A stretch of DNA of 64,000 nucleotides from Sphingobacteriales bacterium (GCA_004293485.1 RDYW01000032.1:1-64000), one strand, 5' to 3'. Shown: positions 1 to 64,000, counted from the stretch's first letter. Notes: generated by a model from the sequence alone, not told the origin. Translations and numbers: made by a program.

Positions 1-9
1 GTATTGTCA

Positions 10-70
10 GCATAAATCCTATGGGAACTTCGTTTCGCTACGCTCAACTTTGTTCCCATAGGATTTATGC
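10..70. repeat. REP-like perfect inverted repeat (19-bp arms)
   Basis: Positions 10-28 and 52-70 are perfect reverse complements (arm begins GCATAAATCC). They enclose a 23-nt loop that itself reads like a short palindrome (TTCGCTACGCTCAA core). No T-run follows on either strand, so a simple terminator is less likely than a dispersed REP/MITE-like hairpin. It lies 12 nt beyond the stop codon of the minus-strand gene at 83-421, whose C-terminus looks cut short. Confidence 0.75.
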
Positions 71-82
71 CTGTTGCACTTA

Positions 83-421
83 TCAATTGAACTTACAATG
101 TATTGCACCTATGCTTGCAGCAATAAAAAAAATACCCAAAGTTGTGTTTACTATTGTTGCTACATCAACAAATAAAGTTTGGGGTTTAAATTTTATTGTT
201 TGTAGGCTAAAAAGCATTTTTTGGGTTTCGGCCAGTTGTTGTTTTAGGCGGTTTATATCTTGTTGCAGCATTTCGCGGCTTGTTTCATATTTATCGCCCA
301 TGCTACTTTTGGTATCGTTATTTGATGCTTCTTGAGTGTTTTTTATATCCAGTTTTAAGCTATCGGCCTTAGCCGAAACAAAGGCTTGGCAAAAGGCTAA
401 AAGTGCGGGTTTATCTATCAT
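83..421 (-). CDS. GreA/GreB-coil-like small protein, C-terminus truncated
   Basis: This 112-residue protein matches the Bacteroidota family often auto-named '3-oxoacyl-ACP synthase', which in fact resembles GreA/GreB elongation factors. The hallmark SSMGDKYETSREMLQ lies near residues 40-54 and is followed by a coiled-coil. The beginning of the C-terminal domain is visible (LGIFFIAASIGAI). The usual remaining ~45 residues, with an ISxxSPIG-type motif, are missing, because a TGA stop comes early, next to the hairpin at 10-70. I chose the ATG at 421, which gives the family-like N-terminus MIDKPALLAFCQ; an ATG at 487 would add 22 residues overlapping corA. Function is unknown. It may be a 3'-truncated, possibly non-functional copy. 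Confidence 0.6.
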   Translation of the reverse strand: MIDKPALLAFCQAFVSAKADSLKLDIKNTQEASNNDTKSSMGDKYETSREMLQQDINRLKQQLAETQKMLFSLQTIKFKPQTLFVDVATIVNTTLGIFFIAASIGAIHCKFN

Positions 422-458
422 AAAAAAAATTATTATACCATTAAAAAGGCCCCAAAAC

Positions 459-1589
459 CTAGTTTTTAAACCAGCCCTTTTTGGCAAAATACCATACTTG
501 AAAAAGGGTAATAGCTACCATTAAACACATTGCAAAAGGGTAGCCATTGGGCCAGTACAATTCGGGCATATTGTGTGGTAAATATTTGCCTGTATTAGGG
601 TCGATGTTCGAAAAATTCATTCCATAAATACCCGCAATAAAAGTTAAAGGCATAAATATTACCGATACAATGGTTAAAAATTTCATTATTTCGTTCATTT
701 TGTTGCTTATCATTGATAAATAAAGGTCGAGCAAGCTTGTTGAAATTTCTTTATAGCTTTCAATCAAATCAATAATTTGGATAGTATGGTCGTACGCATC
801 TCTAAAAAAAACTAAGGCATCGGGGTTTATCAATGGGTTGGTGCTTCGTAAAATATCGTTTAGCTTATCTCGCTCGGGCCAGCTTGCCCTACGCATACTT
901 ATCAGCAATTTTTTTACATCTTGTATGCGGTACATTAAATATTTATGCGCTTTTTGGTATAAATGTTCTTCTACCATTTCTAGCTCATCGCCTAGGCGAT
1001 TAATAATTACAAAATAATGATCAATTACGGTATCTATTAAAGCGTACAACATGTAAGATGGCCCTAGTTTGCGCATATTTCCGTTAAGGTTTTTTCGTAA
1101 ACGGTTACGTACGGGGTCGAGAATATCGTCGTAATCTTCTTGAAAACTAATAATCAGTTTGTCAAACAAAATAAAAGAAAGCTGTTCGTTTTTTAATTGT
1201 AGGCTTTTGCCGAGTTCGAGCATACGGCTGGTTACAAAAATATAGTTTTCGTATTCGTCGAACTTTGGGCGTTGGTAGGTTTTAACAATATCTTCCATTG
1301 TTAAAACATTAATATTTAACTTATTTTGTAAAATGTTTAATACTTTTTGCGAGCCTAGCCCCTTTACATCCATCCAGCAGGTTTTATCGTTATGCATTTG
1401 AATAAAATCTAAAGCTTTATTAGCGTCGTTTGTTTCTAATTCGTATAGCTGAGTGTGGTTATAGGCATAAACAAATAGCTTACTGGGAAAACTTTTGTCA
1501 ATAATTTTAAAGCTACCCGGGGTTTCGCCTGGGATATCTTCGTTTTTAAGCTGTACAATGTTAACCCCCAAATGTTTAGCTAATGGCAT
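459..1589 (-). CDS. corA: CorA-family magnesium/cobalt transporter
   Basis: A 376-aa protein of the CorA metal-ion transporter family, which forms pentameric channels in the inner membrane for Mg2+ (or Co2+/Zn2+) uptake. A long soluble N-terminal domain rich in charged helices is followed by two C-terminal membrane segments (about residues 304-322 and 350-366). The diagnostic YGMNF motif (GMN at 323-325) sits right after the first segment. Length and the basic tail (KKGWFKN) are normal for the family. Its start is one base from the stop of the upstream WbqC-like gene, so the two are probably co-transcribed. Family assignment is firm; the exact ion cannot be read from sequence. Confidence 0.93.
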   Translation of the reverse strand: MPLAKHLGVNIVQLKNEDIPGETPGSFKIIDKSFPSKLFVYAYNHTQLYELETNDANKALDFIQMHNDKTCWMDVKGLGSQKVLNILQNKLNINVLTMEDIVKTYQRPKFDEYENYIFVTSRMLELGKSLQLKNEQLSFILFDKLIISFQEDYDDILDPVRNRLRKNLNGNMRKLGPSYMLYALIDTVIDHYFVIINRLGDELEMVEEHLYQKAHKYLMYRIQDVKKLLISMRRASWPERDKLNDILRSTNPLINPDALVFFRDAYDHTIQIIDLIESYKEISTSLLDLYLSMISNKMNEIMKFLTIVSVIFMPLTFIAGIYGMNFSNIDPNTGKYLPHNMPELYWPNGYPFAMCLMVAITLFQVWYFAKKGWFKN

Positions 1590-1590
1590 A

Positions 1591-2199
1591 CTATAAAAAA
1601 CTTAATGCTTGTGGCCCTTGGTTAAACAATACATCTATAATACTTAAATTTCCTTTAAACCCTTCTTTATCCTCAAAAACCTGAAAATACGGCTTTGCAC
1701 TATAATTTTGCAAGTTTTTGGTATTTATGGTATTTCTTAAATCGGGTATGTTTGGGTAAGTTACTTCATATTCATCGGTAAATGAAAAAGCTATATTAAG
1801 TTTTAAATTTTTAAGCACAAGGGTAAACAAATCAACATTGTAATCGAACAAAAAATGGTATTTTTTATGGTAAAATGGCGCAAAACCATCTTCATAAAAC
1901 TCAAAATAAGCCGAGTTTCGGTAACAAGATGTTATCGTTTTCCAATGTATATGCTGCCAATGCGTATCGTTACATAACGTAATATCTTTATACATGGTAT
2001 GCTTGCCTTTACCACGCTTAACGGGAACCGAAAGATTAAGTTTACCATTTGGGCTGTATATTTCGGCCCGGTTACGGTACGTTTGTTTCGGAAAATGCTC
2101 CTGCTTCTCTATCAAAATAAGGTGTTGCTTATGTGCCAATAACTGCTTAAAGTAATATAAATTAGGAAGGTAAAACAAAGGAAAAATAGCTTCGGACAT
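1591..2199 (-). CDS. WbqC-like family protein
   Basis: A 202-aa cytoplasmic protein resembling the WbqC-like family (PF08889), whose members occur in polysaccharide and O-antigen loci and are widespread in Bacteroidota. The N-terminal LFYLPNLYYFKQLL matches the family's opening 'P-x-Y-x-P' region. Further family-like stretches are VPVKRGKGKHTMYKDI and WQHIHWKTI, followed by an aromatic-rich YFEFYEDGFAPFY segment. I prefer the ATG at 2199, because the upstream ATG at 2238 adds 13 residues not typical of the family. It is directly upstream of corA with a 1-bp gap. Biochemical role is not established, though a link to cell-surface glycan synthesis fits the adjacent glycosyltransferase on the other strand. 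Confidence 0.75.
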   Translation of the reverse strand: MSEAIFPLFYLPNLYYFKQLLAHKQHLILIEKQEHFPKQTYRNRAEIYSPNGKLNLSVPVKRGKGKHTMYKDITLCNDTHWQHIHWKTITSCYRNSAYFEFYEDGFAPFYHKKYHFLFDYNVDLFTLVLKNLKLNIAFSFTDEYEVTYPNIPDLRNTINTKNLQNYSAKPYFQVFEDKEGFKGNLSIIDVLFNQGPQALSFL

Positions 2200-2259
2200 A
2201 ATAGGGCTTATTATTTTAAAAATACGATAACATAACAAATATATATCCTAAATTTATTA

Positions 2260-2267
2260 TAATTTTG
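2260..2267 (+). promoter_or_regulatory. Bacteroidota -7 box (TAATTTTG)
   Basis: TAATTTTG matches the phylum's TAnnTTTG -7 consensus and lies 25 bp upstream of the TTG start of the glycosyltransferase at 2292. No clear TTTG -33 box is visible at the expected spacing. Confidence 0.45.
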
Positions 2268-2291
2268 GCTTTTACCAAATAATCAATAGCG

Positions 2292-3332
2292 TTGATAAAT
2301 TTCCCTAAAGTAGCCATCGTAATTTTAAACTGGAACGGAAAAACGCATTTGCAACAATTTTTACCTTCGGTTATCAACAGCAGCTATCTAAATATTGAAA
2401 TTATTGTTGGCGATAACGATTCTACCGATGGTTCGGTAGAGTTTATTACTGCAAACTATCCACAAGTAACCATTATTAAAAACGAAAAAAACTTCGGCTT
2501 TGCCCAAGGCTACAATAAAGTATTAAGCCAAGTAAATTCCGATTATTTTGTACTGCTAAACTCGGATGTAGAAGTTACCCCCCATTGGATTGAACCAATA
2601 ATTAGCTTAATGGAAAGCGACGCAAATATTGCCATAGCCCAACCTAAAATAAAAGCCTATTACCGCAAAACCCATTTCGAATATGCTGGTGCTGCAGGCT
2701 GCTTTATGGATAGTTTTGCCTACCCATTTTGCCGTGGCCGTGTATTTGATACAGTTGAAGAGGATAAAGGGCAATACGATAACGATATAGAAATTTTTTG
2801 GGCTACAGGTTGCGCTTTATTTATAAAAGCCCCCGTTTGGAAATCATTACATGGGCTCGACGAAGCCTTTTTTGCCCACATGGAAGAAATTGATTTATGC
2901 TGGCGAGCCAAAAACCTAGGCTACCGTGTAATGTATTGTGGGCAAGCTACTGTTTACCATATAGGCGGTGGTACATTAAGTGTCGAAAGTCCGTTTAAAA
3001 CCTACCTTAATTTTAGAAACAACTTGTTTTTAATAAAAAAAAATATGCCCCCTATGCAAGCTAATTGCCTTATTTTTATACGCTTTATTTTAGATTTTTT
3101 AGCCTTAATTAAATTTGTATGCGAAGGAAAAATAAAAAATGCTTTAGCAATAAGCAAAGCTCACCGCCACGGTATAAAAGCTTTTTTAAAAAAAGAAATA
3201 AAATATAATAACCATGTAGTAAAACAACCCAATACCGTAGGCCGATATACCGGCAGCATTGTGTGGGATTATTTTGTATTGGGTAAAAAACGGTTTGGCG
3301 GTATAGGCAATATTAAAGTTAATTGTTTTTAG
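2292..3332 (+). CDS. GT2-family glycosyltransferase (rhamnosyltransferase-like)
   Basis: A 346-aa inverting GT-A-fold glycosyltransferase that probably adds a sugar from a nucleotide donor to a cell-surface polysaccharide. The order of motifs is typical of family 2: VAIVILNWNG at the N-terminus, DNDSTDGS at 41-48 (donor binding), NSDVEV at 90-95 (DXD-like metal site), an E-E-I-D-L-C-W-R acceptor/catalytic segment near residue 197-204, and a GGGTLS motif as in WbbL-like rhamnosyltransferases. There is a hydrophobic patch in the C-terminal third (LIFIRFILDFLALI) that may attach it to the membrane. The start is TTG; no in-frame ATG precedes the conserved N-terminus. It stands alone on the plus strand. 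Substrate is not predictable. Confidence 0.88.
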   Translation: MINFPKVAIVILNWNGKTHLQQFLPSVINSSYLNIEIIVGDNDSTDGSVEFITANYPQVTIIKNEKNFGFAQGYNKVLSQVNSDYFVLLNSDVEVTPHWIEPIISLMESDANIAIAQPKIKAYYRKTHFEYAGAAGCFMDSFAYPFCRGRVFDTVEEDKGQYDNDIEIFWATGCALFIKAPVWKSLHGLDEAFFAHMEEIDLCWRAKNLGYRVMYCGQATVYHIGGGTLSVESPFKTYLNFRNNLFLIKKNMPPMQANCLIFIRFILDFLALIKFVCEGKIKNALAISKAHRHGIKAFLKKEIKYNNHVVKQPNTVGRYTGSIVWDYFVLGKKRFGGIGNIKVNCF

Positions 3333-3425
3333 TTAACATGCTGTTTACTAATTTAATGCCCAAAAAAAGCTGAATATTTTTATTTGATTGTGCAACTTGC
3401 ACAAAAACCAATATTGGTGGTAATT

Positions 3426-4238
3426 TTATTTTTCGGCTTGTAATTTTTTCACTTGCTCAATAGTTAAGCCCGTATTTAGTGCAATTAATTCAACTGAACT
3501 GCCAGAACTAAGAAATTTTTTGGCAATTTCTTTTTTAACTTTTAACGAAATAACTCCCCTATCATCTTGTTCTCTCATCAAAACATAATCGTAGGCATCT
3601 AATTCTTCCTTTGTCCAATTGTATTTAATGGCATCTTCGTAAGCAATTTTTAAACCCTTATCTTTCACATTTTCGGGTATAACTTCTAAATCTTCTGCGT
3701 TCTTAATAAAATAAACCCATTGGTCAATTACGCTTGTCAATTCAATCTCTTGCTTATTAAATTTTGGCAATTCTATAAAATTAAATTCAATGTCCTTAAT
3801 AAAATTTTCGCTTGTTTGGGTATCTATAATTTTGTGTCGGCTTATATAATCTTTGTTCTGAGTTACTTCAAAATCTAATATTCCGATAAAAAAAATCGGG
3901 TTTAATTTTTCATATAAATCTCCCCTATCAATCTGCGAGGAATAACTTTTTGATGCATAATATAAAACTCGTTTGTCAAATCCGTCAACTTCTGCCACTT
4001 GCATTTCTACAATATAGTTTTTGTTGCTTTGGTCTTTTGCTTTTACATCAACAATGGTAACTTTTCCACCTTTTAAATCCGGAAGTTGATAAGGCGTTAA
4101 AATATCAACAGAAATGATTTTTTTATCGTTTTCAAGCATCAAAACAGCATTTAAAAAAGAAATTAATATTTCTTTTTTATTTTCATTACCAAATATTTTT
4201 CGGAATGCTATATCGTTTTTAACATCAACAAATTTCAT
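3426..4238 (-). CDS. Rpn-family recombination-promoting nuclease / PD-(D/E)XK transposase-like protein
   Basis: A 270-aa member of the Rpn/PDDEXK_2 family (PF12784). Characterised E. coli Rpn proteins are DNA endonucleases that promote RecA-independent recombination. The conserved N-terminus FVDVKNDIAFRKIFGNE is present. So are the active-site residues: D64 in IVDVKA and E78-x-Q80 in VEMQ, the ExQ variant of the PD-(D/E)XK core. A C-terminal helical region ends in a short HTH-like segment (LIALNTGLTIEQVKKL). A frameshifted paralogue lies at 59823-60703; this copy is intact and lacks that copy's GEARG-type tandem repeats. It is unlinked to terminal repeats or other transposition genes, so it is probably not part of an IS. 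Confidence 0.85.
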   Translation of the reverse strand: MKFVDVKNDIAFRKIFGNENKKEILISFLNAVLMLENDKKIISVDILTPYQLPDLKGGKVTIVDVKAKDQSNKNYIVEMQVAEVDGFDKRVLYYASKSYSSQIDRGDLYEKLNPIFFIGILDFEVTQNKDYISRHKIIDTQTSENFIKDIEFNFIELPKFNKQEIELTSVIDQWVYFIKNAEDLEVIPENVKDKGLKIAYEDAIKYNWTKEELDAYDYVLMREQDDRGVISLKVKKEIAKKFLSSGSSVELIALNTGLTIEQVKKLQAEK

Positions 4239-4496
4239 TTTGTGAAGGTAATATTTTTTAATAACTGTTGCAAGTATAAGGATTTCGCAAAACCTAAAAC
4301 CAACATTTTTAGAGGCAATGCCCAGTTATAAAACCCTTTCTAAATTCGTTTCAATAAATTAAATTATTGTTGATGTTTCTCCCCTTTTTGAACGTTTGCT
4401 TACAAAGCAAAAAAATAGTTAAATCCTGTTCGGCTTTTAGTTGCTATTTTTCTAATTTCACTTTTAAATTTTAGCTTGTTAGATACTACAAAAACT

Positions 4497-6494
4497 ATGA
4501 ACCGTTTATCCACATCCACATCGCCTTACTTATTACAACATGCCAATAACCCAGTACACTGGTACCCATGGGGAACCGAAGCTTTAGAAAAAGCCCAATC
4601 CGAAAATAAACTAATATTGGTAAGCATTGGCTACTCGGCATGCCATTGGTGCCACGTAATGGAACACGAAAGCTTTGAAGATGTAAAAGTTGCCGAGCTA
4701 ATGAACCAGTTTTTTGTGTGCATAAAAATTGACAGGGAAGAACGCCCCGATATCGACCAAATTTACATGACCGCCATACAGCTAATGACAGGCCGTGGCG
4801 GTTGGCCGCTCAACTGTTTTTGCCTGCCCAACCAACAGCCCATTTACGGAGGAACCTATTTCTTAAAGCAAGATTGGAAAAACCTACTTTTAAACCTGGC
4901 CCAATTTTGGGATACCAAACCACATGAAGCCCAAGAGTATGCCACACGCTTAACCCATGGCATAATAGATAGCGATAAAATTAAATTAATAGGCGAACAA
5001 AAAAACTATACACTTGCACACATCGAAGAAATAGTAAAACCATGGAAAATGCTTTTCGATTTTAATAATGGCGGTTATAACCAAGCACCCAAATTTCCGA
5101 TGCCCAACAATTGGGCTTTTTTAATGCAAGCCGCCTATTTGTTAAAAGACGTAGCACTACAAATCATAGTTTCGCTTACGCTAGATAAAATGGCGGCAGG
5201 CGGTATTTACGATCATTTACGTGGTGGTTTTGCCCGCTACTCGGTTGATAGTAAATGGCATATCCCACATTTCGAAAAAATGCTGTACGATAACGGCCAG
5301 CTGGTTAGCCTATACGCCGATGCCTATAAATGGAACCCAAAACCACGTTACAAAGAAGTGGTTTACGAAACATTGGCTTGGGTAGCCGATGAATTAACAT
5401 CGCCCGAAGGTGGCTTTTACTCGGCCTTAGATGCCGATAGCGAAGGCGTAGAAGGTAAATTTTATGTATGGAACAAAACCGAAATTGATACTATTTTAGG
5501 TGCAGATGCTTCTGTTTTTAATGCCTATTACGGTGTAAGCGAGGCAGGAAACTGGGAAGAAGAAGATACCAACCATTTATACACTACCCAAAATAATATT
5601 GCCGAAGAGTTTGGCTTAACGGATGATACACTGCAAAAAACCATACAATCTTGCAAACAAAAACTATTAACCGAGCGGGCAAAACGAATACGCCCAGGCT
5701 TAGATGATAAAATACTTACCTCCTGGAATGCCATGATGCTAAAAGGTTACATTGATGCGTACAAAACATTTGCCGAGCCCGAGTTTTTAAAAACCGCCTT
5801 AGCCAACGCTAATTTTATAAAAACCAACATGTTAAAGCTTAACGGTGGCTTATTTCGTTCTTATAAAAACAGAGTAGCTACCATTAACGGTTTTTTAGAC
5901 GATTATGCCCACACTATAGAAGCCTTTATTGCCCTTTACGAAGTTACTTTTGATGAAATTTGGCTACACGATGCCCAAGCATTAAGCAATTATGTATTGG
6001 CAAATTTTATAGATGATGAAACAGGAATGTTTTTTTACACCTCGGCACACGACCAAAAACTTATTGCCCGCAAATACGAACTAATGGATAATGTAATACC
6101 GGCTTCAAATTCGGTAATGGCACATAATTTTAAAAAATTGGGTTTGTTTTTTGATATCGATAGCCATACGAAAATATATACAAAAATGCTACAAAATATA
6201 CACCCCAAAATTAAAACCTATGGCTCGGGCTACAGTAACTGGGCATCGCTATTGTTAATGGAAGTAATAGGCGATTACCAAATAGTGATAACAGGTAAAA
6301 ATTTTAAACAAAACCGCCTAGCCCTCGAACAGCAATACATCCCCAATAAAATAATATTGGGCGGCCTAAGCGGAACTTTACCCTTATTAAAAAACAAACT
6401 AAGCACACAAAACACTATATTTGTATGCCAAAATAAAACCTGCTTGCTACCCGTAAGCAGTGTAAACGAAGCATTAAATAAACTAAATAATTAA
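4497..6494 (+). CDS. DUF255 thioredoxin-domain protein (YyaL/spermatogenesis-associated protein 20 family)
   Basis: A 665-aa protein of the YyaL/SPATA20 family (COG1331): an N-terminal thioredoxin-like domain fused to an (alpha/alpha)6-barrel resembling glycoside hydrolases or N-acyl-glucosamine 2-epimerases. The family signature [17 protein letters not shown] is at residues 9-25 and a CxxC redox pair occurs at C49-H-W-C52, followed by [11 protein letters not shown]. Motifs such as [17 protein letters not shown] and HFEKMLYDN mark the barrel. Start: ATG at 4497 gives the family N-terminus; an upstream TTG at 4476 is possible but adds only seven residues. The function is unknown across the family. 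Cytosolic; no signal peptide. The FKBP gene follows after 35 bp and is probably co-transcribed. Confidence 0.88.
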
Positions 6495-6529
6495 AATGGC
6501 AAGTAGCCATTTATCAAAAAACAACAAAA

Positions 6530-7024
6530 ATGACAATTGAAAATAAACAAGTAGTAACCCTTACTTACGATTTGTATGTAACTGATGAAGGAGAAAAAAA
6601 ACACGTAGAAAGTGCAACCCTCGAACAACCACTAGTATATTTACATGGTGTGGGTATGATGCTACCTAAATTTGAAGAGCATTTAAACGGCCTTGCAATA
6701 GGTGCCAATTATGCTTTTACTCTAAGTGCCGAAGATGGTTACGGCGAGTACGATGAAGAAGCTGTAACTAACCTACCTAAAGATATGTTTAAAGATAATC
6801 TATTGCCTGAAGTAGGCGCTATTTTACCTTTACAGGATAACAATGGCAGCCATTTTCAAGCTCGAGTAATATCGATAGCCGAAGATGGAGTATTGGTTGA
6901 TTTAAATCACCCAATGGCAGGCCACGAACTACACTTTAATGGCAAAATTGTGGAGGTACGCCCTGCCACTACCGAAGAGCTAAACCATGGCCATGTACAC
7001 GGCCCTGGAGGGCATCAGCACTAA
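6530..7024 (+). CDS. SlyD-like FKBP-type peptidyl-prolyl cis-trans isomerase
   Basis: A 164-aa cytoplasmic FKBP-type prolyl isomerase/chaperone of the SlyD class. An FKBP fold (residues 1-70 and about 130-150) is interrupted by the IF chaperone insert, which begins after the family motif AEDGYGEYDEEAV and includes the LNHPMAGHELHFNGKIVEV return strand. The C-terminus is a short histidine-rich tail (HGHVHGPGGHQH), consistent with the metal-binding tails seen in SlyD proteins. Thirty-five bases separate it from the DUF255 gene upstream, so an operon is likely. In SlyD the IF domain binds unfolded chains; that role is inferred here from homology. Confidence 0.9.
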   Translation: MTIENKQVVTLTYDLYVTDEGEKKHVESATLEQPLVYLHGVGMMLPKFEEHLNGLAIGANYAFTLSAEDGYGEYDEEAVTNLPKDMFKDNLLPEVGAILPLQDNNGSHFQARVISIAEDGVLVDLNHPMAGHELHFNGKIVEVRPATTEELNHGHVHGPGGHQH

Positions 7025-7116
7025 TCTTACATGAACAAAAAAACTTATATAAAACCAAGTTTTAATATCTAGTAATTTTGTATTGTTTGTAATGTTTTTT
7101 AAAGTAGGTATAATTA

Positions 7117-8415
7117 TTAATAGTTACGCTTATTGCTAATTTTACCCGTCATTCTTATTCGTTCCCTAGCCGAATAATTTTCGGTTTTTTGGTTCGATGG
7201 TTTTTTTTCGTGAAAAGCTGCACCACGCGTTGGGTTAGGCTCTTGTGTGGTGGGCTTCTTTTTTAATGTTTCTGTTTCAATGTATAAATCGTCGGGTAAA
7301 TTCATTAAAGTCATGCGTTTGCCTTGTATTTGTTCTAATTTGCGAATCTGCGAAAGCTCCAAATCGGTACAAAAAGTGATAAATAAATTTTCGTTTGCAT
7401 CGGCATTGCCTAATAAAACCCTACAGGTGTAAGTATCGTTATTTTCGGGTATATCAAAATGTAATTGATTACTTACTTTAATTTGGTTTATATTTTCGGC
7501 ATCTTCTTGTGCTATAAGCAATATATTAAACTGAGGATTAGCCATAAAATCTGCTACCTTATCGAAATTTTCGGGTACCATTCCTCGAGCTTTAAAAATA
7601 GCAATTTTACCTTTTCTACTCAATTGTAGCTTTTTATATACGGTTTCGGCCGTAAAACGTGAGTTTACAAAAACTACCACTTTATCAAAAACATCTTCAT
7701 CGGCCAACAATAAATGTAAAAGGTTAAGTTTAGTTTTAAAGTTGGGTACCTGGTACAGTAGTTGGTCAAAGGTTACTAAATTGCTATCGTCCAAATCATC
7801 TACTTCAACAATATCTGGGTTTATTAAAAAATAGTCGTACATTTTTGTAAGCTTGGCATGATTAACTGCCGAAAATAGCAAAAACTGCCCTTTAGTTATC
7901 GCCCTAGCTATCTCAACAGTAGGCAGTTGTAGGCCGTTTTTAATAATAATATCGGCATCGTCAATAATTAGCATTTGTATTTTATTGAGGTTTAAACCTA
8001 ATTTTAGGTAGGCCGCCCTAGCCCTATCGGGTGTAGCCACAATAATATCTACGCCATCGGTAAGTTGTAAAACCTGGGCATCCAAACTTGGACCAGAAAA
8101 TAAGCCCAAAATACGTAAGTTGCGGTTGCGGTTTAATTGGTGGTATTGCTCAATAACCTGTTCGCCACTTGCTATATCGGGTACCAGTACCAGAATACGT
8201 GGGGCAATTTCTTCTAAACCCTTTATTTTGTTTAACGATGCAAGTATATAAGCCGTAGTTTTACCACAACCCTCGGGGCCTATGGCTACCACATTTTGCC
8301 CACCATTAATTCGTGGTAAAATTTTGGTTTGCAATTTTTTAGCGTTAAAGTAGCCTGCAGCAAGCATTGCTTTGCTAATATTTTTATTAAGTTTTAGTTT
8401 TTCTATTGCGCTCAT
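7117..8415 (-). CDS. Degenerate DEAD-box RNA-helicase-like protein
   Basis: A 432-aa protein with the two-RecA-domain layout of DEAD-box helicases but with altered motifs. Motif I is GPEGCGKT (46-53) rather than AxTGSGKT. Motif Ib-like ATPDRA lies at 127-132. Motif II reads DDAD (152-155) instead of DEAD. Motif III is SAV instead of SAT, and the second RecA domain lacks a clear HRxGRxxR (motif VI). A basic C-terminal tail of about 45 residues (many K, R, N) could bind RNA. The walker lysine and the first Asp of motif II persist, so ATP binding is plausible while unwinding is doubtful. It follows the MoxR/VWA pair on the same strand after 76 bp and may belong to that operon. Confidence 0.8.
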   Translation of the reverse strand: MSAIEKLKLNKNISKAMLAAGYFNAKKLQTKILPRINGGQNVVAIGPEGCGKTTAYILASLNKIKGLEEIAPRILVLVPDIASGEQVIEQYHQLNRNRNLRILGLFSGPSLDAQVLQLTDGVDIIVATPDRARAAYLKLGLNLNKIQMLIIDDADIIIKNGLQLPTVEIARAITKGQFLLFSAVNHAKLTKMYDYFLINPDIVEVDDLDDSNLVTFDQLLYQVPNFKTKLNLLHLLLADEDVFDKVVVFVNSRFTAETVYKKLQLSRKGKIAIFKARGMVPENFDKVADFMANPQFNILLIAQEDAENINQIKVSNQLHFDIPENNDTYTCRVLLGNADANENLFITFCTDLELSQIRKLEQIQGKRMTLMNLPDDLYIETETLKKKPTTQEPNPTRGAAFHEKKPSNQKTENYSARERIRMTGKISNKRNY

Positions 8416-8491
8416 AATATTTTAATATAGCGTTTATTTTCAATAAATTTTATTGCTATTACTTTATCAAAAAATTTATAGTTTAAGCGTT

Positions 8492-9967
8492 CTATTCATT
8501 TTCATCCCCAAACTCGTTGTTAAACAAGCTACCAAACATATCTGTAAAGGCAAAACCTTTTTCTAAAAAACCTTTGCTTATAAGCGAAAACTCGGCCAAG
8601 CCGTGTAGTACAAACTCCATGTACAATAGCTCTTGGTTTTGGCTAATGGTGGGGTGAAAAGTTTTTACTACCGTTTGCAAGCCCGGGATGCTAAAAATTA
8701 AGGCTTTATATTCTTGGTTGCTAATATCATCTAAAAGGTTAAGGGAGTTACCGTTGCCAAACCAATTGGTAATTTCAATATAGGGGTTTTTAATTTTGGT
8801 TTTTTTAATTTTTTCGGGATCAGGAAAATAGGTTTGTAATAAAGTTTTTATGGCTTTACCTATCATTATGTTGGCAACTTTTGCTGGTCCTTCAAGTTCG
8901 CCTTCATAAACCAATTCTATTTTCCCAGTAATGGCAGGTATAACACCCAAAAAATCATTAATGCGAACTACAGTATTTTGTTCGTTGTTTATCAGCATTC
9001 TACGTTCGGCGTGTGCAATTAAGTTTTCGTAAGCTGTAATGGTAAGCCTTGCCGATACGCCCGACTTTTTATCAATATACTCCGAATTTCGGGCCTCAAA
9101 TGCTATTTGTTCTATCAAATCTTTCACCAATCCATCGGCTTCAATATGTTGTTTTTGGTGGGATGTAAGCTGTGCTTCTTGTTGAGTAATTTTCCGCGAA
9201 AGCGCAATAGACTTAGCATAATGGGTTAAAATTTGGCTTTCAATTCTATCTTTTAGTGGCGTTACAATGCTGCCACGGTTGGTATAATCTTCGGGATTGG
9301 CGGTAAATACAAATTGAATATCTAGCAGTAAGCGCAATTTAAAGCCTCGTATTTGTATGTCTTTTTCTTGCAAAATATTAAATAAAGCTACCTGTATACG
9401 GGCTTGTAAATCGGGCAGTTCGTTTATTACAAAAATACCTCGGTGCGCCCGCGGTATTAAACCAAAATGTATTACTCGCTCGTCGGAGTAGTTAAGTTTT
9501 TGTGTAGCCGCTTTTATAGGGTCGATATCGCCAATAAGGTCGGCTATAGTAACATCGGGGGTAGCAAGCTTTTCGGTGTACCTATCGCTACGGTGTAGCC
9601 AGGCTATTGGTGTGTCATCTCCATATACCATTAGCTGATTTTTTGCGTACCAGGTTATGGGGTTTAAAGGGTCGTCAAACAATTCGGAGCCTTGTACATA
9701 AGGTACATATTCGTCTAATAAATGTATCATTAGGCGGGCAATACGGGTTTTTGCTTGGCCACGTAACCCTAAAAGTAATAGGTTATGGCGAGCCAACAAG
9801 GCCGTTTGTAAATCGGGCAATACCGTATCTTCGTAGCCAACAATACCCTCAAAACCTAGTTCTTTGTTTTTTAAACGAATAATCAAATTTTCTCTCAATT
9901 CTTCTTTTACCGTTCTGCTTTTGTACGTTGTTGATTTTAATTGTCCTAATGTTTTAATGTGGTGCAT
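8492..9967 (-). CDS. MoxR/magnesium-chelatase-like AAA+ ATPase
   Basis: A 491-aa AAA+ protein related to magnesium-chelatase subunit I and MoxR ATPases. Such proteins typically act with a VWA-domain partner to remodel or mature other proteins. Walker A is GLRGQAKT (67-74), with R/Q replacing the usual P/G residues. The Walker B region reads GIFVINEL (INEL at 181-184), so the glutamate is kept and the aspartate is replaced by asparagine. A sensor-1-like FVFTANPEDY and an arginine-rich PLKDRIESQ follow. The VWA gene sits 35 bp upstream on the same strand, the standard MoxR-VWA arrangement. The partner substrates are unknown. Confidence 0.85.
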   Translation of the reverse strand: MHHIKTLGQLKSTTYKSRTVKEELRENLIIRLKNKELGFEGIVGYEDTVLPDLQTALLARHNLLLLGLRGQAKTRIARLMIHLLDEYVPYVQGSELFDDPLNPITWYAKNQLMVYGDDTPIAWLHRSDRYTEKLATPDVTIADLIGDIDPIKAATQKLNYSDERVIHFGLIPRAHRGIFVINELPDLQARIQVALFNILQEKDIQIRGFKLRLLLDIQFVFTANPEDYTNRGSIVTPLKDRIESQILTHYAKSIALSRKITQQEAQLTSHQKQHIEADGLVKDLIEQIAFEARNSEYIDKKSGVSARLTITAYENLIAHAERRMLINNEQNTVVRINDFLGVIPAITGKIELVYEGELEGPAKVANIMIGKAIKTLLQTYFPDPEKIKKTKIKNPYIEITNWFGNGNSLNLLDDISNQEYKALIFSIPGLQTVVKTFHPTISQNQELLYMEFVLHGLAEFSLISKGFLEKGFAFTDMFGSLFNNEFGDENE

Positions 9968-10002
9968 ATTTTAATTTGCTGTGGGTGTAGCTATGTTTTT
10001 TT

Positions 10003-11100
10003 TTACCTTACTGTTTTTTTTCGGTTATTTATATAATCTTCGAATATATATTCGCCTAATCCTTTTAGCGAACTGTAAAATGCCCTGCCACCGTTTACTT
10101 GGGTAAACTGTCGTACAAATTGTTGTAAGTAAGGGTCTTGGGCAATCATAAAGGTAGTTATAGGTATTTTTAATTTTTTGCACTGTGCCGCCATGGTAAG
10201 TGTTTTGTTTACTACTTTCCTATCTAAGCCATTGCTATTTTTATAATATTTTAACCCTTCTTTTAAGCAAGTAGGCTTGCCATCGGTAATCATAAAAATT
10301 TGCTTGTTATGGGTTTTTCGGCGGCGCAATATATCGGTTGCTAGCTCTAATCCTGCGTAAGTATTGGTATGGTAAGGGCCTACTTGCAGATAAGGTAAAT
10401 CTTTAATAGATATAGGCCAAGCATCGTTACCAAAAACTACTATATCTAATGTATCTTTCGGGTATTTTGTGCTTATTAACTGGGCGAGTGCCATCGCCAC
10501 TTTTTTGGCAGGGGTAATTCTATCTTCGCCATACAGTATCATCGAATGCGAGATATCAATCATTAAAACGGTAGATGTAAGGGTTTTAAAATCTTTTTCT
10601 TCTACCTCAATATCCTTTTCGGTAAGTATAAAATTGTTTATACCGTTATTAATTTGTGCATTTTGAATAGATGCTGTCATATCAATTTGATCTAAACTAT
10701 CGCCAAATTGGTACGCCCTACGGTCGGCATTTTTTTCTTCGCCAAGACCACTAAAATTGGTTTTATGACCACCTTTCCCTGATTTTTTAAGCTTGCCAAA
10801 TATTTCTTCAAGGGCGCTTTCGCGAATTGATTTTTCGGTTTTAGGGGTAATTTTAAAACCGCCATTAGGTTCATCGTTGCTTAAATAACCTTCGGCTTTA
10901 AGCTCATCAATAAAATCGCCCATGCCATATTCGTTAGTGGTTAATTTGTACTGTTTATCCAGCTCGTTCATCCACGAAAGTGCCTCATTGGCATCGCCAG
11001 CGGTATAATTTAATAATTGTAAAAGGAGTTTTAACAGTTCATCAAAACCACCTTTGGGTATGTTGTGGGGTGTATACTTACTAAAACCGTAACCTCGCAT
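10003..11100 (-). CDS. VWA-domain protein, partner of MoxR-like ATPase
   Basis: A 365-aa soluble protein with a C-terminal von Willebrand factor A domain. The MIDAS metal site is visible as D-I-S-H-S at 182-186 after the strand TVLMI, with the later T and D loops (NTYAGLELATDIL and MITDGKPTC). The N-terminal ~170 residues are helical and charged, with a glycine/lysine-rich linker (KKSGKGGHKTNFSGLG) near 105-120. It is first in a run with the AAA+ gene (35-bp gap) and then the helicase-like gene. MoxR-VWA pairs are thought to act as metal-insertion or assembly chaperones; the target here cannot be told from context. Confidence 0.85.
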   Translation of the reverse strand: MRGYGFSKYTPHNIPKGGFDELLKLLLQLLNYTAGDANEALSWMNELDKQYKLTTNEYGMGDFIDELKAEGYLSNDEPNGGFKITPKTEKSIRESALEEIFGKLKKSGKGGHKTNFSGLGEEKNADRRAYQFGDSLDQIDMTASIQNAQINNGINNFILTEKDIEVEEKDFKTLTSTVLMIDISHSMILYGEDRITPAKKVAMALAQLISTKYPKDTLDIVVFGNDAWPISIKDLPYLQVGPYHTNTYAGLELATDILRRRKTHNKQIFMITDGKPTCLKEGLKYYKNSNGLDRKVVNKTLTMAAQCKKLKIPITTFMIAQDPYLQQFVRQFTQVNGGRAFYSSLKGLGEYIFEDYINNRKKTVR

Positions 11101-11340
11101 TTTTTTATTTTATGATGGTATAACGCAAAGCTAATTTAAAAGTTTTGGAACTATTGCCTAACAAAACGCTGAAATTAAAATAAATGTGGGGTGTAAAAAA
11201 ATGCCAAGGAATCAAATTGCATAAAAATGACCTTTATAAAGCTTTACATAATAGCAAGTAACACAACATTAATGAAGTGAGAAAATTTTTAAAACCCTTT
11301 AGCTCCTTTATAATTCTAAATAAGAAAAGCAAATTTTTAG

Positions 11341-11348
11341 TACTTTTG
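11341..11348 (+). promoter_or_regulatory. -7 box (TACTTTTG) upstream of pgi; note on the 11101-11496 gap
   Basis: TACTTTTG fits the TAnnTTTG -7 consensus and would start a transcript with a leader of about 140 nt before pgi at 11497. The surrounding 396-bp gap (11101-11496) is AT-rich. Apart from this box and the small ORF at 11378-11491, I see nothing in it. Confidence 0.5.
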
Positions 11349-11377
11349 CAAAAAAAAGTTTGTGGATATAAATAACG

Positions 11378-13143
<1,766 letters not shown>

Positions 13144-13229
13144 GTAAACTTAATAAAAGTAGCAAGCCAAATAGCATCAACACAAAAAAATTGCAGCTAT
13201 TAATTTCACCAAGCAATACCAATAATTGA

Positions 13230-13237
13230 TATTTTTG
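13230..13237 (+). promoter_or_regulatory. -7 box (TATTTTTG) abutting argS start
   Basis: TATTTTTG ends only 3 nt before the argS ATG at 13241. With initiation normally a few bases after the -7 box, the mRNA would be leaderless or nearly so. No TTTG -33 box at good spacing was found. Confidence 0.45.
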
Positions 13238-13240
13238 CAC

Positions 13241-15010
13241 ATGGATTTTTTAAAACAGGCTATTGCCGATGCATTTGCCAGTGTATATCTTGTAACGCTT
13301 AACGCTGATGATATATTATTAGAGCAAACCAAAAAAGAATTTACTGGGCACCTAACCTTTGTAGTTTTTCCTTACATAAAACATAGCAAAACCTCGCCCG
13401 AGCAAACGGCGCAACAATTAGGTACGTATATAAAAAATAACGTTACCCAAATTTTTGATTTTAATGTAATAAAAGGTTTTTTAAACTTGGTTTTAACCGA
13501 TGCCTATTGGCTAAGTGTTTTTAAAACTATTGCAGATGATGAAAATTTTGGCAACTTCCCCGCAAAGGGCGAAAAAGTGATGGTCGAATATTCGTCGCCC
13601 AATACCAATAAGCCATTGCACTTGGGGCATGTGCGCAATAATTTACTTGGTTTTGCTGTTGCCGAGATATTAAAAGCCAATGGATATGAGGTTATAAAAG
13701 CCAATTTGGTAAACGATAGGGGCATACATATATGCAAATCGATGTTGGCGTGGCAAAAGTTTGGCCATGCCGAAACCCCCGAAAGTACAGGCCTAAAAGG
13801 CGACCATTTGGTAGGTAAATATTATGTGGTTTTTGATAAAGAATATAAAAAAGAAATTGAGGTATTGCTTACCAAAGGCTTTAGCGAAAACGAAGCAAAA
13901 AAACAAGCCCCGTTAATTATTGAAGCCCAACAAATGCTACAAAAATGGGAAGCCGGCGATAAAGAAACCTTAGCATTATGGGCACAAATGAACGCTTGGG
14001 TATATGCTGGCTTTAACCAAACGTACAGCAAACTGGGCGTATATTTTGATACCTATTACTACGAAAGTAATACCTATTTGTTAGGTAAAGATATTGTAAA
14101 TGAGGGGATTGAAAAAGGTGTTTTTTTTACAAAACCCGATGGCTCGGTATGGATAGATTTAACGCCTGACGGCCTAGACGAAAAACTGGTTCGCCGAGCC
14201 GATGGCACTTCGGTTTACATTACCCAAGATTTAGGCACCGCACAATTAAAATACAATGATTTTGGGATAACTAAATCGCTTTACGTAGTAGGTAACGAGC
14301 AAGATTACCACTTTAAAGTATTGTTTTTAATATTAGAAAAACTGGGCAAAAGCTGGGCCAATGGGCTTTACCATGTATCGTATGGCATGGTTGATTTGCC
14401 AAACGGCAAAATGAAATCACGCGAGGGTACGGTAGTAGATGCCGACGAGCTGATAGCCGAAATGGAAAGCACTGCCAAAACCAAAACCGAAGAACTAGGC
14501 AAAACCAATAGCTTTAGCGATACCGAAAAAGCACAATTGTATTACACCATTGGTATGGGAGCGTTAAAATATTTTTTACTAAAAGTAGAACCCAAAAAAC
14601 GCATCTTATTCGACCCATCCGAATCGGTAGATTTTCAGGGCAATACAGGCCCATTTGTACAATACACCTATGCCCGCATACAATCGGTATTAAGCAAAGC
14701 CAATTTTAAATACAATACTTTAACCCCTATTACCAATACTTTGCAAGCTACCGAAATTGAGCTTATAGTGCTTTTAAATACTTATATGGATACTTTGGCT
14801 ACTGCTGCAAAAAACTATAACCCCGCCGCCATTGCCAATTTTGTGTACGATTTAGCCAAAACCTACAATAAATTTTACCAAACCGAAACCATTTTAAAAG
14901 GAGACGTCGAGGAAATAAAGCATTTTAGACTTTTACTTTCATACGTTACAGCTGGCGTACTAAAAAAAGGAATGAGCCTGTTAGGCATTGGTATGGCCGA
15001 GCGGATGTAG
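13241..15010 (+). CDS. argS: Arginyl-tRNA synthetase
   Basis: A 589-aa class I aminoacyl-tRNA synthetase that charges tRNA-Arg. The N-terminal Add-1 domain is followed by the catalytic domain with SSPNTNKPLHLGH, whose HIGH-type HLGH is at 127-130. The KMSK counterpart is GKMKSREG near 389, as usual for ArgRS, which often lacks a strict KMSK. The C-terminal anticodon-binding DALR domain (QYTYARIQSVL onward) is intact and ends with the conserved GMAERM-like terminus. Start: ATG at 13241 gives MDFLKQAIADAF; a TTG at 13226 would add five residues and would overlap the -7 box. Length is normal. Confidence 0.96.
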   Translation: MDFLKQAIADAFASVYLVTLNADDILLEQTKKEFTGHLTFVVFPYIKHSKTSPEQTAQQLGTYIKNNVTQIFDFNVIKGFLNLVLTDAYWLSVFKTIADDENFGNFPAKGEKVMVEYSSPNTNKPLHLGHVRNNLLGFAVAEILKANGYEVIKANLVNDRGIHICKSMLAWQKFGHAETPESTGLKGDHLVGKYYVVFDKEYKKEIEVLLTKGFSENEAKKQAPLIIEAQQMLQKWEAGDKETLALWAQMNAWVYAGFNQTYSKLGVYFDTYYYESNTYLLGKDIVNEGIEKGVFFTKPDGSVWIDLTPDGLDEKLVRRADGTSVYITQDLGTAQLKYNDFGITKSLYVVGNEQDYHFKVLFLILEKLGKSWANGLYHVSYGMVDLPNGKMKSREGTVVDADELIAEMESTAKTKTEELGKTNSFSDTEKAQLYYTIGMGALKYFLLKVEPKKRILFDPSESVDFQGNTGPFVQYTYARIQSVLSKANFKYNTLTPITNTLQATEIELIVLLNTYMDTLATAAKNYNPAAIANFVYDLAKTYNKFYQTETILKGDVEEIKHFRLLLSYVTAGVLKKGMSLLGIGMAERM

Positions 15011-15098
15011 CAATTTGTTTTTATTGTATGATTTAATAAAGGCTCTTTTAAAAAAATCGTTAAAAATATCAATACCCAAACTCAAAACGGCTAAGCCA

Positions 15099-15767
15099 TT
15101 ACCTGTAAGCAATTAGCTTCATGGTATAAAAAAAACCATTGGTTACTTTTTGGTTCGAAATATCTACATCTACCGCCCTTACATTAGCTGCTACTAGGCC
15201 TACATCCTGTGCGTAGGTATAAGTTTCTTTATCCTCTCTAATTAAGTTAACTTCTTCGAAATGTGTAACTAAAGTGCTTTTAAATTTTAAATTATCTAAC
15301 AAAAAGGTATCATACAAATCGGTTATCGTAAATTCTTTATCTGTAGGGTCGCTTTTGGCTTTACCGTTCCAAGTTGTACCCACTTTGGTTGGAAAAACCA
15401 AGCGTACAAACGTTTTATTATCGATAGTTTCTTCGGCACTACGGGTACTTAAAACTCTAGAAATTGTTTTTTGAAACTTCCACAAACTTTCGCTGGCTAG
15501 TTTTTTGTACCTTTCAATACGATAAGCTGTGCGGTTAGTGGCATCCTTATAGGTTTCGGCAACCGAATCTTTAATTTGAAATCTAAAATTTTTTTCTCTT
15601 TTAGTAAACTCATCAATAGCAGTAGAATCTACCTCGTAAATAAGCACTTTGTTTAAAGCCAAAGGATAAAAATTATAATTAAAATCAGGGCTTGGCATAT
15701 CTTTGTTACAAGATATTAGCGTAACCATCAAGCATACAAAAACGAATACCTTAGCTCTATTTGTCAT
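15099..15767 (-). CDS. Hypothetical lipoprotein
   Basis: A 222-aa predicted lipoprotein. A hydrophobic signal peptide ends in a lipobox LISC, giving lipidated C20 followed by NKDM; export to the outer-membrane or periplasmic face is likely. The mature part is rich in charged residues and beta-type segments (VLIYEVDSTAIDEF, VRLVFPTKVGTTWNGK, GFFYTMKLI). It resembles uncharacterised Bacteroidota lipoproteins in layout, but I recognise no named domain. It starts 5 bp after the mnmA stop on the same strand, so the two are probably co-transcribed. No function is proposed. Confidence 0.8.
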   Translation of the reverse strand: MTNRAKVFVFVCLMVTLISCNKDMPSPDFNYNFYPLALNKVLIYEVDSTAIDEFTKREKNFRFQIKDSVAETYKDATNRTAYRIERYKKLASESLWKFQKTISRVLSTRSAEETIDNKTFVRLVFPTKVGTTWNGKAKSDPTDKEFTITDLYDTFLLDNLKFKSTLVTHFEEVNLIREDKETYTYAQDVGLVAANVRAVDVDISNQKVTNGFFYTMKLIAYR

Positions 15768-15772
15768 ATTTA

Positions 15773-16861
15773 TTAAATTAAAAATCCACCTCCCAAAAGG
15801 TCGTTTCCTTCGTAAAAAACTGCCGATTGGCCAGGCGCAATACCCGAAACCGAATGATGGAAATTTACATGCATCAAATCATTTTGTTGGTAAATATAAC
15901 TTAACGCTCCGGCATCTTTATATCGTATTTTGGTAATAACTTCTAAGGGCTGTGTAATGCTGGCATATTTTATGAGGTTTAAGCCACGTACTCTGGCACT
16001 CATTTTTTGTAACTCATCTTGCGTACCCAGTACTACGGTATTGCTTTCGGGTAAAATTTGGGTTACAAACATGGGATGGCCTAAAGCAATGTTTAAGCCT
16101 CGCCTTTGGCCAATAGTATAAAATGGATAGCCTTGGTGTGTACCTACTTTTGTGCCATCGGTTAATACAAAATCACCTCCTTTTACTTCGTTTTCTAGTT
16201 CGGGCAGGCGGTGTTTTAAAAATGCCCGGTAATCGTTATCGGGTACAAAGCATATTTCGTAGCTTTCGCTTTTATTGGCCAGTTCGGCTTGGCCCATATC
16301 TAAAGCCATTTGCCTAATTTCTGATTTTGCAAACGACCCTAAAGGGAATTTAGTACGGGCTAAATTTTCTTGGCTTACCCCCCACAGCACATACGATTGG
16401 TCTTTATTTTCGTCTTTCCCTTTCGATATTACATACCTATCGTTATCATGTTTGCGTATATTGGCGTAATGGCCTGTGGCAATAAATTCGCAATCTAGTT
16501 TATTGGCTCGTTTTAAAAGCGCATTCCATTTTATGTGCGTATTGCATAATACACAGGGGTTTGGAGTACGGCCTGCCACATATTCGTTTACAAAGTTATC
16601 AATTACAAAATCGCCAAACTCGTCTCTAATATCTAAAATATAATGCGGAAAGCCGTAATTAACGGCCAATGTGCGGGCATCGTTTATCGAATCTAAACTA
16701 CAACAACCTGTTTCTTTGCTATTTATACCTGATGATGCATAATCCCAAGTTTTCATGGTAAGGCCAATAACTTCGTAGCCTTGCTCGTGTAGCATAACAG
16801 CGGCCACCGAGCTATCTACGCCACCACTCATGGCCACTAAAATTCTACCGTGTTTACTCAT
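15773..16861 (-). CDS. mnmA: tRNA-specific 2-thiouridylase MnmA
   Basis: A 362-aa cytosolic enzyme that adds the 2-thio group to the wobble uridine of tRNA-Lys, -Glu and -Gln. The N-terminal PP-loop SGGVDSS (12-18) binds ATP for adenylation. The catalytic cysteine pair is visible: C103 in TPNPCVLCN and C204 in SYEICFVPD, the residues that form the persulfide/disulfide in characterised MnmA. The PUA-like C-terminal segment contains GQSAVFYEG, GGGFLI at the very end. Length is typical. The lipoprotein gene follows after 5 bp. The upstream gap holds the divergent metK promoter and riboswitch. Confidence 0.96.
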   Translation of the reverse strand: MSKHGRILVAMSGGVDSSVAAVMLHEQGYEVIGLTMKTWDYASSGINSKETGCCSLDSINDARTLAVNYGFPHYILDIRDEFGDFVIDNFVNEYVAGRTPNPCVLCNTHIKWNALLKRANKLDCEFIATGHYANIRKHDNDRYVISKGKDENKDQSYVLWGVSQENLARTKFPLGSFAKSEIRQMALDMGQAELANKSESYEICFVPDNDYRAFLKHRLPELENEVKGGDFVLTDGTKVGTHQGYPFYTIGQRRGLNIALGHPMFVTQILPESNTVVLGTQDELQKMSARVRGLNLIKYASITQPLEVITKIRYKDAGALSYIYQQNDLMHVNFHHSVSGIAPGQSAVFYEGNDLLGGGFLI

Positions 16862-17010
16862 TTTAATTTTATGTTACTTGCAAATATAAACGATTAACTG
16901 ATGCATTTAAAAATTAGTTAGGTTACAAATAATTTTATTTTTAATCAGATAAAAAATAATAAAACACAAAGTTTATTTTTTTTTATTTTATAAAAACAAA
17001 ATCTTATCCC

Positions 17011-17018
17011 TACATTTG
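17011..17018 (+). promoter_or_regulatory. -7 box (TACATTTG) upstream of SAM-II riboswitch and metK
   Basis: TACATTTG is an exact TAnnTTTG match and ends 10-12 nt before the first paired bases of the SAM-II element, so the transcript would begin almost directly with the aptamer. No good -33 TTTG is seen. The AT-rich stretch 16862-17010 shows nothing else. Confidence 0.6.
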
Positions 17019-17027
17019 CAATAGTAC

Positions 17028-17078
17028 AAAGTGGAAAATTTGAGTTGATTGCAACCACGTAAAAAAAAATGCTAAAGC
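17028..17078 (+). promoter_or_regulatory. SAM-II (metA-type) riboswitch aptamer
   Basis: The sequence follows the SAM-II consensus closely. P1 is GTGG (17031-17034) pairing with CCAC (17055-17058). The loop contains AATTTGA then GATTGCAA directly before the P1 3' strand. CCACGT is followed by an A-rich joiner (17061-17069), and the conserved GCTAAAG (17071-17077) supplies the pseudoknot strand. SAM-II aptamers bind S-adenosylmethionine and mostly repress methionine-pathway genes, as in the metA/metX examples. Here the downstream gene is metK, the SAM-forming step, giving end-product feedback. About 75 nt separate the aptamer from the metK ATG. Confidence 0.88.
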
Positions 17079-17082
17079 CGAC

Positions 17083-17101
17083 AAAGCTCCCTGCTTTTTT
17101 T
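17083..17101 (+). terminator. Weak hairpin plus U-run between SAM-II aptamer and metK
   Basis: AAAGC (17083-17087) can pair with GCTTT (17093-17097), followed by a T-run to 17101. The five-pair stem is weak. It could act as an attenuator downstream of the riboswitch, or be irrelevant if control is translational, as is usual for SAM-II. Confidence 0.3.
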
Positions 17102-17154
17102 AACGATACGCCTCCTTTAATCCCACCATTTTTAATATTTCAAATTTTAAATAT

Positions 17155-18408
17155 ATGCCTTATTTATTCACCTCAGAATCTGTATCGGAAGGACACCCCG
17201 ATAAAATTGCCGACCAAATTTCGGATGCATTAATTGATAATTTTTTAGCTTTTGATAAAAATTCGAAAGTTGCTTGCGAAACCTTAGTTACTACCGGCCA
17301 AGTGGTTTTGGCTGGTGAAGTAAAATCAAAAGTGTACTTAGATGTACAAAAAATTACCCGCGATGTGATTAAAAAAATTGGTTACACCAAATCCGAATAC
17401 ATGTTCGAAGCAAACTCATGCGGCATACTTTCGGCTATACACGACCAATCTGAAGATATTAACCAAGGGGTAGATCGCATCAATCCCGAAGACCAAGGTG
17501 CTGGAGACCAAGGCATGATGTTTGGCTATGCCAGCAACGAAACCGAAAATTATATGCCCCTAGCACTTGATATAGCGCATAAACTATTGATTGAATTAGC
17601 TACTTTGCGCCGAGAAAATAGCGAAATTACTTACCTGCGCCCCGATGCCAAATCGCAAGTAACCATCGAATACAGCGATAATCATCAGCCTATTCGTATT
17701 GATAGTATTGTAATATCTACCCAACATGACGATTTTGATGAAGACAATGCCATGTTAGCCAAAATTAAATCGGATTTAATTACCATACTTATACCTCGCG
17801 TAAAAGCTTTATTAAAACCCGAACTACAACAGCTATTTACCGATGCTATAACCTACCATATAAACCCAACTGGTAAGTTTGTTATTGGTGGGCCACATGG
17901 CGATACAGGCCTTACTGGGCGTAAAATTATTGTAGATACATACGGTGGAAAAGGTGCACACGGTGGTGGTGCTTTTTCGGGTAAAGATCCCTCAAAAGTA
18001 GATAGGTCGGCAGCGTATGCCACCCGCCATATTGCCAAAAACCTAGTAGCATCAGGAGTTGCCACCGAGGTATTGGTGCAAGTATCGTATGCCATTGGTG
18101 TGGCCAAACCTTGCGGAATTTTTATAAGCACCAACGGTACTTCGAAAGTAAACCTTAGCGATGGCGAAATAGCTAAAAAAGTAGAGGCTATATTTGATAT
18201 GCGCCCTTATTTTATAGAACAACGCCTAAAATTACGTAACCCCATTTACAGCGAAACCGCAGCCTATGGCCACATGGGGCGTAAAAACGAAACCATTACC
18301 AAAACATTTTACGGGGCCAACGGCGAAACTAAAACCTTGGATGTAGAATTATTTACTTGGGAAAAATTAGATTTTGTAGCTAAAGTAAAAGCCGAATTTG
18401 GCTTATAA
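17155..18408 (+). CDS. metK: S-adenosylmethionine synthetase
   Basis: A 417-aa cytosolic enzyme that makes S-adenosylmethionine from methionine and ATP. The N-terminal [17 protein letters not shown] carries the ATP-site histidine. The hexapeptide GAGDQG is at 115-120, and the P-loop-like [19 protein letters not shown] follows in the C-terminal third. All three pseudo-repeat domains are present and length is normal, slightly long because of an insert near 185-200. It is transcribed alone behind a SAM-II riboswitch and ends at a strong terminator (18440-18482), so feedback repression by its own product is expected. Confidence 0.97.
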
Positions 18409-18439
18409 TGCAATTATTTTAACTATTAGAATTTAATTT

Positions 18440-18482
18440 TTAGGGGCTACCATGCTTTTGCACAGTAGCTCCTAATTTTTTT
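18440..18482 (+). terminator. Rho-independent terminator of metK
   Basis: Arms TTAGGGGCTAC (18440-18450) and GTAGCTCCTAA (18465-18475) form an 11-bp stem with one G-U pair, then seven T (18476-18482). It lies 32 bp after the metK stop. Confidence 0.85.
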
Positions 18483-18541
18483 ATTACTATTTACCACGCC
18501 ATAAATGGTTATCCCCCATGTATATTAACTCCTTTGGGCGT

Positions 18542-19129
18542 TTACTGCCTGTAATGATTTGCTTTTATGTTATCGGTTGCAAGTTTTACAGTTTCTTGTA
18601 TTCGCTTTGCTCTTGTATGGGCTTGTTTAGCGTTCATAATCCATTCTAAAATATTTCGTTTCGAAGATCGAGGAAAATTGCCCCAATGCTCAAAAGCAAT
18701 TTCGTTTTTATCAAACTCTTTTTGTAAGTCGTTTGGCACTATCATTTCTTCAACTTCATCTAAAGCGGTCCAAGTGCCGTTTTGCTTTGCAACTTTTATG
18801 GCTGCAAGCCCTGATGGTGCAAGTTTGCCATTTTTTAAAAGTATAGCCGCTTTACTTTTGTTTACTTTGCTCCAGTTGCTTTTTATGTTTCGTTTTGCAA
18901 AAAATTGATAATAACTTTTTTCATCTCTTTTGTTTGGTTTGCTATCTATCCAACCAAAACAAATAGCTTCATCAACAGCTTCAGGATAATAAACGCTAGG
19001 GATTTCGGTTTCTTTTTTGTAGATAATTAGCCAAACAGACTTTTCTGTTTGGTGGTTGTTCTCCAGCCATTTTCTCCAATCTGCTTGCGATTGGGCATAA
19101 AAAGTTTTTATTCCGTCTTTTAACTCCAT
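18542..19129 (-). CDS. YdeI/OmpD-associated (OmdA) family protein
   Basis: A 195-aa soluble protein of the YdeI/OmdA family (PF13376 region at the C-terminus). Recognisable segments are WRKWLENNHQTEKSVWLIIYKK at the N-terminus (shown in part), PEAVDEAICFGWIDSKPNK, and a C-terminal helical segment with AFEHWGNFPRSSKRNILEWI, which is diagnostic of the family. Members are linked to stress or antimicrobial resistance in a few bacteria, but the biochemical function is not established. Start: the ATG at 19129 is preferred over a TTG (19135) and GTG (19132) just before it. No obvious operon partner. Confidence 0.82.
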   Translation of the reverse strand: MELKDGIKTFYAQSQADWRKWLENNHQTEKSVWLIIYKKETEIPSVYYPEAVDEAICFGWIDSKPNKRDEKSYYQFFAKRNIKSNWSKVNKSKAAILLKNGKLAPSGLAAIKVAKQNGTWTALDEVEEMIVPNDLQKEFDKNEIAFEHWGNFPRSSKRNILEWIMNAKQAHTRAKRIQETVKLATDNIKANHYRQ

Positions 19130-19221
19130 CACCAACTAAAAGTTTATCTGTTAAAAAAACTAGCCTTTTGTTAATATATTTATAATTGTACTCTCTTAAT
19201 ATTTGCGTACAAAAAATGTTT

Positions 19222-19566
19222 TTACCTACCGCTACTTTTAAAACTACCAAAAATAATTTTTAAGAATGATAATACAAGAGCAAAAATCATGGCCGACCAA
19301 AAGCCGCTTGTGCTAAAACCCGATAAAAAATTATCAACCAACAATACCATACATACTGTAATAATAAACGACATTAAACCTAGCGACAAAACATTAATAG
19401 GAAAAGTTAATATCCTTAAAACAAAACCAATAGTTGCATTGGCTAGTGCCAAAAGAACACCCACAATAATTGCAGTTATAAATCCATTTACCTGAACACC
19501 AGGTACAAAATATGACGCTAAAGCAACCGCTAAGCCGGTTAATAAAATTTCAGTTATAAATTTCAT
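19222..19566 (-). CDS. YvlD-like 4-TMS membrane protein (phage holin family IV, PF04020)
   Basis: A 114-aa integral membrane protein with four predicted hydrophobic helices spanning almost its full length. It matches the YvlD/PF04020 family: FITEILLTGLAVALASYFVPGVQV at the start (shown in part), then FITAIIVGVLLALANATIG, and LTFPINVLSLGLMSF. The family label includes 'phage holin', but the gene is chromosomal, widespread and has no phage neighbours. It lies 16 bp downstream of the TerC-family gene on the same strand and is probably co-transcribed. The role is unknown; YvlD proteins are often in envelope-stress regulons. Confidence 0.85.
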   Translation of the reverse strand: MKFITEILLTGLAVALASYFVPGVQVNGFITAIIVGVLLALANATIGFVLRILTFPINVLSLGLMSFIITVCMVLLVDNFLSGFSTSGFWSAMIFALVLSFLKIIFGSFKSSGR

Positions 19567-19582
19567 ATATGTGCCTATTTGT

Positions 19583-20371
19583 TTATTGTAAATTATTTGA
19601 GTGCGGTGTATTTCTTAATTGCAATGTTTTACTATGTTTATTTTTCATTTTAAGATTTAGCATTTCCACCAGCACCGAAAAAGCCATAGCAAAATAAATA
19701 TAGCCTTTTGGTATATGCTGCTCGAACCCTTCGGCCAGTAACGACACGCCAATTAATAGTAGAAAAGATAGGGCTAGTATTTTAACTGTAGGGTGTTGGT
19801 TTACAAAATTTGATATTGCACCTGCCGATACCATCATTACCGCTACGGCAATAATTACGGCGGCTATCATTACTTCGATATGCTCGGCCATGCCTACGGC
19901 AGTAATTACCGAATCTAGCGAAAACACAATATCTAAAATTAAAATCTGAATAATAGTGGAAGTAAATGAGTGCGGTTTATGCTTGCTTTGGTGTTCGGGT
20001 TCGCCTTCAAGTTTTTGGTGAATTTCGTGTGTACTTTTATAAATTAAAAATAAACCGCCAATAATTAAAATTAAATCTCGGCCCGATAATGCCATTTGTT
20101 CTAACAAACTTGCATTGGTTACATTTATCCATTGGCCTATATTAAATAAGGGGTTGGTAAGTTTCATGATAAAGCTTAAAGATAGTAGCAATAATACACG
20201 AGTAATCATGGCTAAGGCCAAACCCAGTTGCCTAGCTTTTTTTTGCTTATCAAGGGGAAGCTTACCTGCCAAAATAGATATAAAAACAATGTTATCAATA
20301 CCTAGTACGATTTCTAAAACGGTTAAGGTAAGTAACGAAATCCAAATTTCGGGTGTGTTCATCCAATCCAT
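19583..20371 (-). CDS. TerC-family integral membrane protein
   Basis: A 262-aa membrane protein of the TerC family (PF03741), with about seven hydrophobic segments. The family hallmark LEIVLGIDNIVFISILAGKLP is near the N-terminus (shown in part; includes the conserved E and DN), and the internal repeat ILDIVFSLDSVITAVGMA repeats the acidic motif. These acidic pairs are thought to coordinate metal; related proteins export Mn2+ to protect exported metalloenzymes, or confer tellurite resistance. A short cytosolic tail rich in K and H ends the protein. It is followed by the YvlD-like gene after 16 bp. Substrate not known. Confidence 0.88.
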   Translation of the reverse strand: MDWMNTPEIWISLLTLTVLEIVLGIDNIVFISILAGKLPLDKQKKARQLGLALAMITRVLLLLSLSFIMKLTNPLFNIGQWINVTNASLLEQMALSGRDLILIIGGLFLIYKSTHEIHQKLEGEPEHQSKHKPHSFTSTIIQILILDIVFSLDSVITAVGMAEHIEVMIAAVIIAVAVMMVSAGAISNFVNQHPTVKILALSFLLLIGVSLLAEGFEQHIPKGYIYFAMAFSVLVEMLNLKMKNKHSKTLQLRNTPHSNNLQ

Positions 20372-20423
20372 AGGTTGTTAATTTAGGTTAAAAATAAATA
20401 AAAAGGGTGTATATGCCATATAT

Positions 20424-21428
20424 TTAGGGTAAATTATATACCATACCAATAGATAGCGCTTGGCTGGTTTGCAGTGCGTTGCTAAAATCATCATCGTAAA
20501 GTGCAACACCGTTTACCATTACATTAATAAATTTATTTACTTTGGCGGTAAGGGTTACATCTAATCGTTGGTCGATATGCCTAATTTTTTCGTAAGCTGC
20601 AAACATCAAATAACGCGATTTTAGGTTTAAATTTGGGGCAATATTTTTATCAAAATTAGCTACTACTTGGAAAGCAAGCTCATTTCTAAAAACTTTACCA
20701 ATAGGTACACCAAAGTTTTTAGGATTATTTTTATACAAAGTTGTATCCAATACAAATGTTTGGCGGGCTGTACCTGTGCCTAAGCGTAAGCTAAAATAAG
20801 TTACGGGTTTATATTCGAAACCTACCGATTCGGTAACGTAACCAGGTGCCATAAAATTTGAAATACTTGTACGGGTTTCGTTTCCAGTAGCATCTTTACC
20901 AAAGTTATAACCAATATCAAATTGCGACTCGAAACTAAGTGAACCAAAAAAATACCAGTTTTTTGAAATTTGCAATGCAGCTTTATTATCAATAAAAATG
21001 CGGTCGTTTGTTTTTCGCTCTAGCTGGTTTCGGTTTTTAAGTTTGCCATAAATTAAATCGAGCTGGGTAATATAGTTTACACGTTCTTTATTATACTCTG
21101 CTTTATATAAAAACTGGCCACCTAGTGCCAACGAATTTACCCCTCCCCCACTCCAATTATTACTAAATGCTGCTTGGTTTATATTAAGGCTAATGGTACT
21201 TTGTGTACGCCAATAGTTAATTTTAATATTTAACAATTGTGGCTTAATGGTAGTTTTTTTAATAAAGTTAATTGGATTTTTGCTTGCTAACGGATTTTTT
21301 TTTGGGTTGCTTACTTGTGTTTTTATGGTATCTATTTGCGGTATTTCGGTTTGTGCCTTTGCAGTTATGGTAAATACCAATATGTAGGCTAAAATTATAA
21401 AAACAGTGTGTTGTAATTTTTTTCTCAT
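20424..21428 (-). CDS. DUF3078 family outer-membrane protein
   Basis: A 334-aa exported protein. The signal peptide (residues 1-25) ends at AKAQ. The mature chain matches DUF3078 (PF11276), a Bacteroidota family. Recognisable parts are INYWRTQSTISLNINQAAFSNNWSGGG-type start (seen around 68-93), then alternating aromatic beta strands (YFSLRLGTGTARQTF) and a final strand ALSIGMVYNLP, consistent with an outer-membrane beta barrel. The function of the family is unknown. It stands alone with its own -7 box upstream. TerC starts 52 bp downstream on the same strand. Confidence 0.82.
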   Translation of the reverse strand: MRKKLQHTVFIILAYILVFTITAKAQTEIPQIDTIKTQVSNPKKNPLASKNPINFIKKTTIKPQLLNIKINYWRTQSTISLNINQAAFSNNWSGGGVNSLALGGQFLYKAEYNKERVNYITQLDLIYGKLKNRNQLERKTNDRIFIDNKAALQISKNWYFFGSLSFESQFDIGYNFGKDATGNETRTSISNFMAPGYVTESVGFEYKPVTYFSLRLGTGTARQTFVLDTTLYKNNPKNFGVPIGKVFRNELAFQVVANFDKNIAPNLNLKSRYLMFAAYEKIRHIDQRLDVTLTAKVNKFINVMVNGVALYDDDFSNALQTSQALSIGMVYNLP

Positions 21429-21478
21429 TTTATTTTATTGGTGTGTATATCACTTAAAAGCCCATAATTTCGTTTTTG

Positions 21479-21486
21479 CAAATATA
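21479..21486 (-). promoter_or_regulatory. -7 box (TATATTTG, minus strand) of the DUF3078 gene; note on 21429-21763
   Basis: On the minus strand this reads TATATTTG, an exact TAnnTTTG match, 50 bp before the DUF3078 start. The rest of the 335-bp gap 21429-21763 is AT-rich, and I see no other gene, hairpin or repeat in it. Confidence 0.55.
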
Positions 21487-21763
21487 GTATATCGATATCA
21501 TTATTATAAACTTCACTTTCGAAAATTATATGACTATGCGCCTGTTAGCTTTTTTGTATTTACATAAATTTATAACGTAATTATACAAGTAAATATCCCA
21601 CAATGGTTAGTTAATAGGTATAATTAATGCTTTAAGCGAAGGGTTTAATGCCTTATTATTTGGCTATTAAAGCGTAATTATTTTTTTATAAGCGGTATAA
21701 AATAGGTAAAGCTTTACCATTAATTTTAAAAACTAAACGGGTATTAAAGGATATTTCATTAAT

Positions 21764-23962
21764 TTACAATGTAAGTAAACCAAACATTTTTAGGCTTTTA
21801 ACTTGTTTGTTATACCAAAAGGGTTCGAAATCATTGTTGGTATATGTTTCGAAACTATTTTTTAAATGTTGCCAAGTTGTAATACTGGGGCAGTGGGGGC
21901 TTAATAGTGCAAGTGTGTTTATTAACCATTGGCCTTCGGTTTTGTTACATGTAATAACTTTGGTGTGTACGTTGCTGTTAAATGTTAGGTTAGCCATTTC
22001 CCATTGTTTTCCTTTTTTACTTTTTGTAAAAAAAGTAATTTGTGGTTGGTTTCCTATCCATACAATTTTTGCCGTAGGTTTTACTGGCGTAAAATCCTCC
22101 GCGTTAAGCGCTTGAATAATAAAATTGGGGTGTATGCTTGTTTTGGGCGTTTTAAAATCGAACCAATTTTGAAGTGGGAAATCTAAACATTGCTTGTGCA
22201 TATAGTTGTATAGCGATTTTTTTAAACCGTAGCTAAAAAGCTCGTGAGTGGCCCCAGTTTTATCTTCAAACTCAAGGTCGTTATTGGCAAAAGTGCCCAC
22301 CATACTGCTTTGTTTTTGTACTTTATACTCATCGGGCGATAAGCCTACGGGGCTATGCGCCGTCATGGCAAACTGGTGCCAAAAAGCCGATTGTAATATA
22401 CCTGCAGCAAACATTTGGCGTACCATTTCTAAAGAGTCGATAGTTTCTTGGGCCGATTGGGTAGGGAAGCCATACATTAAATAAGCATGTACCATAATGC
22501 CCGCTTGGGTAAAATTTCGGGTAACTTGGGCTACTTGTGCTACGGTTACTCCTTTTTGTATGAGTTGCAAAAGGCGGTCGCTGGCTACTTCTAATCCGCC
22601 ACTAATGGCCACACATCCTGAGGCTTTTAATAGTAAACAAAGGTCGGCGGTAAAGCTTTTTTCGAACCTTATATTCGTCCACCAGGTTACGGTTAAATTG
22701 CGGCGAATAATTTCTAAAGCTACATCTCGCATTAAAGCAGGCGGTGCTGCTTCATCTACAAAATGGAAACCATTTTGCCCTGTTTTAGCAATTAATTCTT
22801 CGATTCTATTGCATAATAAATTGGCAGTTAATGGTTCATAATTTTTTATATAATCTAACGATATATCACAAAAAGTGCATTTTCCCCAATAGCAGCCGTG
22901 TGCCATGGTTAGTTTATTCCATCGGCCATCGCTCCATAAACGGTGCATTGGGTTGGCTATTTCTATTACCGATATGTATTTATCTAAGTATAAATTGCTA
23001 TAATCGGGAGTGCCAAGTTCAAATTGTTTATACTCTTTACATTGGGTATTATTAAAATAAGTTACCACGCCGTTTAACAGCATAAAAGTTCGTTTTAAGC
23101 TGGTAATAGGTCGTTTATTTTGCACAAAAGCTAACAAATTTTCGATGGGGGCTTCGCCATCGTCGAGGGTTATAAAATCAAAAAACTCGAACACTCGGGC
23201 ATCCGATACCGACCTTAATTCGGTATTGGCAAAGCCACCACCCATAGCAATTTTTATGTTGGGATAATGTTTTTTTAGCCATTGGGCGATGCGAAATGCA
23301 GCATATAAATTACCCGGAAAAGGTACCGATAAGGCTACTATTGTAGGATTTATGCTTGCTATGCGTTGTTGTAATATCTCAATCAGTAGCGTATCGATGT
23401 AGGTATATTTTTGATTTAGTGATTGGTATATTTTATCAAAACTATTGGCCGACCTAGCTAATCGTTCGGCATATCGGCTAAAGCCAAAATGTGCATCCAC
23501 ACACTCTACTATTAAATCCGAAATATCTTCGAGATAAAGGGTTGCCAAGTGTTTGGCTTTATCATGTGTAGCCATGGTACCAAACGCCCACGCTAGGTTT
23601 TCTATCTGCGCAAAGCGAGATGCTTGAGGCAAAAAACTTTCTTTACAAATTTGTAAAGCAAGGGTAGGGTTATATCCTTGCAAAAATGAAATAACGGCAT
23701 CAATAGTATTTATGTAACTATTTTTAAGGGCTAAAATGCGCTGGGCATTTTCGGATAATGGTTTTATAGATGTATTAACGTGGGTAAATAGCTTAAGTAA
23801 ACCTGTTTTCGAAAAAAGTTGAAGGATTACCTCGATACCTAAATCTGCTTGATAGCAATCAATATGTTTGGTGTTTAAAAAGCCCTTTAGGTACGCACTG
23901 GCAGGATATGGCGTATTTAGCTGCGTAAATGGCGGAGTAATGATGCATATTGTGTAAGACAT
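21764..23962 (-). CDS. B12-binding-domain radical SAM protein
   Basis: A 732-aa enzyme with the cobalamin-dependent radical SAM layout. The N-terminal half contains a Rossmann-like B12-binding fold (NPTIVALSVPFPGNLYAAF, then KIAMGGGFANTEL). The SAM/[4Fe-4S] motif follows at C357-x4-C362-x2-C365 (GCYWGKCTFCDI). Spacing is CX4CX2C rather than the canonical CX3CX2C, as happens in some of these families. A TIM-barrel segment with MVHAYLMYGFPTQSAQET follows, then a C-terminal domain of about 130 residues with no recognised match. Substrate is unknown; members methylate unactivated carbons or rearrange radicals. There is no neighbouring biosynthetic gene cluster. Confidence 0.85.
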   Translation of the reverse strand: MSYTICIITPPFTQLNTPYPASAYLKGFLNTKHIDCYQADLGIEVILQLFSKTGLLKLFTHVNTSIKPLSENAQRILALKNSYINTIDAVISFLQGYNPTLALQICKESFLPQASRFAQIENLAWAFGTMATHDKAKHLATLYLEDISDLIVECVDAHFGFSRYAERLARSANSFDKIYQSLNQKYTYIDTLLIEILQQRIASINPTIVALSVPFPGNLYAAFRIAQWLKKHYPNIKIAMGGGFANTELRSVSDARVFEFFDFITLDDGEAPIENLLAFVQNKRPITSLKRTFMLLNGVVTYFNNTQCKEYKQFELGTPDYSNLYLDKYISVIEIANPMHRLWSDGRWNKLTMAHGCYWGKCTFCDISLDYIKNYEPLTANLLCNRIEELIAKTGQNGFHFVDEAAPPALMRDVALEIIRRNLTVTWWTNIRFEKSFTADLCLLLKASGCVAISGGLEVASDRLLQLIQKGVTVAQVAQVTRNFTQAGIMVHAYLMYGFPTQSAQETIDSLEMVRQMFAAGILQSAFWHQFAMTAHSPVGLSPDEYKVQKQSSMVGTFANNDLEFEDKTGATHELFSYGLKKSLYNYMHKQCLDFPLQNWFDFKTPKTSIHPNFIIQALNAEDFTPVKPTAKIVWIGNQPQITFFTKSKKGKQWEMANLTFNSNVHTKVITCNKTEGQWLINTLALLSPHCPSITTWQHLKNSFETYTNNDFEPFWYNKQVKSLKMFGLLTL

Positions 23963-24109
23963 GTTTTTTATTTTATAGCCTTAAGATTGCTTATGTAAAA
24001 AAAGCATCTTTTTAGTTTGTAAATTATATCATTGATTTAAAATAGGTGATATAATTTTATATTATTTGCTTAGGTAAAAAATTACCAACTACGAAATGGG
24101 CAAAAAAAA

Positions 24110-24748
24110 CTAGCCTTTTAATTCTGTCACCAAAGCATCAAAAGCATTTTTTAAATCGCTTAATTGTTGTTCTAGCAAAGCTATTCTGTTTTCTAAACCG
24201 CTGGTTTTAAGTTCTGGTTCGTTGTTAAAATCGGGCAAAGTAAAATCGGGTAATCCGTTAAACAAATGAGTAAAACGTACTTCTTTTTGCCCAGCTTTAC
24301 GTGGCACTTCTACAATGTATGGGTTTTCGCCTTCCATTAGTTGATTTAAAACTTGGTTAACCTCATCTAATGATTCAAATTCGTATAATCTCCCCGAATG
24401 GGCATTTAACTCGCCAGGTGTTTGGGCGCCACGTAAAAAAAGCAGACAAATTAAGGCAAGTTGTGCCGGTACAAACGGGAAAACAATAGCAAAATTATGT
24501 TTGTATTTTGTGCTACGGCTAGTACCGCCAGTGGCGGTAGATATTAAGCCTTTGCGTTTTAAGGTATCTAAAGCGTTAATTAACTCATTATCATCGTACT
24601 GTACTAAAGGTTTACGGGCCGTTTTTTGGTTACAAGCCGCCGCTAAGGCGTTTAGCGTTAAGGGGTAATAATCGGGCGTAGTTTTGCATTTTTCCATTAA
24701 TGCACCTAAAATGCGTGTTTCGGTAGAGCTAAGTATGGGTATTTGCAT
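24110..24748 (-). CDS. YceH family protein (DUF480)
   Basis: A 212-aa soluble protein of the YceH/DUF480 family (PF04337), made of two winged-helix domains. The diagnostic N-terminus is present: LSSTETRILGALMEKCKTTPDYYPLTLNAL (shown as the segment from residue 5; key residues E8, R11, L13, P24, Y26, P28, L29). It continues through AACNQKTARKP and the mid-domain LLFLRGAQTPGELNAHSGRLYEF. A C-terminal coiled-coil (RIALLEQQLSDLKNAFDAL) is a usual addition. No function is established; a link to cell-envelope or regulatory roles is only suggested. It lies 25 bp downstream of the deoxyhypusine-synthase homologue on the same strand. Confidence 0.9.
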   Translation of the reverse strand: MQIPILSSTETRILGALMEKCKTTPDYYPLTLNALAAACNQKTARKPLVQYDDNELINALDTLKRKGLISTATGGTSRSTKYKHNFAIVFPFVPAQLALICLLFLRGAQTPGELNAHSGRLYEFESLDEVNQVLNQLMEGENPYIVEVPRKAGQKEVRFTHLFNGLPDFTLPDFNNEPELKTSGLENRIALLEQQLSDLKNAFDALVTELKG

Positions 24749-24773
24749 TTTTTATGTTGGTTTGGTTACAATC

Positions 24774-25751
24774 TTATTGATTTAAAATCCAAGCAAAAAT
24801 AAGGGGTACTACAATGGTAGCATCCGATTCTACAATAAATTTTGGGGTATGTATATCTAATTTTCCCCAAGTAATTTTTTCGTTAGGCACCGCACCCGAA
24901 TACGAGCCATAAGAGGTGGTAGAGTCGGATATTTGGCAAAAGTAGCTCCAAAAAGGTATATTTTCTATTTCCATATCTTGATAAAGCATAGGTACTACGC
25001 AAATTGGGAAATCGCCTGCAATGCCCCCTCCTATTTGAAAAAAACCTACTCCTTTGCCTGCTGAATTTTTAATGTACCAATCGGCAAGGTATGCCATATA
25101 TTGTATGCCATTTTTTACGGTATGTACATTTAATTCGTTTTTAATTACATAAGAGGCAAATATATTTCCCATAGTCGAATCTTCCCAACCTGGTACGATA
25201 ATAGGTAGATTTTTTTCGGCAGCAGCCAACATCCACGAGTTTTTAGGGTCTATTTCGTAATACTGCTCTAAAACACCGCTTAACAGCATTTTATACATAA
25301 ATTCGTGTGGAAAAAAAGCTTCGCTAGCATCGTTGGCATCTTTCCAAAGTTTGTAAATATGCTTTTGCAATCGTCGGAAAGCCTCTTCTTCGGGTATACA
25401 GGTATCGGTTACACGGTTGTAATGGTTTTCTAGCAAATCCCATTCGTCTTGAGGACTTAAATCGCGGTAATGGGGTACTCGTTTGTAATGCGAATGGGCT
25501 ACAAGGTTCATTATATCTTCCTCGAGGTTGGCACCTGTGCAAGAAATAATAGCCACTTTATCTTGCCTAATCATTTCTGCCAACGATATACCTAGCTCGG
25601 CAGTGCTCATGGCTCCTGCCAAAGTAACCATCATTTTACCTCCCTCAAGCAAATGAGTTTCGTAGCCTTTTGCGGCATCCATTAGGGCGGCAGCATTAAA
25701 ATGTAAGTAGTTTTTTTCTATAAACTGTGATATTGGACCTTTTGCAAGCAT
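24774..25751 (-). CDS. Deoxyhypusine synthase family protein
   Basis: A 325-aa NAD-dependent deoxyhypusine-synthase homologue. In eukaryotes and archaea DHS transfers the aminobutyl group of spermidine to eIF5A. Bacteria lack eIF5A, and bacterial homologues are thought to make or use polyamines such as homospermidine. Conserved DHS features include MMVTLAGAMSTAELGISLAEMI (shown in part), IVPGWEDSTMGNIF, GGGIAGDFP, and the catalytic-lysine region TWGKLD with K297 matching the essential DHS lysine. The segment after it (ESDATIVVPL) is also conserved. It precedes yceH by 25 bp. No ornithine or arginine decarboxylase gene is nearby. Confidence 0.87.
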   Translation of the reverse strand: MLAKGPISQFIEKNYLHFNAAALMDAAKGYETHLLEGGKMMVTLAGAMSTAELGISLAEMIRQDKVAIISCTGANLEEDIMNLVAHSHYKRVPHYRDLSPQDEWDLLENHYNRVTDTCIPEEEAFRRLQKHIYKLWKDANDASEAFFPHEFMYKMLLSGVLEQYYEIDPKNSWMLAAAEKNLPIIVPGWEDSTMGNIFASYVIKNELNVHTVKNGIQYMAYLADWYIKNSAGKGVGFFQIGGGIAGDFPICVVPMLYQDMEIENIPFWSYFCQISDSTTSYGSYSGAVPNEKITWGKLDIHTPKFIVESDATIVVPLIFAWILNQ

Positions 25752-25843
25752 AATTTACTATTTTGCACAAAAATATAATTTATATTATTTATTAGCCGAT
25801 TTATTAAAAATTGTTACCCTTGTAATTTACCAAAAGTAACCAC

Positions 25844-26986
25844 ATGAAAATAAAATACTTTAGTTTACTACTTATTTTAATACTTCCGCTAGGCCTGTAC
25901 GCACAAATAAAATTGATAAAAAAAATTTCAACAAAATTACTATCCAACGATACTACAAGACACAATAGCTTTTTACCTGTACCAGTATTTGGTTACTCGC
26001 AAGAGGCTGGCTTACAGTTAGGTATAGCTGGTATTTATTCGTTTTACACGGATATTAATAACCTTAATAATAAAGCATCTACCTTGTTTACCAATTTAAT
26101 ATACAGTACCAAAGGGCAAAACAGAATATCATTAAAAACCGATATATGGTCTAAAAATAACAGCTACCATATAATAGGTGATATTAGGCTTGCCCAAACA
26201 GCTTTTGATTTTTTTGGATTAGGCAACAGCACAAAATTTATAGATGCCGATAAATTACTATTAAGGCAAACACGATTTGGAGCTGATGTTGAAAAAGAAT
26301 TTTTTAAAAATTTATATTTAGGCTTAGGAGCCGAGTTTGACAAGCAAAAAATTAAAGATGTAATACCAGGAGGTATTTTTACAAGTAAAACGGAAAGTGA
26401 TAAAACTGGTGGCGAGGCTCTTTTTTTGAAATTAACCCAACTTTACGATAGCCGTAACAACAGCATTTATCCCGATAAAGGATATTATGTGCGTACACGT
26501 TTTGGTATTGCCCCTGATTTTTTTGGTGGTAATAATTTTACTGGTAACCACATAGATGTAGATTTTAGATTGTTTAAAAAAATGGGAAAAAACCTAATTT
26601 TAGGTATAAACGCTAATTTTGAAGCACTAAATTATACCAAAAATGTAGAAGCATTTTACTTTATGCCCCAATTAGGCGGCGACCAAATGATGCGTGGTTA
26701 CTACATTGGCCGCCTTAGAGGGCAAAACTTACTAGCCTCGCAAGCCGAATTACGCTACCGTATTGTACCCCGCTTGGGTATTGTAGGTTTTATGGGTACG
26801 GGTATGGTATACCAAAACAGCGAATTAGCTTTGCGCAACTTAAAACCAAATTATGGTGTAGGTGCCCGTTTCTTTTTCGATTTAGAAAAAGCATTAAGCC
26901 TGCGCCTTGATTATGGTATTGGAGAAAAGCCCGAAGGCGAAAAAAGAATTTCGGGGTTTTATATTTCGTTAGGCGAAGCGTTTTAA
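25844..26986 (+). CDS. BamA/TamA-superfamily surface-antigen outer-membrane protein without POTRA domains
   Basis: A 380-aa exported protein with a cleavable signal peptide (1-20, ending GLYA). The rest is predicted beta barrel of the Omp85 'surface antigen' type (PF01103). Evidence is alternating amphipathic strands, the motif GGDQMMRGYYIGRLRG, which carries the family's (V/M)RG(F/Y) signature around residues 281-296, and the terminal strand SGFYISLGEAF ending in aromatic F. No POTRA repeats precede the barrel, so it is a small Omp85 relative. It may act in outer-membrane transport or assembly; the substrate is unknown. No linked gene. Confidence 0.8.
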   Translation: MKIKYFSLLLILILPLGLYAQIKLIKKISTKLLSNDTTRHNSFLPVPVFGYSQEAGLQLGIAGIYSFYTDINNLNNKASTLFTNLIYSTKGQNRISLKTDIWSKNNSYHIIGDIRLAQTAFDFFGLGNSTKFIDADKLLLRQTRFGADVEKEFFKNLYLGLGAEFDKQKIKDVIPGGIFTSKTESDKTGGEALFLKLTQLYDSRNNSIYPDKGYYVRTRFGIAPDFFGGNNFTGNHIDVDFRLFKKMGKNLILGINANFEALNYTKNVEAFYFMPQLGGDQMMRGYYIGRLRGQNLLASQAELRYRIVPRLGIVGFMGTGMVYQNSELALRNLKPNYGVGARFFFDLEKALSLRLDYGIGEKPEGEKRISGFYISLGEAF

Positions 26987-27159
26987 GTAAATTTAGTTGT
27001 ATTATTTAAAAAAAAATAAAAAGCAAATGGGTAAGGCAACCATCTTATTTTACCAAAATTTTATACATACAGCACTTATTATAATGTAAAAAAAATACCT
27101 AACATAATTTAATTCAAAAAATACAGCGTAAATACATACACGTTTACAGGTATAACACT

Positions 27160-27167
27160 TATTTTTG
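27160..27167 (+). promoter_or_regulatory. -7 box (TATTTTTG) immediately upstream of rluD
   Basis: TATTTTTG ends 5 nt before the rluD ATG at 27173, implying a leaderless or near-leaderless mRNA. No convincing TTTG -33 box is seen. The preceding gap (26987-27159) shows no gene. Confidence 0.4.
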
Positions 27168-27172
27168 CCTTT

Positions 27173-28207
27173 ATGGATGAAAATGATTTATATGAAAGCG
27201 AAACCGACTTATTTGAGCATTACAACATAAAGGTAGATAAGGGCCAAGGTTTATTGCGGATTGATAAATTTTTAATTCTAAGGGTAGAAAATGCCTCGCG
27301 AAACCGAATACAAAATGCTATTGATGCCGGCAATGTATTAGTAAATGGTAAAATTATAAAAGCTAGCTACCGGGTAAAACCAGCCGACGAAATTAGCATA
27401 GTAATGCCTCAGCCTTTACGCGATGATACCGTTTACCCCGAAAATATTGCATTAAATATAATATATGAAGATAAAGACGTACTGTTAGTTAATAAATCAG
27501 CGGGCATGGTGGTTCACCCAGGTTTTGGTAATTGGAGTGGTACACTTGTAAATGCTTTGGCCTACCATATTAATACACAATTACCACAATTGCCAGGCAA
27601 TGTAAACCGCCCAGGCTTGGTGCATAGGATTGATAAAGACACATCGGGCTTATTGCTTATTAGTAAAAACGAAATTGCTATGACCTATCTAGCCAAGCAA
27701 TTTTATAACCACACCATTACCCGAAAATATATTGCCCTTGTATGGGGCGATTTAAAAACCGATGGTAGCGTGAGTGGTTACATTGGCCGAAGTGCCAAAG
27801 ATAGGCGTGTGATGGAAGTGTATAATGATGCCGAAAAAGGAAAATGGAGCCTTACGCATTACACCGTTTTAGAACGTTTTAATTACGTTACCCTTATTGC
27901 TTGCCAGCTAGAAACTGGCCGTACCCACCAAATTAGGGCACATTTAAAACACATAGGGCACCCATTATTTGCCGATGCTACTTATGGTGGTGATAAAATA
28001 AGAAAAGGCACTATTTTTGCCAAATACAAAACTTTTGTAGAAAACTGCTTTAATTTAATGCCTAGGCAAGCCTTACATGCCCTATCATTAGGCTTTACGC
28101 ATCCTACAAGTAAACAAAATATGTATTTTGAAACCAATTTACCCAGCGATTTTTTAGCCGTAATAAATAAATGGCGAAGTTATATTGCCTATACAGATGC
28201 TATTTAA
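27173..28207 (+). CDS. rluD: RluA/RluD-family 23S rRNA pseudouridine synthase
   Basis: A 344-aa pseudouridine synthase of the RluA superfamily. An S4 RNA-binding domain (about 30-90, with RIDKFLILRVENASRNRIQ) precedes the catalytic domain. The signature HRIDKDTSGLLL carries catalytic D154. KLT-like RTHQIRAHLKHIGHPLFAD follows further on. Length matches RluD, which makes pseudouridines 1911, 1915 and 1917 of 23S rRNA; RluA or RluC cannot be fully excluded. It has its own -7 box, and the class-IV aminotransferase follows after 18 bp and may be co-transcribed. Confidence 0.9.
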   Translation: MDENDLYESETDLFEHYNIKVDKGQGLLRIDKFLILRVENASRNRIQNAIDAGNVLVNGKIIKASYRVKPADEISIVMPQPLRDDTVYPENIALNIIYEDKDVLLVNKSAGMVVHPGFGNWSGTLVNALAYHINTQLPQLPGNVNRPGLVHRIDKDTSGLLLISKNEIAMTYLAKQFYNHTITRKYIALVWGDLKTDGSVSGYIGRSAKDRRVMEVYNDAEKGKWSLTHYTVLERFNYVTLIACQLETGRTHQIRAHLKHIGHPLFADATYGGDKIRKGTIFAKYKTFVENCFNLMPRQALHALSLGFTHPTSKQNMYFETNLPSDFLAVINKWRSYIAYTDAI

Positions 28208-28225
28208 TTTTTATATTTTTTATTG

Positions 28226-29068
28226 ATGATAAAACAGGTAATAAATTATAACGGTACTTTTTTTAATGCCGACGACAAAATACTAACAGCAAGCAACCGA
28301 GGTTTTAAATATGCCGATGGCTTGTTCGAATCGATGCGGTTAAGCAAAGGCAAAATAAAATTTGCCAACCAACATGCCCAGCGGCTACAAGCAGGTATGA
28401 AGGCTTTAAAAATAGAAGGTTATAGTAAAATTGATGCTTACTTTTTGCAAGATAAAGCCGAAGAAATAAGCAGCCATAATAAATGTACGCAAAATGCCCG
28501 ATTACGCCTTACCGTTTATCGTGATGGTGCTGGCCTTTACGCCCCCAGCCAAAATAAATTTGCCTACGTGTTAGAATCTACAGCCTTAAACACCCACCTT
28601 TACCAACTTAATACCAAAGGCCTAATAATGGATATATATGCCGATATACCAAAAGCTATCAATCAATTATCAAACTATAAAACTTGTAATGCTTTACTTT
28701 ATGTTATGGCAGGTATTTTTAAGCAACAACAAAAAATAGATGAAGCGTTTGTACTTAACCAAAACGGTTTCCTGTGTGAAAGCATAAGTGCAAATTTATT
28801 TTTAGTTTACCAAAACAAAATTTACACCCCAGCACTAAGCGAGGGCTGTATTGGCGGTGTTATGCGCAAGGTTATTATTGATTTAGGCATTAATAATGGC
28901 ATCGAAGTTATAGAAGCCCAGTTAAATCCCGAGATATTAAACCAAGCCGATGAGGTTTTTTTAACCAACGCTTCTATGGGAATACAATGGGTAATGGGGT
29001 TTAACCGTAAACGTTACTTTAACGAAACCAGCAAATTTTTGGTCGAAAAACTTAATGCCATAAGCTAA
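28226..29068 (+). CDS. PLP-dependent class-IV aminotransferase (PabC/branched-chain type)
   Basis: A 280-aa fold-type IV PLP enzyme. Key features are the N-terminal YADGLFESMRL segment, the lysine in QLSNYKTCNALL (K152, expected Schiff-base residue), and the phosphate-cup region NLFLVYQNKIYTPAL followed by EGCIGGVMRKVI. The family includes 4-amino-4-deoxychorismate lyase (PabC), branched-chain and D-amino-acid aminotransferases; I lean to a PabC-like lyase from length, without proof. Start: the ATG at 28226 is preferred to the adjacent TTG (28223). Its 3' end overlaps by 4 bp the convergent acyltransferase gene. Confidence 0.85.
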   Translation: MIKQVINYNGTFFNADDKILTASNRGFKYADGLFESMRLSKGKIKFANQHAQRLQAGMKALKIEGYSKIDAYFLQDKAEEISSHNKCTQNARLRLTVYRDGAGLYAPSQNKFAYVLESTALNTHLYQLNTKGLIMDIYADIPKAINQLSNYKTCNALLYVMAGIFKQQQKIDEAFVLNQNGFLCESISANLFLVYQNKIYTPALSEGCIGGVMRKVIIDLGINNGIEVIEAQLNPEILNQADEVFLTNASMGIQWVMGFNRKRYFNETSKFLVEKLNAIS

Positions 29069-29691
29069 ACCACCTTTTCGATTTGTTTTTTTAATGCCTG
29101 TTGATAATGTTGGTTAAAACTATTTTCAATAGCATTTAAGTCCTCAAAATCTTGAGCACTATGTTGTGAAAAATTAAAATATAGGCTAGGTTTTTTATGT
29201 TCAAAATAATCGGTTAAAGCCACCGAAAACACATACTGAAATTTTTTTTGCGAAAAATTAACTATCTTTTGTATTCCTTTTTGAAAACCTACTTTTTGTA
29301 TATGTGACGAATGTAGCTTGCCCTGCGGAAAAACAAGTACCAAGTTTTCGGGCTTATCCAATAACTCGCCAGCGTATTGTAGCGATTGCAACACACTGCG
29401 GCTATTGGGCTGTACACTAAAGCTGCCTAAAAATTTCATAAACCAAATTTTTTTGGCAGTGTTTTCCATAATCATTACCCGAAACTGTTTTTTAAAATAA
29501 ACATGGTTAAGGTAAAAAATTAAAAAACCATCCCACCACGAAAAATGGTTGGCTAATAAAAAAATAGCTTTATCCTTTTCGATTTTGGGGGTATTAAAAT
29601 TTAATGCTGTAAAATTTTGTTTTATAATGCGGCCAATGTACCAAACAAAAAAACCATGCACTAAAATATTTTTTTTAGGTTTTATTATCAT
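29065..29691 (-). CDS. PlsC-like 1-acyl-glycerol-3-phosphate acyltransferase family protein
   Basis: A 208-aa membrane-associated acyltransferase of the PlsC/LPLAT superfamily. The catalytic motif is NHFSWWD (N48-H49 to D54), the NHx4D box. The second conserved block is FPQGKLHSS in place of FPEGTRS. A short hydrophobic N-terminal segment could insert in the membrane. It overlaps the upstream desaturase gene by ATGA and so is translated with it. Its place behind a carotenoid desaturase suggests acylation of a carotenoid or pigment glycoside rather than routine phospholipid synthesis; this is inference from context only. Confidence 0.85.
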   Translation of the reverse strand: MIIKPKKNILVHGFFVWYIGRIIKQNFTALNFNTPKIEKDKAIFLLANHFSWWDGFLIFYLNHVYFKKQFRVMIMENTAKKIWFMKFLGSFSVQPNSRSVLQSLQYAGELLDKPENLVLVFPQGKLHSSHIQKVGFQKGIQKIVNFSQKKFQYVFSVALTDYFEHKKPSLYFNFSQHSAQDFEDLNAIENSFNQHYQQALKKQIEKVV

Positions 29692-31166
29692 CCATGTTTT
29701 ATTAAATCGGCTACTATGTTGGCCGATAGTAAACTTAACGGAATGCCGCCACCAGGGTGTACACTTCCGCCAACAAAGTACAAATTTTTAATTTTAGAGG
29801 AAAAATTTGCATGACGTAAAAAAGCAGCAAATTGGTTATTAGAGCTTGTTCCGTACAGCGAACCTTGGTACGCCTGTGTATTGGTTTGTATGCTTCGGGG
29901 GTCTAAAATGCTTTCGTTTTCAATAAGCGTTTGTACATCAATACCAAACTGATGGTTAATTTTTTGGATAATATGTGTGCGGGCTTTGGCTATTAAAGCA
30001 TCCCAATTTTGCCCCGTATTATTGGGTACATTTATCATCACAAACCAGTTTTCGCAACCTCTTGGCGCATCATCGGGTTTAAGCTTACTGCTAATATTAA
30101 TGTAAATGGTAGCATCAGCAGCAATGCTTTTTTGTTTAAAAATAGCCTCAAACTCAGCTTTATAATCATCACTAAACAAAATATTGTGTAAGCCTAATTG
30201 GGCAAAACTTTGTTTTATACCCCAGTAAAATATTAATGCCGAACTTGAGCGATGTTGCTTTAATACAGCTTTTGGTGGTGTTTGCTTGCGTAATAATTGT
30301 GTATATGTAAAGTAAATATCCATGTTAGATACTACCACATTTGCGTCTATAAATTCATCCTTTATTAAAATGCCTGTTGCGGCTTTATGCTGTACACATA
30401 TTTCATCCACGAAAGTGTTATAACAAAACTTAACCCCTAGCTCTTGGGCTAATTTAACCAAACTTTGCACAATGCTGTACATGCCTTTATCAGGGAAGTA
30501 AGCGCCCATATTTTGCTCTAAATGCGGTATTACGTTTAACGTTGCTGGGGCTTGGTAAGGGTTCGAGCCGTTGTAGGTTGCAAATCGGTTAGCGTATTGT
30601 ACCATTTTAGGGTCGGTAAAAAAAGCCTCGTTTGCCTGTGCCATGGTTTTAAAAGCATCAATTTTACCAAAATTAAAAACAGATTTTAAGGTTTTAAAAG
30701 AAACATAAGTAGCCAGTTTTTGCAACGATTTTTCTAAAAAAACGTGGTGGGTAATGTTGTAAATAGTTTTACTTTTTTTAAGATATCGGTTAAGCTCGAG
30801 AGCCGACGATTTGGTTTTTTCGGCTACCTGTTGCCCAAATATTTCGCTATCGGCACTTGCCGAAAGTGTGGTACCATCGGCCCAAAAATATCGGCACACC
30901 TCATCAAGTTTTTGGTAGGTAAAATAATCTTCGGGCTTTTTACCAGCCAAGGTAAAAAGCTCGGTTACATAATTAGGCATGGTAAATAGGCTTGGGCCAG
31001 CATCAAAGCTGTAAGCCCCTTGCTTAAACCGAACTAACTTTCCACCAGCCTCGGCATTTGCCTCGTAAACCGTTACATTGTAACCTTTTACCGCCAGCCT
31101 TATAGCGCTAGCAATACCAGCAATACCAGCCCCTATAATTATTGCTTTGCGCTTATGCTTCATCAT
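29688..31166 (-). CDS. Phytoene-desaturase-family carotenoid oxidoreductase (CrtI/CrtD type)
   Basis: A 492-aa FAD-dependent carotenoid desaturase. The N-terminal dinucleotide fold IIIGAGIAGIASA binds FAD, followed by FDAGPSLFTMP. The C-terminal FVGGSVHPGGGIP signature is the CrtI-type motif that closes the FAD site. Length agrees with bacterial CrtI and with 1-hydroxycarotenoid 3,4-desaturase CrtD; which of the two cannot be told without alignment. It lies between dacB (2-bp gap) and the acyltransferase (4-bp overlap), so the three form one operon. No crtB (phytoene synthase) or cyclase gene lies in the window. Confidence 0.87.
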   Translation of the reverse strand: MMKHKRKAIIIGAGIAGIASAIRLAVKGYNVTVYEANAEAGGKLVRFKQGAYSFDAGPSLFTMPNYVTELFTLAGKKPEDYFTYQKLDEVCRYFWADGTTLSASADSEIFGQQVAEKTKSSALELNRYLKKSKTIYNITHHVFLEKSLQKLATYVSFKTLKSVFNFGKIDAFKTMAQANEAFFTDPKMVQYANRFATYNGSNPYQAPATLNVIPHLEQNMGAYFPDKGMYSIVQSLVKLAQELGVKFCYNTFVDEICVQHKAATGILIKDEFIDANVVVSNMDIYFTYTQLLRKQTPPKAVLKQHRSSSALIFYWGIKQSFAQLGLHNILFSDDYKAEFEAIFKQKSIAADATIYINISSKLKPDDAPRGCENWFVMINVPNNTGQNWDALIAKARTHIIQKINHQFGIDVQTLIENESILDPRSIQTNTQAYQGSLYGTSSNNQFAAFLRHANFSSKIKNLYFVGGSVHPGGGIPLSLLSANIVADLIKHG

Positions 31167-31168
31167 TT

Positions 31169-32566
31169 TTATTTCAAAACATTTAATAACACAAACAGTT
31201 TTTGCCGTAGGGCACTTTCGTTTCCGTTATAATTATTTACCACTACCGAAAAACAAAATTTACCCTCTTTATTGCTATGGTAGCCAGCGTAAGCCAGCAC
31301 ATCGGCAATGCTGCCACTTTTCATTACCATAGTATTGTGGCTGGGCAGGCTTTGGTAAAAAGTGCTGTACCAAGGTGCTTTTTGCGCTTGGTACAGTAGC
31401 CTAGCCAAAGCCCATGTACTCACCCTATTGGCCGGCGATAAACCGCTACCATCGTACATATTTAAAGCTTCGGAAGCTATGTTTAAACTTTTCGCATAGT
31501 TTTTTACCACAGCTATACCATGGCTAAAAGTAGCATTTTTACCTTTTTGCGCTGCCAAGGTGCGTAGCAATTGCTCGGCATATAGGTTAATGCTTTTTTG
31601 GTTTAAAGGCTTAATAATTTCGGATAATGGTGGCGAGGTAATGGTGCATAAAGTTACCGCTTGGGCGGGATTTTGGTACAACGAACCTAACGCCCTAGCT
31701 GTAGTAATTTGGTTTACACCGATATTGTTTTGAACTAAAAAAGCTTGCACATCGTAAGCAAGGGCATAAGCTGGGTCGGGTATGGCAATGCCAACTTGTT
31801 TTTTACAATTAATGCCATAAGTGCCTCGTAAGTAAATAGTATTGGTATAAGGTGCCGAATAAGCAAATACATTATCGCCTGTGTTGCTATTGCCCGTGGT
31901 TACTTCGTTTACTATATTTAAAAACGGATAAGTGTTTACATTTTTAAGGCTTACCGCCGATGCTACATTTTTACCTGGCACAACTGTAAGCTCTACTTGG
32001 TTTTCGCCCCAGCAAAGTGCCGATGTGGCTGCACCATAATAATTGCCCATATCTTGCCAAAGCCAGCCATCGGGCAACGATTGTGTATCCCACAGGCTAT
32101 CATCGGCTATAATTTTACCGTTAATGTTTTTTATACCTGCTTCTACAAGTGATTGTAATATAACGTTTAGCACAGCATTTTTGTTGCTTTTAGGCCATCG
32201 CCAGCTGCCCAAAGTAGGGTCGCCATGGCCTGTAATTATTACATCGCCGTTTAGTGTATGGTTTATAATGTTGCCTGTATAAGTAATATTAGTTTTAAAC
32301 CTATAATTGGCACCCAATACCTGTAAGGCTGTGGCCGAAGTAATTAATTTTAACGTAGATGCTGGTGCCAAACCAGTATTTGGGTTGGCTGTAAAAACGG
32401 TATTGCCCGTGTTAGCATCTATCACTGTAAACGAAAAACTAGCGTAAGTAAGGCTTTCGGATTGTGAGAAAGTAAGAAATTGGCTTTTTATTTTTTGTGA
32501 TAACGATTGTGCCGAAACCATAAAAGGAAACAATACAAGCCAGGTAATACTTATTTTTCTAATCAT
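31169..32566 (-). CDS. dacB: D-alanyl-D-alanine carboxypeptidase/endopeptidase (PBP4 type)
   Basis: A 465-aa periplasmic penicillin-binding protein of class C type 4. A signal peptide (about 1-19, VSAQ) precedes the catalytic chain. The active-site motifs are visible: S70-T-L-K73 in ASTLKL, SIN in NQKSINLYAEQ near residue 320, and KSG (K416) in VMKSGSIADVLA. DacB trims and cuts peptidoglycan cross-bridges. The middle insertion (about 90-250) is the usual PBP4 extra domain. It is the first gene of an operon with the carotenoid desaturase and acyltransferase, an unusual pairing. Confidence 0.92.
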   Translation of the reverse strand: MIRKISITWLVLFPFMVSAQSLSQKIKSQFLTFSQSESLTYASFSFTVIDANTGNTVFTANPNTGLAPASTLKLITSATALQVLGANYRFKTNITYTGNIINHTLNGDVIITGHGDPTLGSWRWPKSNKNAVLNVILQSLVEAGIKNINGKIIADDSLWDTQSLPDGWLWQDMGNYYGAATSALCWGENQVELTVVPGKNVASAVSLKNVNTYPFLNIVNEVTTGNSNTGDNVFAYSAPYTNTIYLRGTYGINCKKQVGIAIPDPAYALAYDVQAFLVQNNIGVNQITTARALGSLYQNPAQAVTLCTITSPPLSEIIKPLNQKSINLYAEQLLRTLAAQKGKNATFSHGIAVVKNYAKSLNIASEALNMYDGSGLSPANRVSTWALARLLYQAQKAPWYSTFYQSLPSHNTMVMKSGSIADVLAYAGYHSNKEGKFCFSVVVNNYNGNESALRQKLFVLLNVLK

Positions 32567-32722
32567 ACGTTTTTGTTAACAACAAATATGGTTTTAATTG
32601 GTTAAAATAATTATATAAATTTTCAATTGTTTTAATAAATTGGCCTGGTATTTATAAAGTAAAATAATACATATTTATACTTTCATAAAACCGAACATTA
32701 ATTTTTTATAAAATAGTAAATC

Positions 32723-32995
32723 ATGAAAAATTCATCAAAAACCCTTATTGCATTATTTGCAGGTGTAGCTGCAGGTGTAGCAATAGGTATTTTATTGGCA
32801 CCCGAAAAAGGCTCAGATACTAGAGAAAAATTGGCCGATTCGTTAAAAGATTTAACCGATAGCTTAAAAGAAAAAGCATCAGAAGAATTAGATAATTTAT
32901 CGGATTTTAAAAATAAAGTAGTAAACAATTTAAAAAATAAATTAAAAAAAGAGAGCGAGGAAGATATTTTTTCCGACGACCTACATGTAGTATAA
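32723..32995 (+). CDS. YtxH-domain small membrane protein
   Basis: A 90-aa protein of the YtxH family (PF12732). A single N-terminal transmembrane helix with glycine/alanine pattern (LIALFAGVAAGVAIGILLAPEKGSDTR, shown partly; the APEKG-D-R end is diagnostic) is followed by a charged coiled-coil (LKDLTDSLKEKASEELDNL). Family members are stress-related and of unknown function. It is first of three close genes: the next starts 9 bp later. The layout YtxH, holin-like protein, hypothetical recurs in Bacteroidota as an envelope-associated cluster. Confidence 0.9.
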   Translation: MKNSSKTLIALFAGVAAGVAIGILLAPEKGSDTREKLADSLKDLTDSLKEKASEELDNLSDFKNKVVNNLKNKLKKESEEDIFSDDLHVV

Positions 32996-33004
32996 TATAG
33001 GTAT

Positions 33005-33355
33005 ATGGAAGAAAATCCAAAAGAAGACCTCGAGCAAATTAGCCACCGAATAAAAGATTATATCAAGCTTCAACTCGAAATTATACAACTGAAAGCAACC
33101 GAAAAAGGGGTGCGCATGGTGGCCTATTTGATTACTTACTTAGTGCTAGGCTTGTTTGTAATTTTATTTTTGCTAGCAGGTTTTTTGGCATTAGGTTTTT
33201 ACTTTGCCCAAGTTACAGGCAGCAATGCTGCGGGTTTTGGTTGCCTTAGCCTTATTTTATTGCTTTTAGTAGTTATTTTATTTATAATAAAAAATAAAAC
33301 ATTAATTAAACCGCTCGAAAATAAATTTATCGAAAACATTTTTAAAAATTGGTAG
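33005..33355 (+). CDS. Phage-holin-family-like membrane protein (PF07332 type)
   Basis: A 116-aa membrane protein. A cytosolic amphipathic N-terminal segment (HRIKDYIKLQLEIIQLKATEK) is followed by two transmembrane helices (about 42-66 and 75-96), the pattern of the PF07332 'putative actinobacteriophage holin III' family, which is common in non-phage chromosomes. There is no endolysin gene nearby, so lysis is unlikely. It is translated between YtxH (9 bp upstream) and a 150-aa hypothetical (1 bp downstream). The role is presumably envelope-related. Confidence 0.8.
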   Translation: MEENPKEDLEQISHRIKDYIKLQLEIIQLKATEKGVRMVAYLITYLVLGLFVILFLLAGFLALGFYFAQVTGSNAAGFGCLSLILLLLVVILFIIKNKTLIKPLENKFIENIFKNW

Positions 33356-33356
33356 T

Positions 33357-33809
33357 ATGCAACATATAAAAACCATAGCCGATTTACGAGCACACATTAA
33401 CACCCTCGAAATTAAAAAAAACGAACACGAAATTTTTTTACAACCAAAAATAAATGCTATAAAAAGCACATTATTATTTGGCCTAAATACCTACCACCGT
33501 ATTTTTGGTTTTTTTATTGGCCAAACACCTTTTAAACTAAAAGGAGCAAAAAATATCTACCAAAATGATTGGGTAAATTTACTTAGCCGATTTATTTTGC
33601 CCTACATACTTAACAAATTATTTTTAAAAAAATCGAACTTTATTGTAAAAGCACTCATATCCTTGTTATCACAGGCTGCAATTACATCGGTAAATAAAAG
33701 TTCAGTTGCCAATTTGGTCGATAAAATTACTCAATTCGTAAAATCAAAAACACATAAAAAACAAACCGATTGTGATAACATACCACCACCCAATAGCGAA
33801 ACTTATTAG
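33357..33809 (+). CDS. Hypothetical protein in YtxH/holin-like operon
   Basis: A 150-aa basic protein that I do not recognise as a named family. The N-terminus (IKTIADLRAHINTLEIKKNEHE) is a charged helix. Residues about 38-60 and 78-110 are moderately hydrophobic and may associate with the membrane. The C-terminus is K/T-rich and ends in NIPPPNSETY. The start codon is one base after the stop of the holin-like gene, so it is almost certainly co-expressed. A small AT-only hairpin follows before the convergent glycoside hydrolase. Function unknown. Confidence 0.75.
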   Translation: MQHIKTIADLRAHINTLEIKKNEHEIFLQPKINAIKSTLLFGLNTYHRIFGFFIGQTPFKLKGAKNIYQNDWVNLLSRFILPYILNKLFLKKSNFIVKALISLLSQAAITSVNKSSVANLVDKITQFVKSKTHKKQTDCDNIPPPNSETY

Positions 33810-33833
33810 TTTTTTTAAACTAAAAAGTACCTA

Positions 33834-35348
33834 TTAAAAAAACACCATATTTGATGGTAGGCTTTCATTTTTTAGCCTATCAATAGCGGTAACTACATAT
33901 TTGTATTTTGCTTTGGGGTTTGCGCTTGTATCTAACCAGCTTAAAGTAGGGGTATAAAAAATAGCTTTAATGTTTTCATTAAATTCTACATCTACCAATT
34001 CATCTTCGGCAAAACGGTAAACCACAAAGCCATAGGTTGCTTCTTTATCAGCAGCTAGTAAGGGCATTTGCCATTTTAGTAATGTACCTTTTGGGGTGTA
34101 AACGGCTTGTAAATTAGTAGGCGATTGTGGTGCGATAGAATCGAGCCAAGGCATTATTGGTGGTAGTGCTGGATATTTATAATAAGTATTTTGTAAAGTA
34201 TCAGCTATGCCCAATGGGTTTTTAATAAGCGATTTAGAGCTAAAAAATACACTTCCATGTATGTTTTCGTTTTGCCTAACGTAGGCAATTTGTTTACCTA
34301 ACTGCGCTGGGTTTCGCCAGCTAGCATCTTTAGTAGCATTTACACGATAAGCACCATGGCCTATGTACATGTTGCGCCCGTAAGTATTACTGCCCCACCA
34401 GTTTACAAGGTTAGCAAATGGTGCAGCCTTTGTTGTAAACGACCAATACAATTGAGGGTTTAAATAATCAACCCAGCCGTTTTTAATCCACTTGCGTGTG
34501 TCGGCATAAATTTCGTAATACGAATCGCCCCCACGCGTATCCGACCCTTCAGCATCCTGTGCTTTATTTTTCCAAATACCAAATGGGCTTACTCCAAATT
34601 TTAAATAGCTTTTATGTGCATGTAGGCTGTCGTTTAAGGTATGTATTAGTGTATCAATATTTTGCCTACGCCATTTTTTTATATCCGCAATGCCATTATT
34701 ATACAAGGTAAACGATTCGGTATCTTTTATGGTTTCGCCTTTAATAGCGTATGGATAAAAATAATCGTCGAAATGTACCCCATCTATATCGTAATTATCT
34801 ACCACGTTTAATATTATTTTTAAAATATAAGCCCTTACTTCAGGTAATCCAGGGTTAAATAATTTTTTACCTTGGTAAGTAAAAAACCAATCGGGCTTTA
34901 CTTTAGTGATGTGATTGCCCGAAACTTTAGAAACATTGCTATCAAATGTAGCCCTATAAGGGTTAAACCACGCATGTAATTCAATATTGCGTTTATGGCA
35001 CTCGGCAATAGCAAAACGTAATGGGTCGTAAAATGGCATAGGGCTTTGCCCTTGTACGCCACTTAGGTATTGCGACCATGGTTCGTCGCAATTGGGGTAA
35101 AAAGCATCGGCTGCTGGCCTTACTTGAAACATAATGGCATTTATACCTTGTTTTTGGTGCGCATTTAACAATTTTATCCATTCGTTTTTTTGTTGCAAAG
35201 AAGATAATCCTTGCTTACTTGGCCAATCGATATTGGCTACTGTAGCTACCCAAACGCCCCTAAATTCTCGCTTAAGCGAAAGCGAATCTTGAGCTAACGA
35301 CGTAAAAAAAGTAATTATGCTAACTAACGTAAAAAAAAAATGTTTCAT
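33834..35348 (-). CDS. Family 10-like glycoside hydrolase (GHL10, YngK type)
   Basis: A 504-aa exported enzyme. The signal peptide (1-19) ends at SLAQ. The GHL10/DUF187 (PF02638) TIM barrel starts at REFRGVWVATVANIDWPSK. It includes GINAIMFQVRPAADAFYP and a DIDGVHFDDYFYPY segment, where the acidic residues are likely catalytic. WVDYLNPQLYWSF follows later in the barrel. A C-terminal fibronectin-III-like domain (about 400-504, PTNLQAVYTPKGTLLKW) follows. Family members act on unknown glycans, often envelope-related. The 268-bp gap upstream (35349-35616) shows only a short CACTT/AAGTG hairpin. Confidence 0.88.
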   Translation of the reverse strand: MKHFFFTLVSIITFFTSLAQDSLSLKREFRGVWVATVANIDWPSKQGLSSLQQKNEWIKLLNAHQKQGINAIMFQVRPAADAFYPNCDEPWSQYLSGVQGQSPMPFYDPLRFAIAECHKRNIELHAWFNPYRATFDSNVSKVSGNHITKVKPDWFFTYQGKKLFNPGLPEVRAYILKIILNVVDNYDIDGVHFDDYFYPYAIKGETIKDTESFTLYNNGIADIKKWRRQNIDTLIHTLNDSLHAHKSYLKFGVSPFGIWKNKAQDAEGSDTRGGDSYYEIYADTRKWIKNGWVDYLNPQLYWSFTTKAAPFANLVNWWGSNTYGRNMYIGHGAYRVNATKDASWRNPAQLGKQIAYVRQNENIHGSVFFSSKSLIKNPLGIADTLQNTYYKYPALPPIMPWLDSIAPQSPTNLQAVYTPKGTLLKWQMPLLAADKEATYGFVVYRFAEDELVDVEFNENIKAIFYTPTLSWLDTSANPKAKYKYVVTAIDRLKNESLPSNMVFF

Positions 35349-35616
35349 TTATTAACAGATATTTTGGGGTAAAAGTACGCAATAGCACTTAACACAAGTG
35401 CGTAAAATATATTTTGTTTAATGTAACTTTTTTGTTACTATTGAAAAATATTTTAAATAACCAATAAATACGTACTTATAATGTAATTGCTTTACAAATG
35501 TTATACAATTGCTTGCAGAACTATAATAAATGTATAATATTAGCAAATAAATTATGTGTACAATAAAGTAACCAAAGCAATAAATATTTTATATTACTAA
35601 ACTAATCATAAAACAA

Positions 35617-36519
35617 ATGGAAAATCAAGAGCAAAAAAGAAATGATAACAACAAAATTTACTTTTTAATAGCGGTAATAGTAGCCTTAATGGGTACCTGT
35701 GTTTATTTATTTTTACAAAAAAATAAAACCGAACAGCAAGTAATAACCATATCCGATGAACGTACAGCCTTGCAAACCGAGCTCGAAAAACTAGAAACCG
35801 AATTGGCAGAAGCAAATAGTGCCAATACAAAAACTACCGAAGAGCTAAACAGTAAAGATGAGCAATTACAAACCAAAATTAACGAGCTTAAAAAAGCACT
35901 GGCTAATGGCTCGCTTACCAAAAGCCAATTGGCTAAAACACGCAACGATTTACAAGTGTTACGAAATTCGGTGGCACAATACACAGCCGACATTGAAGCA
36001 TTGCAACAACAAAATGCTATTTTAACCGTAGAAAGAGATAGTTTAAAAACTACTGTAAACTCGGTATCGAAACAAGCCCAAGACCTTTCGCGTAAAAACG
36101 ATTCGCTAAACACCCGTGTAAAAGCTGGTGCTGCACTTAAAGGCGTTGGTATAAGTGTGGCCACTTTAAAAATTAAAAACAGTGGTAAAGAGGTAGATGT
36201 AGATAAAGCATCTACAGCCAAAAAACTTAAAATTAGCTTTTCGATACCTGCAAACCCAATTGCCGAAAAAGGCATGCATGACGTGTATGTGCGCCTTTTA
36301 GACCCCGCTGGCAATTTATTAACTGGCGAAAACGGCAGCTTTACCTCAAATGGTGCAGAATTACAATACACCTACAAAACAGCCATTGATTATACCGGAG
36401 ATGCCAAAAACTACACTTTAGAATGGACAAATAAGGCTGCATTTGCACCAGGCAATTACATTGTTTTGCTTTACGCTGATAATAGCGAACTAGGTAAAGG
36501 TACTTTTAGTTTAAGATAA
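35617..36519 (+). CDS. Membrane-anchored coiled-coil protein with C-terminal beta domain
   Basis: A 300-aa protein with a single N-terminal membrane helix (about 15-33, IYFLIAVIVALMGTCVYLFL), a long coiled-coil (about 45-165, rich in E, K, Q, L heptads) and a C-terminal domain of about 125 residues predicted to be beta-rich (VGISVATLKIKN to LYADNSELGKGTFSLR). This layout is common in Bacteroidota hypothetical proteins; automated names such as 'chromosome partitioning protein' only reflect the coiled coil. The orientation suggests a periplasmic coil and domain. It is monocistronic: a strong terminator follows at 36541. Confidence 0.75.
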   Translation: MENQEQKRNDNNKIYFLIAVIVALMGTCVYLFLQKNKTEQQVITISDERTALQTELEKLETELAEANSANTKTTEELNSKDEQLQTKINELKKALANGSLTKSQLAKTRNDLQVLRNSVAQYTADIEALQQQNAILTVERDSLKTTVNSVSKQAQDLSRKNDSLNTRVKAGAALKGVGISVATLKIKNSGKEVDVDKASTAKKLKISFSIPANPIAEKGMHDVYVRLLDPAGNLLTGENGSFTSNGAELQYTYKTAIDYTGDAKNYTLEWTNKAAFAPGNYIVLLYADNSELGKGTFSLR

Positions 36520-36540
36520 AAATTTTAGTTATTTTTTTAT

Positions 36541-36574
36541 GCAGGGTATAAGCAATTATACCCTGCTTTTTTTT
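36541..36574 (+). terminator. Strong rho-independent terminator
   Basis: Arms GCAGGGTATA (36541-36550) and TATACCCTGC (36557-36566) are a perfect 10-bp stem with a 6-nt loop, followed by eight T (36567-36574). It ends the coiled-coil gene. Confidence 0.92.
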
Positions 36575-36706
36575 ACCATAAACTTAGTTAATGTAAAAAA
36601 ATATTAACAAAGAACTGGTTTAATTATTTTATGACATGTTGTTTTTTAGAATATTATTTTTGATAAGTATTTTATAAAAAATTAGCACATAGGGAATTTG
36701 ATTTTG

Positions 36707-36714
36707 TATGTTTG
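36707..36714 (+). promoter_or_regulatory. -7 box (TATGTTTG) of the nucleotidyltransferase pair
   Basis: TATGTTTG matches TAnnTTTG and lies 31 bp before the ATG of the 67-aa gene at 36746. A TTTG just upstream (36697) is too close to serve as -33. Confidence 0.45.
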
Positions 36715-36745
36715 ATAACCTTTACAACCTTAAAATTTATTATTT

Positions 36746-36949
36746 ATGAGTAGCTTTCCTTTTAATCGTACACAATGTAAGGCGCAAACTGCCGCCGAAG
36801 CAGCCGACCATAGAATTTATTATCAAAATCTTACCTGGCAAGAAAGAATGAAAGTAACTAATTATTTAAATAGTATTGCCTTTAATTATCCCGAAAATAG
36901 CCCTCCAAAGCTAGATAGAACAAAATTTAAGGCCAAAGGGCGAGATTAA
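36746..36949 (+). CDS. 67-aa protein, putative partner/antitoxin of the downstream nucleotidyltransferase
   Basis: A small soluble protein with no membrane segment. Part of it, LTWQERMKVTNYLNSIAFNY, looks like a helical module similar to short Bacteroidota proteins that precede nucleotidyltransferase genes. The C-terminus is basic and proline-containing (NSPPKLDRTKFKAKGRD). It ends 4 bp before the ATG of the nucleotidyltransferase, an antitoxin-first arrangement with shared promoter. It has no recognised DNA-binding fold that I can see. Antitoxin function is inferred from size and position only. Confidence 0.6.
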   Translation: MSSFPFNRTQCKAQTAAEAADHRIYYQNLTWQERMKVTNYLNSIAFNYPENSPPKLDRTKFKAKGRD

Positions 36950-36953
36950 TTTT

Positions 36954-37415
36954 ATGAGTAATATTTTTAATAACGACTTTAGGGATTTTATTTATGAGCT
37001 AAATAGAGCAAAAGTAAGGTATATTTTAGTGGGAGGTTTTGCTGTAATTTTAAACGGTTATTCGCGAAGTACAGGCGATATGGATATTTGGGTAGATAGA
37101 ACTTTTGAAAATTACGCGAAAATTAAACTCGCCTTCCATAATTTTGGTATGCCCGTGTTTGATATGACGGAAGATAATTTTTTAAAACACCCCATATGGG
37201 ATGTTTTTACTTTTGGAGTACCTCCAAGCGCAATTGATATTATGCTAAAAGTTAAAGGTTTAGAGTTTAATAATTGTTATGAAAACGCTATAAATTTCGA
37301 GGATGATGGGTTATTTATAAAAACACTTTACATCGGCCATCTTTTAGAAGCTAAAACAGCTGCTGCAAGACCTAAAGATTTAGATGATATAGAAAATTTA
37401 AAACGTTTAAATTAA
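36954..37415 (+). CDS. Nucleotidyltransferase (MNT/DUF6036-like)
   Basis: A 153-aa protein with a minimal nucleotidyltransferase fold. It has the GG motif in VRYILVGGFAVILNGYSRST and the metal-binding acidic pair D-M-D in GDMDIWVD, with a third acidic residue in SAIDIMLKV. Such NTases resemble MNT and AbiEii-type proteins that modify tRNA or partner toxins; the closest broad description is the DUF6036 family. The start ATG lies 4 bp after its 67-aa partner. Whether it is the toxin or a modifying antitoxin cannot be told. Confidence 0.8.
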   Translation: MSNIFNNDFRDFIYELNRAKVRYILVGGFAVILNGYSRSTGDMDIWVDRTFENYAKIKLAFHNFGMPVFDMTEDNFLKHPIWDVFTFGVPPSAIDIMLKVKGLEFNNCYENAINFEDDGLFIKTLYIGHLLEAKTAAARPKDLDDIENLKRLN

Positions 37416-37440
37416 GATCCTAAGTCTTAAAAATATTTTT

Positions 37441-38778
37441 TTGATAAAAAACACTTTTAAAAACGCTAATAATTATATTTTCATTGCTTTACTAGCTTGG
37501 ATATTAGGGTACGTTTTATTTTTTTATCACATAACTTCAAGGCAAAATATAACCTATTTATTTTTAATACTTGCTTTACTTTTTGCTACTTATTTTTACG
37601 TTTTAGTACATTTAAAAAAATACGAAGAACCAAAAAATAATCTTTTATTTTATATATCAATAATTTTTAGATTGCTGCCCTTAGCAAGCATACCCTTTTT
37701 AAGCGACGATTTTTACCGCTTTATATGGGATGGACAATTACTTCACCAGTATATTAACCCTTTTGCTTATACCCCTTTACAAATAATAAATGGGCATAGC
37801 GAATGGTTGGCTGCCACGCTGTGGTTTAAAAAGTTAAATTCGCCTCTATATTATACAGTTTACCCGCCAGTTAATCAATTTATTTTTTGGTTATCGGGCT
37901 TTGCTCCTAAAAATAACTTACATTTTTCGGTAATTATTATGCGGCTTTGTTTACTTGCTTTTGATATAGGCACCTTAATATTACTTAAAAAATTACTTAT
38001 TATCAAAAAATTAAAACCCAAACTAGTATATGTATACGCCCTAAACCCATTGGTAATTATAGAGTTTGTAGGCAACTTACATTTTGAAGTGGCTATGTTG
38101 TTTTTTACATTTTTAGCCGTTTATTTATTGTGCAAACAAAAAAATAACTGGTCGGCGGTATCGCTTGGCTTAGCAGTATGCAGCAAATTGTTACCTCTAG
38201 TATTTATACCACTTATGGTTAGGCAAATAGGTTGGTTAAAAACTTTAAAATATGGCTTTATAGTACTGGCTACTGCACTACTTTTATTTTTCCCTTTTAT
38301 ACATAATAAGCAATTATGCTTTAATTTTATTAAAAGTTTACAGTTATATTATGGCACATTTGAGTTTAATGGAAGTTTTTACCAACTGTTTAAATATATA
38401 GGATGGCTGTATTGGGGTTATAACCCGATAACTTATATCAGCAAAATTTTGTTTTTTTTAACATTTGTAGGCTTTGTATTTTGTTTTGTAAAATCGAGAA
38501 ATATTTTTGAGGGTTTGTTTTTTTTGGTTTTTGTGCATTGTATTTTAAGTGCCATAGTACACCCTTGGTATATATTGCCTTTGGTTGCGTTTAGCCCTTT
38601 TATACCATGGCGGTTTGGTGTGGTGTGGAGTGCTTTAATTGGGCTAAGTTATTTTACTTACAAAGCTGTACCCTATCAAGAGAGTATGTTAGTATTGGGT
38701 GTTGAGTATTTTTTACTATTTGCCTTTATATGGTACGAAGTGTATTGTAAAACAGCTTTCAAAATAGTAAACAAATAA
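37441..38778 (+). CDS. Polytopic membrane glycosyltransferase (mannosyltransferase-like)
   Basis: A 445-aa membrane protein with about ten hydrophobic helices. The first loop contains SDDFYRFIWDG, the acidic-pair loop typical of GT-C glycosyltransferases such as polyprenol-phosphate-mannose-dependent mannosyltransferases. A second feature is NPLVIIEFVGNLHFEVAML, and the PWYILPLVA segment is family-like. It probably transfers a sugar from a lipid-linked donor on the outer face of the inner membrane. The start is TTG at 37441; no ATG precedes the first helix. It begins 26 bp after the nucleotidyltransferase, but a functional link is doubtful. Confidence 0.8.
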   Translation: MIKNTFKNANNYIFIALLAWILGYVLFFYHITSRQNITYLFLILALLFATYFYVLVHLKKYEEPKNNLLFYISIIFRLLPLASIPFLSDDFYRFIWDGQLLHQYINPFAYTPLQIINGHSEWLAATLWFKKLNSPLYYTVYPPVNQFIFWLSGFAPKNNLHFSVIIMRLCLLAFDIGTLILLKKLLIIKKLKPKLVYVYALNPLVIIEFVGNLHFEVAMLFFTFLAVYLLCKQKNNWSAVSLGLAVCSKLLPLVFIPLMVRQIGWLKTLKYGFIVLATALLLFFPFIHNKQLCFNFIKSLQLYYGTFEFNGSFYQLFKYIGWLYWGYNPITYISKILFFLTFVGFVFCFVKSRNIFEGLFFLVFVHCILSAIVHPWYILPLVAFSPFIPWRFGVVWSALIGLSYFTYKAVPYQESMLVLGVEYFLLFAFIWYEVYCKTAFKIVNK

Positions 38779-38847
38779 TTTAACGTTAAATTAGTGAACC
38801 GTTAAAGGAATTTTAATTTTGTTTATAAGGCTTATTATACTTTAATT

Positions 38848-39762
38848 TTACAAGCGTATCCCTCTAAGTAAATCGGCAATGGGCATTCGTTTTTTTCCTT
38901 CAAGTTGTATATCTGTAAGTAATATAAAGCCATCGGTGGTGGCATATTTTAAATACGTTTTACCATCAGTTAAAAAACTTCCAGCCGCAACTGTGGGCTT
39001 AGCTATTTCTTTTTCACAGGTAAATATTTTTAAAATTTTATTGTTAAAGTAAGTGTATGCAGTTGGGAAAGGACTTAAACCACGTATCTGGTTATATGCT
39101 TGTGCGGTAGTATTGTTCCAATTTATCAAGCAATTTTCTTTATATAATTTAGGGGCGTGTTTTAACTTTTTTGGGTTAATATTATCTTGTACTTTTTCTG
39201 TATAATCGCCAAACTCAATAGCTTTTACTGTTTTAACTATAAGTTTTGCACCTATATACATCAAAGTATCATGCAGTTGCCCTGCGGTGGTATTATCGGC
39301 AATAGCCACTGTTTCAGAAAACAAAATATCGCCAGTATCAATTTCGTGTTTTAACAAAAAAGTAGTAACGCCACTTTGTTTTTCGCCGTTAATAATGGCC
39401 CAGTTTATAGGTGCTGCCCCACGGTATTGGGGTAATAATGAACCATGTAAGTTAATGGTACCTTTAGGTGGCATGGCCCATACCACTTGTGGCAACATCC
39501 TAAAAGCTACTACAATTTGCACATCGGCGTTAAGTTGCTTTAATTGAGCCAAAAAATCGGGGTTTTTTAATTTTTCGGGCTGTAAAACATTTAAATTATT
39601 TTGAATGGCAAATTTTTTAACTGCCGATTGGTTTAGCATTTGCCCTCTGCCTGCAGGCTTATCGGGTGCGGTAATTACTGCTACAATGTTATAATTAGCT
39701 TCTAATAATGCTTTTAACGATGCCACGGCAAAATCGGGCGTACCCATAAATATAATATTCAT
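38848..39762 (-). CDS. fmt: Methionyl-tRNA formyltransferase
   Basis: A 304-aa cytosolic enzyme that formylates initiator Met-tRNA using 10-formyl-THF. The N-terminal formyl-transferase domain starts IIFMGTPDFAVASLKAL. It holds the signature segment around residues 104-118 (NLHGSLLPQYRGAAPI), with H and N/D catalytic residues, followed by ETGDILFSE-like HEIDTGDIL. The C-terminal OB-fold (about 205-304) is present with QIRGLSPFPTAY. Length is normal for bacteria. It is not followed by def (peptide deformylase) here, so the usual fmt-def pairing is absent. Confidence 0.96.
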   Translation of the reverse strand: MNIIFMGTPDFAVASLKALLEANYNIVAVITAPDKPAGRGQMLNQSAVKKFAIQNNLNVLQPEKLKNPDFLAQLKQLNADVQIVVAFRMLPQVVWAMPPKGTINLHGSLLPQYRGAAPINWAIINGEKQSGVTTFLLKHEIDTGDILFSETVAIADNTTAGQLHDTLMYIGAKLIVKTVKAIEFGDYTEKVQDNINPKKLKHAPKLYKENCLINWNNTTAQAYNQIRGLSPFPTAYTYFNNKILKIFTCEKEIAKPTVAAGSFLTDGKTYLKYATTDGFILLTDIQLEGKKRMPIADLLRGIRL

Positions 39763-39882
39763 TTTAAAAAGGTTATAATGTAAACTGTGTTACCATGCCT
39801 GCATGCCAAAAAAGTCAAAATTATATCAAAACAAAAGAAACTACTCTGTATTTTTTGAAATAAATTATACATTTTGTTAAGG

Positions 39883-41136
39883 TTAAGGATATAATAAATA
39901 TTTTTTTCGTAGGGTTTTATACTTCTTTAATGCTGGTGCCCAGGTAGCTCGTATTTGTGTTTCGGTTTTACCGCTTTTTATGTGTGCCATAAGGCTTGCG
40001 TTACCAGCCAATTTATTAAAAAAAGGGTTAAAAAAGTTTTCCTTTTCGGGATATTGGTTGTAAATTTTTAGCAGCAAAGCTATATCAAGTTGGTTGCGAG
40101 TTCTAATTTTTTCAATGTTATTTTTTCTAAAATCAATACCATAACAAACTTGGTTTTCTAAAGGCGGTTTTTTACTCATCCCCTTTATACTTATAGGCAT
40201 AAAGCTAAAATTGTAGCTATCTTTTAACAATGGATGCCCAATTACCTGAAACGGAAATAGTGTACCCCTACCCATACTTATACTTGTTCCTTCAAATAAA
40301 CATAAGCTAGGGTATAAATAAATGGCTAAATTATTGGGTAAATTAGGGCTAGGTTTTATTGGTAAGGTATAAGGTTTCCAATGGTTATAGTTGGCTATTT
40401 TAATCACTTTCAATTTGCATTTTATGCCATTTTTTAACCATTTTTGACCATTTACCATCATAGCAAACTCGCCCATGGTAAGCCCGTGTGCTATAGGAAT
40501 AGGCAGCTGCCCTACCCCACTTTTAAAATCGTTTTCTAAAATTGGGCCATCTATAAAATTGGCTATTGGGTTAGGCCTATCGAGCAGTAAAATTGGTACA
40601 TTAGCATCGGCGCAAGCCTGCATTACTTTAAAAAGCGTGATAGAATAGGTATAAAACCGGGCACCTACATCTTGTATGTCATACACTAAAATATCTATAT
40701 TTTTTAAATCCTCTTTTGTGGGGGCTTCTTTAACTCCGTATAATGAAATTACAGGGATACCTGTTTTTTCATCGTTGTAATTACCCACTTTTTCGCCCGC
40801 ATCGGCTATGCCTCTAAAACCATGCTCGGGCCCAAAAATTGTGCTAATATTAATACCTCTATTTTTAAGGGTATCGGGCAAGGTTACGCCTTTAATTTCG
40901 GCCGTTTGGTTTACCAATAAGGCAACCCGCTTATTGGTAAGTAGGCCTATATATTTTTCGGTTTGATTAGCCCCTGAAATAATCTGGCTTTTTAAATTTG
41001 CTACTACACCATTTTTATTTTTCTGTTGTGCACCAGCAAACAAGTGCAACAATAAAAAAAAACAAGAAAAAATTATTTTTTTTAGTATTACCAATATTTT
41101 ATACTGTTTACTAGTTTTAAATTTAAATGATTGCAT
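39883..41136 (-). CDS. DUF1343 family exported protein
   Basis: A 417-aa protein of family DUF1343 (PF07075), recently associated in Bacteroidota with exo-beta-N-acetylmuramidase (NamZ-like) activity, that is, peptidoglycan fragment breakdown. The motifs GLLTNKRVALLVNQTAEI, FGPEHGFRGIADAGE, IDILVYDIQDVGARFYTY and the LLDRPNPI segment are characteristic. A signal peptide (about 1-36) ends AGAQ. The start at ATG 41136 is chosen because an upstream extension (to 41541) would run antisense through the permease gene and lacks family similarity. It is divergent from the permease; only 31 bp lie between starts. Confidence 0.87.
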   Translation of the reverse strand: MQSFKFKTSKQYKILVILKKIIFSCFFLLLHLFAGAQQKNKNGVVANLKSQIISGANQTEKYIGLLTNKRVALLVNQTAEIKGVTLPDTLKNRGINISTIFGPEHGFRGIADAGEKVGNYNDEKTGIPVISLYGVKEAPTKEDLKNIDILVYDIQDVGARFYTYSITLFKVMQACADANVPILLLDRPNPIANFIDGPILENDFKSGVGQLPIPIAHGLTMGEFAMMVNGQKWLKNGIKCKLKVIKIANYNHWKPYTLPIKPSPNLPNNLAIYLYPSLCLFEGTSISMGRGTLFPFQVIGHPLLKDSYNFSFMPISIKGMSKKPPLENQVCYGIDFRKNNIEKIRTRNQLDIALLLKIYNQYPEKENFFNPFFNKLAGNASLMAHIKSGKTETQIRATWAPALKKYKTLRKKYLLYP

Positions 41137-41167
41137 ATTTGTAACTACAAAATAAACAAAAAACAAT

Positions 41168-42388
41168 TTGAATTTAGCTTTATTTATAGCCAAGCGTATA
41201 TCTATTGGCTCGAAACGTACTTTTTCGAAGCTCATTGTGCGTATTGCCGTTTTGGGTATCATGTTAGGTATAATGGTTATGATACTTTCGGTAGCTATTA
41301 TAAAAGGTTTTAAAGGCGAAATAAGAGAAAAAATAAGAGGCTTTAACGGCGATATTGCATTGTTAAAGTATGATTTAAATACATCTACCGAAAATTCGCC
41401 TTTTATTTTAGAAAAAGCTACTTTACAATTGGTGGCTAAACAAGCTAATGTAGTGCATATTGCCCCATTTGGCAACAAGCCAGGCATTATAAAAACCGCA
41501 ACCGAGGTTGAGGGAGTGGTTTTTAAGGGCATTAATGGCACTTATAATCCTGATTATTTATCCTCTATTTTGCTTAAAGGAAGGGCAATAAATTTTAAAA
41601 ATACAAGCCTAGCGGATAAGGAAATTCTTATATCACAGCTAATGGCGCAAAAACTTAAGCTAAAAGTGGGCGATGATTTTTTAATGTATTTTATGCAAGA
41701 ATCTCTGCGAAAGCGAAAATTTAACATCGTTGGCATATACAGCACCGATGTAGAAGATGTAGACAAAACCTATATTATAGGAAGCCTTAACGTGGTAAAA
41801 AAAATAAATAAATGGCAAAACCAGCAAGTTGGGGGGTACGAAATAAGGGTAAACGATTTTAATAATTTAGCTACTATTGCACTTGATATAAGCAACTTAC
41901 TTCCTCCACAAATAAAAATTGTAACCATCAAAGAACTGTACCCTACCTTATTTGAATGGTTATCGCTATTGGATGTAAACACTAGCGTAATTTTAATATT
42001 AATGTTGATAGTAGCTACCATCAATATGATTTCGGCTTTGCTAATTATGATATTAGAACGTACCCATATGATAGGCCTATTAAAAGCATTAGGGCAAACC
42101 AATTGGGGCTTACGCAAAATATTTTTATACAATGCCTTATTTTTAATTGGTTTTGGCATTTTACTGGGCAATTTTGCAGGCTTGGGCTTAGCATATTTTC
42201 AACAATATTCTCATTTTTTAACTTTAGATGCAGCAACGTATTATATGCGTTTTGTACCAATCCAAATTAATTGGTTTGATGTGTTACTTATAAATATGGG
42301 TACTTTAGTGGTGTGTGTTTGTGTAATGATTGTACCTAGTATGCTGGTAGGTAATATATCGCCTGTAAAAGCCCTTACTTTTAAATAG
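41168..42388 (+). CDS. FtsX/LolE-type ABC transporter permease
   Basis: A 406-aa inner-membrane permease of the MacB/FtsX/LolCE type. One N-terminal helix (about 22-45, RIAVLGIMLGIMVMIL) is followed by a large periplasmic domain (about 50-260). Three C-terminal helices follow (about 265-290, 320-345, 370-395), with the cytosolic coupling loop LERTHMIGLLKALGQTNW between the first and second. LolE/LolC members extract lipoproteins from the membrane; other members export peptides. No ATPase gene is adjacent. The start is TTG at 41168 (family N-terminus NLALFIAKRIS). DUF1343 lies divergently 31 bp away. Confidence 0.86.
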   Translation: MNLALFIAKRISIGSKRTFSKLIVRIAVLGIMLGIMVMILSVAIIKGFKGEIREKIRGFNGDIALLKYDLNTSTENSPFILEKATLQLVAKQANVVHIAPFGNKPGIIKTATEVEGVVFKGINGTYNPDYLSSILLKGRAINFKNTSLADKEILISQLMAQKLKLKVGDDFLMYFMQESLRKRKFNIVGIYSTDVEDVDKTYIIGSLNVVKKINKWQNQQVGGYEIRVNDFNNLATIALDISNLLPPQIKIVTIKELYPTLFEWLSLLDVNTSVILILMLIVATINMISALLIMILERTHMIGLLKALGQTNWGLRKIFLYNALFLIGFGILLGNFAGLGLAYFQQYSHFLTLDAATYYMRFVPIQINWFDVLLINMGTLVVCVCVMIVPSMLVGNISPVKALTFK

Positions 42389-42548
42389 TAAAACTTTGTT
42401 TACACTTTTATTGCTTTGTTATAATAGCCTTCGTTTAATAGCTTATTGTAAACGTAATGCTATAAATAAAATAGGCTACCCTTTTAATAATGTGCAAATT
42501 GATAATTATTTTTATTTAATAAATACAAAGCTTTTTCAAAAAATATAA

Positions 42549-42576
42549 AAGGAAGATAACTTTCGCTATCCTCCTT
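42549..42576 (-). terminator. Hairpin terminator of the LamG/T9SS gene
   Basis: Arms 42549-42558 and 42567-42576 (AAGGAAGATA / TATCCTCCTT) pair with one mismatch around an 8-nt loop. On the minus strand a T-rich tract follows (TTTATATTTTTT). It sits 48 bp past the stop codon of the gene ending at 42624. Confidence 0.6.
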
Positions 42577-42623
42577 CTCAAATTAACCAAAAGATGAAAC
42601 AAATATTTTAATTTATTTATTTT

Positions 42624-44201
42624 TTAGTTGATAATTATTTTTTTAGCTATGCTGTTTTTTTCGCCCACAACCTGTAAAATATAAACGCCTTTGGCCAAAG
42701 CATTGGTGTTTATAACCAATGCTTTGGGGTTGTTTATGGCTTGCGCCGATGCTACTTTTATACCGTTAAGGTTTATAATGCTTGCGCTTTTTAGGGCATC
42801 GGCACCAGCCACCACATTTAATATGCCATTGGTAATAGGGTTAGGGTAAAAGCTAATTTCTTGTGCTAGTCCTTTTACCATAGCTATTTTTTCGTAGGTA
42901 GTTGTAGAGCCATCGTTATCGGTACTGGTAATGCGGTAATAATTATCGCCAGCCAAAGGGTTAGTATCAATGTATTGGGTGGCCGTAGCTGGTAAGGTGG
43001 CTAAGGGTGCAAAGGTATTATCCGCCCCCGAGCGTTCGATAATTATGTTTTTTACATTTACGCTGCTTGCGCTTGTCCAGTTTATTTGGTTGCCAGTAAC
43101 AATGGCTTTGGCAGTTAGGCTTGTTAGGTTTAAGGGTAAAGTAGTGTTTAATGCGGTAATTTGCGCTTGGGTAAGGGCTGTGTTAAAAATTTGTAAATCA
43201 TCAATTGATGCATTTAAGCCCCTTTGAGAACCGCCTAAAACACCTCCTAGATAAAAAGTTGTTCCAACAGTATTTAATGTTTTTGCGCCACTCCATAAAA
43301 GCGTTCCGTTATTATAAACGTAGGCTATAGTGCCATCGTAAACAAAAACCATTGTGTACCAAGTATTTATAGATAAATTGTTAGCAAATAAGGCATCATT
43401 TGCACCCCAGAAAAAATTTTTAGTATTTGGATTTTGCTGTGTCCAACCATAAGCTTGATTAGTAATTACTGAACCATAAGAGAATACATAATTCTGAGAA
43501 ATTAATTCTGAGAAGTTGATACGCATAACTATTGATCGGGAGGCATTCCCCACTGGTATATTTGCTAATGTTGAACTAAAAACAGATGAAGGATTGCTAA
43601 TGTTGGGTTGATAAAAAAGCAAACTACTATTGTTAGATGCATATTGTGTAATTCCATTATTTGATATAAAGGAAGTTACCCCATCGGTGGCGGTTAAGCT
43701 GCCGTTAAAGTTAAAATGATAAATAGGTGTAGGTGCTAGCGTACCAGCTGATAGGGTTGTAAATGTTGCAATTGGCGAAAGTACTGTACTAATACTATTT
43801 GCTGCCTCTACCCTAAATTGGTAGGTTGTACCTGCTGTTAAATTTGTTAAATTAATACTTCCGTTTGATGAAATGGTAGAATTGTACCCAGTAGGCGAAA
43901 CTACACTGCTAGATAAAGCTGAAGTACCATAGTAAACTTTTACGGTAGTAGCAGCATTACCAGGGTTAACAGTAAAATTTATTGTAGCACCAGAACTTGT
44001 AACGTTTGTTACTGGACTGTTGGTAATAGTTGGTGCAGTGGATTTTGGTATTTCTGGTCCAATAATAACACCGCCACCACCGCCACCGCCATCAATTGGT
44101 TTACCGCCAGCAATAGCATTGCCATATTGGGCAAAACTGTTGTTACCTAATGCTACCATTGCTATTAAAATAGCTGTTTTAAAAAGTAATTTTTGTTTCA
44201 T
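42624..44201 (-). CDS. Secreted LamG/FN3 protein with T9SS C-terminal sorting domain
   Basis: A 525-aa exported surface protein. The signal peptide (1-24) ends NSFAQ. A glycine-rich stretch (GGGGGGG, about 38-44) leads to a fibronectin-III-like domain (about 55-150, TNVTSSGATINFTV). A LamG/concanavalin-like domain (about 158-345) follows, with the family phrase FSYGSVITNQ and INTWYTMVFVYDGT. After a second beta-rich linker, the last ~75 residues form a type-A T9SS sorting domain (ISFYPNPITNGILNVVAG at its start, GVYILQVVGE near the end). It would be cleaved and anchored or released by the Por secretion system. It shares a regulatory element with the lipocalin gene and LytTR pair nearby. Confidence 0.88.
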   Translation of the reverse strand: MKQKLLFKTAILIAMVALGNNSFAQYGNAIAGGKPIDGGGGGGGVIIGPEIPKSTAPTITNSPVTNVTSSGATINFTVNPGNAATTVKVYYGTSALSSSVVSPTGYNSTISSNGSINLTNLTAGTTYQFRVEAANSISTVLSPIATFTTLSAGTLAPTPIYHFNFNGSLTATDGVTSFISNNGITQYASNNSSLLFYQPNISNPSSVFSSTLANIPVGNASRSIVMRINFSELISQNYVFSYGSVITNQAYGWTQQNPNTKNFFWGANDALFANNLSINTWYTMVFVYDGTIAYVYNNGTLLWSGAKTLNTVGTTFYLGGVLGGSQRGLNASIDDLQIFNTALTQAQITALNTTLPLNLTSLTAKAIVTGNQINWTSASSVNVKNIIIERSGADNTFAPLATLPATATQYIDTNPLAGDNYYRITSTDNDGSTTTYEKIAMVKGLAQEISFYPNPITNGILNVVAGADALKSASIINLNGIKVASAQAINNPKALVINTNALAKGVYILQVVGEKNSIAKKIIIN

Positions 44202-44292
44202 ATTTTTATTTTTTTGAGTTTACGAAGTGATATTTATGTTTATTTTTAATTTAAATACAAAAAAAGTTTTATGGTAAATGGTACACCAATAC

Positions 44293-44388
44293 TTAGCGAT
44301 TGCGCATTTGGGTTAGCCATTTGCAGTAGGCTTTTAAATATTTTTCGATAGAGATATGATAAACTATAAAACGTATTATTTTAATCAT
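44293..44388 (-). CDS. Candidate 31-aa cationic amphipathic peptide ORF
   Basis: A minus-strand ORF of 31 codons starts ATG at 44388 and ends TAA at 44293, between the 76-bp element at 44432 and the LamG gene. The peptide starts MIKIIRFIVYHISIEKYLKA and ends KWLTQMRNR. It has four K, three R, one E and many I, F, Y, V, so it would form a cationic amphipathic helix. No family is recognised. It may be a secreted or signalling peptide or chance; an AT-rich 31-codon frame with such a composition is not improbable. No recognisable -7 box fits perfectly (CAATTTTG, 44414-44421, is close). Confidence 0.35.
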   Translation of the reverse strand: MIKIIRFIVYHISIEKYLKAYCKWLTQMRNR

Positions 44389-44431
44389 ATTTTTAGTTTT
44401 TTAATTTAATTCAAAATTGGCTAATTCATTT

Positions 44432-44507
44432 GCAAAAAATAGTGCCACTTTGTGTAGCATAGGTGTAGGCACACCAAATGTGGGTTTGAGTATATAAAGC
44501 GGAAAAT
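44432..44507. promoter_or_regulatory. 76-bp LytTR-locus element, copy 1; note on the 44202-44837 gap
   Basis: Ungapped alignment to copy 2 (45449-45524) gives 59 of 76 identical positions. The core is an imperfect palindrome GGTGTAGGCACACC followed by AAATG, then the perfectly shared GTTTGAGTATATAAAGC. Additional TACACCAA/TTGGTGTA half-sites lie nearby (44282, 45424). Both copies face the same way relative to the minus-strand exported-protein genes (LamG, lipocalin-like), 231 and 63 bp upstream of their starts. I propose it as the binding/promoter region of the LytTR regulator encoded at 45541. The gap 44202-44837 otherwise holds the small ORF at 44293, a degenerate AATCCGCAATC repeat and the terminator at 44760. 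Confidence 0.65.
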
Positions 44508-44759
44508 ATAGTTGTGGTAAATGGTGTAAATTTTACATTAATATTTTAAGTAAGGTTTATGGTTTTTTTTAGCACTAATCCTTATCTTTTTTTTGCAACT
44601 TGGTTTTCTTTCTCTTTTAATTTCCCCCAAAGGGAGAGTATATAAAATGCCAGCCGTAAATATTAGGGCTTATAAATTATGGGTAATTTTTACACAATTT
44701 TACAGGGTGCAATGGCAAATTAAAAATCCGCAATCCGCAATCAAAAATCTAAATTTATT

Positions 44760-44808
44760 ACATAAAAAAGCGTCATAAATTATTTCAAATTATGACGCTT
44801 TTTTATGT
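44760..44808. terminator. Bidirectional rho-independent terminator
   Basis: A perfect 19-bp stem (44760-44778 with 44790-44808; core GCGTCATAA) encloses an 11-nt loop. It is flanked by A6 on the left arm and T6 on the right arm, so it can end transcription on both strands. It terminates the lipocalin-like gene (minus strand, ends 44838) and any rightward transcript from the region of copy 1. Confidence 0.88.
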
Positions 44809-44837
44809 TAAACTAAATATTTGTAAGCAACTAACTG

Positions 44838-45386
44838 TTACATAGCATTTGGATTGTAAATTTCGTACCATTGTTCAAAATCATCTCCGTTAGGCGCAAC
44901 TATTTCAATTTTAAAGCTTGTAGCGGTAAGTTCTTTAATCGTAAACACTATTGTTGGCATGGTTTTGTACATATTGTTTAAAGTAAATTTGTTACCTTCT
45001 ATTTTCCAAGTACCATTTTGCCCGGCGGTAGTAGCTTGGCCCTCTAAACAGCTTTTAAAGCTACTGTTGAATGTATTTATCCATGTACCATCGGCATTAA
45101 AAGTAATATACATTGGACTTATACCAAAATTTTTAGATTTTTCTTTTGCTTCTAAAATTTTCGAACTATTTTTTTTACTTACTGCAGGTGCTGCATCGCT
45201 ATCTTTGTATGGGCAGCTAATATTGGCTGTAACTAATTCAGCGTAAGCACTACCCGAACTACTGCCTTCTGATAATTCCCATTTTTTGCCCACTAATATG
45301 GATACTTCATCTTTTTTGTCTTTTTTACAGCTATATATGGCAAATACAGCCATTAATAAGGTAATTGCTAGTGTAATTTTTTTCAT
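44838..45386 (-). CDS. Lipocalin-like lipoprotein
   Basis: A 182-aa predicted lipoprotein: lipobox IYSC with lipidated C20 followed by a lysine/aspartate-rich spacer (KKDKKDEV). The mature part begins VGKKWELSEG. It carries a beta-rich pattern with YITFNADGTWIN, GTWKIEGNKFTL and TATSFKIEIV, characteristic of the Bacteroidota 'lipocalin-like' (PF13648) domain. Ligand is unknown. It is divergent from the LytTR regulator gene across a 154-bp region carrying element copy 2, and ends at a strong bidirectional terminator. Co-regulation with the response regulator is likely. Confidence 0.82.
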   Translation of the reverse strand: MKKITLAITLLMAVFAIYSCKKDKKDEVSILVGKKWELSEGSSSGSAYAELVTANISCPYKDSDAAPAVSKKNSSKILEAKEKSKNFGISPMYITFNADGTWINTFNSSFKSCLEGQATTAGQNGTWKIEGNKFTLNNMYKTMPTIVFTIKELTATSFKIEIVAPNGDDFEQWYEIYNPNAM

Positions 45387-45448
45387 AACTTTATACTTTT
45401 TGTTTATGTACGTTTAAAATATTTACACCAAAAATGGTTTATTTGCAG

Positions 45449-45524
45449 GCAACAAATGGGGCTACTTTACGTAATGTGGGTGTAGTTACACCAAATGCTA
45501 GTTTGAGTATATAAAGCAAAAAAT
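45449..45524. promoter_or_regulatory. 76-bp LytTR-locus element, copy 2
   Basis: The second copy of the element at 44432-44507, 78% identical. Its core is GGTGTAGTTACACC, then AAATG, then GTTTGAGTATATAAAGC. It sits between the divergent lipocalin-like gene (start 45386) and the LytTR gene (start 45541), so autoregulation is plausible. A further half-site TACACCAA lies at 45424, 63 bp (about six helical turns) from the copy inside the element. Confidence 0.65.
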
Positions 45525-45540
45525 TTTAAGCATAAATATA

Positions 45541-46284
45541 ATGAGAGCCATAATTATAGACGATGAAGCACACGCCAGAGAAACACTATTAAATATACTT
45601 ACCCAACATTGCCCCCAAGTACAAATAATTGCACAAGCGGCAAATGTAAAAGATGCAGTAAAGCTAATAAACCAGCACTACATACAATTGGTTTTTTTAG
45701 ATGTAGATATGCCCAACGAAAACGGTTTTGTCTTGTTTGATTATTTTGATAAACCTACTTTTACAACCATTTTTTGTACCGCATACAGCGATTATGCCTG
45801 TAAAGCCTTCGAGGTATCGGCTATTGATTACGTATTAAAACCTATTAGCAGTAGCAAAATTGTAACAGCCGTAAATAAGGCTATAACCACTAACAACCTA
45901 CAAAACAAGCAAACAGTAGGTGCGTTAAAAGAAAACCTTAGCCTAAACCAATTGCAAAAAATAGCCTTGCCCCTAGCCGATGGTTTGGTGTTTATTAAAA
46001 TTGATGATATTTATTATTTTGAGGCCGATGGCAGCTACTGCAACGTAATTACTGCTACCGAAACATTAATGGTTTGCAAAAAAATTAAGGATTTTCACGA
46101 ACTATTTGCCCAAGATGCTAGGTTTTTTAGGGTACACCGCAGCTACTTGGTAAATATACAGCAATTAAAAACGTACAGTAAAAAAGAAGGCCTAAATTTA
46201 TATTTTGGCAATAACAAATGTGTACCTATGGCTAGGGAGAAAAAAAATGAATTTGAAATGCATATAGGTAATTTAAGTGTGTAG
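45541..46284 (+). CDS. LytTR-family response regulator
   Basis: A 247-aa response regulator: receiver domain (1-120) with acidic pocket D7/D8, phospho-acceptor D54 in LVFLDVDMP and the conserved K in DYVLKPI (about 100). The LytTR DNA-binding domain (about 145-247) contains the family pattern DIYYFEADGSYCNVIT, FFRVHRSYLVN and a C-terminal GNNKCVPMARE. LytTR proteins bind direct or imperfect repeats upstream of target genes. The kinase gene begins at the next base, a translationally coupled two-component pair. Two copies of a 76-bp element nearby are probable targets. Confidence 0.92.
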   Translation: MRAIIIDDEAHARETLLNILTQHCPQVQIIAQAANVKDAVKLINQHYIQLVFLDVDMPNENGFVLFDYFDKPTFTTIFCTAYSDYACKAFEVSAIDYVLKPISSSKIVTAVNKAITTNNLQNKQTVGALKENLSLNQLQKIALPLADGLVFIKIDDIYYFEADGSYCNVITATETLMVCKKIKDFHELFAQDARFFRVHRSYLVNIQQLKTYSKKEGLNLYFGNNKCVPMAREKKNEFEMHIGNLSV

Positions 46285-48396
46285 ATGAGAAAAACTGTAT
46301 TAACCTTTTTATGTTTATTACTTGCTTTTTTTGCGTTTTCGCAAACTGCAAATCAACGTAAAAGTATAAACTTTAATGTTGATAGCTTAAAATGCCAACA
46401 ATTATACCAATTAATAGAAGCCGAATGGGACGAAAATATATGGATAAAATATAACCAAGAATTGTTTTTATTAAGTAGTAAAAATAGTATAAACAAGGCT
46501 TTAACCAATAAACAAAGAAACGTATTTTTAAAATTTTTAAGCGATGCTAAAGTAAATGAAGGGGCTTACTATCAATATAAAAGTAAACATCAAAAGGCAA
46601 TAAATAATTACACTATATCATACTTAATTGCTAAAAATATAAATTATTATGAAGGCTGCGCCATTGCGTTAGGAAATATAGGTACATCGTTTGATTATTT
46701 AGGTAAAATAGATAGCAGCTTAACCTATTTTATTAAAGCATTAAATTACGCATACAAATCAAAAAGCGATGCCTCAATAGCTTACGTACTTACCGATTTG
46801 GGCTATGTGTACAATAACCTAGGAAATTACAAAAAGGCAATTGTTTACAATTTAAAAGCATTAAGCTTATTTACAAAACTTAAAGATTACGAAGGTTTAG
46901 AACGTACCTATTTTGCCATTGGTAAAATTTTTGATAATCAAAAAGAATTCGATAAAAGTATATTCTACTATAAAAAGGCTTTGTTTATTTCAACAAAAAC
47001 CAATAACCAAGAAAGGCTATGTATAAACTTAAATAGTTTGGCAAATGTTTATATTATCTTAAAAAAATACCCCGAAGCAAAAAAAAACTTAGAAAAATCT
47101 TTTCTGATAACCAAAAAAAATAATTTTTTGGCAACAACTGCTGTTTGTTTTTCACTTTTTGGCGATTATTACTTTTCAAATAATGAGTATAAAAATTCAG
47201 AACTAAATTATTTAAAAGCCATAAAAATATTTAAAAACACACAAACCAATTTCTTTTATGCAAAATCATTAACACAGTTAGCAAAAATTTATTTTAAAAA
47301 TAACCAACTAAACTTGGCACAATATTATGCACAAAAATCGTACACAATAACTATAAAAAATAACTACCCCATTGAAATTAAGTCATCTTCCGAAATTTTA
47401 AGCAAAATTTATACACAAAAAAAACAGTATAAAAATGCTTTGGCTTTTACCCAAATTGTACAAAAAATTAACGATAGCATTTATTACAACGAAAAACAAA
47501 ACATTGCTTTAAAGCTAGAACATTGGTACAATTCTAAATTAAAAGAAACTAAAATAAATAAATTAACCCAAGAGAAAAAAATAGCCGATCTAGAAAATCA
47601 ACGTCAACAAAATATTGTTATAATTTTGGTAGTGATATTGGTTTTTTTAACTACTTTAAGTTATTTTATTTTTAATAGGTATAAAACTAAAAAACAAAAC
47701 CAGTATTTAAAGCTACAATTATTAGAGGTTGATAAAAGAATTTTCGCCGAAAAACAAGCCGCCGAAAGCGAACTTAAAGCCCTAAAAAGCCAAATGAACC
47801 CTCACTTTATTTTTAACGCCCTTAGCAGCATACAACACCAGTTTATGTACGGCGATAAAAACCTTGCCAACGAACAAATGGGCAATTTTACCTACCTTAC
47901 AAGGCAAATATTAAACGTATCGGGGCTTAAACAAATATTAGTAGCCACCGAAATAGAAATTTTAACCAAATACCTCGAACTCGAAAAAATGCGTTTCGAA
48001 ACTAATTTTGAATACGAAATTACACTAAGTGGCAACCTCGACCCCGATTACCACGAACTACCCCCAATGCTTTTACAGCCTTTGTTAGAAAACAGCATAA
48101 AACACGGCTTAATGCACCTGCAAGGTTTAAAAAAATTAAGCCTAAACTTTAACCTAAACCCTACCGAAGATGTGCTAATTTGCACCATTATTGATAACGG
48201 AATAGGCAGGCAAAAAGCTGCGGAAATGAAAACTAAAAATATAAGCAGCCATCAATCCTACGCTAGCCAAGCCCTAATAAAACGCTTAAATATTTGGAAT
48301 AAAAATATTAATAACCCATTGGTTTACAACGATATTTTAGATAATGCAGGCAATGTTTGCGGCACACAAGTGGTGCTAATGATTGAAGTGCATTAA
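46285..48396 (+). CDS. TPR-containing LytS-type sensor histidine kinase
   Basis: A 703-aa membrane kinase. A signal peptide (1-19, ending FAFS) is followed by a periplasmic array of tetratricopeptide repeats (about 60-430), visible as repeats of Y-x4-G-x2-Y-x10-A-x4-K. One transmembrane helix (about 443-463) and a short coiled-coil lead to a His_kinase PF06580 domain with H507 in QMNPHFIFNALSS. A separate HATPase_c with NSIKHGL (N-box) and DNGIGR (G-box) follows. TPR input in place of a small-ligand domain suggests sensing of a protein or peptide partner. It directly abuts its response regulator. Confidence 0.9.
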   Translation: MRKTVLTFLCLLLAFFAFSQTANQRKSINFNVDSLKCQQLYQLIEAEWDENIWIKYNQELFLLSSKNSINKALTNKQRNVFLKFLSDAKVNEGAYYQYKSKHQKAINNYTISYLIAKNINYYEGCAIALGNIGTSFDYLGKIDSSLTYFIKALNYAYKSKSDASIAYVLTDLGYVYNNLGNYKKAIVYNLKALSLFTKLKDYEGLERTYFAIGKIFDNQKEFDKSIFYYKKALFISTKTNNQERLCINLNSLANVYIILKKYPEAKKNLEKSFLITKKNNFLATTAVCFSLFGDYYFSNNEYKNSELNYLKAIKIFKNTQTNFFYAKSLTQLAKIYFKNNQLNLAQYYAQKSYTITIKNNYPIEIKSSSEILSKIYTQKKQYKNALAFTQIVQKINDSIYYNEKQNIALKLEHWYNSKLKETKINKLTQEKKIADLENQRQQNIVIILVVILVFLTTLSYFIFNRYKTKKQNQYLKLQLLEVDKRIFAEKQAAESELKALKSQMNPHFIFNALSSIQHQFMYGDKNLANEQMGNFTYLTRQILNVSGLKQILVATEIEILTKYLELEKMRFETNFEYEITLSGNLDPDYHELPPMLLQPLLENSIKHGLMHLQGLKKLSLNFNLNPTEDVLICTIIDNGIGRQKAAEMKTKNISSHQSYASQALIKRLNIWNKNINNPLVYNDILDNAGNVCGTQVVLMIEVH

Positions 48397-48616
48397 ATAA
48401 CACAATTTGCAAGGTACTAGGCCAATACAGGCAATTAAAAATTTTTGTAGAACTAATAAAAATTTATAAAACTAAGCTAAAGTGGATAGATACTGTATAT
48501 CTAAAGTTTATTTTTTGCAATATTTTTAATCTAAACTGTTACATAAAAAAATCGGTTCGAGATAAAAACTTTGCGGTAAAGTAAAATCTTTAACATCCTT
48601 AAAAAATAGTTTAACA

Positions 48617-48639
48617 AGGTAAAATACCTACTTTTTTTT
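48617..48639 (+). terminator. Weak hairpin with T-run after the kinase gene
   Basis: AGGTA (48617-48621) pairs with TACCT (48625-48629) around AAA, followed by eight T (48632-48639). The stem is only 5 bp, and it ends just before the convergent purA stop. Confidence 0.4.
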
Positions 48640-48640
48640 A

Positions 48641-49975
<1,335 letters not shown>

Positions 49976-49996
49976 CTAAGCCAAATAATCAATGCT

Positions 49997-50473
49997 TTAA
50001 TTTTTGTTTTCTCGACTATCGCAGTTGCCAGCCAGCAGTTTGGTGCAGTTGCCGTATAGGTTTAACGAGTGGTGTTGGATATTAAATTTTAACAAATCGC
50101 CCATCATAGATTGTATTTGTTGAACACGTGGGTCGCAAAACTCAACCACTTTACCACAATCGAGGCAAATAATATGGTCGTGTTGTTTATAACCATACGA
50201 TTTTTCGAACTGAGCCATATTTTTACCAAACTGATGTTTGGTTACCAAATCACAAGATAAAAGAAGCTCTAAGGTATTATATACAGTAGCTCGGCTTACA
50301 CGGTATTTTTTATTTTTCATGTGTATGTACAGCATTTCTACATCAAAATGGTCGGTACGCGTGTATATTTCTTCGAGTATAGCAAAACGTTCGGGAGTTT
50401 TCCTTAGGTTTTTATTTTCGAGGTAAGTTTCGAAAATTTTTTTTACCATTTCTAAAGTTTGCTGTTGGCTCAT
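49997..50473 (-). CDS. Fur-family transcriptional regulator
   Basis: A 158-aa metal-dependent repressor of the Fur family. The N-terminal winged helix contains [16 protein letters not shown] and the recognition helix region [19 protein letters not shown]. The C-terminal metal-binding domain has [17 protein letters not shown] (His and Cys ligands) and [11 protein letters not shown] CxxC pair fits a structural zinc site. The exact metal (iron, zinc, manganese or peroxide sensing) cannot be told. It sits between rel and purA on the same strand (51 bp from rel, 78 bp to purA), a conserved Bacteroidota gene order. Confidence 0.92.
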
Positions 50474-50523
50474 ATTTTTTGCAAAGGGTTAAAGGTATTA
50501 AAATTTATAAAAAGATAGTTTTT

Positions 50524-52758
50524 TTACGCTGTTTTAAAATTAATTTTTTCGGTTTCCGAGTCAAACCGAGTAATATCGGTAATGCCTTTTACTTCCTTTA
50601 ACTTGGCTATTAAATTTTCTAAATGTTGGGTATCGTTTACATATATCATTATAGAGCCGCTAAATATTCCCTCATCGCTATCAACGGTTATGCTGCGCAT
50701 ATTTACCTTAAAATCGTTGGATATAATTTGGGTAAGGTTGTTTATTAAGCCTACTTCATCAATACCTGTAATTTGCAAGCCTGTTAAAAAGGCCAATTGT
50801 TTTTGGCTTGTCCATTTGGCTTTTAATATACGGTAGCCAAAGCTCGACATTAGTTTGGTTGCATTAGGGCAATTGGTGCGGTGTATTTTTATGCCTTCGC
50901 TTACAGTTACAAAACCAAAAACATCGTCGCCAGGGATAGGGTTACAGCAGCTAGATAGCTTGTAATCTATTTTTTGTAAATCTTCGCCTATTAATAATAT
51001 ATCGCTGTCTTTGGTTTTTACTTGTTTAATTAACGATTGTATGTTTTCGTTATCAGTAGTTTGTTGCGGTTTTTGTTCTACAATTTTTTCTGATGCTACA
51101 TACTCTTTAAGGTCTTTAACATCTATCAATCCTTTGGCTACGTTGTAAAATAAATCTTGGGTTGATTGAAGCTTAAAATAGTACGATAGCTTTAAAATAT
51201 TATCGGTATTGTAGGTAATTTTTAATGATTTTAATTTACGTTCCAGTATTTCTTTACCATCATCAGCAATTTTTCGTTTTTCATCTTTTAATGATGATTT
51301 TATTTTTGCTTTTGCCTTTGCAGTAACTACATACGTTAGCCAATCTTCTTTTGGGGTTTGCTTGGTTGAGGTAATAATTTCTACTTGGTCGCCGTTTTGT
51401 AGCTTGTACGATAGCGGTACCAGCTTATGGTTTACCTTTGCACCAATACATTTTGCGCCTACATCCGAGTGTATTTCGAAGGCAAAATCCAATGCAGTAG
51501 CATCAATAGGTAGCTGCATTAAATCGCCCTTGGGGGTAAAAATAAAAATCTCGTCCGAAAAAAGGTTCATCTTAAAATCGTCCAAAAAATCAAGCGCATT
51601 AGCCTCGGGGTTGCTTAGTAATTCTCGCACTTTGGTAACCCATTGGTCTAGCCCGCTATCGCTTGATGATTCTTTATATTTCCAATGCGCTGCAAACCCT
51701 TTTTCGGCAATTTCGTTCATCCGCTGCGAGCGTATTTGTACCTCCACCCATTGGCCTTTAGGCCCCATTACGGTGGTGTGTAAAGATTCGTACCCGTTTG
51801 CCTTAGGCGATGATATCCAATCTCTTAACCTATCGGGATTAGGGCGATATAAATCGGTAACAATAGAATATGCTTTCCACGATTCCGATTTTTCCAGCTC
51901 CGTATTACAAATTAAAATAATACGGATGGCAAATAAATCGTACACCTCCTCAAACGGGATGCCCTTTTTTTTCATCTTCGTCCATATCGAATGGATAGAT
52001 TTTGGCCTGCCTAGCACCTGTGCCTCAAGGCCTTGGCCGCTTAATATTTTGGTTATAGGCCCTATAAATTCGCTTATAAAATGCTCGCGTTCAGCTTTTT
52101 TCTCGTTCAGTTTTAGGGCAATAAACTTATACGTTTCGGGCTCCATATACTTCATTGATAAATCTTCGAGTTCCGATTTTAAGCTGTATAAGCCCAGCCT
52201 ATGCGCCAAAGGGGCATATAAATATACCGTTTCCGAGCAAATTTTAAGCTGCTTATCCCTTGGCATAAATTCCATAGTTCGCATATTATGCAACCTATCG
52301 GCAAGTTTTATTAATATTACCCGTACATCATCGGCAAGGGTAAGCAACATTTTACGAAAATTTTCGGCCTGCATACTGCTATTGGCATCAAACACGCCCG
52401 AAATTTTGGTTAAGCCATCAATAATTTTAGTAACTTTTTTTCCAAATTTATGCTCAATATCATCTAGCGTAATATCGGTATCTTCAACCACATCATGTAG
52501 CAAAGCACATACAATTGATGTAGTGCCCAAGCCAATTTCTTCGGCTGCAATTTGTGCTACCGCAATAGGATGGTAAATATAAGGTTCGCCCGATTTTCGA
52601 CGCATATCTTTATGGCTTTCTACAGCCATATCAAATGCCAAGCGTATCATCCCCTTATCTCCTTTTTTTAAGGTTGATTTACAGGCTCGTAACAATGCTC
52701 GGTATCTTTTTAAAATCTCCGACTTTTCTTGTTCTATATCAATTGTGTAATCTTTCAT
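50524..52758 (-). CDS. rel: Bifunctional (p)ppGpp synthetase/hydrolase (Rel/SpoT)
   Basis: A 744-aa long-form RSH enzyme controlling stringent response alarmones. The HD hydrolase domain is intact (ALLHDVVEDTDITLDDI, with catalytic H and D). The synthetase domain follows (DLFAIRIILIC, then SIVTDLYRPNPDR and PKANGYESLHTTVMGP). The TGS domain (DEIFIFTPKGDLMQLP) is followed by a conserved SCCNPIPGDDVFGFVTVSEG zinc-finger region and a C-terminal ACT domain. Both activities are therefore expected. It is first in a run with fur and purA. The gene is divergent from DUF4294; 103 bp separate their starts. Confidence 0.96.
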   Translation of the reverse strand: MKDYTIDIEQEKSEILKRYRALLRACKSTLKKGDKGMIRLAFDMAVESHKDMRRKSGEPYIYHPIAVAQIAAEEIGLGTTSIVCALLHDVVEDTDITLDDIEHKFGKKVTKIIDGLTKISGVFDANSSMQAENFRKMLLTLADDVRVILIKLADRLHNMRTMEFMPRDKQLKICSETVYLYAPLAHRLGLYSLKSELEDLSMKYMEPETYKFIALKLNEKKAEREHFISEFIGPITKILSGQGLEAQVLGRPKSIHSIWTKMKKKGIPFEEVYDLFAIRIILICNTELEKSESWKAYSIVTDLYRPNPDRLRDWISSPKANGYESLHTTVMGPKGQWVEVQIRSQRMNEIAEKGFAAHWKYKESSSDSGLDQWVTKVRELLSNPEANALDFLDDFKMNLFSDEIFIFTPKGDLMQLPIDATALDFAFEIHSDVGAKCIGAKVNHKLVPLSYKLQNGDQVEIITSTKQTPKEDWLTYVVTAKAKAKIKSSLKDEKRKIADDGKEILERKLKSLKITYNTDNILKLSYYFKLQSTQDLFYNVAKGLIDVKDLKEYVASEKIVEQKPQQTTDNENIQSLIKQVKTKDSDILLIGEDLQKIDYKLSSCCNPIPGDDVFGFVTVSEGIKIHRTNCPNATKLMSSFGYRILKAKWTSQKQLAFLTGLQITGIDEVGLINNLTQIISNDFKVNMRSITVDSDEGIFSGSIMIYVNDTQHLENLIAKLKEVKGITDITRFDSETEKINFKTA

Positions 52759-52861
52759 GCGTATATTTGTAGCAATATAGGCAAAGCTTATATATTTGCA
52801 ACATTGGGTTACTTATTAAAAGGTAAGGTAATTAATATCATATTATATCGCACATAAAAAT

Positions 52862-53473
52862 ATGAATTTTAAAGTTTTGTTACTGCTTGTTTCTATGGTG
52901 TTAATGTCAAGTTTTGCATACACGCAACAAATGGCCACCATTAGCATCGGAAAATACGATACCATTACCGTAGCTACTACCAATTACGATGGCGAAATTA
53001 TACCTTGGGTAGTATTAAACGAAGTAGTAGTACGCGATAGGCGTATTTTTAAAACTGCATTAGATAAGGCAAAGTTTAATCGCCTACGGTACAATGTATT
53101 AAAAGTATTGCCTTATGCCCGCTATGCTGGCGAACGTTACCGTAAGCTGGAGCGTGACCTTGCGCTTACTAACGATAAAAAAACCCAACGACAACTGGTA
53201 AAAAACTGCGAAAAAGAAATTAAACAACTTTTTAACAGCAAAATAAAAGATATGACCATTAACCAAGGCGAAATTTTAATTAAACTTATTGATAGAGAAA
53301 CAGGAAGCAGCAGCTACGGGCTAGTGCGTGAAATACAAGGGGCACTTCCTGCTTTTTTTATGCAATCGTTAGCAAGGTTGTTTGGACATAATTTAAAAGC
53401 CGAGTACGACCCCGAAGAAGAAAGAAATATAGAAAGTATTATTAACTCGGCAGGTAATTACACTTATCAATAA
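52862..53473 (+). CDS. DUF4294 family exported protein
   Basis: A 203-aa protein of the Bacteroidota-specific DUF4294 family (PF14127). A signal peptide (1-22, ending AYTQ) is followed by the family core DGEIIPWVVLNEVVVRDRRIF, then YNVLKVLPYARYAGERYR (shown in part) and a helical middle with basic residues. The C-terminal FFMQSLARLFGHNLKAEYDP is also conserved. Function unknown; likely periplasmic or outer-membrane facing. The gpx-like gene starts 3 bp after its stop, so it leads an operon with gpx and bshB1. Confidence 0.86.
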   Translation: MNFKVLLLLVSMVLMSSFAYTQQMATISIGKYDTITVATTNYDGEIIPWVVLNEVVVRDRRIFKTALDKAKFNRLRYNVLKVLPYARYAGERYRKLERDLALTNDKKTQRQLVKNCEKEIKQLFNSKIKDMTINQGEILIKLIDRETGSSSYGLVREIQGALPAFFMQSLARLFGHNLKAEYDPEEERNIESIINSAGNYTYQ

Positions 53474-53476
53474 ACT

Positions 53477-53989
53477 ATGGCTACTGAAAACATTTATCAA
53501 TTTACAGTTAATACGCTACAAAACACCGAAAAAAGGTTGAGCGATTACGAGGGAAAAGTATTATTAATTGTAAACACTGCATCCGAATGTGGCTTTACGC
53601 CCCAGCTAAAAGATTTAGAACAACTGCGTAAAGATTTTGAAGGAAAACCTTTTGAAATATTAGCCTTCCCTAGTAACGATTTTGGCCAGCAAGAACCACT
53701 TGATGATAGCCAAATAAGTAGCTTTTGCGAAATAAACTACGATACCCATTTTACTTTATTTAAAAAATTAAGGGTTAGAGGTACATTTGCACACCCTCTG
53801 TATAGTTTTTTGGCCGATAAAAACCGTAACGGTAAAGTAAGTGCAGCCCCTAAATGGAATTTTCATAAGTATTTAGTAAATAGCAAAGGCGAGGTAGTTG
53901 ATTTTTTTTATCCTTTTACCAAGCCCACTTCATCGGGTATTAAAAAAGCCATTAACAAATTATTGCTTACCGCTACTTTTACACCATGA
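53477..53989 (+). CDS. Glutathione-peroxidase-family thiol peroxidase
   Basis: A 170-aa peroxidase of the Gpx family. The catalytic cysteine is C38 in NTASECGFTPQ (cysteine rather than selenocysteine), and GQQEP, then WNFHKYLV supply the conserved Q and W of the catalytic tetrad. Bacterial Cys-Gpx enzymes usually draw reducing power from thioredoxin. Its neighbour bshB1 makes a bacillithiol precursor, which suggests that bacillithiol could matter here; this is inference. The stop overlaps the bshB1 start by ATGA, so translation is coupled. Confidence 0.9.
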   Translation: MATENIYQFTVNTLQNTEKRLSDYEGKVLLIVNTASECGFTPQLKDLEQLRKDFEGKPFEILAFPSNDFGQQEPLDDSQISSFCEINYDTHFTLFKKLRVRGTFAHPLYSFLADKNRNGKVSAAPKWNFHKYLVNSKGEVVDFFYPFTKPTSSGIKKAINKLLLTATFTP

Positions 53990-54708
53990 AACTAGATTTA
54001 TTATTTATTGCCGCCCACCCCGACGATGTGGAACTTTGCAGTGGAGGCACTATTTTAAAGCATATACAATTAGGTAAAAAAGTTGGTATCTTAGACCTTA
54101 CACGTGGCGAACTTGGCACCCGTGGTACTGCACAAACCCGTGATGCTGAAGCTAAAAATGCCGCCCAAATTTTAGGGATACATTGGCGAGAAAATTTAGG
54201 ATTTAGAGATGGTTTTTTTGTAAACGATGAATATCATCGTATAAAAATTATCGAAAAAATAAGAGAATTTACCCCCGAAATTATTATTACCAACGCTTAC
54301 CACGATAGGCACCCCGACCATGGGCGAGCTTCAGAATTAGTGTACGACGCTTGCTTTTTAGCTGGCCTTCCCAAAATAAAAACCAATACTAAAACTGGTA
54401 TTCAACAATCTTTTCGCCCTAGTTTATTGCTTCATTTTATACAAGATAATTATATAAAGCCCGATTTTTTGATTGATATAACCCCCTATCACGAAACAAA
54501 AATGGCAGCTATACGGGCTTATACTACACAGTTTTTTTCGGCTGTAGCCAATACTACCGAACCCGAAACATATATATCAAATCCAGTGTTTTTAGATACC
54601 ATTATTGCCCGGTCTCGCGAATTTGGCAAAGCCATAAACGCCACTTATGCCGAAGGTTTTTTGAGTAAAAAATTATTGGGCGTGGATAGTTTTTTTGATT
54701 TAAGGTAA
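53986..54708 (+). CDS. bshB1: Bacillithiol biosynthesis deacetylase BshB1
   Basis: A 240-aa zinc deacetylase of the PIG-L/LmbE family. The metal-binding AHPDDVELCSGG (H11, D13, D14) is at the N-terminus. DRHPDHGRASELV holds the third ligand. Key features separating BshB1 from general PIG-L members are the length and the segment LTRGELGTRGT, as in Bacillus BshB1. It deacetylates GlcNAc-malate to GlcN-malate in bacillithiol synthesis. It is the last gene of DUF4294-gpx-bshB1. No bshA or bshC is in the window. Confidence 0.9.
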   Translation: MKLDLLFIAAHPDDVELCSGGTILKHIQLGKKVGILDLTRGELGTRGTAQTRDAEAKNAAQILGIHWRENLGFRDGFFVNDEYHRIKIIEKIREFTPEIIITNAYHDRHPDHGRASELVYDACFLAGLPKIKTNTKTGIQQSFRPSLLLHFIQDNYIKPDFLIDITPYHETKMAAIRAYTTQFFSAVANTTEPETYISNPVFLDTIIARSREFGKAINATYAEGFLSKKLLGVDSFFDLR

Positions 54709-54728
54709 TAATGGCTTATAGCAAAAAC

Positions 54729-54779
54729 TAGTTAGTGTGTAGTATTTACAACTAATTACTATCCACTAAGCACTAACTA
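54729..54779. repeat. Imperfect hairpin between convergent genes
   Basis: TAGTTAGTG (54729-54737) and CACTAACTA (54771-54779) are perfect inverted 9-mers enclosing 33 nt of ACTAA-rich sequence. It may serve as a shared terminator for bshB1 and the convergent gene, or be a dispersed ACTAACTA-type intergenic repeat. No T-run is present. Confidence 0.4.
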
Positions 54780-54787
54780 CTCCATTA

Positions 54788-55264
54788 TTAAACAATTGCA
54801 AAAACTTTACTATGCCAGCTTTGTGCAAAAGGAATTTTCCATTCGTTTATGTATTGATAGGCAGTTTGTACCATATTATTAAACACTAAGGTATCGGCTT
54901 GTATCGTTTTATTTAGTACCAATTGTGCAAAATTTTCTTTGTTGCTAAACTTCAAAATACCGTTTTGTAGCCAAGCCATGTTAAAACGATTAAATAAATC
55001 GAGGTTAAATTTTTGATCTATCTCTTTAATTACTCTCACCAATGCATCAATTGAACAGCCACTAGCTTGGGCTAATTTTTCATCAACCCATAAAACAATA
55101 AATAAATTATATTTTAATTCGAAACCTGCACTTAAAGGCTGGCCGTGTGCTTGCCAGTTTAAAGTAAAATTTGTTAAAATTTTTTCGATTTCGGTTACTT
55201 GTTGTTTAATTAAAAGTTTGTTGCTTTGGTAAATCCATACCTTGGTATTGGGGTTATTTAACAT
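54788..55264 (-). CDS. Conserved Bacteroidota hypothetical protein (often misnamed ABC transporter ATPase)
   Basis: A 158-aa soluble protein with no Walker motifs, so the common database name 'ABC transporter ATPase' is not supported by the sequence. Conserved family features that I recognise are VWIYQSNKLLIKQQVTEIEK at the start (shown in part), the motif WQAHGQPLSAGFELKYNLFIV, DEKLAQASGCSIDALV and LDLFNRFNMAWL. The ASGCSID stretch with its cysteine is the best-conserved part. Function is unknown. The gene is divergent from a small membrane-protein gene, with an operator-like palindrome between. Confidence 0.82.
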   Translation of the reverse strand: MLNNPNTKVWIYQSNKLLIKQQVTEIEKILTNFTLNWQAHGQPLSAGFELKYNLFIVLWVDEKLAQASGCSIDALVRVIKEIDQKFNLDLFNRFNMAWLQNGILKFSNKENFAQLVLNKTIQADTLVFNNMVQTAYQYINEWKIPFAQSWHSKVFAIV

Positions 55265-55330
55265 ATTTATATGGGTAAGTTAATACATAGTTTAAAAGCA
55301 TTATAACATTTTTATTACAATTAAATTTAG

Positions 55331-55361
55331 TTGTTACAAATTTATACATTTGTTGTAACAA
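55331..55361. promoter_or_regulatory. Palindromic operator overlapping a -7 box
   Basis: TTGTTACAA (55331-55339) and TTGTAACAA (55353-55361) form a perfect 9-bp inverted repeat with a 13-nt spacer. The -7 box TACATTTG (55345-55352) sits between the arms. This is the arrangement of a repressor site. It lies between the divergent genes at 54788-55264 (start 67 bp away) and 55371-55553 (start 10 bp away). Confidence 0.6.
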
Positions 55362-55370
55362 GTTTTTTAA

Positions 55371-55553
55371 ATGATGTGTATGAGAAAAAATAGTTACGTT
55401 TATTTTATTGTTATACCTATTTTGTTGATTTTTCACATTTGTATAATGTGTTTTTGGGTAGTATCAATTAAATCCGAAAAGGCAATTAGAGTTATTGATA
55501 ATCAATCCTACCATAAAAATTACTCTCCCCAAAAATTATACCGCAAAGTTTAA
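55371..55553 (+). CDS. Small single-pass membrane protein
   Basis: A 60-residue ORF beginning MMCMRKNSYVYF (start ATG 55371, 55374 or 55380; the last gives MRKNSY). One strongly hydrophobic helix (about 9-32, YFIVIPILLIFHICIMCFWVV) is followed by a basic tail (SIKSEKAIRVIDNQSYHKNY and YRKV). No known family. The gene is supported by a -7 box and a perfect palindromic operator just upstream. It ends 12 bp before the convergent Fe-S gene stop. It may be a regulatory or stress small protein, or a membrane peptide of an uncharacterised TA-like system; this is speculative. Confidence 0.55.
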   Translation: MMCMRKNSYVYFIVIPILLIFHICIMCFWVVSIKSEKAIRVIDNQSYHKNYSPQKLYRKV

Positions 55554-55565
55554 AAAAAAACATCC

Positions 55566-56372
55566 TTATAAATTATTACTTAATGCTGTAAGTTCGGCAA
55601 TATCTAGCACTGCTGTATGGCTAAGGTTATCTATATTTTTTACCCCGTCACTTAGCATAGTCATACAAAAAGGGCATCCTACAGCCACAATGCTTGCATT
55701 ACTTTCTTTTACATCTTCCATACGTTCAATATTAATATCTTTTGTTCCTTTTTCGGGTTCTTTAAACATTTGTGCACCGCCAGCACCACAGCACAAGCCG
55801 TTTTGCTTACAACGTTTAAGTTCTACTAGGTCGGCATCTAAAGCTTCAAGGGCAAACCTTGGGGCTTCATATACATTGTTGCCTCGGCCTAAGTAACAGG
55901 GGTCGTGGTAGGTAATACGCTTGCCTTTAAATACCTTGTTATCTTTGGTCTTTAACTTTCCATCGGCTACTAGGTCGGCTATTAATTGTGTGTGGTGTAT
56001 TACTTGGTAGTTACCGCCCAGTTGTGGGTATTCGTTTTTTATAGTGTTAAAACAGTGCGGGCAAGCGGTAACAATTTTGGTAACTTTATAACCGTTAAGC
56101 GTTTCTATAGCTTGCATAGCCTGCATTTGAAACAAAAACTCGTTACCGGCTCGCTTAGCTGGGTCGCCAGTACAACTTTCATCGGTTCCTAGTACTGCAT
56201 ACTTAATGCCTACATGGTTTAATATTTTAGCAAAGGCTTGTGTAACTCTTTGCGCCCTTTCATCGTAGCTACCAGCACAACCTACCCAAAATAATATTTC
56301 GGGGGTTTCGCCATTAGCCATCATACTGGCCATGGTGGGTACTTTTAGATTAAAATTACTCATGTGCTGCAT
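55566..56372 (-). CDS. HdrB/LutA-like Fe-S oxidoreductase subunit (CCG domains)
   Basis: A 268-aa protein with two cysteine-rich CCG domains (PF02754), found in heterodisulfide reductase B, glycolate oxidase GlcF-type and LutA proteins. Cysteines occur in the patterns FWVGCAGSYDER, ACPHCFNTIKNEYP, HDPCYLGRG, GLCCGAGGAQMF and VGCPFCMTML. The partner at 56387-57697 supplies [4Fe-4S] clusters and a membrane anchor; the two are 14 bp apart on the same strand. They would form an electron-transfer module on the inner membrane, possibly oxidising lactate, glycolate or quinol-linked substrates. A second catalytic subunit is not nearby. Confidence 0.87.
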   Translation of the reverse strand: MQHMSNFNLKVPTMASMMANGETPEILFWVGCAGSYDERAQRVTQAFAKILNHVGIKYAVLGTDESCTGDPAKRAGNEFLFQMQAMQAIETLNGYKVTKIVTACPHCFNTIKNEYPQLGGNYQVIHHTQLIADLVADGKLKTKDNKVFKGKRITYHDPCYLGRGNNVYEAPRFALEALDADLVELKRCKQNGLCCGAGGAQMFKEPEKGTKDINIERMEDVKESNASIVAVGCPFCMTMLSDGVKNIDNLSHTAVLDIAELTALSNNL

Positions 56373-56386
56373 ATTTTTTTTAAAAT

Positions 56387-57697
56387 TTAATTTGATAAAT
56401 TATTTGCCCAATTTAACCTATCGGCTGCAGCATATTTCCAAGGTGCACCATTATTTTCGATATTGGCAAACATATTATTTAAGCTATTAGGCGCTTGCGA
56501 TTGTTCCATAACAGCGTAGCGGCGCAAATCTATAATAATCGATAATGGGTCGATATTAATAGGGCAGGCTTGCACACAAGCGTTACAAGAGGTACAAGCC
56601 CATATTTCTTCGTATGAAATATAATTACCCAGCAACGATTTTCCATCCACATAATCGTTACCATTTCGGTCGATATTTTGGCCTACCTCTACCAGCCTAT
56701 CACGGGTATCCATCATTATTTTACGGGGCGATAACAACTTACCCGTAATATTTGCGGGGCATACTTCGGTACACCTACCGCACTCGGTACAGGTATAAGC
56801 ATTTAACAATTGTATTTGGTGCAAAGCATGCACATCGTTAGCCCCAAACGTAGCATTTTCGGATGCTGTGGGTGGTACAAGTGATGTATCTAGCATTGCT
56901 TTTACTTCGTTTGTTACCGTTGCCATATTATCAAGGGTAGCTAGGTTATTTAACCTAGCATACCATGTAGTAGGAAATGCCAATATAATATGCAAATGTT
57001 TTGAATAGGGTAAATAGTTTAAGAAAGCGAAAATGCCCATTATATGTAGCCACCAGCAAAAACGTTCTAAAAATACCAAGGCTTGCGCCGATGTAGGTAG
57101 CACAACCTGTAAATATTGCGAAACAGGAAACCACCCTGCAATAGGGTAATGTGCCTGCCCTAGTTTTTGCAATTGATGGTCGCTAGCGTTCATTATTAAA
57201 AAAGCAAACATCAATACTACCTCGGTGAGCAAGATTATTGTAGCATCTTTTTTTGGCCATGCTGTCATTTCAGCCCCCGAAAATCTTTTTAATTTAAGTA
57301 CAAGCCTACGGGCTAAAAACACAAAAACGGCAAACAAAACCAGTAAAGCTAAAAATTCGAAACTGCCAATTAAAAAATTATAAAACCCACCTAAAAATAA
57401 AAATATACGGTGGGTGCCTAATAGGCCATCGATTATAATTTCTAAAACTTCGATATTGATGATTATAAACCCAGCGTAAATAAAAAAGTGCATAAGGGCA
57501 GCAATAGGTTTAGCCGCCAGTTTGCTTTGCCCAAAAGCTACTTTTAAAACCATAAGCCATCTAAGCTTTTTATTGTCGTTTCGGCTAATACTTTTACCTA
57601 GTTGTATGTTTCGTAAAATTTTTTTAAAATTTTTATAAAACAGCGTAACAGCAGATATAAAGGCCAGTAAAAAAAGTATTTGTGCTATTATTGCCAT
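56387..57697 (-). CDS. HdrC-like membrane-anchored 4Fe-4S protein (NarI-like cytochrome fold + ferredoxin)
   Basis: A 436-aa inner-membrane protein. The N-terminal half has about six membrane helices of the nitrate-reductase gamma type (starting IIAQILFLLAFISAVTLFY), with histidines that could bind haem. The C-terminal half carries two 4Fe-4S ferredoxin sites: CTECGRCTEVCPANI and CTSCNACVQACPINID. The order is the same as in HdrC/HmeC/DsrM-like quinone-linked electron carriers. It is transcribed first, then the HdrB-like gene 14 bp later. Together they probably pass electrons between the quinone pool and a soluble partner. Confidence 0.87.
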   Translation of the reverse strand: MAIIAQILFLLAFISAVTLFYKNFKKILRNIQLGKSISRNDNKKLRWLMVLKVAFGQSKLAAKPIAALMHFFIYAGFIIINIEVLEIIIDGLLGTHRIFLFLGGFYNFLIGSFEFLALLVLFAVFVFLARRLVLKLKRFSGAEMTAWPKKDATIILLTEVVLMFAFLIMNASDHQLQKLGQAHYPIAGWFPVSQYLQVVLPTSAQALVFLERFCWWLHIMGIFAFLNYLPYSKHLHIILAFPTTWYARLNNLATLDNMATVTNEVKAMLDTSLVPPTASENATFGANDVHALHQIQLLNAYTCTECGRCTEVCPANITGKLLSPRKIMMDTRDRLVEVGQNIDRNGNDYVDGKSLLGNYISYEEIWACTSCNACVQACPINIDPLSIIIDLRRYAVMEQSQAPNSLNNMFANIENNGAPWKYAAADRLNWANNLSN

Positions 57698-57842
57698 TCA
57701 TTAAAATTTATGCGAATTTATAAAAACCATTTTAGATGTAGTATAAAATGCCATTAAGTTTTTAGTTACTGCAATTATACACTTGATTTACAACATAATA
57801 ACATTTAAACTGAGAAAATTTTTGTGATAAACGAATAAAAAA

Positions 57843-57873
57843 TTTGTAGATTAACAAAAACAATCTACATTTG
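57843..57873 (+). promoter_or_regulatory. Complete Bacteroidota promoter of tRNA-Phe
   Basis: TTTG (57843-57846) and TACATTTG (57866-57873) are spaced by 19 nt, matching the -33/-7 consensus of the phylum. Transcription would start near 57880, about 33 nt before the tRNA. Confidence 0.8.
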
Positions 57874-57912
57874 CAATCCCTAAAACAACACACCGAGTGT
57901 TTTAAGAATTAT

Positions 57913-57985
57913 GGTGCGGTAGCTCAGTCGGTAGAGCAAAGGACTGAAAATCCTTGTGTCGCCGGTTCGATCCCGGCCCACACCA
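57913..57985 (+). tRNA. tRNA-Phe (anticodon GAA)
   Basis: Positions 57913-57985 fold as a 73-nt tRNA, CCA not encoded. D-stem GCTC/GAGC, anticodon stem AAGGA/TCCTT with loop CTGAAAA (anticodon GAA), variable GTGTC, T-stem GCCGG/CCGGC with TTCGATC, discriminator A73. The acceptor stem has six of seven pairs; C5 faces A68 (5-68 mismatch). A full promoter precedes it and a terminator follows, so it is expressed alone. Confidence 0.95.
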
Positions 57986-57995
57986 CTAGGGCATT

Positions 57996-58030
57996 AAAAA
58001 CCTTCCGAATTATTTTTGGAAGGTTTTTTT
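57996..58030 (+). terminator. Rho-independent terminator of tRNA-Phe
   Basis: AACCTTCC (57999-58006) pairs with GGAAGGTT (58018-58025), extended by flanking A/T runs, with T7 (58024-58030). The gap from 58031 to the pseudogene at 58111 shows nothing more. Confidence 0.85.
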
Positions 58031-58110
58031 ATGCCAAAAATTTACTTATCAATATAGTGATTTACGATTTTATTTATACGCTGTACTTGATTATAATTTT
58101 CTTTAGCAAT

Positions 58111-59069
58111 TTATTGGCAGCTACTTATAAAATAATTGTAAGCCCCCCAAGTTTTAGTGTTAGCCATTATTTTTTTTATAAAGCAGTAACTGTTTGCAGC
58201 AATGTAAGCTTCATTATAAACCCCATGCTCGCCATTTATTTGGCCATGTATTAGGCTATTAAAGTTGCGTTGGCGCATTAAATCGTATATAGCTTTAGAA
58301 CCAAAAACGGGTAAATAATTTTTACATCCTGCATAGGTGCCTACCTCATAAGGTATTATTTTATCATTAGTGCCATGAAAACTTATTACTGGTATGTTTT
58401 CGCTTTCGGATATGATGCCCAAATCAAATACACCACCCCACATATTTATTACGCCTTTTATCGAAAAAATGTTTTTTAAATTGTTTCCTGATGTATTAAG
58501 TTCGTTAAATTTTTTTTCAAAATTCGGAAAGTACGTATCTACATCTTTTTTGTTTATAAAAGCAGTTTGCAAAGCTAAAACACTGCCAGCACTGGCACCA
58601 CCAATAAATATTTTACTGGTATCAATAGCATACACACTGGCATTAGCCACCAAATAACGCAATGCGGCTTTGGTATCTTGCAGGCCACGGTAAGCTGCTA
58701 ATTTAAGACTTTGCATATTGCCATCGCAATTATTGGTGCCAAAATTCCAGCCTAGCCTATAATTTATACTTACGGCTGTAAATCCTTTTTCGGCAAAAAA
58801 TTTACATATTTCGCTGGCTTCATTTTTATCGCCCAGTAAAAATGCCCCCCGTGAATAAATACAATTAAAGGCCTTAAAGCTTGTTTGGATTTAGGTGTGT
58901 ATATATCAAGCAATAAGGGTTGGGTTATGCCAGCAAAATTATTGGCATTACCGTACACAATATTATTGTTTACTGTAATTTTTGATGGTTCTTCAAAAGC
59001 TTGTTCAGCTTTTTTACAAGCGGTAAATAAACCCGTAAGGCACAATAAAAAAATAATTGAAAGTTTCAT
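58111..59069 (-). pseudogene. Frameshifted alpha/beta-hydrolase (esterase/lipase-like) lipoprotein
   Basis: The gene starts at 59069 as a lipoprotein (lipobox FTAC, C18) and encodes a carboxylesterase-like alpha/beta hydrolase, but reading breaks at a G6 run (C6 on the plus strand, 58845-58850). After FIHGG the frame is wrong; adding one base restores AFLLGDKNEASEIC and a continuous chain through GGASAGSV (nucleophile elbow G-x-S-A-G), HGTNDKIIPYE (catalytic Asp) and EHGVYN (His). All catalytic residues survive in the second frame. It could be a recent pseudogene, a phase-variable homopolymer or a sequencing error. No operon partner. Confidence 0.85.
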
Positions 59070-59125
59070 TTTTATATTTTAGATGACAACAATGTTTTTT
59101 AAACAATGTTTTTGTACCCTAAAAT

Positions 59126-59806
59126 TCAAAACCCTAAAAAACCCAATACCCTTTTAAACTCATCGCTTAATGGTGCTTTAATTCCTACATTTTGATGCGT
59201 TATAGGGTGCTTAAAAACTACTTCGGCGGCATGTAGCATCATGGTATCCATTTCCCATTTGGTTTTAAAAAGTTTGTTTTGCTTATTGCAACCGTGTGGC
59301 CTATCGCCTATAATGGGGTGGTGTATGTGTGCAAAATGCTTGCGTAGCTGGTGCATACGACCTGTGGTGGGCTTGGCCTCAACAAATGAATAACGAGAGC
59401 TAAGGTTTTTACCGAAGGCAAGGTCTATTTCGGTTCGGGCAAGGGTTTTAAAACGGGTAAAAGCAGCTTGTAGCGTTCCGTTTTCTTTGCGTAAAGGGTA
59501 ATCAATAGCCTGTTCATCGGGGGTAAAACCCCGCACTATGGCAAGGTATTTTTTACTTACCAAGCTACTGGCAAATTGCTGGTTCATAAGTTTTTCGGTT
59601 TCTTTATCCAAGGCAAATAATAAAACACCTGCCGTTTTTCGGTCTAAACGGTGTACAGGCGAAACCCATTGGCCTATTTGGTCTCGTAAAATTTGTAGGG
59701 CAAATTCGGTAGCATCACGGGCTATTGATGATTGATGCACCAATAAATTATGCGGTTTATTTATGGCAACAAGGTGCGCATCTTGGTATAAAATTTCTAA
59801 AAGCAT
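59126..59806 (-). CDS. truC: tRNA pseudouridine synthase C (TruC-like)
   Basis: A 226-aa RluA-superfamily pseudouridine synthase without an S4 domain. VHRLDRKTAGVLLFALD holds the catalytic D55. TGRMHQLRKHFAHIHHPIIGD and the GCNKQNKLFKTKWE segment are typical of TruC, which modifies U65 of tRNA. Length fits TruC rather than RluA/RluD. The start gives MLLEILYQDAHLVAINKP, the family N-terminus. It stands alone between two frameshifted genes on the same strand. RluA-type specificity cannot be excluded by motif alone. Confidence 0.85.
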   Translation of the reverse strand: MLLEILYQDAHLVAINKPHNLLVHQSSIARDATEFALQILRDQIGQWVSPVHRLDRKTAGVLLFALDKETEKLMNQQFASSLVSKKYLAIVRGFTPDEQAIDYPLRKENGTLQAAFTRFKTLARTEIDLAFGKNLSSRYSFVEAKPTTGRMHQLRKHFAHIHHPIIGDRPHGCNKQNKLFKTKWEMDTMMLHAAEVVFKHPITHQNVGIKAPLSDEFKRVLGFLGF

Positions 59807-59822
59807 AGGTTAATTTACTAGC

Positions 59823-60703
59823 TTACAGGTTTTCTATATCTTGGATACTTAGTCCTGTTGTTTCGGCAATAAAGTTAAAATCCATACCTGCTAATTTGAG
59901 TTTTGAAGCTATTTTAATGCTATTTAACCGTTCGCCTTTAGCTTCGCCGATTTCTAAGCCTCTTGCTTCGCCAATAGCTAAGCCTCGTTTTTCGGCTCGT
60001 TCCATTCCTAACTCAAAACGACCTCTTTCGTCTTGCTCTCGAATAAAAATTTTGTTGTAATCTTCAAGTTCCTGCTTTGTCCAGTTGTGTTTATCGGCAA
60101 CATCAAAGGCTGTTATCAATCCTTTATCGGTAATTATTTTGGGTACAAAAGTTAAGTTTTCGGCATTTTTTATAAAATAAACCCATTGCTCTACAATTGT
60201 TTTTAATTGATGCAGTTGAAGGTTAAACTTTGTAAGTTCGATAAAGGTGAACTCCATATTTTTAATCACATTTTCGCCAGTTTCGTTATCTAATATCTTA
60301 TGTCGGCTTAAATAATGTGGGTTTTGTGTAGCCTCAAAATTTAAAATTCCTATAAAAAATGTAGGCCTTAGGTTGGGGTATAAATCGCCACGCTCGATTT
60401 GGTCGGTATAGCTTTGCGAAGCATAATATAACACCCGTTTATCAAAATCTTTTACCTCAGCAACCTGCATTTCAACAATAAAGGTATTGCCTTGCAGGTC
60501 GGTGGCTTTAACATCAACAATGGTAGTTTTACCGCCATGGTATTTGGGTAATTGATAAGGTGTTTTAATAGTAACACGGTAATAATATCACTACTTTTAA
60601 GATCTAAAACAGCGTTTAAAAAAGAAATCAAAGATATTTTTTTATGCTCATTTCCAAAAATCTTTTTAAATGCTACATCGTTGGTTACATCTACAAATTT
60701 CAT
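59823..60703 (-). pseudogene. Frameshifted Rpn-family nuclease paralogue
   Basis: A second member of the Rpn/PDDEXK_2 family, paralogous to 3426-4238. It starts at 60703 with FVDVTNDVAFKKIFGNEHKK, then loses frame near 60573: TTxACT lies where the intact copy reads through V-D-I-L-T-P. In the shifted frame the chain continues TIKTPYQLPKYHGGKTT and IVDVKATD with active-site D, then VEMQ with E and Q, and the rest of the domain. Net shift is +2 or -1. The C-terminal region carries GEARG/GEAKG tandem repeats absent from the intact copy. It is likely a decaying paralogue, though sequencing error is possible. Confidence 0.85.
59941..59988. repeat. Two 24-bp tandem repeats in the Rpn paralogue
   Basis: Units 59941-59964 and 59965-59988 are nearly identical (GCTTCGCC...TAAGCCTC) and encode two G-L-x-I-G-E-A-x-R/K-type repeats. 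Rpn genes elsewhere show variable numbers of such C-terminal repeats. The unit copy number may vary between strains. Confidence 0.75.
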
Positions 60704-60838
60704 ACTTCAAATTTACAAATATTTTGATGGTTAAACAGATAATTAATTTAGCCAATAGTGCAGTATAACAGCCAGTACAAAATCAGCGTTAAGCGTAACC
60801 AAATAATATTTAATTGGATGCTAATATAATGTTTTTAG

Positions 60839-62851
<2,013 letters not shown>

Positions 62852-62874
62852 GAGGTAGTGTTTTTTTGTATTTA

Positions 62875-62926
62875 TTAGGATTTAATGATGGTAAGATGCG
62901 AATGGTAAATTAATTTTAACAACTTC
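62875..62926. repeat. Degenerate intergenic repeat, copy A
   Basis: TTAGGATTTAATGATGGTAAG... matches copy B at 63342-63395 (TTAGGATTTAAGGATGGTAGG...) with several differences and shared ends (AACTTC/ACGACTTC). The sequence type resembles the degenerate AATCC/GGATTT intergenic repeats common in Bacteroidota. The two copies flank the 84-aa gene. Confidence 0.55.
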
Positions 62927-63052
62927 GGGGGCTCTGTTGCCATTATAAATTTTGGAATTAATTGACGCCTTCGGTTAAATCGAAAGTATTAATGCTTAAA
63001 AAACAATAAATTTATTTTAAATTTTTACACTTATAAATTTTAATAAGCTAAA

Positions 63053-63307
63053 ATGACAAACCAAACAATAAGCATTACAGACTTGTACGATGTACTAGTT
63101 TCTAAATTAGGCAAAGATGAAGCTAAAGCGCTTACACATTTTATAGAGCATAAAATTGAAAAAGAAATAGATTATAAAACAAAACCCTTAGCTACCCGTG
63201 AAGATTTAGAGCGAGGTTTTAAAGAACAATCTAGATGGATGTTAGGTACTTTTATTACCTTAACTTTAATGATACTAGGCTTATACGCTGCTATTTTATT
63301 AAAATAA
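63053..63307 (+). CDS. Small membrane protein (DUF1640/LA_3696-like)
   Basis: An 84-aa protein. A charged N-terminal region (ISITDLYDVLVSKLGKDEAKAL) and a basic-acidic coiled segment (HKIEKEIDYKTKPLATREDLERGF) lead to one C-terminal transmembrane helix (about 64-82, LGTFITLTLMILGLYAAILL). The LATREDLE element resembles the LA_3696/DUF1640-type small coiled-coil membrane proteins. Function unknown. It lies between two degenerate repeats (62875 and 63342), with no operon partner. Confidence 0.7.
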   Translation: MTNQTISITDLYDVLVSKLGKDEAKALTHFIEHKIEKEIDYKTKPLATREDLERGFKEQSRWMLGTFITLTLMILGLYAAILLK

Positions 63308-63341
63308 ATTCAAAAATCACACATTGTCTAGATTAGAATTT

Positions 63342-63395
63342 TTAGGATTTAAGGATGGTAGGATGAATGGGTAAATTAAAAATTAAAACGACTTC
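63342..63395. repeat. Degenerate intergenic repeat, copy B
   Basis: See copy A at 62875-62926. The core TTAGGATTTAAGGATGG is shared apart from one base. Directly after it, a tract with AATCAAAAATC and GCAATCCG repeats continues to the start of the methyltransferase gene; a similar tract lies at 44725-44755. Confidence 0.55.
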
Positions 63396-63435
63396 AAAAA
63401 ATCAAAAATCACACCTCAAAAATCTGCAATCCGTT

Positions 63436-64000
63436 TTGTTCGCGTTTAAAAAATTCAGCGTAAGCCAGCAAAATTGCCCCATGAAAATAAATACCGATGG
63501 GGTATTATTGGCTGCTTTGGCAGGTGTGCAGCATAAAACCGAGATGCTAGATATTGGCACTGGCACAGGTATTATTGCTTTAATGTTAGCCCAAAGAAAC
63601 GAAGGTGCGTTTATTGATGCCATAGAAATTGATGCCGAAGCGGCCAAAACTGCTGCGTTAAATTTTACTAATTCGGTATTTAACAACCGTTTAAAAGCAC
63701 ACCAGCAAAGTTTTCAAGATTATTTTAAAAATGAACCTCGAAAACATTACGACCTTATCGTTAGCAATCCTCCTTTTTTTATTAATGCCTTAAAATCAAA
63801 CCAAGAGAAAAAAAACTTGGCTAGGCACACTTCCGAAATTTTTTTTGAAGATTTGTTACGCCTTTCAGCTGCACATTTAACAGCTAATGGACGATTAGAA
63901 ATAATAATCCCTACCGAAATAGAAAAATTAATTTTAGCTATTGCATGTAAAAACCACCTTTTTTTACAACAAAAAATAAGTATCAGCTCGTTCGATAATA
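63436..64000 (+). CDS. trmN6: tRNA1(Val) adenine-N6 methyltransferase-like protein (3' end cut by window)
   Basis: The visible 188 residues form a class-I SAM-dependent methyltransferase of the TrmN6/YfiC type, which methylates A37 of tRNA1(Val). The N-terminus FAFKKFSVSQQNCPMKINTDG is family-like (the MKxxTDG motif). Motif I is MLDIGTGTGIIALMLAQR. The catalytic NPPF occurs in LIVSNPPFFINALKSN. The start is TTG at 63436; an in-frame ATG at 63367 would add 23 residues read from repeat-like sequence and is less likely. No stop is reached before the window ends. Trm activity on this tRNA is inferred by family. Confidence 0.85.
   Translation, partial: MFAFKKFSVSQQNCPMKINTDGVLLAALAGVQHKTEMLDIGTGTGIIALMLAQRNEGAFIDAIEIDAEAAKTAALNFTNSVFNNRLKAHQQSFQDYFKNEPRKHYDLIVSNPPFFINALKSNQEKKNLARHTSEIFFEDLLRLSAAHLTANGRLEIIIPTEIEKLILAIACKNHLFLQQKISISSFDN

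Follow-up and report, generated by a model that had tools for sequence, protein, structure and literature searches.

Polymorphic two-component signalling with swappable sensors is best known from peptide quorum sensing in Gram-positive bacteria. The agr types have in common a hypervariable region that runs through agrB, agrD and agrC (PMC10482373), and pherotypes have been described for pneumococcal comC (PMC5629823). A limited literature search found no report of such signalling in Bacteroidota. Two systems resemble parts of the locus described here: the LRS-like operons of Bacteroides, with 11-bp repeats separated by an 11-bp spacer (PMC6193735), and FimS/FimR of Porphyromonas gingivalis, in which a TPR-rich periplasmic sensor kinase is tied to surface-protein expression and the signal of FimS is reported as unknown (PMC11053733).

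The locus lies in a 64,000-nucleotide stretch of a Sphingobacteriales genome (the window; own genome, G000). Its order is T9SS/LamG gene (minus strand), element 1, lipoprotein gene (minus), element 2, LytTR gene (plus) and kinase gene (plus). The public MAG PH2015_11S_37_14 (G016) carries a complete cassette (L095), and a third genome, G006, has it broken across the ends of two contigs, C172 stopping just past element 1 and C193 opening with the kinase module. All three genomes look like fragmented drafts, possibly chimeric in places. The features are as follows.

42624-44201, minus strand: exported surface protein with signal peptide, FN3-like part, LamG domain and T9SS type A sorting domain
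44293-44388, minus strand: candidate 31-codon ORF MIKIIRFIVYHISIEKYLKAYCKWLTQMRNR, lying past element 1 and ahead of the T9SS gene
44404-44507 (76-bp core 44432-44507), minus strand: element copy 1, 73% identical to copy 2, 99% to its counterpart in G016 and 88% to that in G006
44760-44808, no strand assigned: inverted repeat, 22 bp, 95% complementary, the likely terminator of the lipoprotein gene
44838-45386, minus strand: Lipocalin_4 lipoprotein with a variable middle (aa 34-87) and constant ends (aa 1-33 and 88-176)
45421-45524, minus strand: element copy 2, in the gap that separates the lipoprotein gene from the divergent LytTR gene
45541-46284, plus strand: LytTR response regulator (97% identity to that of G016)
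46285-47748, plus strand: variable part of the kinase, made up of signal peptide, periplasmic TPR solenoid, TM helix and linker
47749-48396, plus strand: constant module of the histidine kinase (His_kinase PF06580), aa 488-640 98% identical in G016

The gene assignments of an earlier, sequence-only reading (LytTR response regulator, TPR His_kinase, T9SS CTD/LamG protein and Lipocalin_4 protein) were correct. A regulator with Response_reg and LytTR domains beside a PF06580 His_kinase sensor places the pair among LytS/LytTR-type two-component systems, and the kinase does carry a periplasmic TPR sensor. In a structure model of the sensor (mean pLDDT 82) a TPR solenoid leads into a long membrane-crossing helix. 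Among solved folds the sensor comes closest to peptide-binding TPR proteins (LGN, and also the Rap and NprR quorum receptors, TMt ~0.7), a likeness that is suggestive, though the fold is generic. Among 121 family genomes, a sample that does not include G016, the nearest relative of the sensor is 26% identical.

The C-terminal type A sorting domain (TIGR04183 / PF18962) identifies the LamG protein as T9SS cargo, and LamG/T9SS proteins are expected to be exposed at the cell surface. Its LamG part (aa 155-333) is variable and its ends are constant; the counterpart in G006 has kept the signal peptide, the FN3-like part and the sorting domain and lacks LamG. The lipoprotein was found in 2 of 201 family genomes. 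Its structure model was unusable (pLDDT 46), and a search of the PDB with its sequence gave no match below E 0.1. The 31-codon ORF (44388-44293), which the earlier reading did not notice, is open in both G016 and G006. Its substitutions show a modest third-position bias and are weakly coding-like, leaving its coding status uncertain; it is not the variable part of the cassette. A widespread peptide family was considered and rejected for this ORF, since matches among 101 family genomes were weak (E 0.005 or worse) and some contained stops.

As in agr and comCDE, the regulator of the cassette is constant, the sensor of its kinase is hypervariable and the exported products of the locus vary as well. 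Identity to G016 is 29% in the sensor, 98% in the kinase core and 97% in the regulator, the hypervariable-sensor pattern of agr/com-like signalling. In the comparison of the two full alleles the lipoprotein and the T9SS protein also contain variable blocks, and either is a candidate for a co-variable signal gene. The cassette differs in that agr and com use a polytopic membrane sensor, whereas here the sensor is a periplasmic TPR solenoid in a Gram-negative bacterium, and in that the sensor is accompanied by a lipoprotein and a T9SS protein instead of a short pheromone and a maturation protease. The cassette contains no AgrB-like maturation protease, cyclic peptide precursor or other peptide-processing gene, which separates it from agr proper. 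It shares with FimS/FimR the TPR-rich periplasmic kinase and the tie to surface proteins, but has a LytTR partner and a LytS-type His_kinase; its score against the FimS model (NF053520) is 73.3, compared with an equivalog cut-off of 600 bits, and hypervariability of FimS is unreported in the text searched. Like LRS, the cassette has a LytTR protein that probably feeds back locally by way of sites next to the gene encoding it. In LRS, however, the LytTR protein is paired with a membrane inhibitor, while the cassette has a receiver domain and an adjacent kinase and thus does not belong to that class.

The nearest gene arrangements were found in three further members of the genus, G009, G011 and G013, which carry the same gene triad, with LytTR proteins 50-54% identical and a short lipoprotein beside the kinase (N-terminal BLASTP E 1e-5). 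Unlike the cassette, these loci have no adjacent T9SS gene or element, and their sensor is not hypervariable. In G011 (L096 11338-12656) two tandem lipoproteins lie behind the LytTR-TPR kinase pair; G009 and G013 have one.

Alignment of the cassettes of G000 and G016 gave long stretches of 95-100% identity broken by blocks of about 50% identity, which comprise the middle of the LamG protein gene (43200-43680), the middle of the lipoprotein gene (45120-45300) and the sensor half of the kinase gene (46285-47750). Sliding identity placed the block edges within ~15 bp at 45120 and 45300 in the lipoprotein gene, at the start of the kinase gene (46285) and at the sensor/kinase junction (47750). The edges in the LamG protein are softer, residues 93-154 being intermediate. 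At the protein level, lipoprotein residues 34-87 are 33% identical and the flanking parts 93-94%. Synonymous divergence follows the same boundaries: dS runs from 0.16 through 1.42 to 0.019 along the lipoprotein gene and falls from 1.42 in the sensor to 0.145 in the kinase core, with values of 0.063 in the LytTR gene and 1.3 in the LamG block. Because synonymous jumps of 10- to 70-fold within one gene are more than selection on the protein alone can produce, segments of different ancestry must have been joined by recombination. The TPR sensor, the lipoprotein middle and the LamG domain are deeply diverged alleles set between near-identical constant parts.

This pattern was absent from the control systems. 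In the TPR-kinase/LytTR system of G009, G011 and G013 the sensors are 98/76/77% identical and the kinases 92/80/79%, and an unrelated LytS-like kinase and its regulator, compared between G000 and G016, are 81% and 85% identical. Hypervariability is thus a property of this cassette and not of TPR kinases generally. Other T9SS proteins of these genomes share the C-terminal part at 73-77% DNA identity (L150 1-706, L151 1-706, L152 1-1104 and L153 1-4444) and lie at contig ends in G006 and G016, a hint of gene conversion among sorting domains.

Background DNA identity between G000 and G016, measured over 20-40 kb of the window, is 71-86% and mostly 76-80%; purA is 85% and the ABC permease 82% identical. 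Against this background, constant parts at 95-100% are too similar for vertical descent, which points to exchange of the cassette. Its site differs as well: in G000 it lies between the ABC permease and purA, and in G016 and G006 at the mfd side. The purA and ABC permease flanks in G016, G006 and G004 have no cassette, nor has mfd in G000. On these comparisons the cassette has evidently been exchanged horizontally, at different chromosomal sites. The earlier reading had missed both this exchange and the en bloc replacement of outward-facing domains. No virus or plasmid copies of the cassette were matched.

Several features of the surroundings were also recorded. Both relA (window 50524-52758) and mfd (G000:C7:57968-61351) are 97% identical to G016, compared with the 71-86% background, which suggests separate recent imports. 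Window positions 44714-44751 belong to an intergenic repeat, AAATCCGCAATCCGCAATCAAAAATCTA, that is dispersed in many copies through G000, G006 and G016, also flanks the cassette in G016 and G006, and is a possible recombination substrate. In G016 and G006 the T9SS gene has downstream of it a 57-aa CPTC...CNQC zinc-ribbon-like ORF (L095 ~170-380 and L099 ~8540-8740, minus strand), conserved as judged by eye and absent from the window.

The duplicated element had been recognized from the sequence alone, and its main features held. Positions 44432-44507 and 45449-45524 are identical at 59 of 76 positions without gaps, as counted by hand, while the best 76-mer match in 500 dinucleotide shuffles of the same two intergenic regions reached 46 (mean 38.9, sd 1.6). 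The match extends without gaps to 104 bp at 73% identity (44404-44507 and 45421-45524; BLAST E 3.5e-11 in a search against the entire 2.2-Mb genome G000) and forms the biggest repeat family within 12 kb. The sequence GTTTGAGTATATAAAGC is perfectly common to both copies, as had been claimed, and has no other match in the 64-kb window with up to three mismatches. Both copies lie in one orientation on the minus strand upstream of exported-protein genes, copy 1 before the T9SS/LamG gene with the small ORF in between. Copy 2, which also adjoins the LytTR gene, leaves 35 bp to the lipoprotein ATG on one side and 17 bp to the LytTR ATG on the other, and could thus act on both of these divergent genes.

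Smaller motifs within the element fared less well. An alignment of five copies (minus strand) has the common blocks GCTTTATATACTCAAA, CATTTGGT, CTACAC, TAC, AAAGT, ATTTnTTGC, CCAnTTTTG and TAAAT. The palindrome GGTGTAnnTACACC noted earlier is broken in the G006 copy (GGTACAACTACACG). The TACACCAA half-sites do occur at 44282 and 45424, but the second is part of the 104-bp element, and G016 has both in altered form. The best inverted and direct repeats within the element gave P 0.45 and 0.64, respectively, against a column-permutation null. Taking the LytTR binding-site format as two ~9-bp direct repeats 11-13 bp apart, a pair of the type CCATTTGTT-N13-CCATTTTTG with a 22-bp period is found in every copy (P 0.24 against a permuted-column null). 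No credible match to the consensus Bacteroidota promoter was found in the element on the gene side, and a search of Rfam gave no family at gathering score, its two chance-level matches both lying outside the element; a riboswitch or known structured RNA leader was rejected on this basis. As a specific site GGTGTAnnTACACC was also rejected, with 15 matches in the window, at up to two mismatches, compared with 10 expected. At the same setting it has 130 matches on both strands of its own genome and 45 in a reversed control, about threefold, the control not being dinucleotide-matched.

A sequence model built from the copies found only five in 18 genus genomes, all in G000, G016 and G006, confining the element to the cassette; the 2.2-Mb genome G000 contains none beyond the two. 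On these counts a genome-wide regulon of the element was rejected. In G016 the copies are kept at 98-99% along with the same four genes. The LytTR-TPR kinase-lipoprotein loci of G009, G011 and G013 do without the element; at 50-54% identity they are paralogue-level relatives and not the same cassette, hence no instance of the genes being kept while the element is absent. These observations support the view that two element copies and four genes make up one local regulatory unit. The earlier idea of a regulon is borne out to this extent, by the 98-99% conserved copies and the exclusivity of the element; no direct repeat of the LytTR format was significant. The element is conserved as a whole, and only its linkage and exclusivity favour the LytTR protein as its putative binder.

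Taken together, these results lead us to favour, by a modest degree, a model that treats the locus as a horizontally exchanged two-component cassette, compact and polymorphic, whose inner parts are constant and outer parts swappable and which controls its own T9SS protein and lipoprotein. A periplasmic ligand would act on the TPR sensor kinase and lead to phosphorylation of the LytTR protein, which would act at both elements to switch the lipoprotein gene and the T9SS transcript, the small ORF included; at copy 2 it would also act on its own operon, as local feedback. That the kinase phosphorylates the LytTR protein, and that the latter acts at the two elements on these three targets, we infer to be probable. 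By analogy with agr and comCDE, we tentatively propose that the ligand may be a product of the cassette (the T9SS protein, a fragment, or the lipoprotein's variable region) and the alleles signalling types, and that recombination in the constant parts may shuffle the variable modules. In the fuller form of this proposal, which is similarly tentative, each allele of the periplasmic TPR sensor would be specific for the variable region of the lipoprotein or T9SS protein of its own cassette, so that cells would answer only their own type; the cassette would spread between species, and recombination in its constant segments would reshuffle the types. Self-recognition is kept this tentative on a comparison that covers two full alleles and one partial allele (G006).

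The element might instead be an RNA leader, or a duplicated promoter or leader that answers to a sigma factor or a different regulator, with no binding by the LytTR protein. We consider this rather unlikely, yet several observations agree with it: 104 bp is long for a single LytTR site, no direct repeat is significant, copy 1 retains the whole block though there is no gene on its other side, and the LytTR loci of G009, G011 and G013 are without it. It is harder to reconcile with the confinement of the element to the cassette with this LytTR gene, which one copy adjoins, and with the Rfam search, which gave no family at gathering score. Two similar copies 1 kb apart could also be a MITE-like mobile repeat inserted twice, which we regard as extremely improbable: no genome has more than two copies, the 18 genus genomes contain no others, orientation to the genes is the same, position is conserved in two genomes, and neither dispersed copies nor significant inverted repeats, terminal ones included, were found.

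The mosaic, too, could have another origin. Strain variants collapsed during assembly are conceivable in many-contig drafts, of which G006 breaks inside the cassette, but reading frames are intact through every junction in both mosaics, the G000 locus lies within a 97.8-kb contig, and a collapsed assembly would still imply both alleles in the population; an artefact is very unlikely. A more serious contender, possible though short of likely, is environmental or surface sensing, as the earlier reading proposed: the TPR kinase would respond to a cue from outside and regulate surface proteins much as FimS/FimR does, the diversity arising through selection by phage, predators or niches that acts separately on each outward-facing protein, without self-signalling. 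The expected surface exposure of LamG/T9SS proteins fits this explanation, as does the match of kinase aa 155-481 to the FimS model (E 1.3e-20). FimS is itself a multi-TPR periplasmic sensor that controls fimbriae, and point mutants in its TPRs alter output (PMC11053733). Yet the score lies far below the equivalog cut-off, and an outside cue alone does not explain why the periplasmic sensor, and not the surface target, diverged most, or why the mosaic extends over three linked genes when the control TPR kinases show none.

In the model of a polymorphic cassette, the parts that differ sharply are those that face outward, as in systems that tell their own signals from foreign ones, and self-specific signalling is plausible by analogy. 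If true, the cassette would provide a testable self-recognition system with surface proteins in place of short pheromones. Moreover, if the lipoprotein or the T9SS protein were the ligand, this would tell what many periplasmic TPR kinases of the phylum, FimS included, sense.
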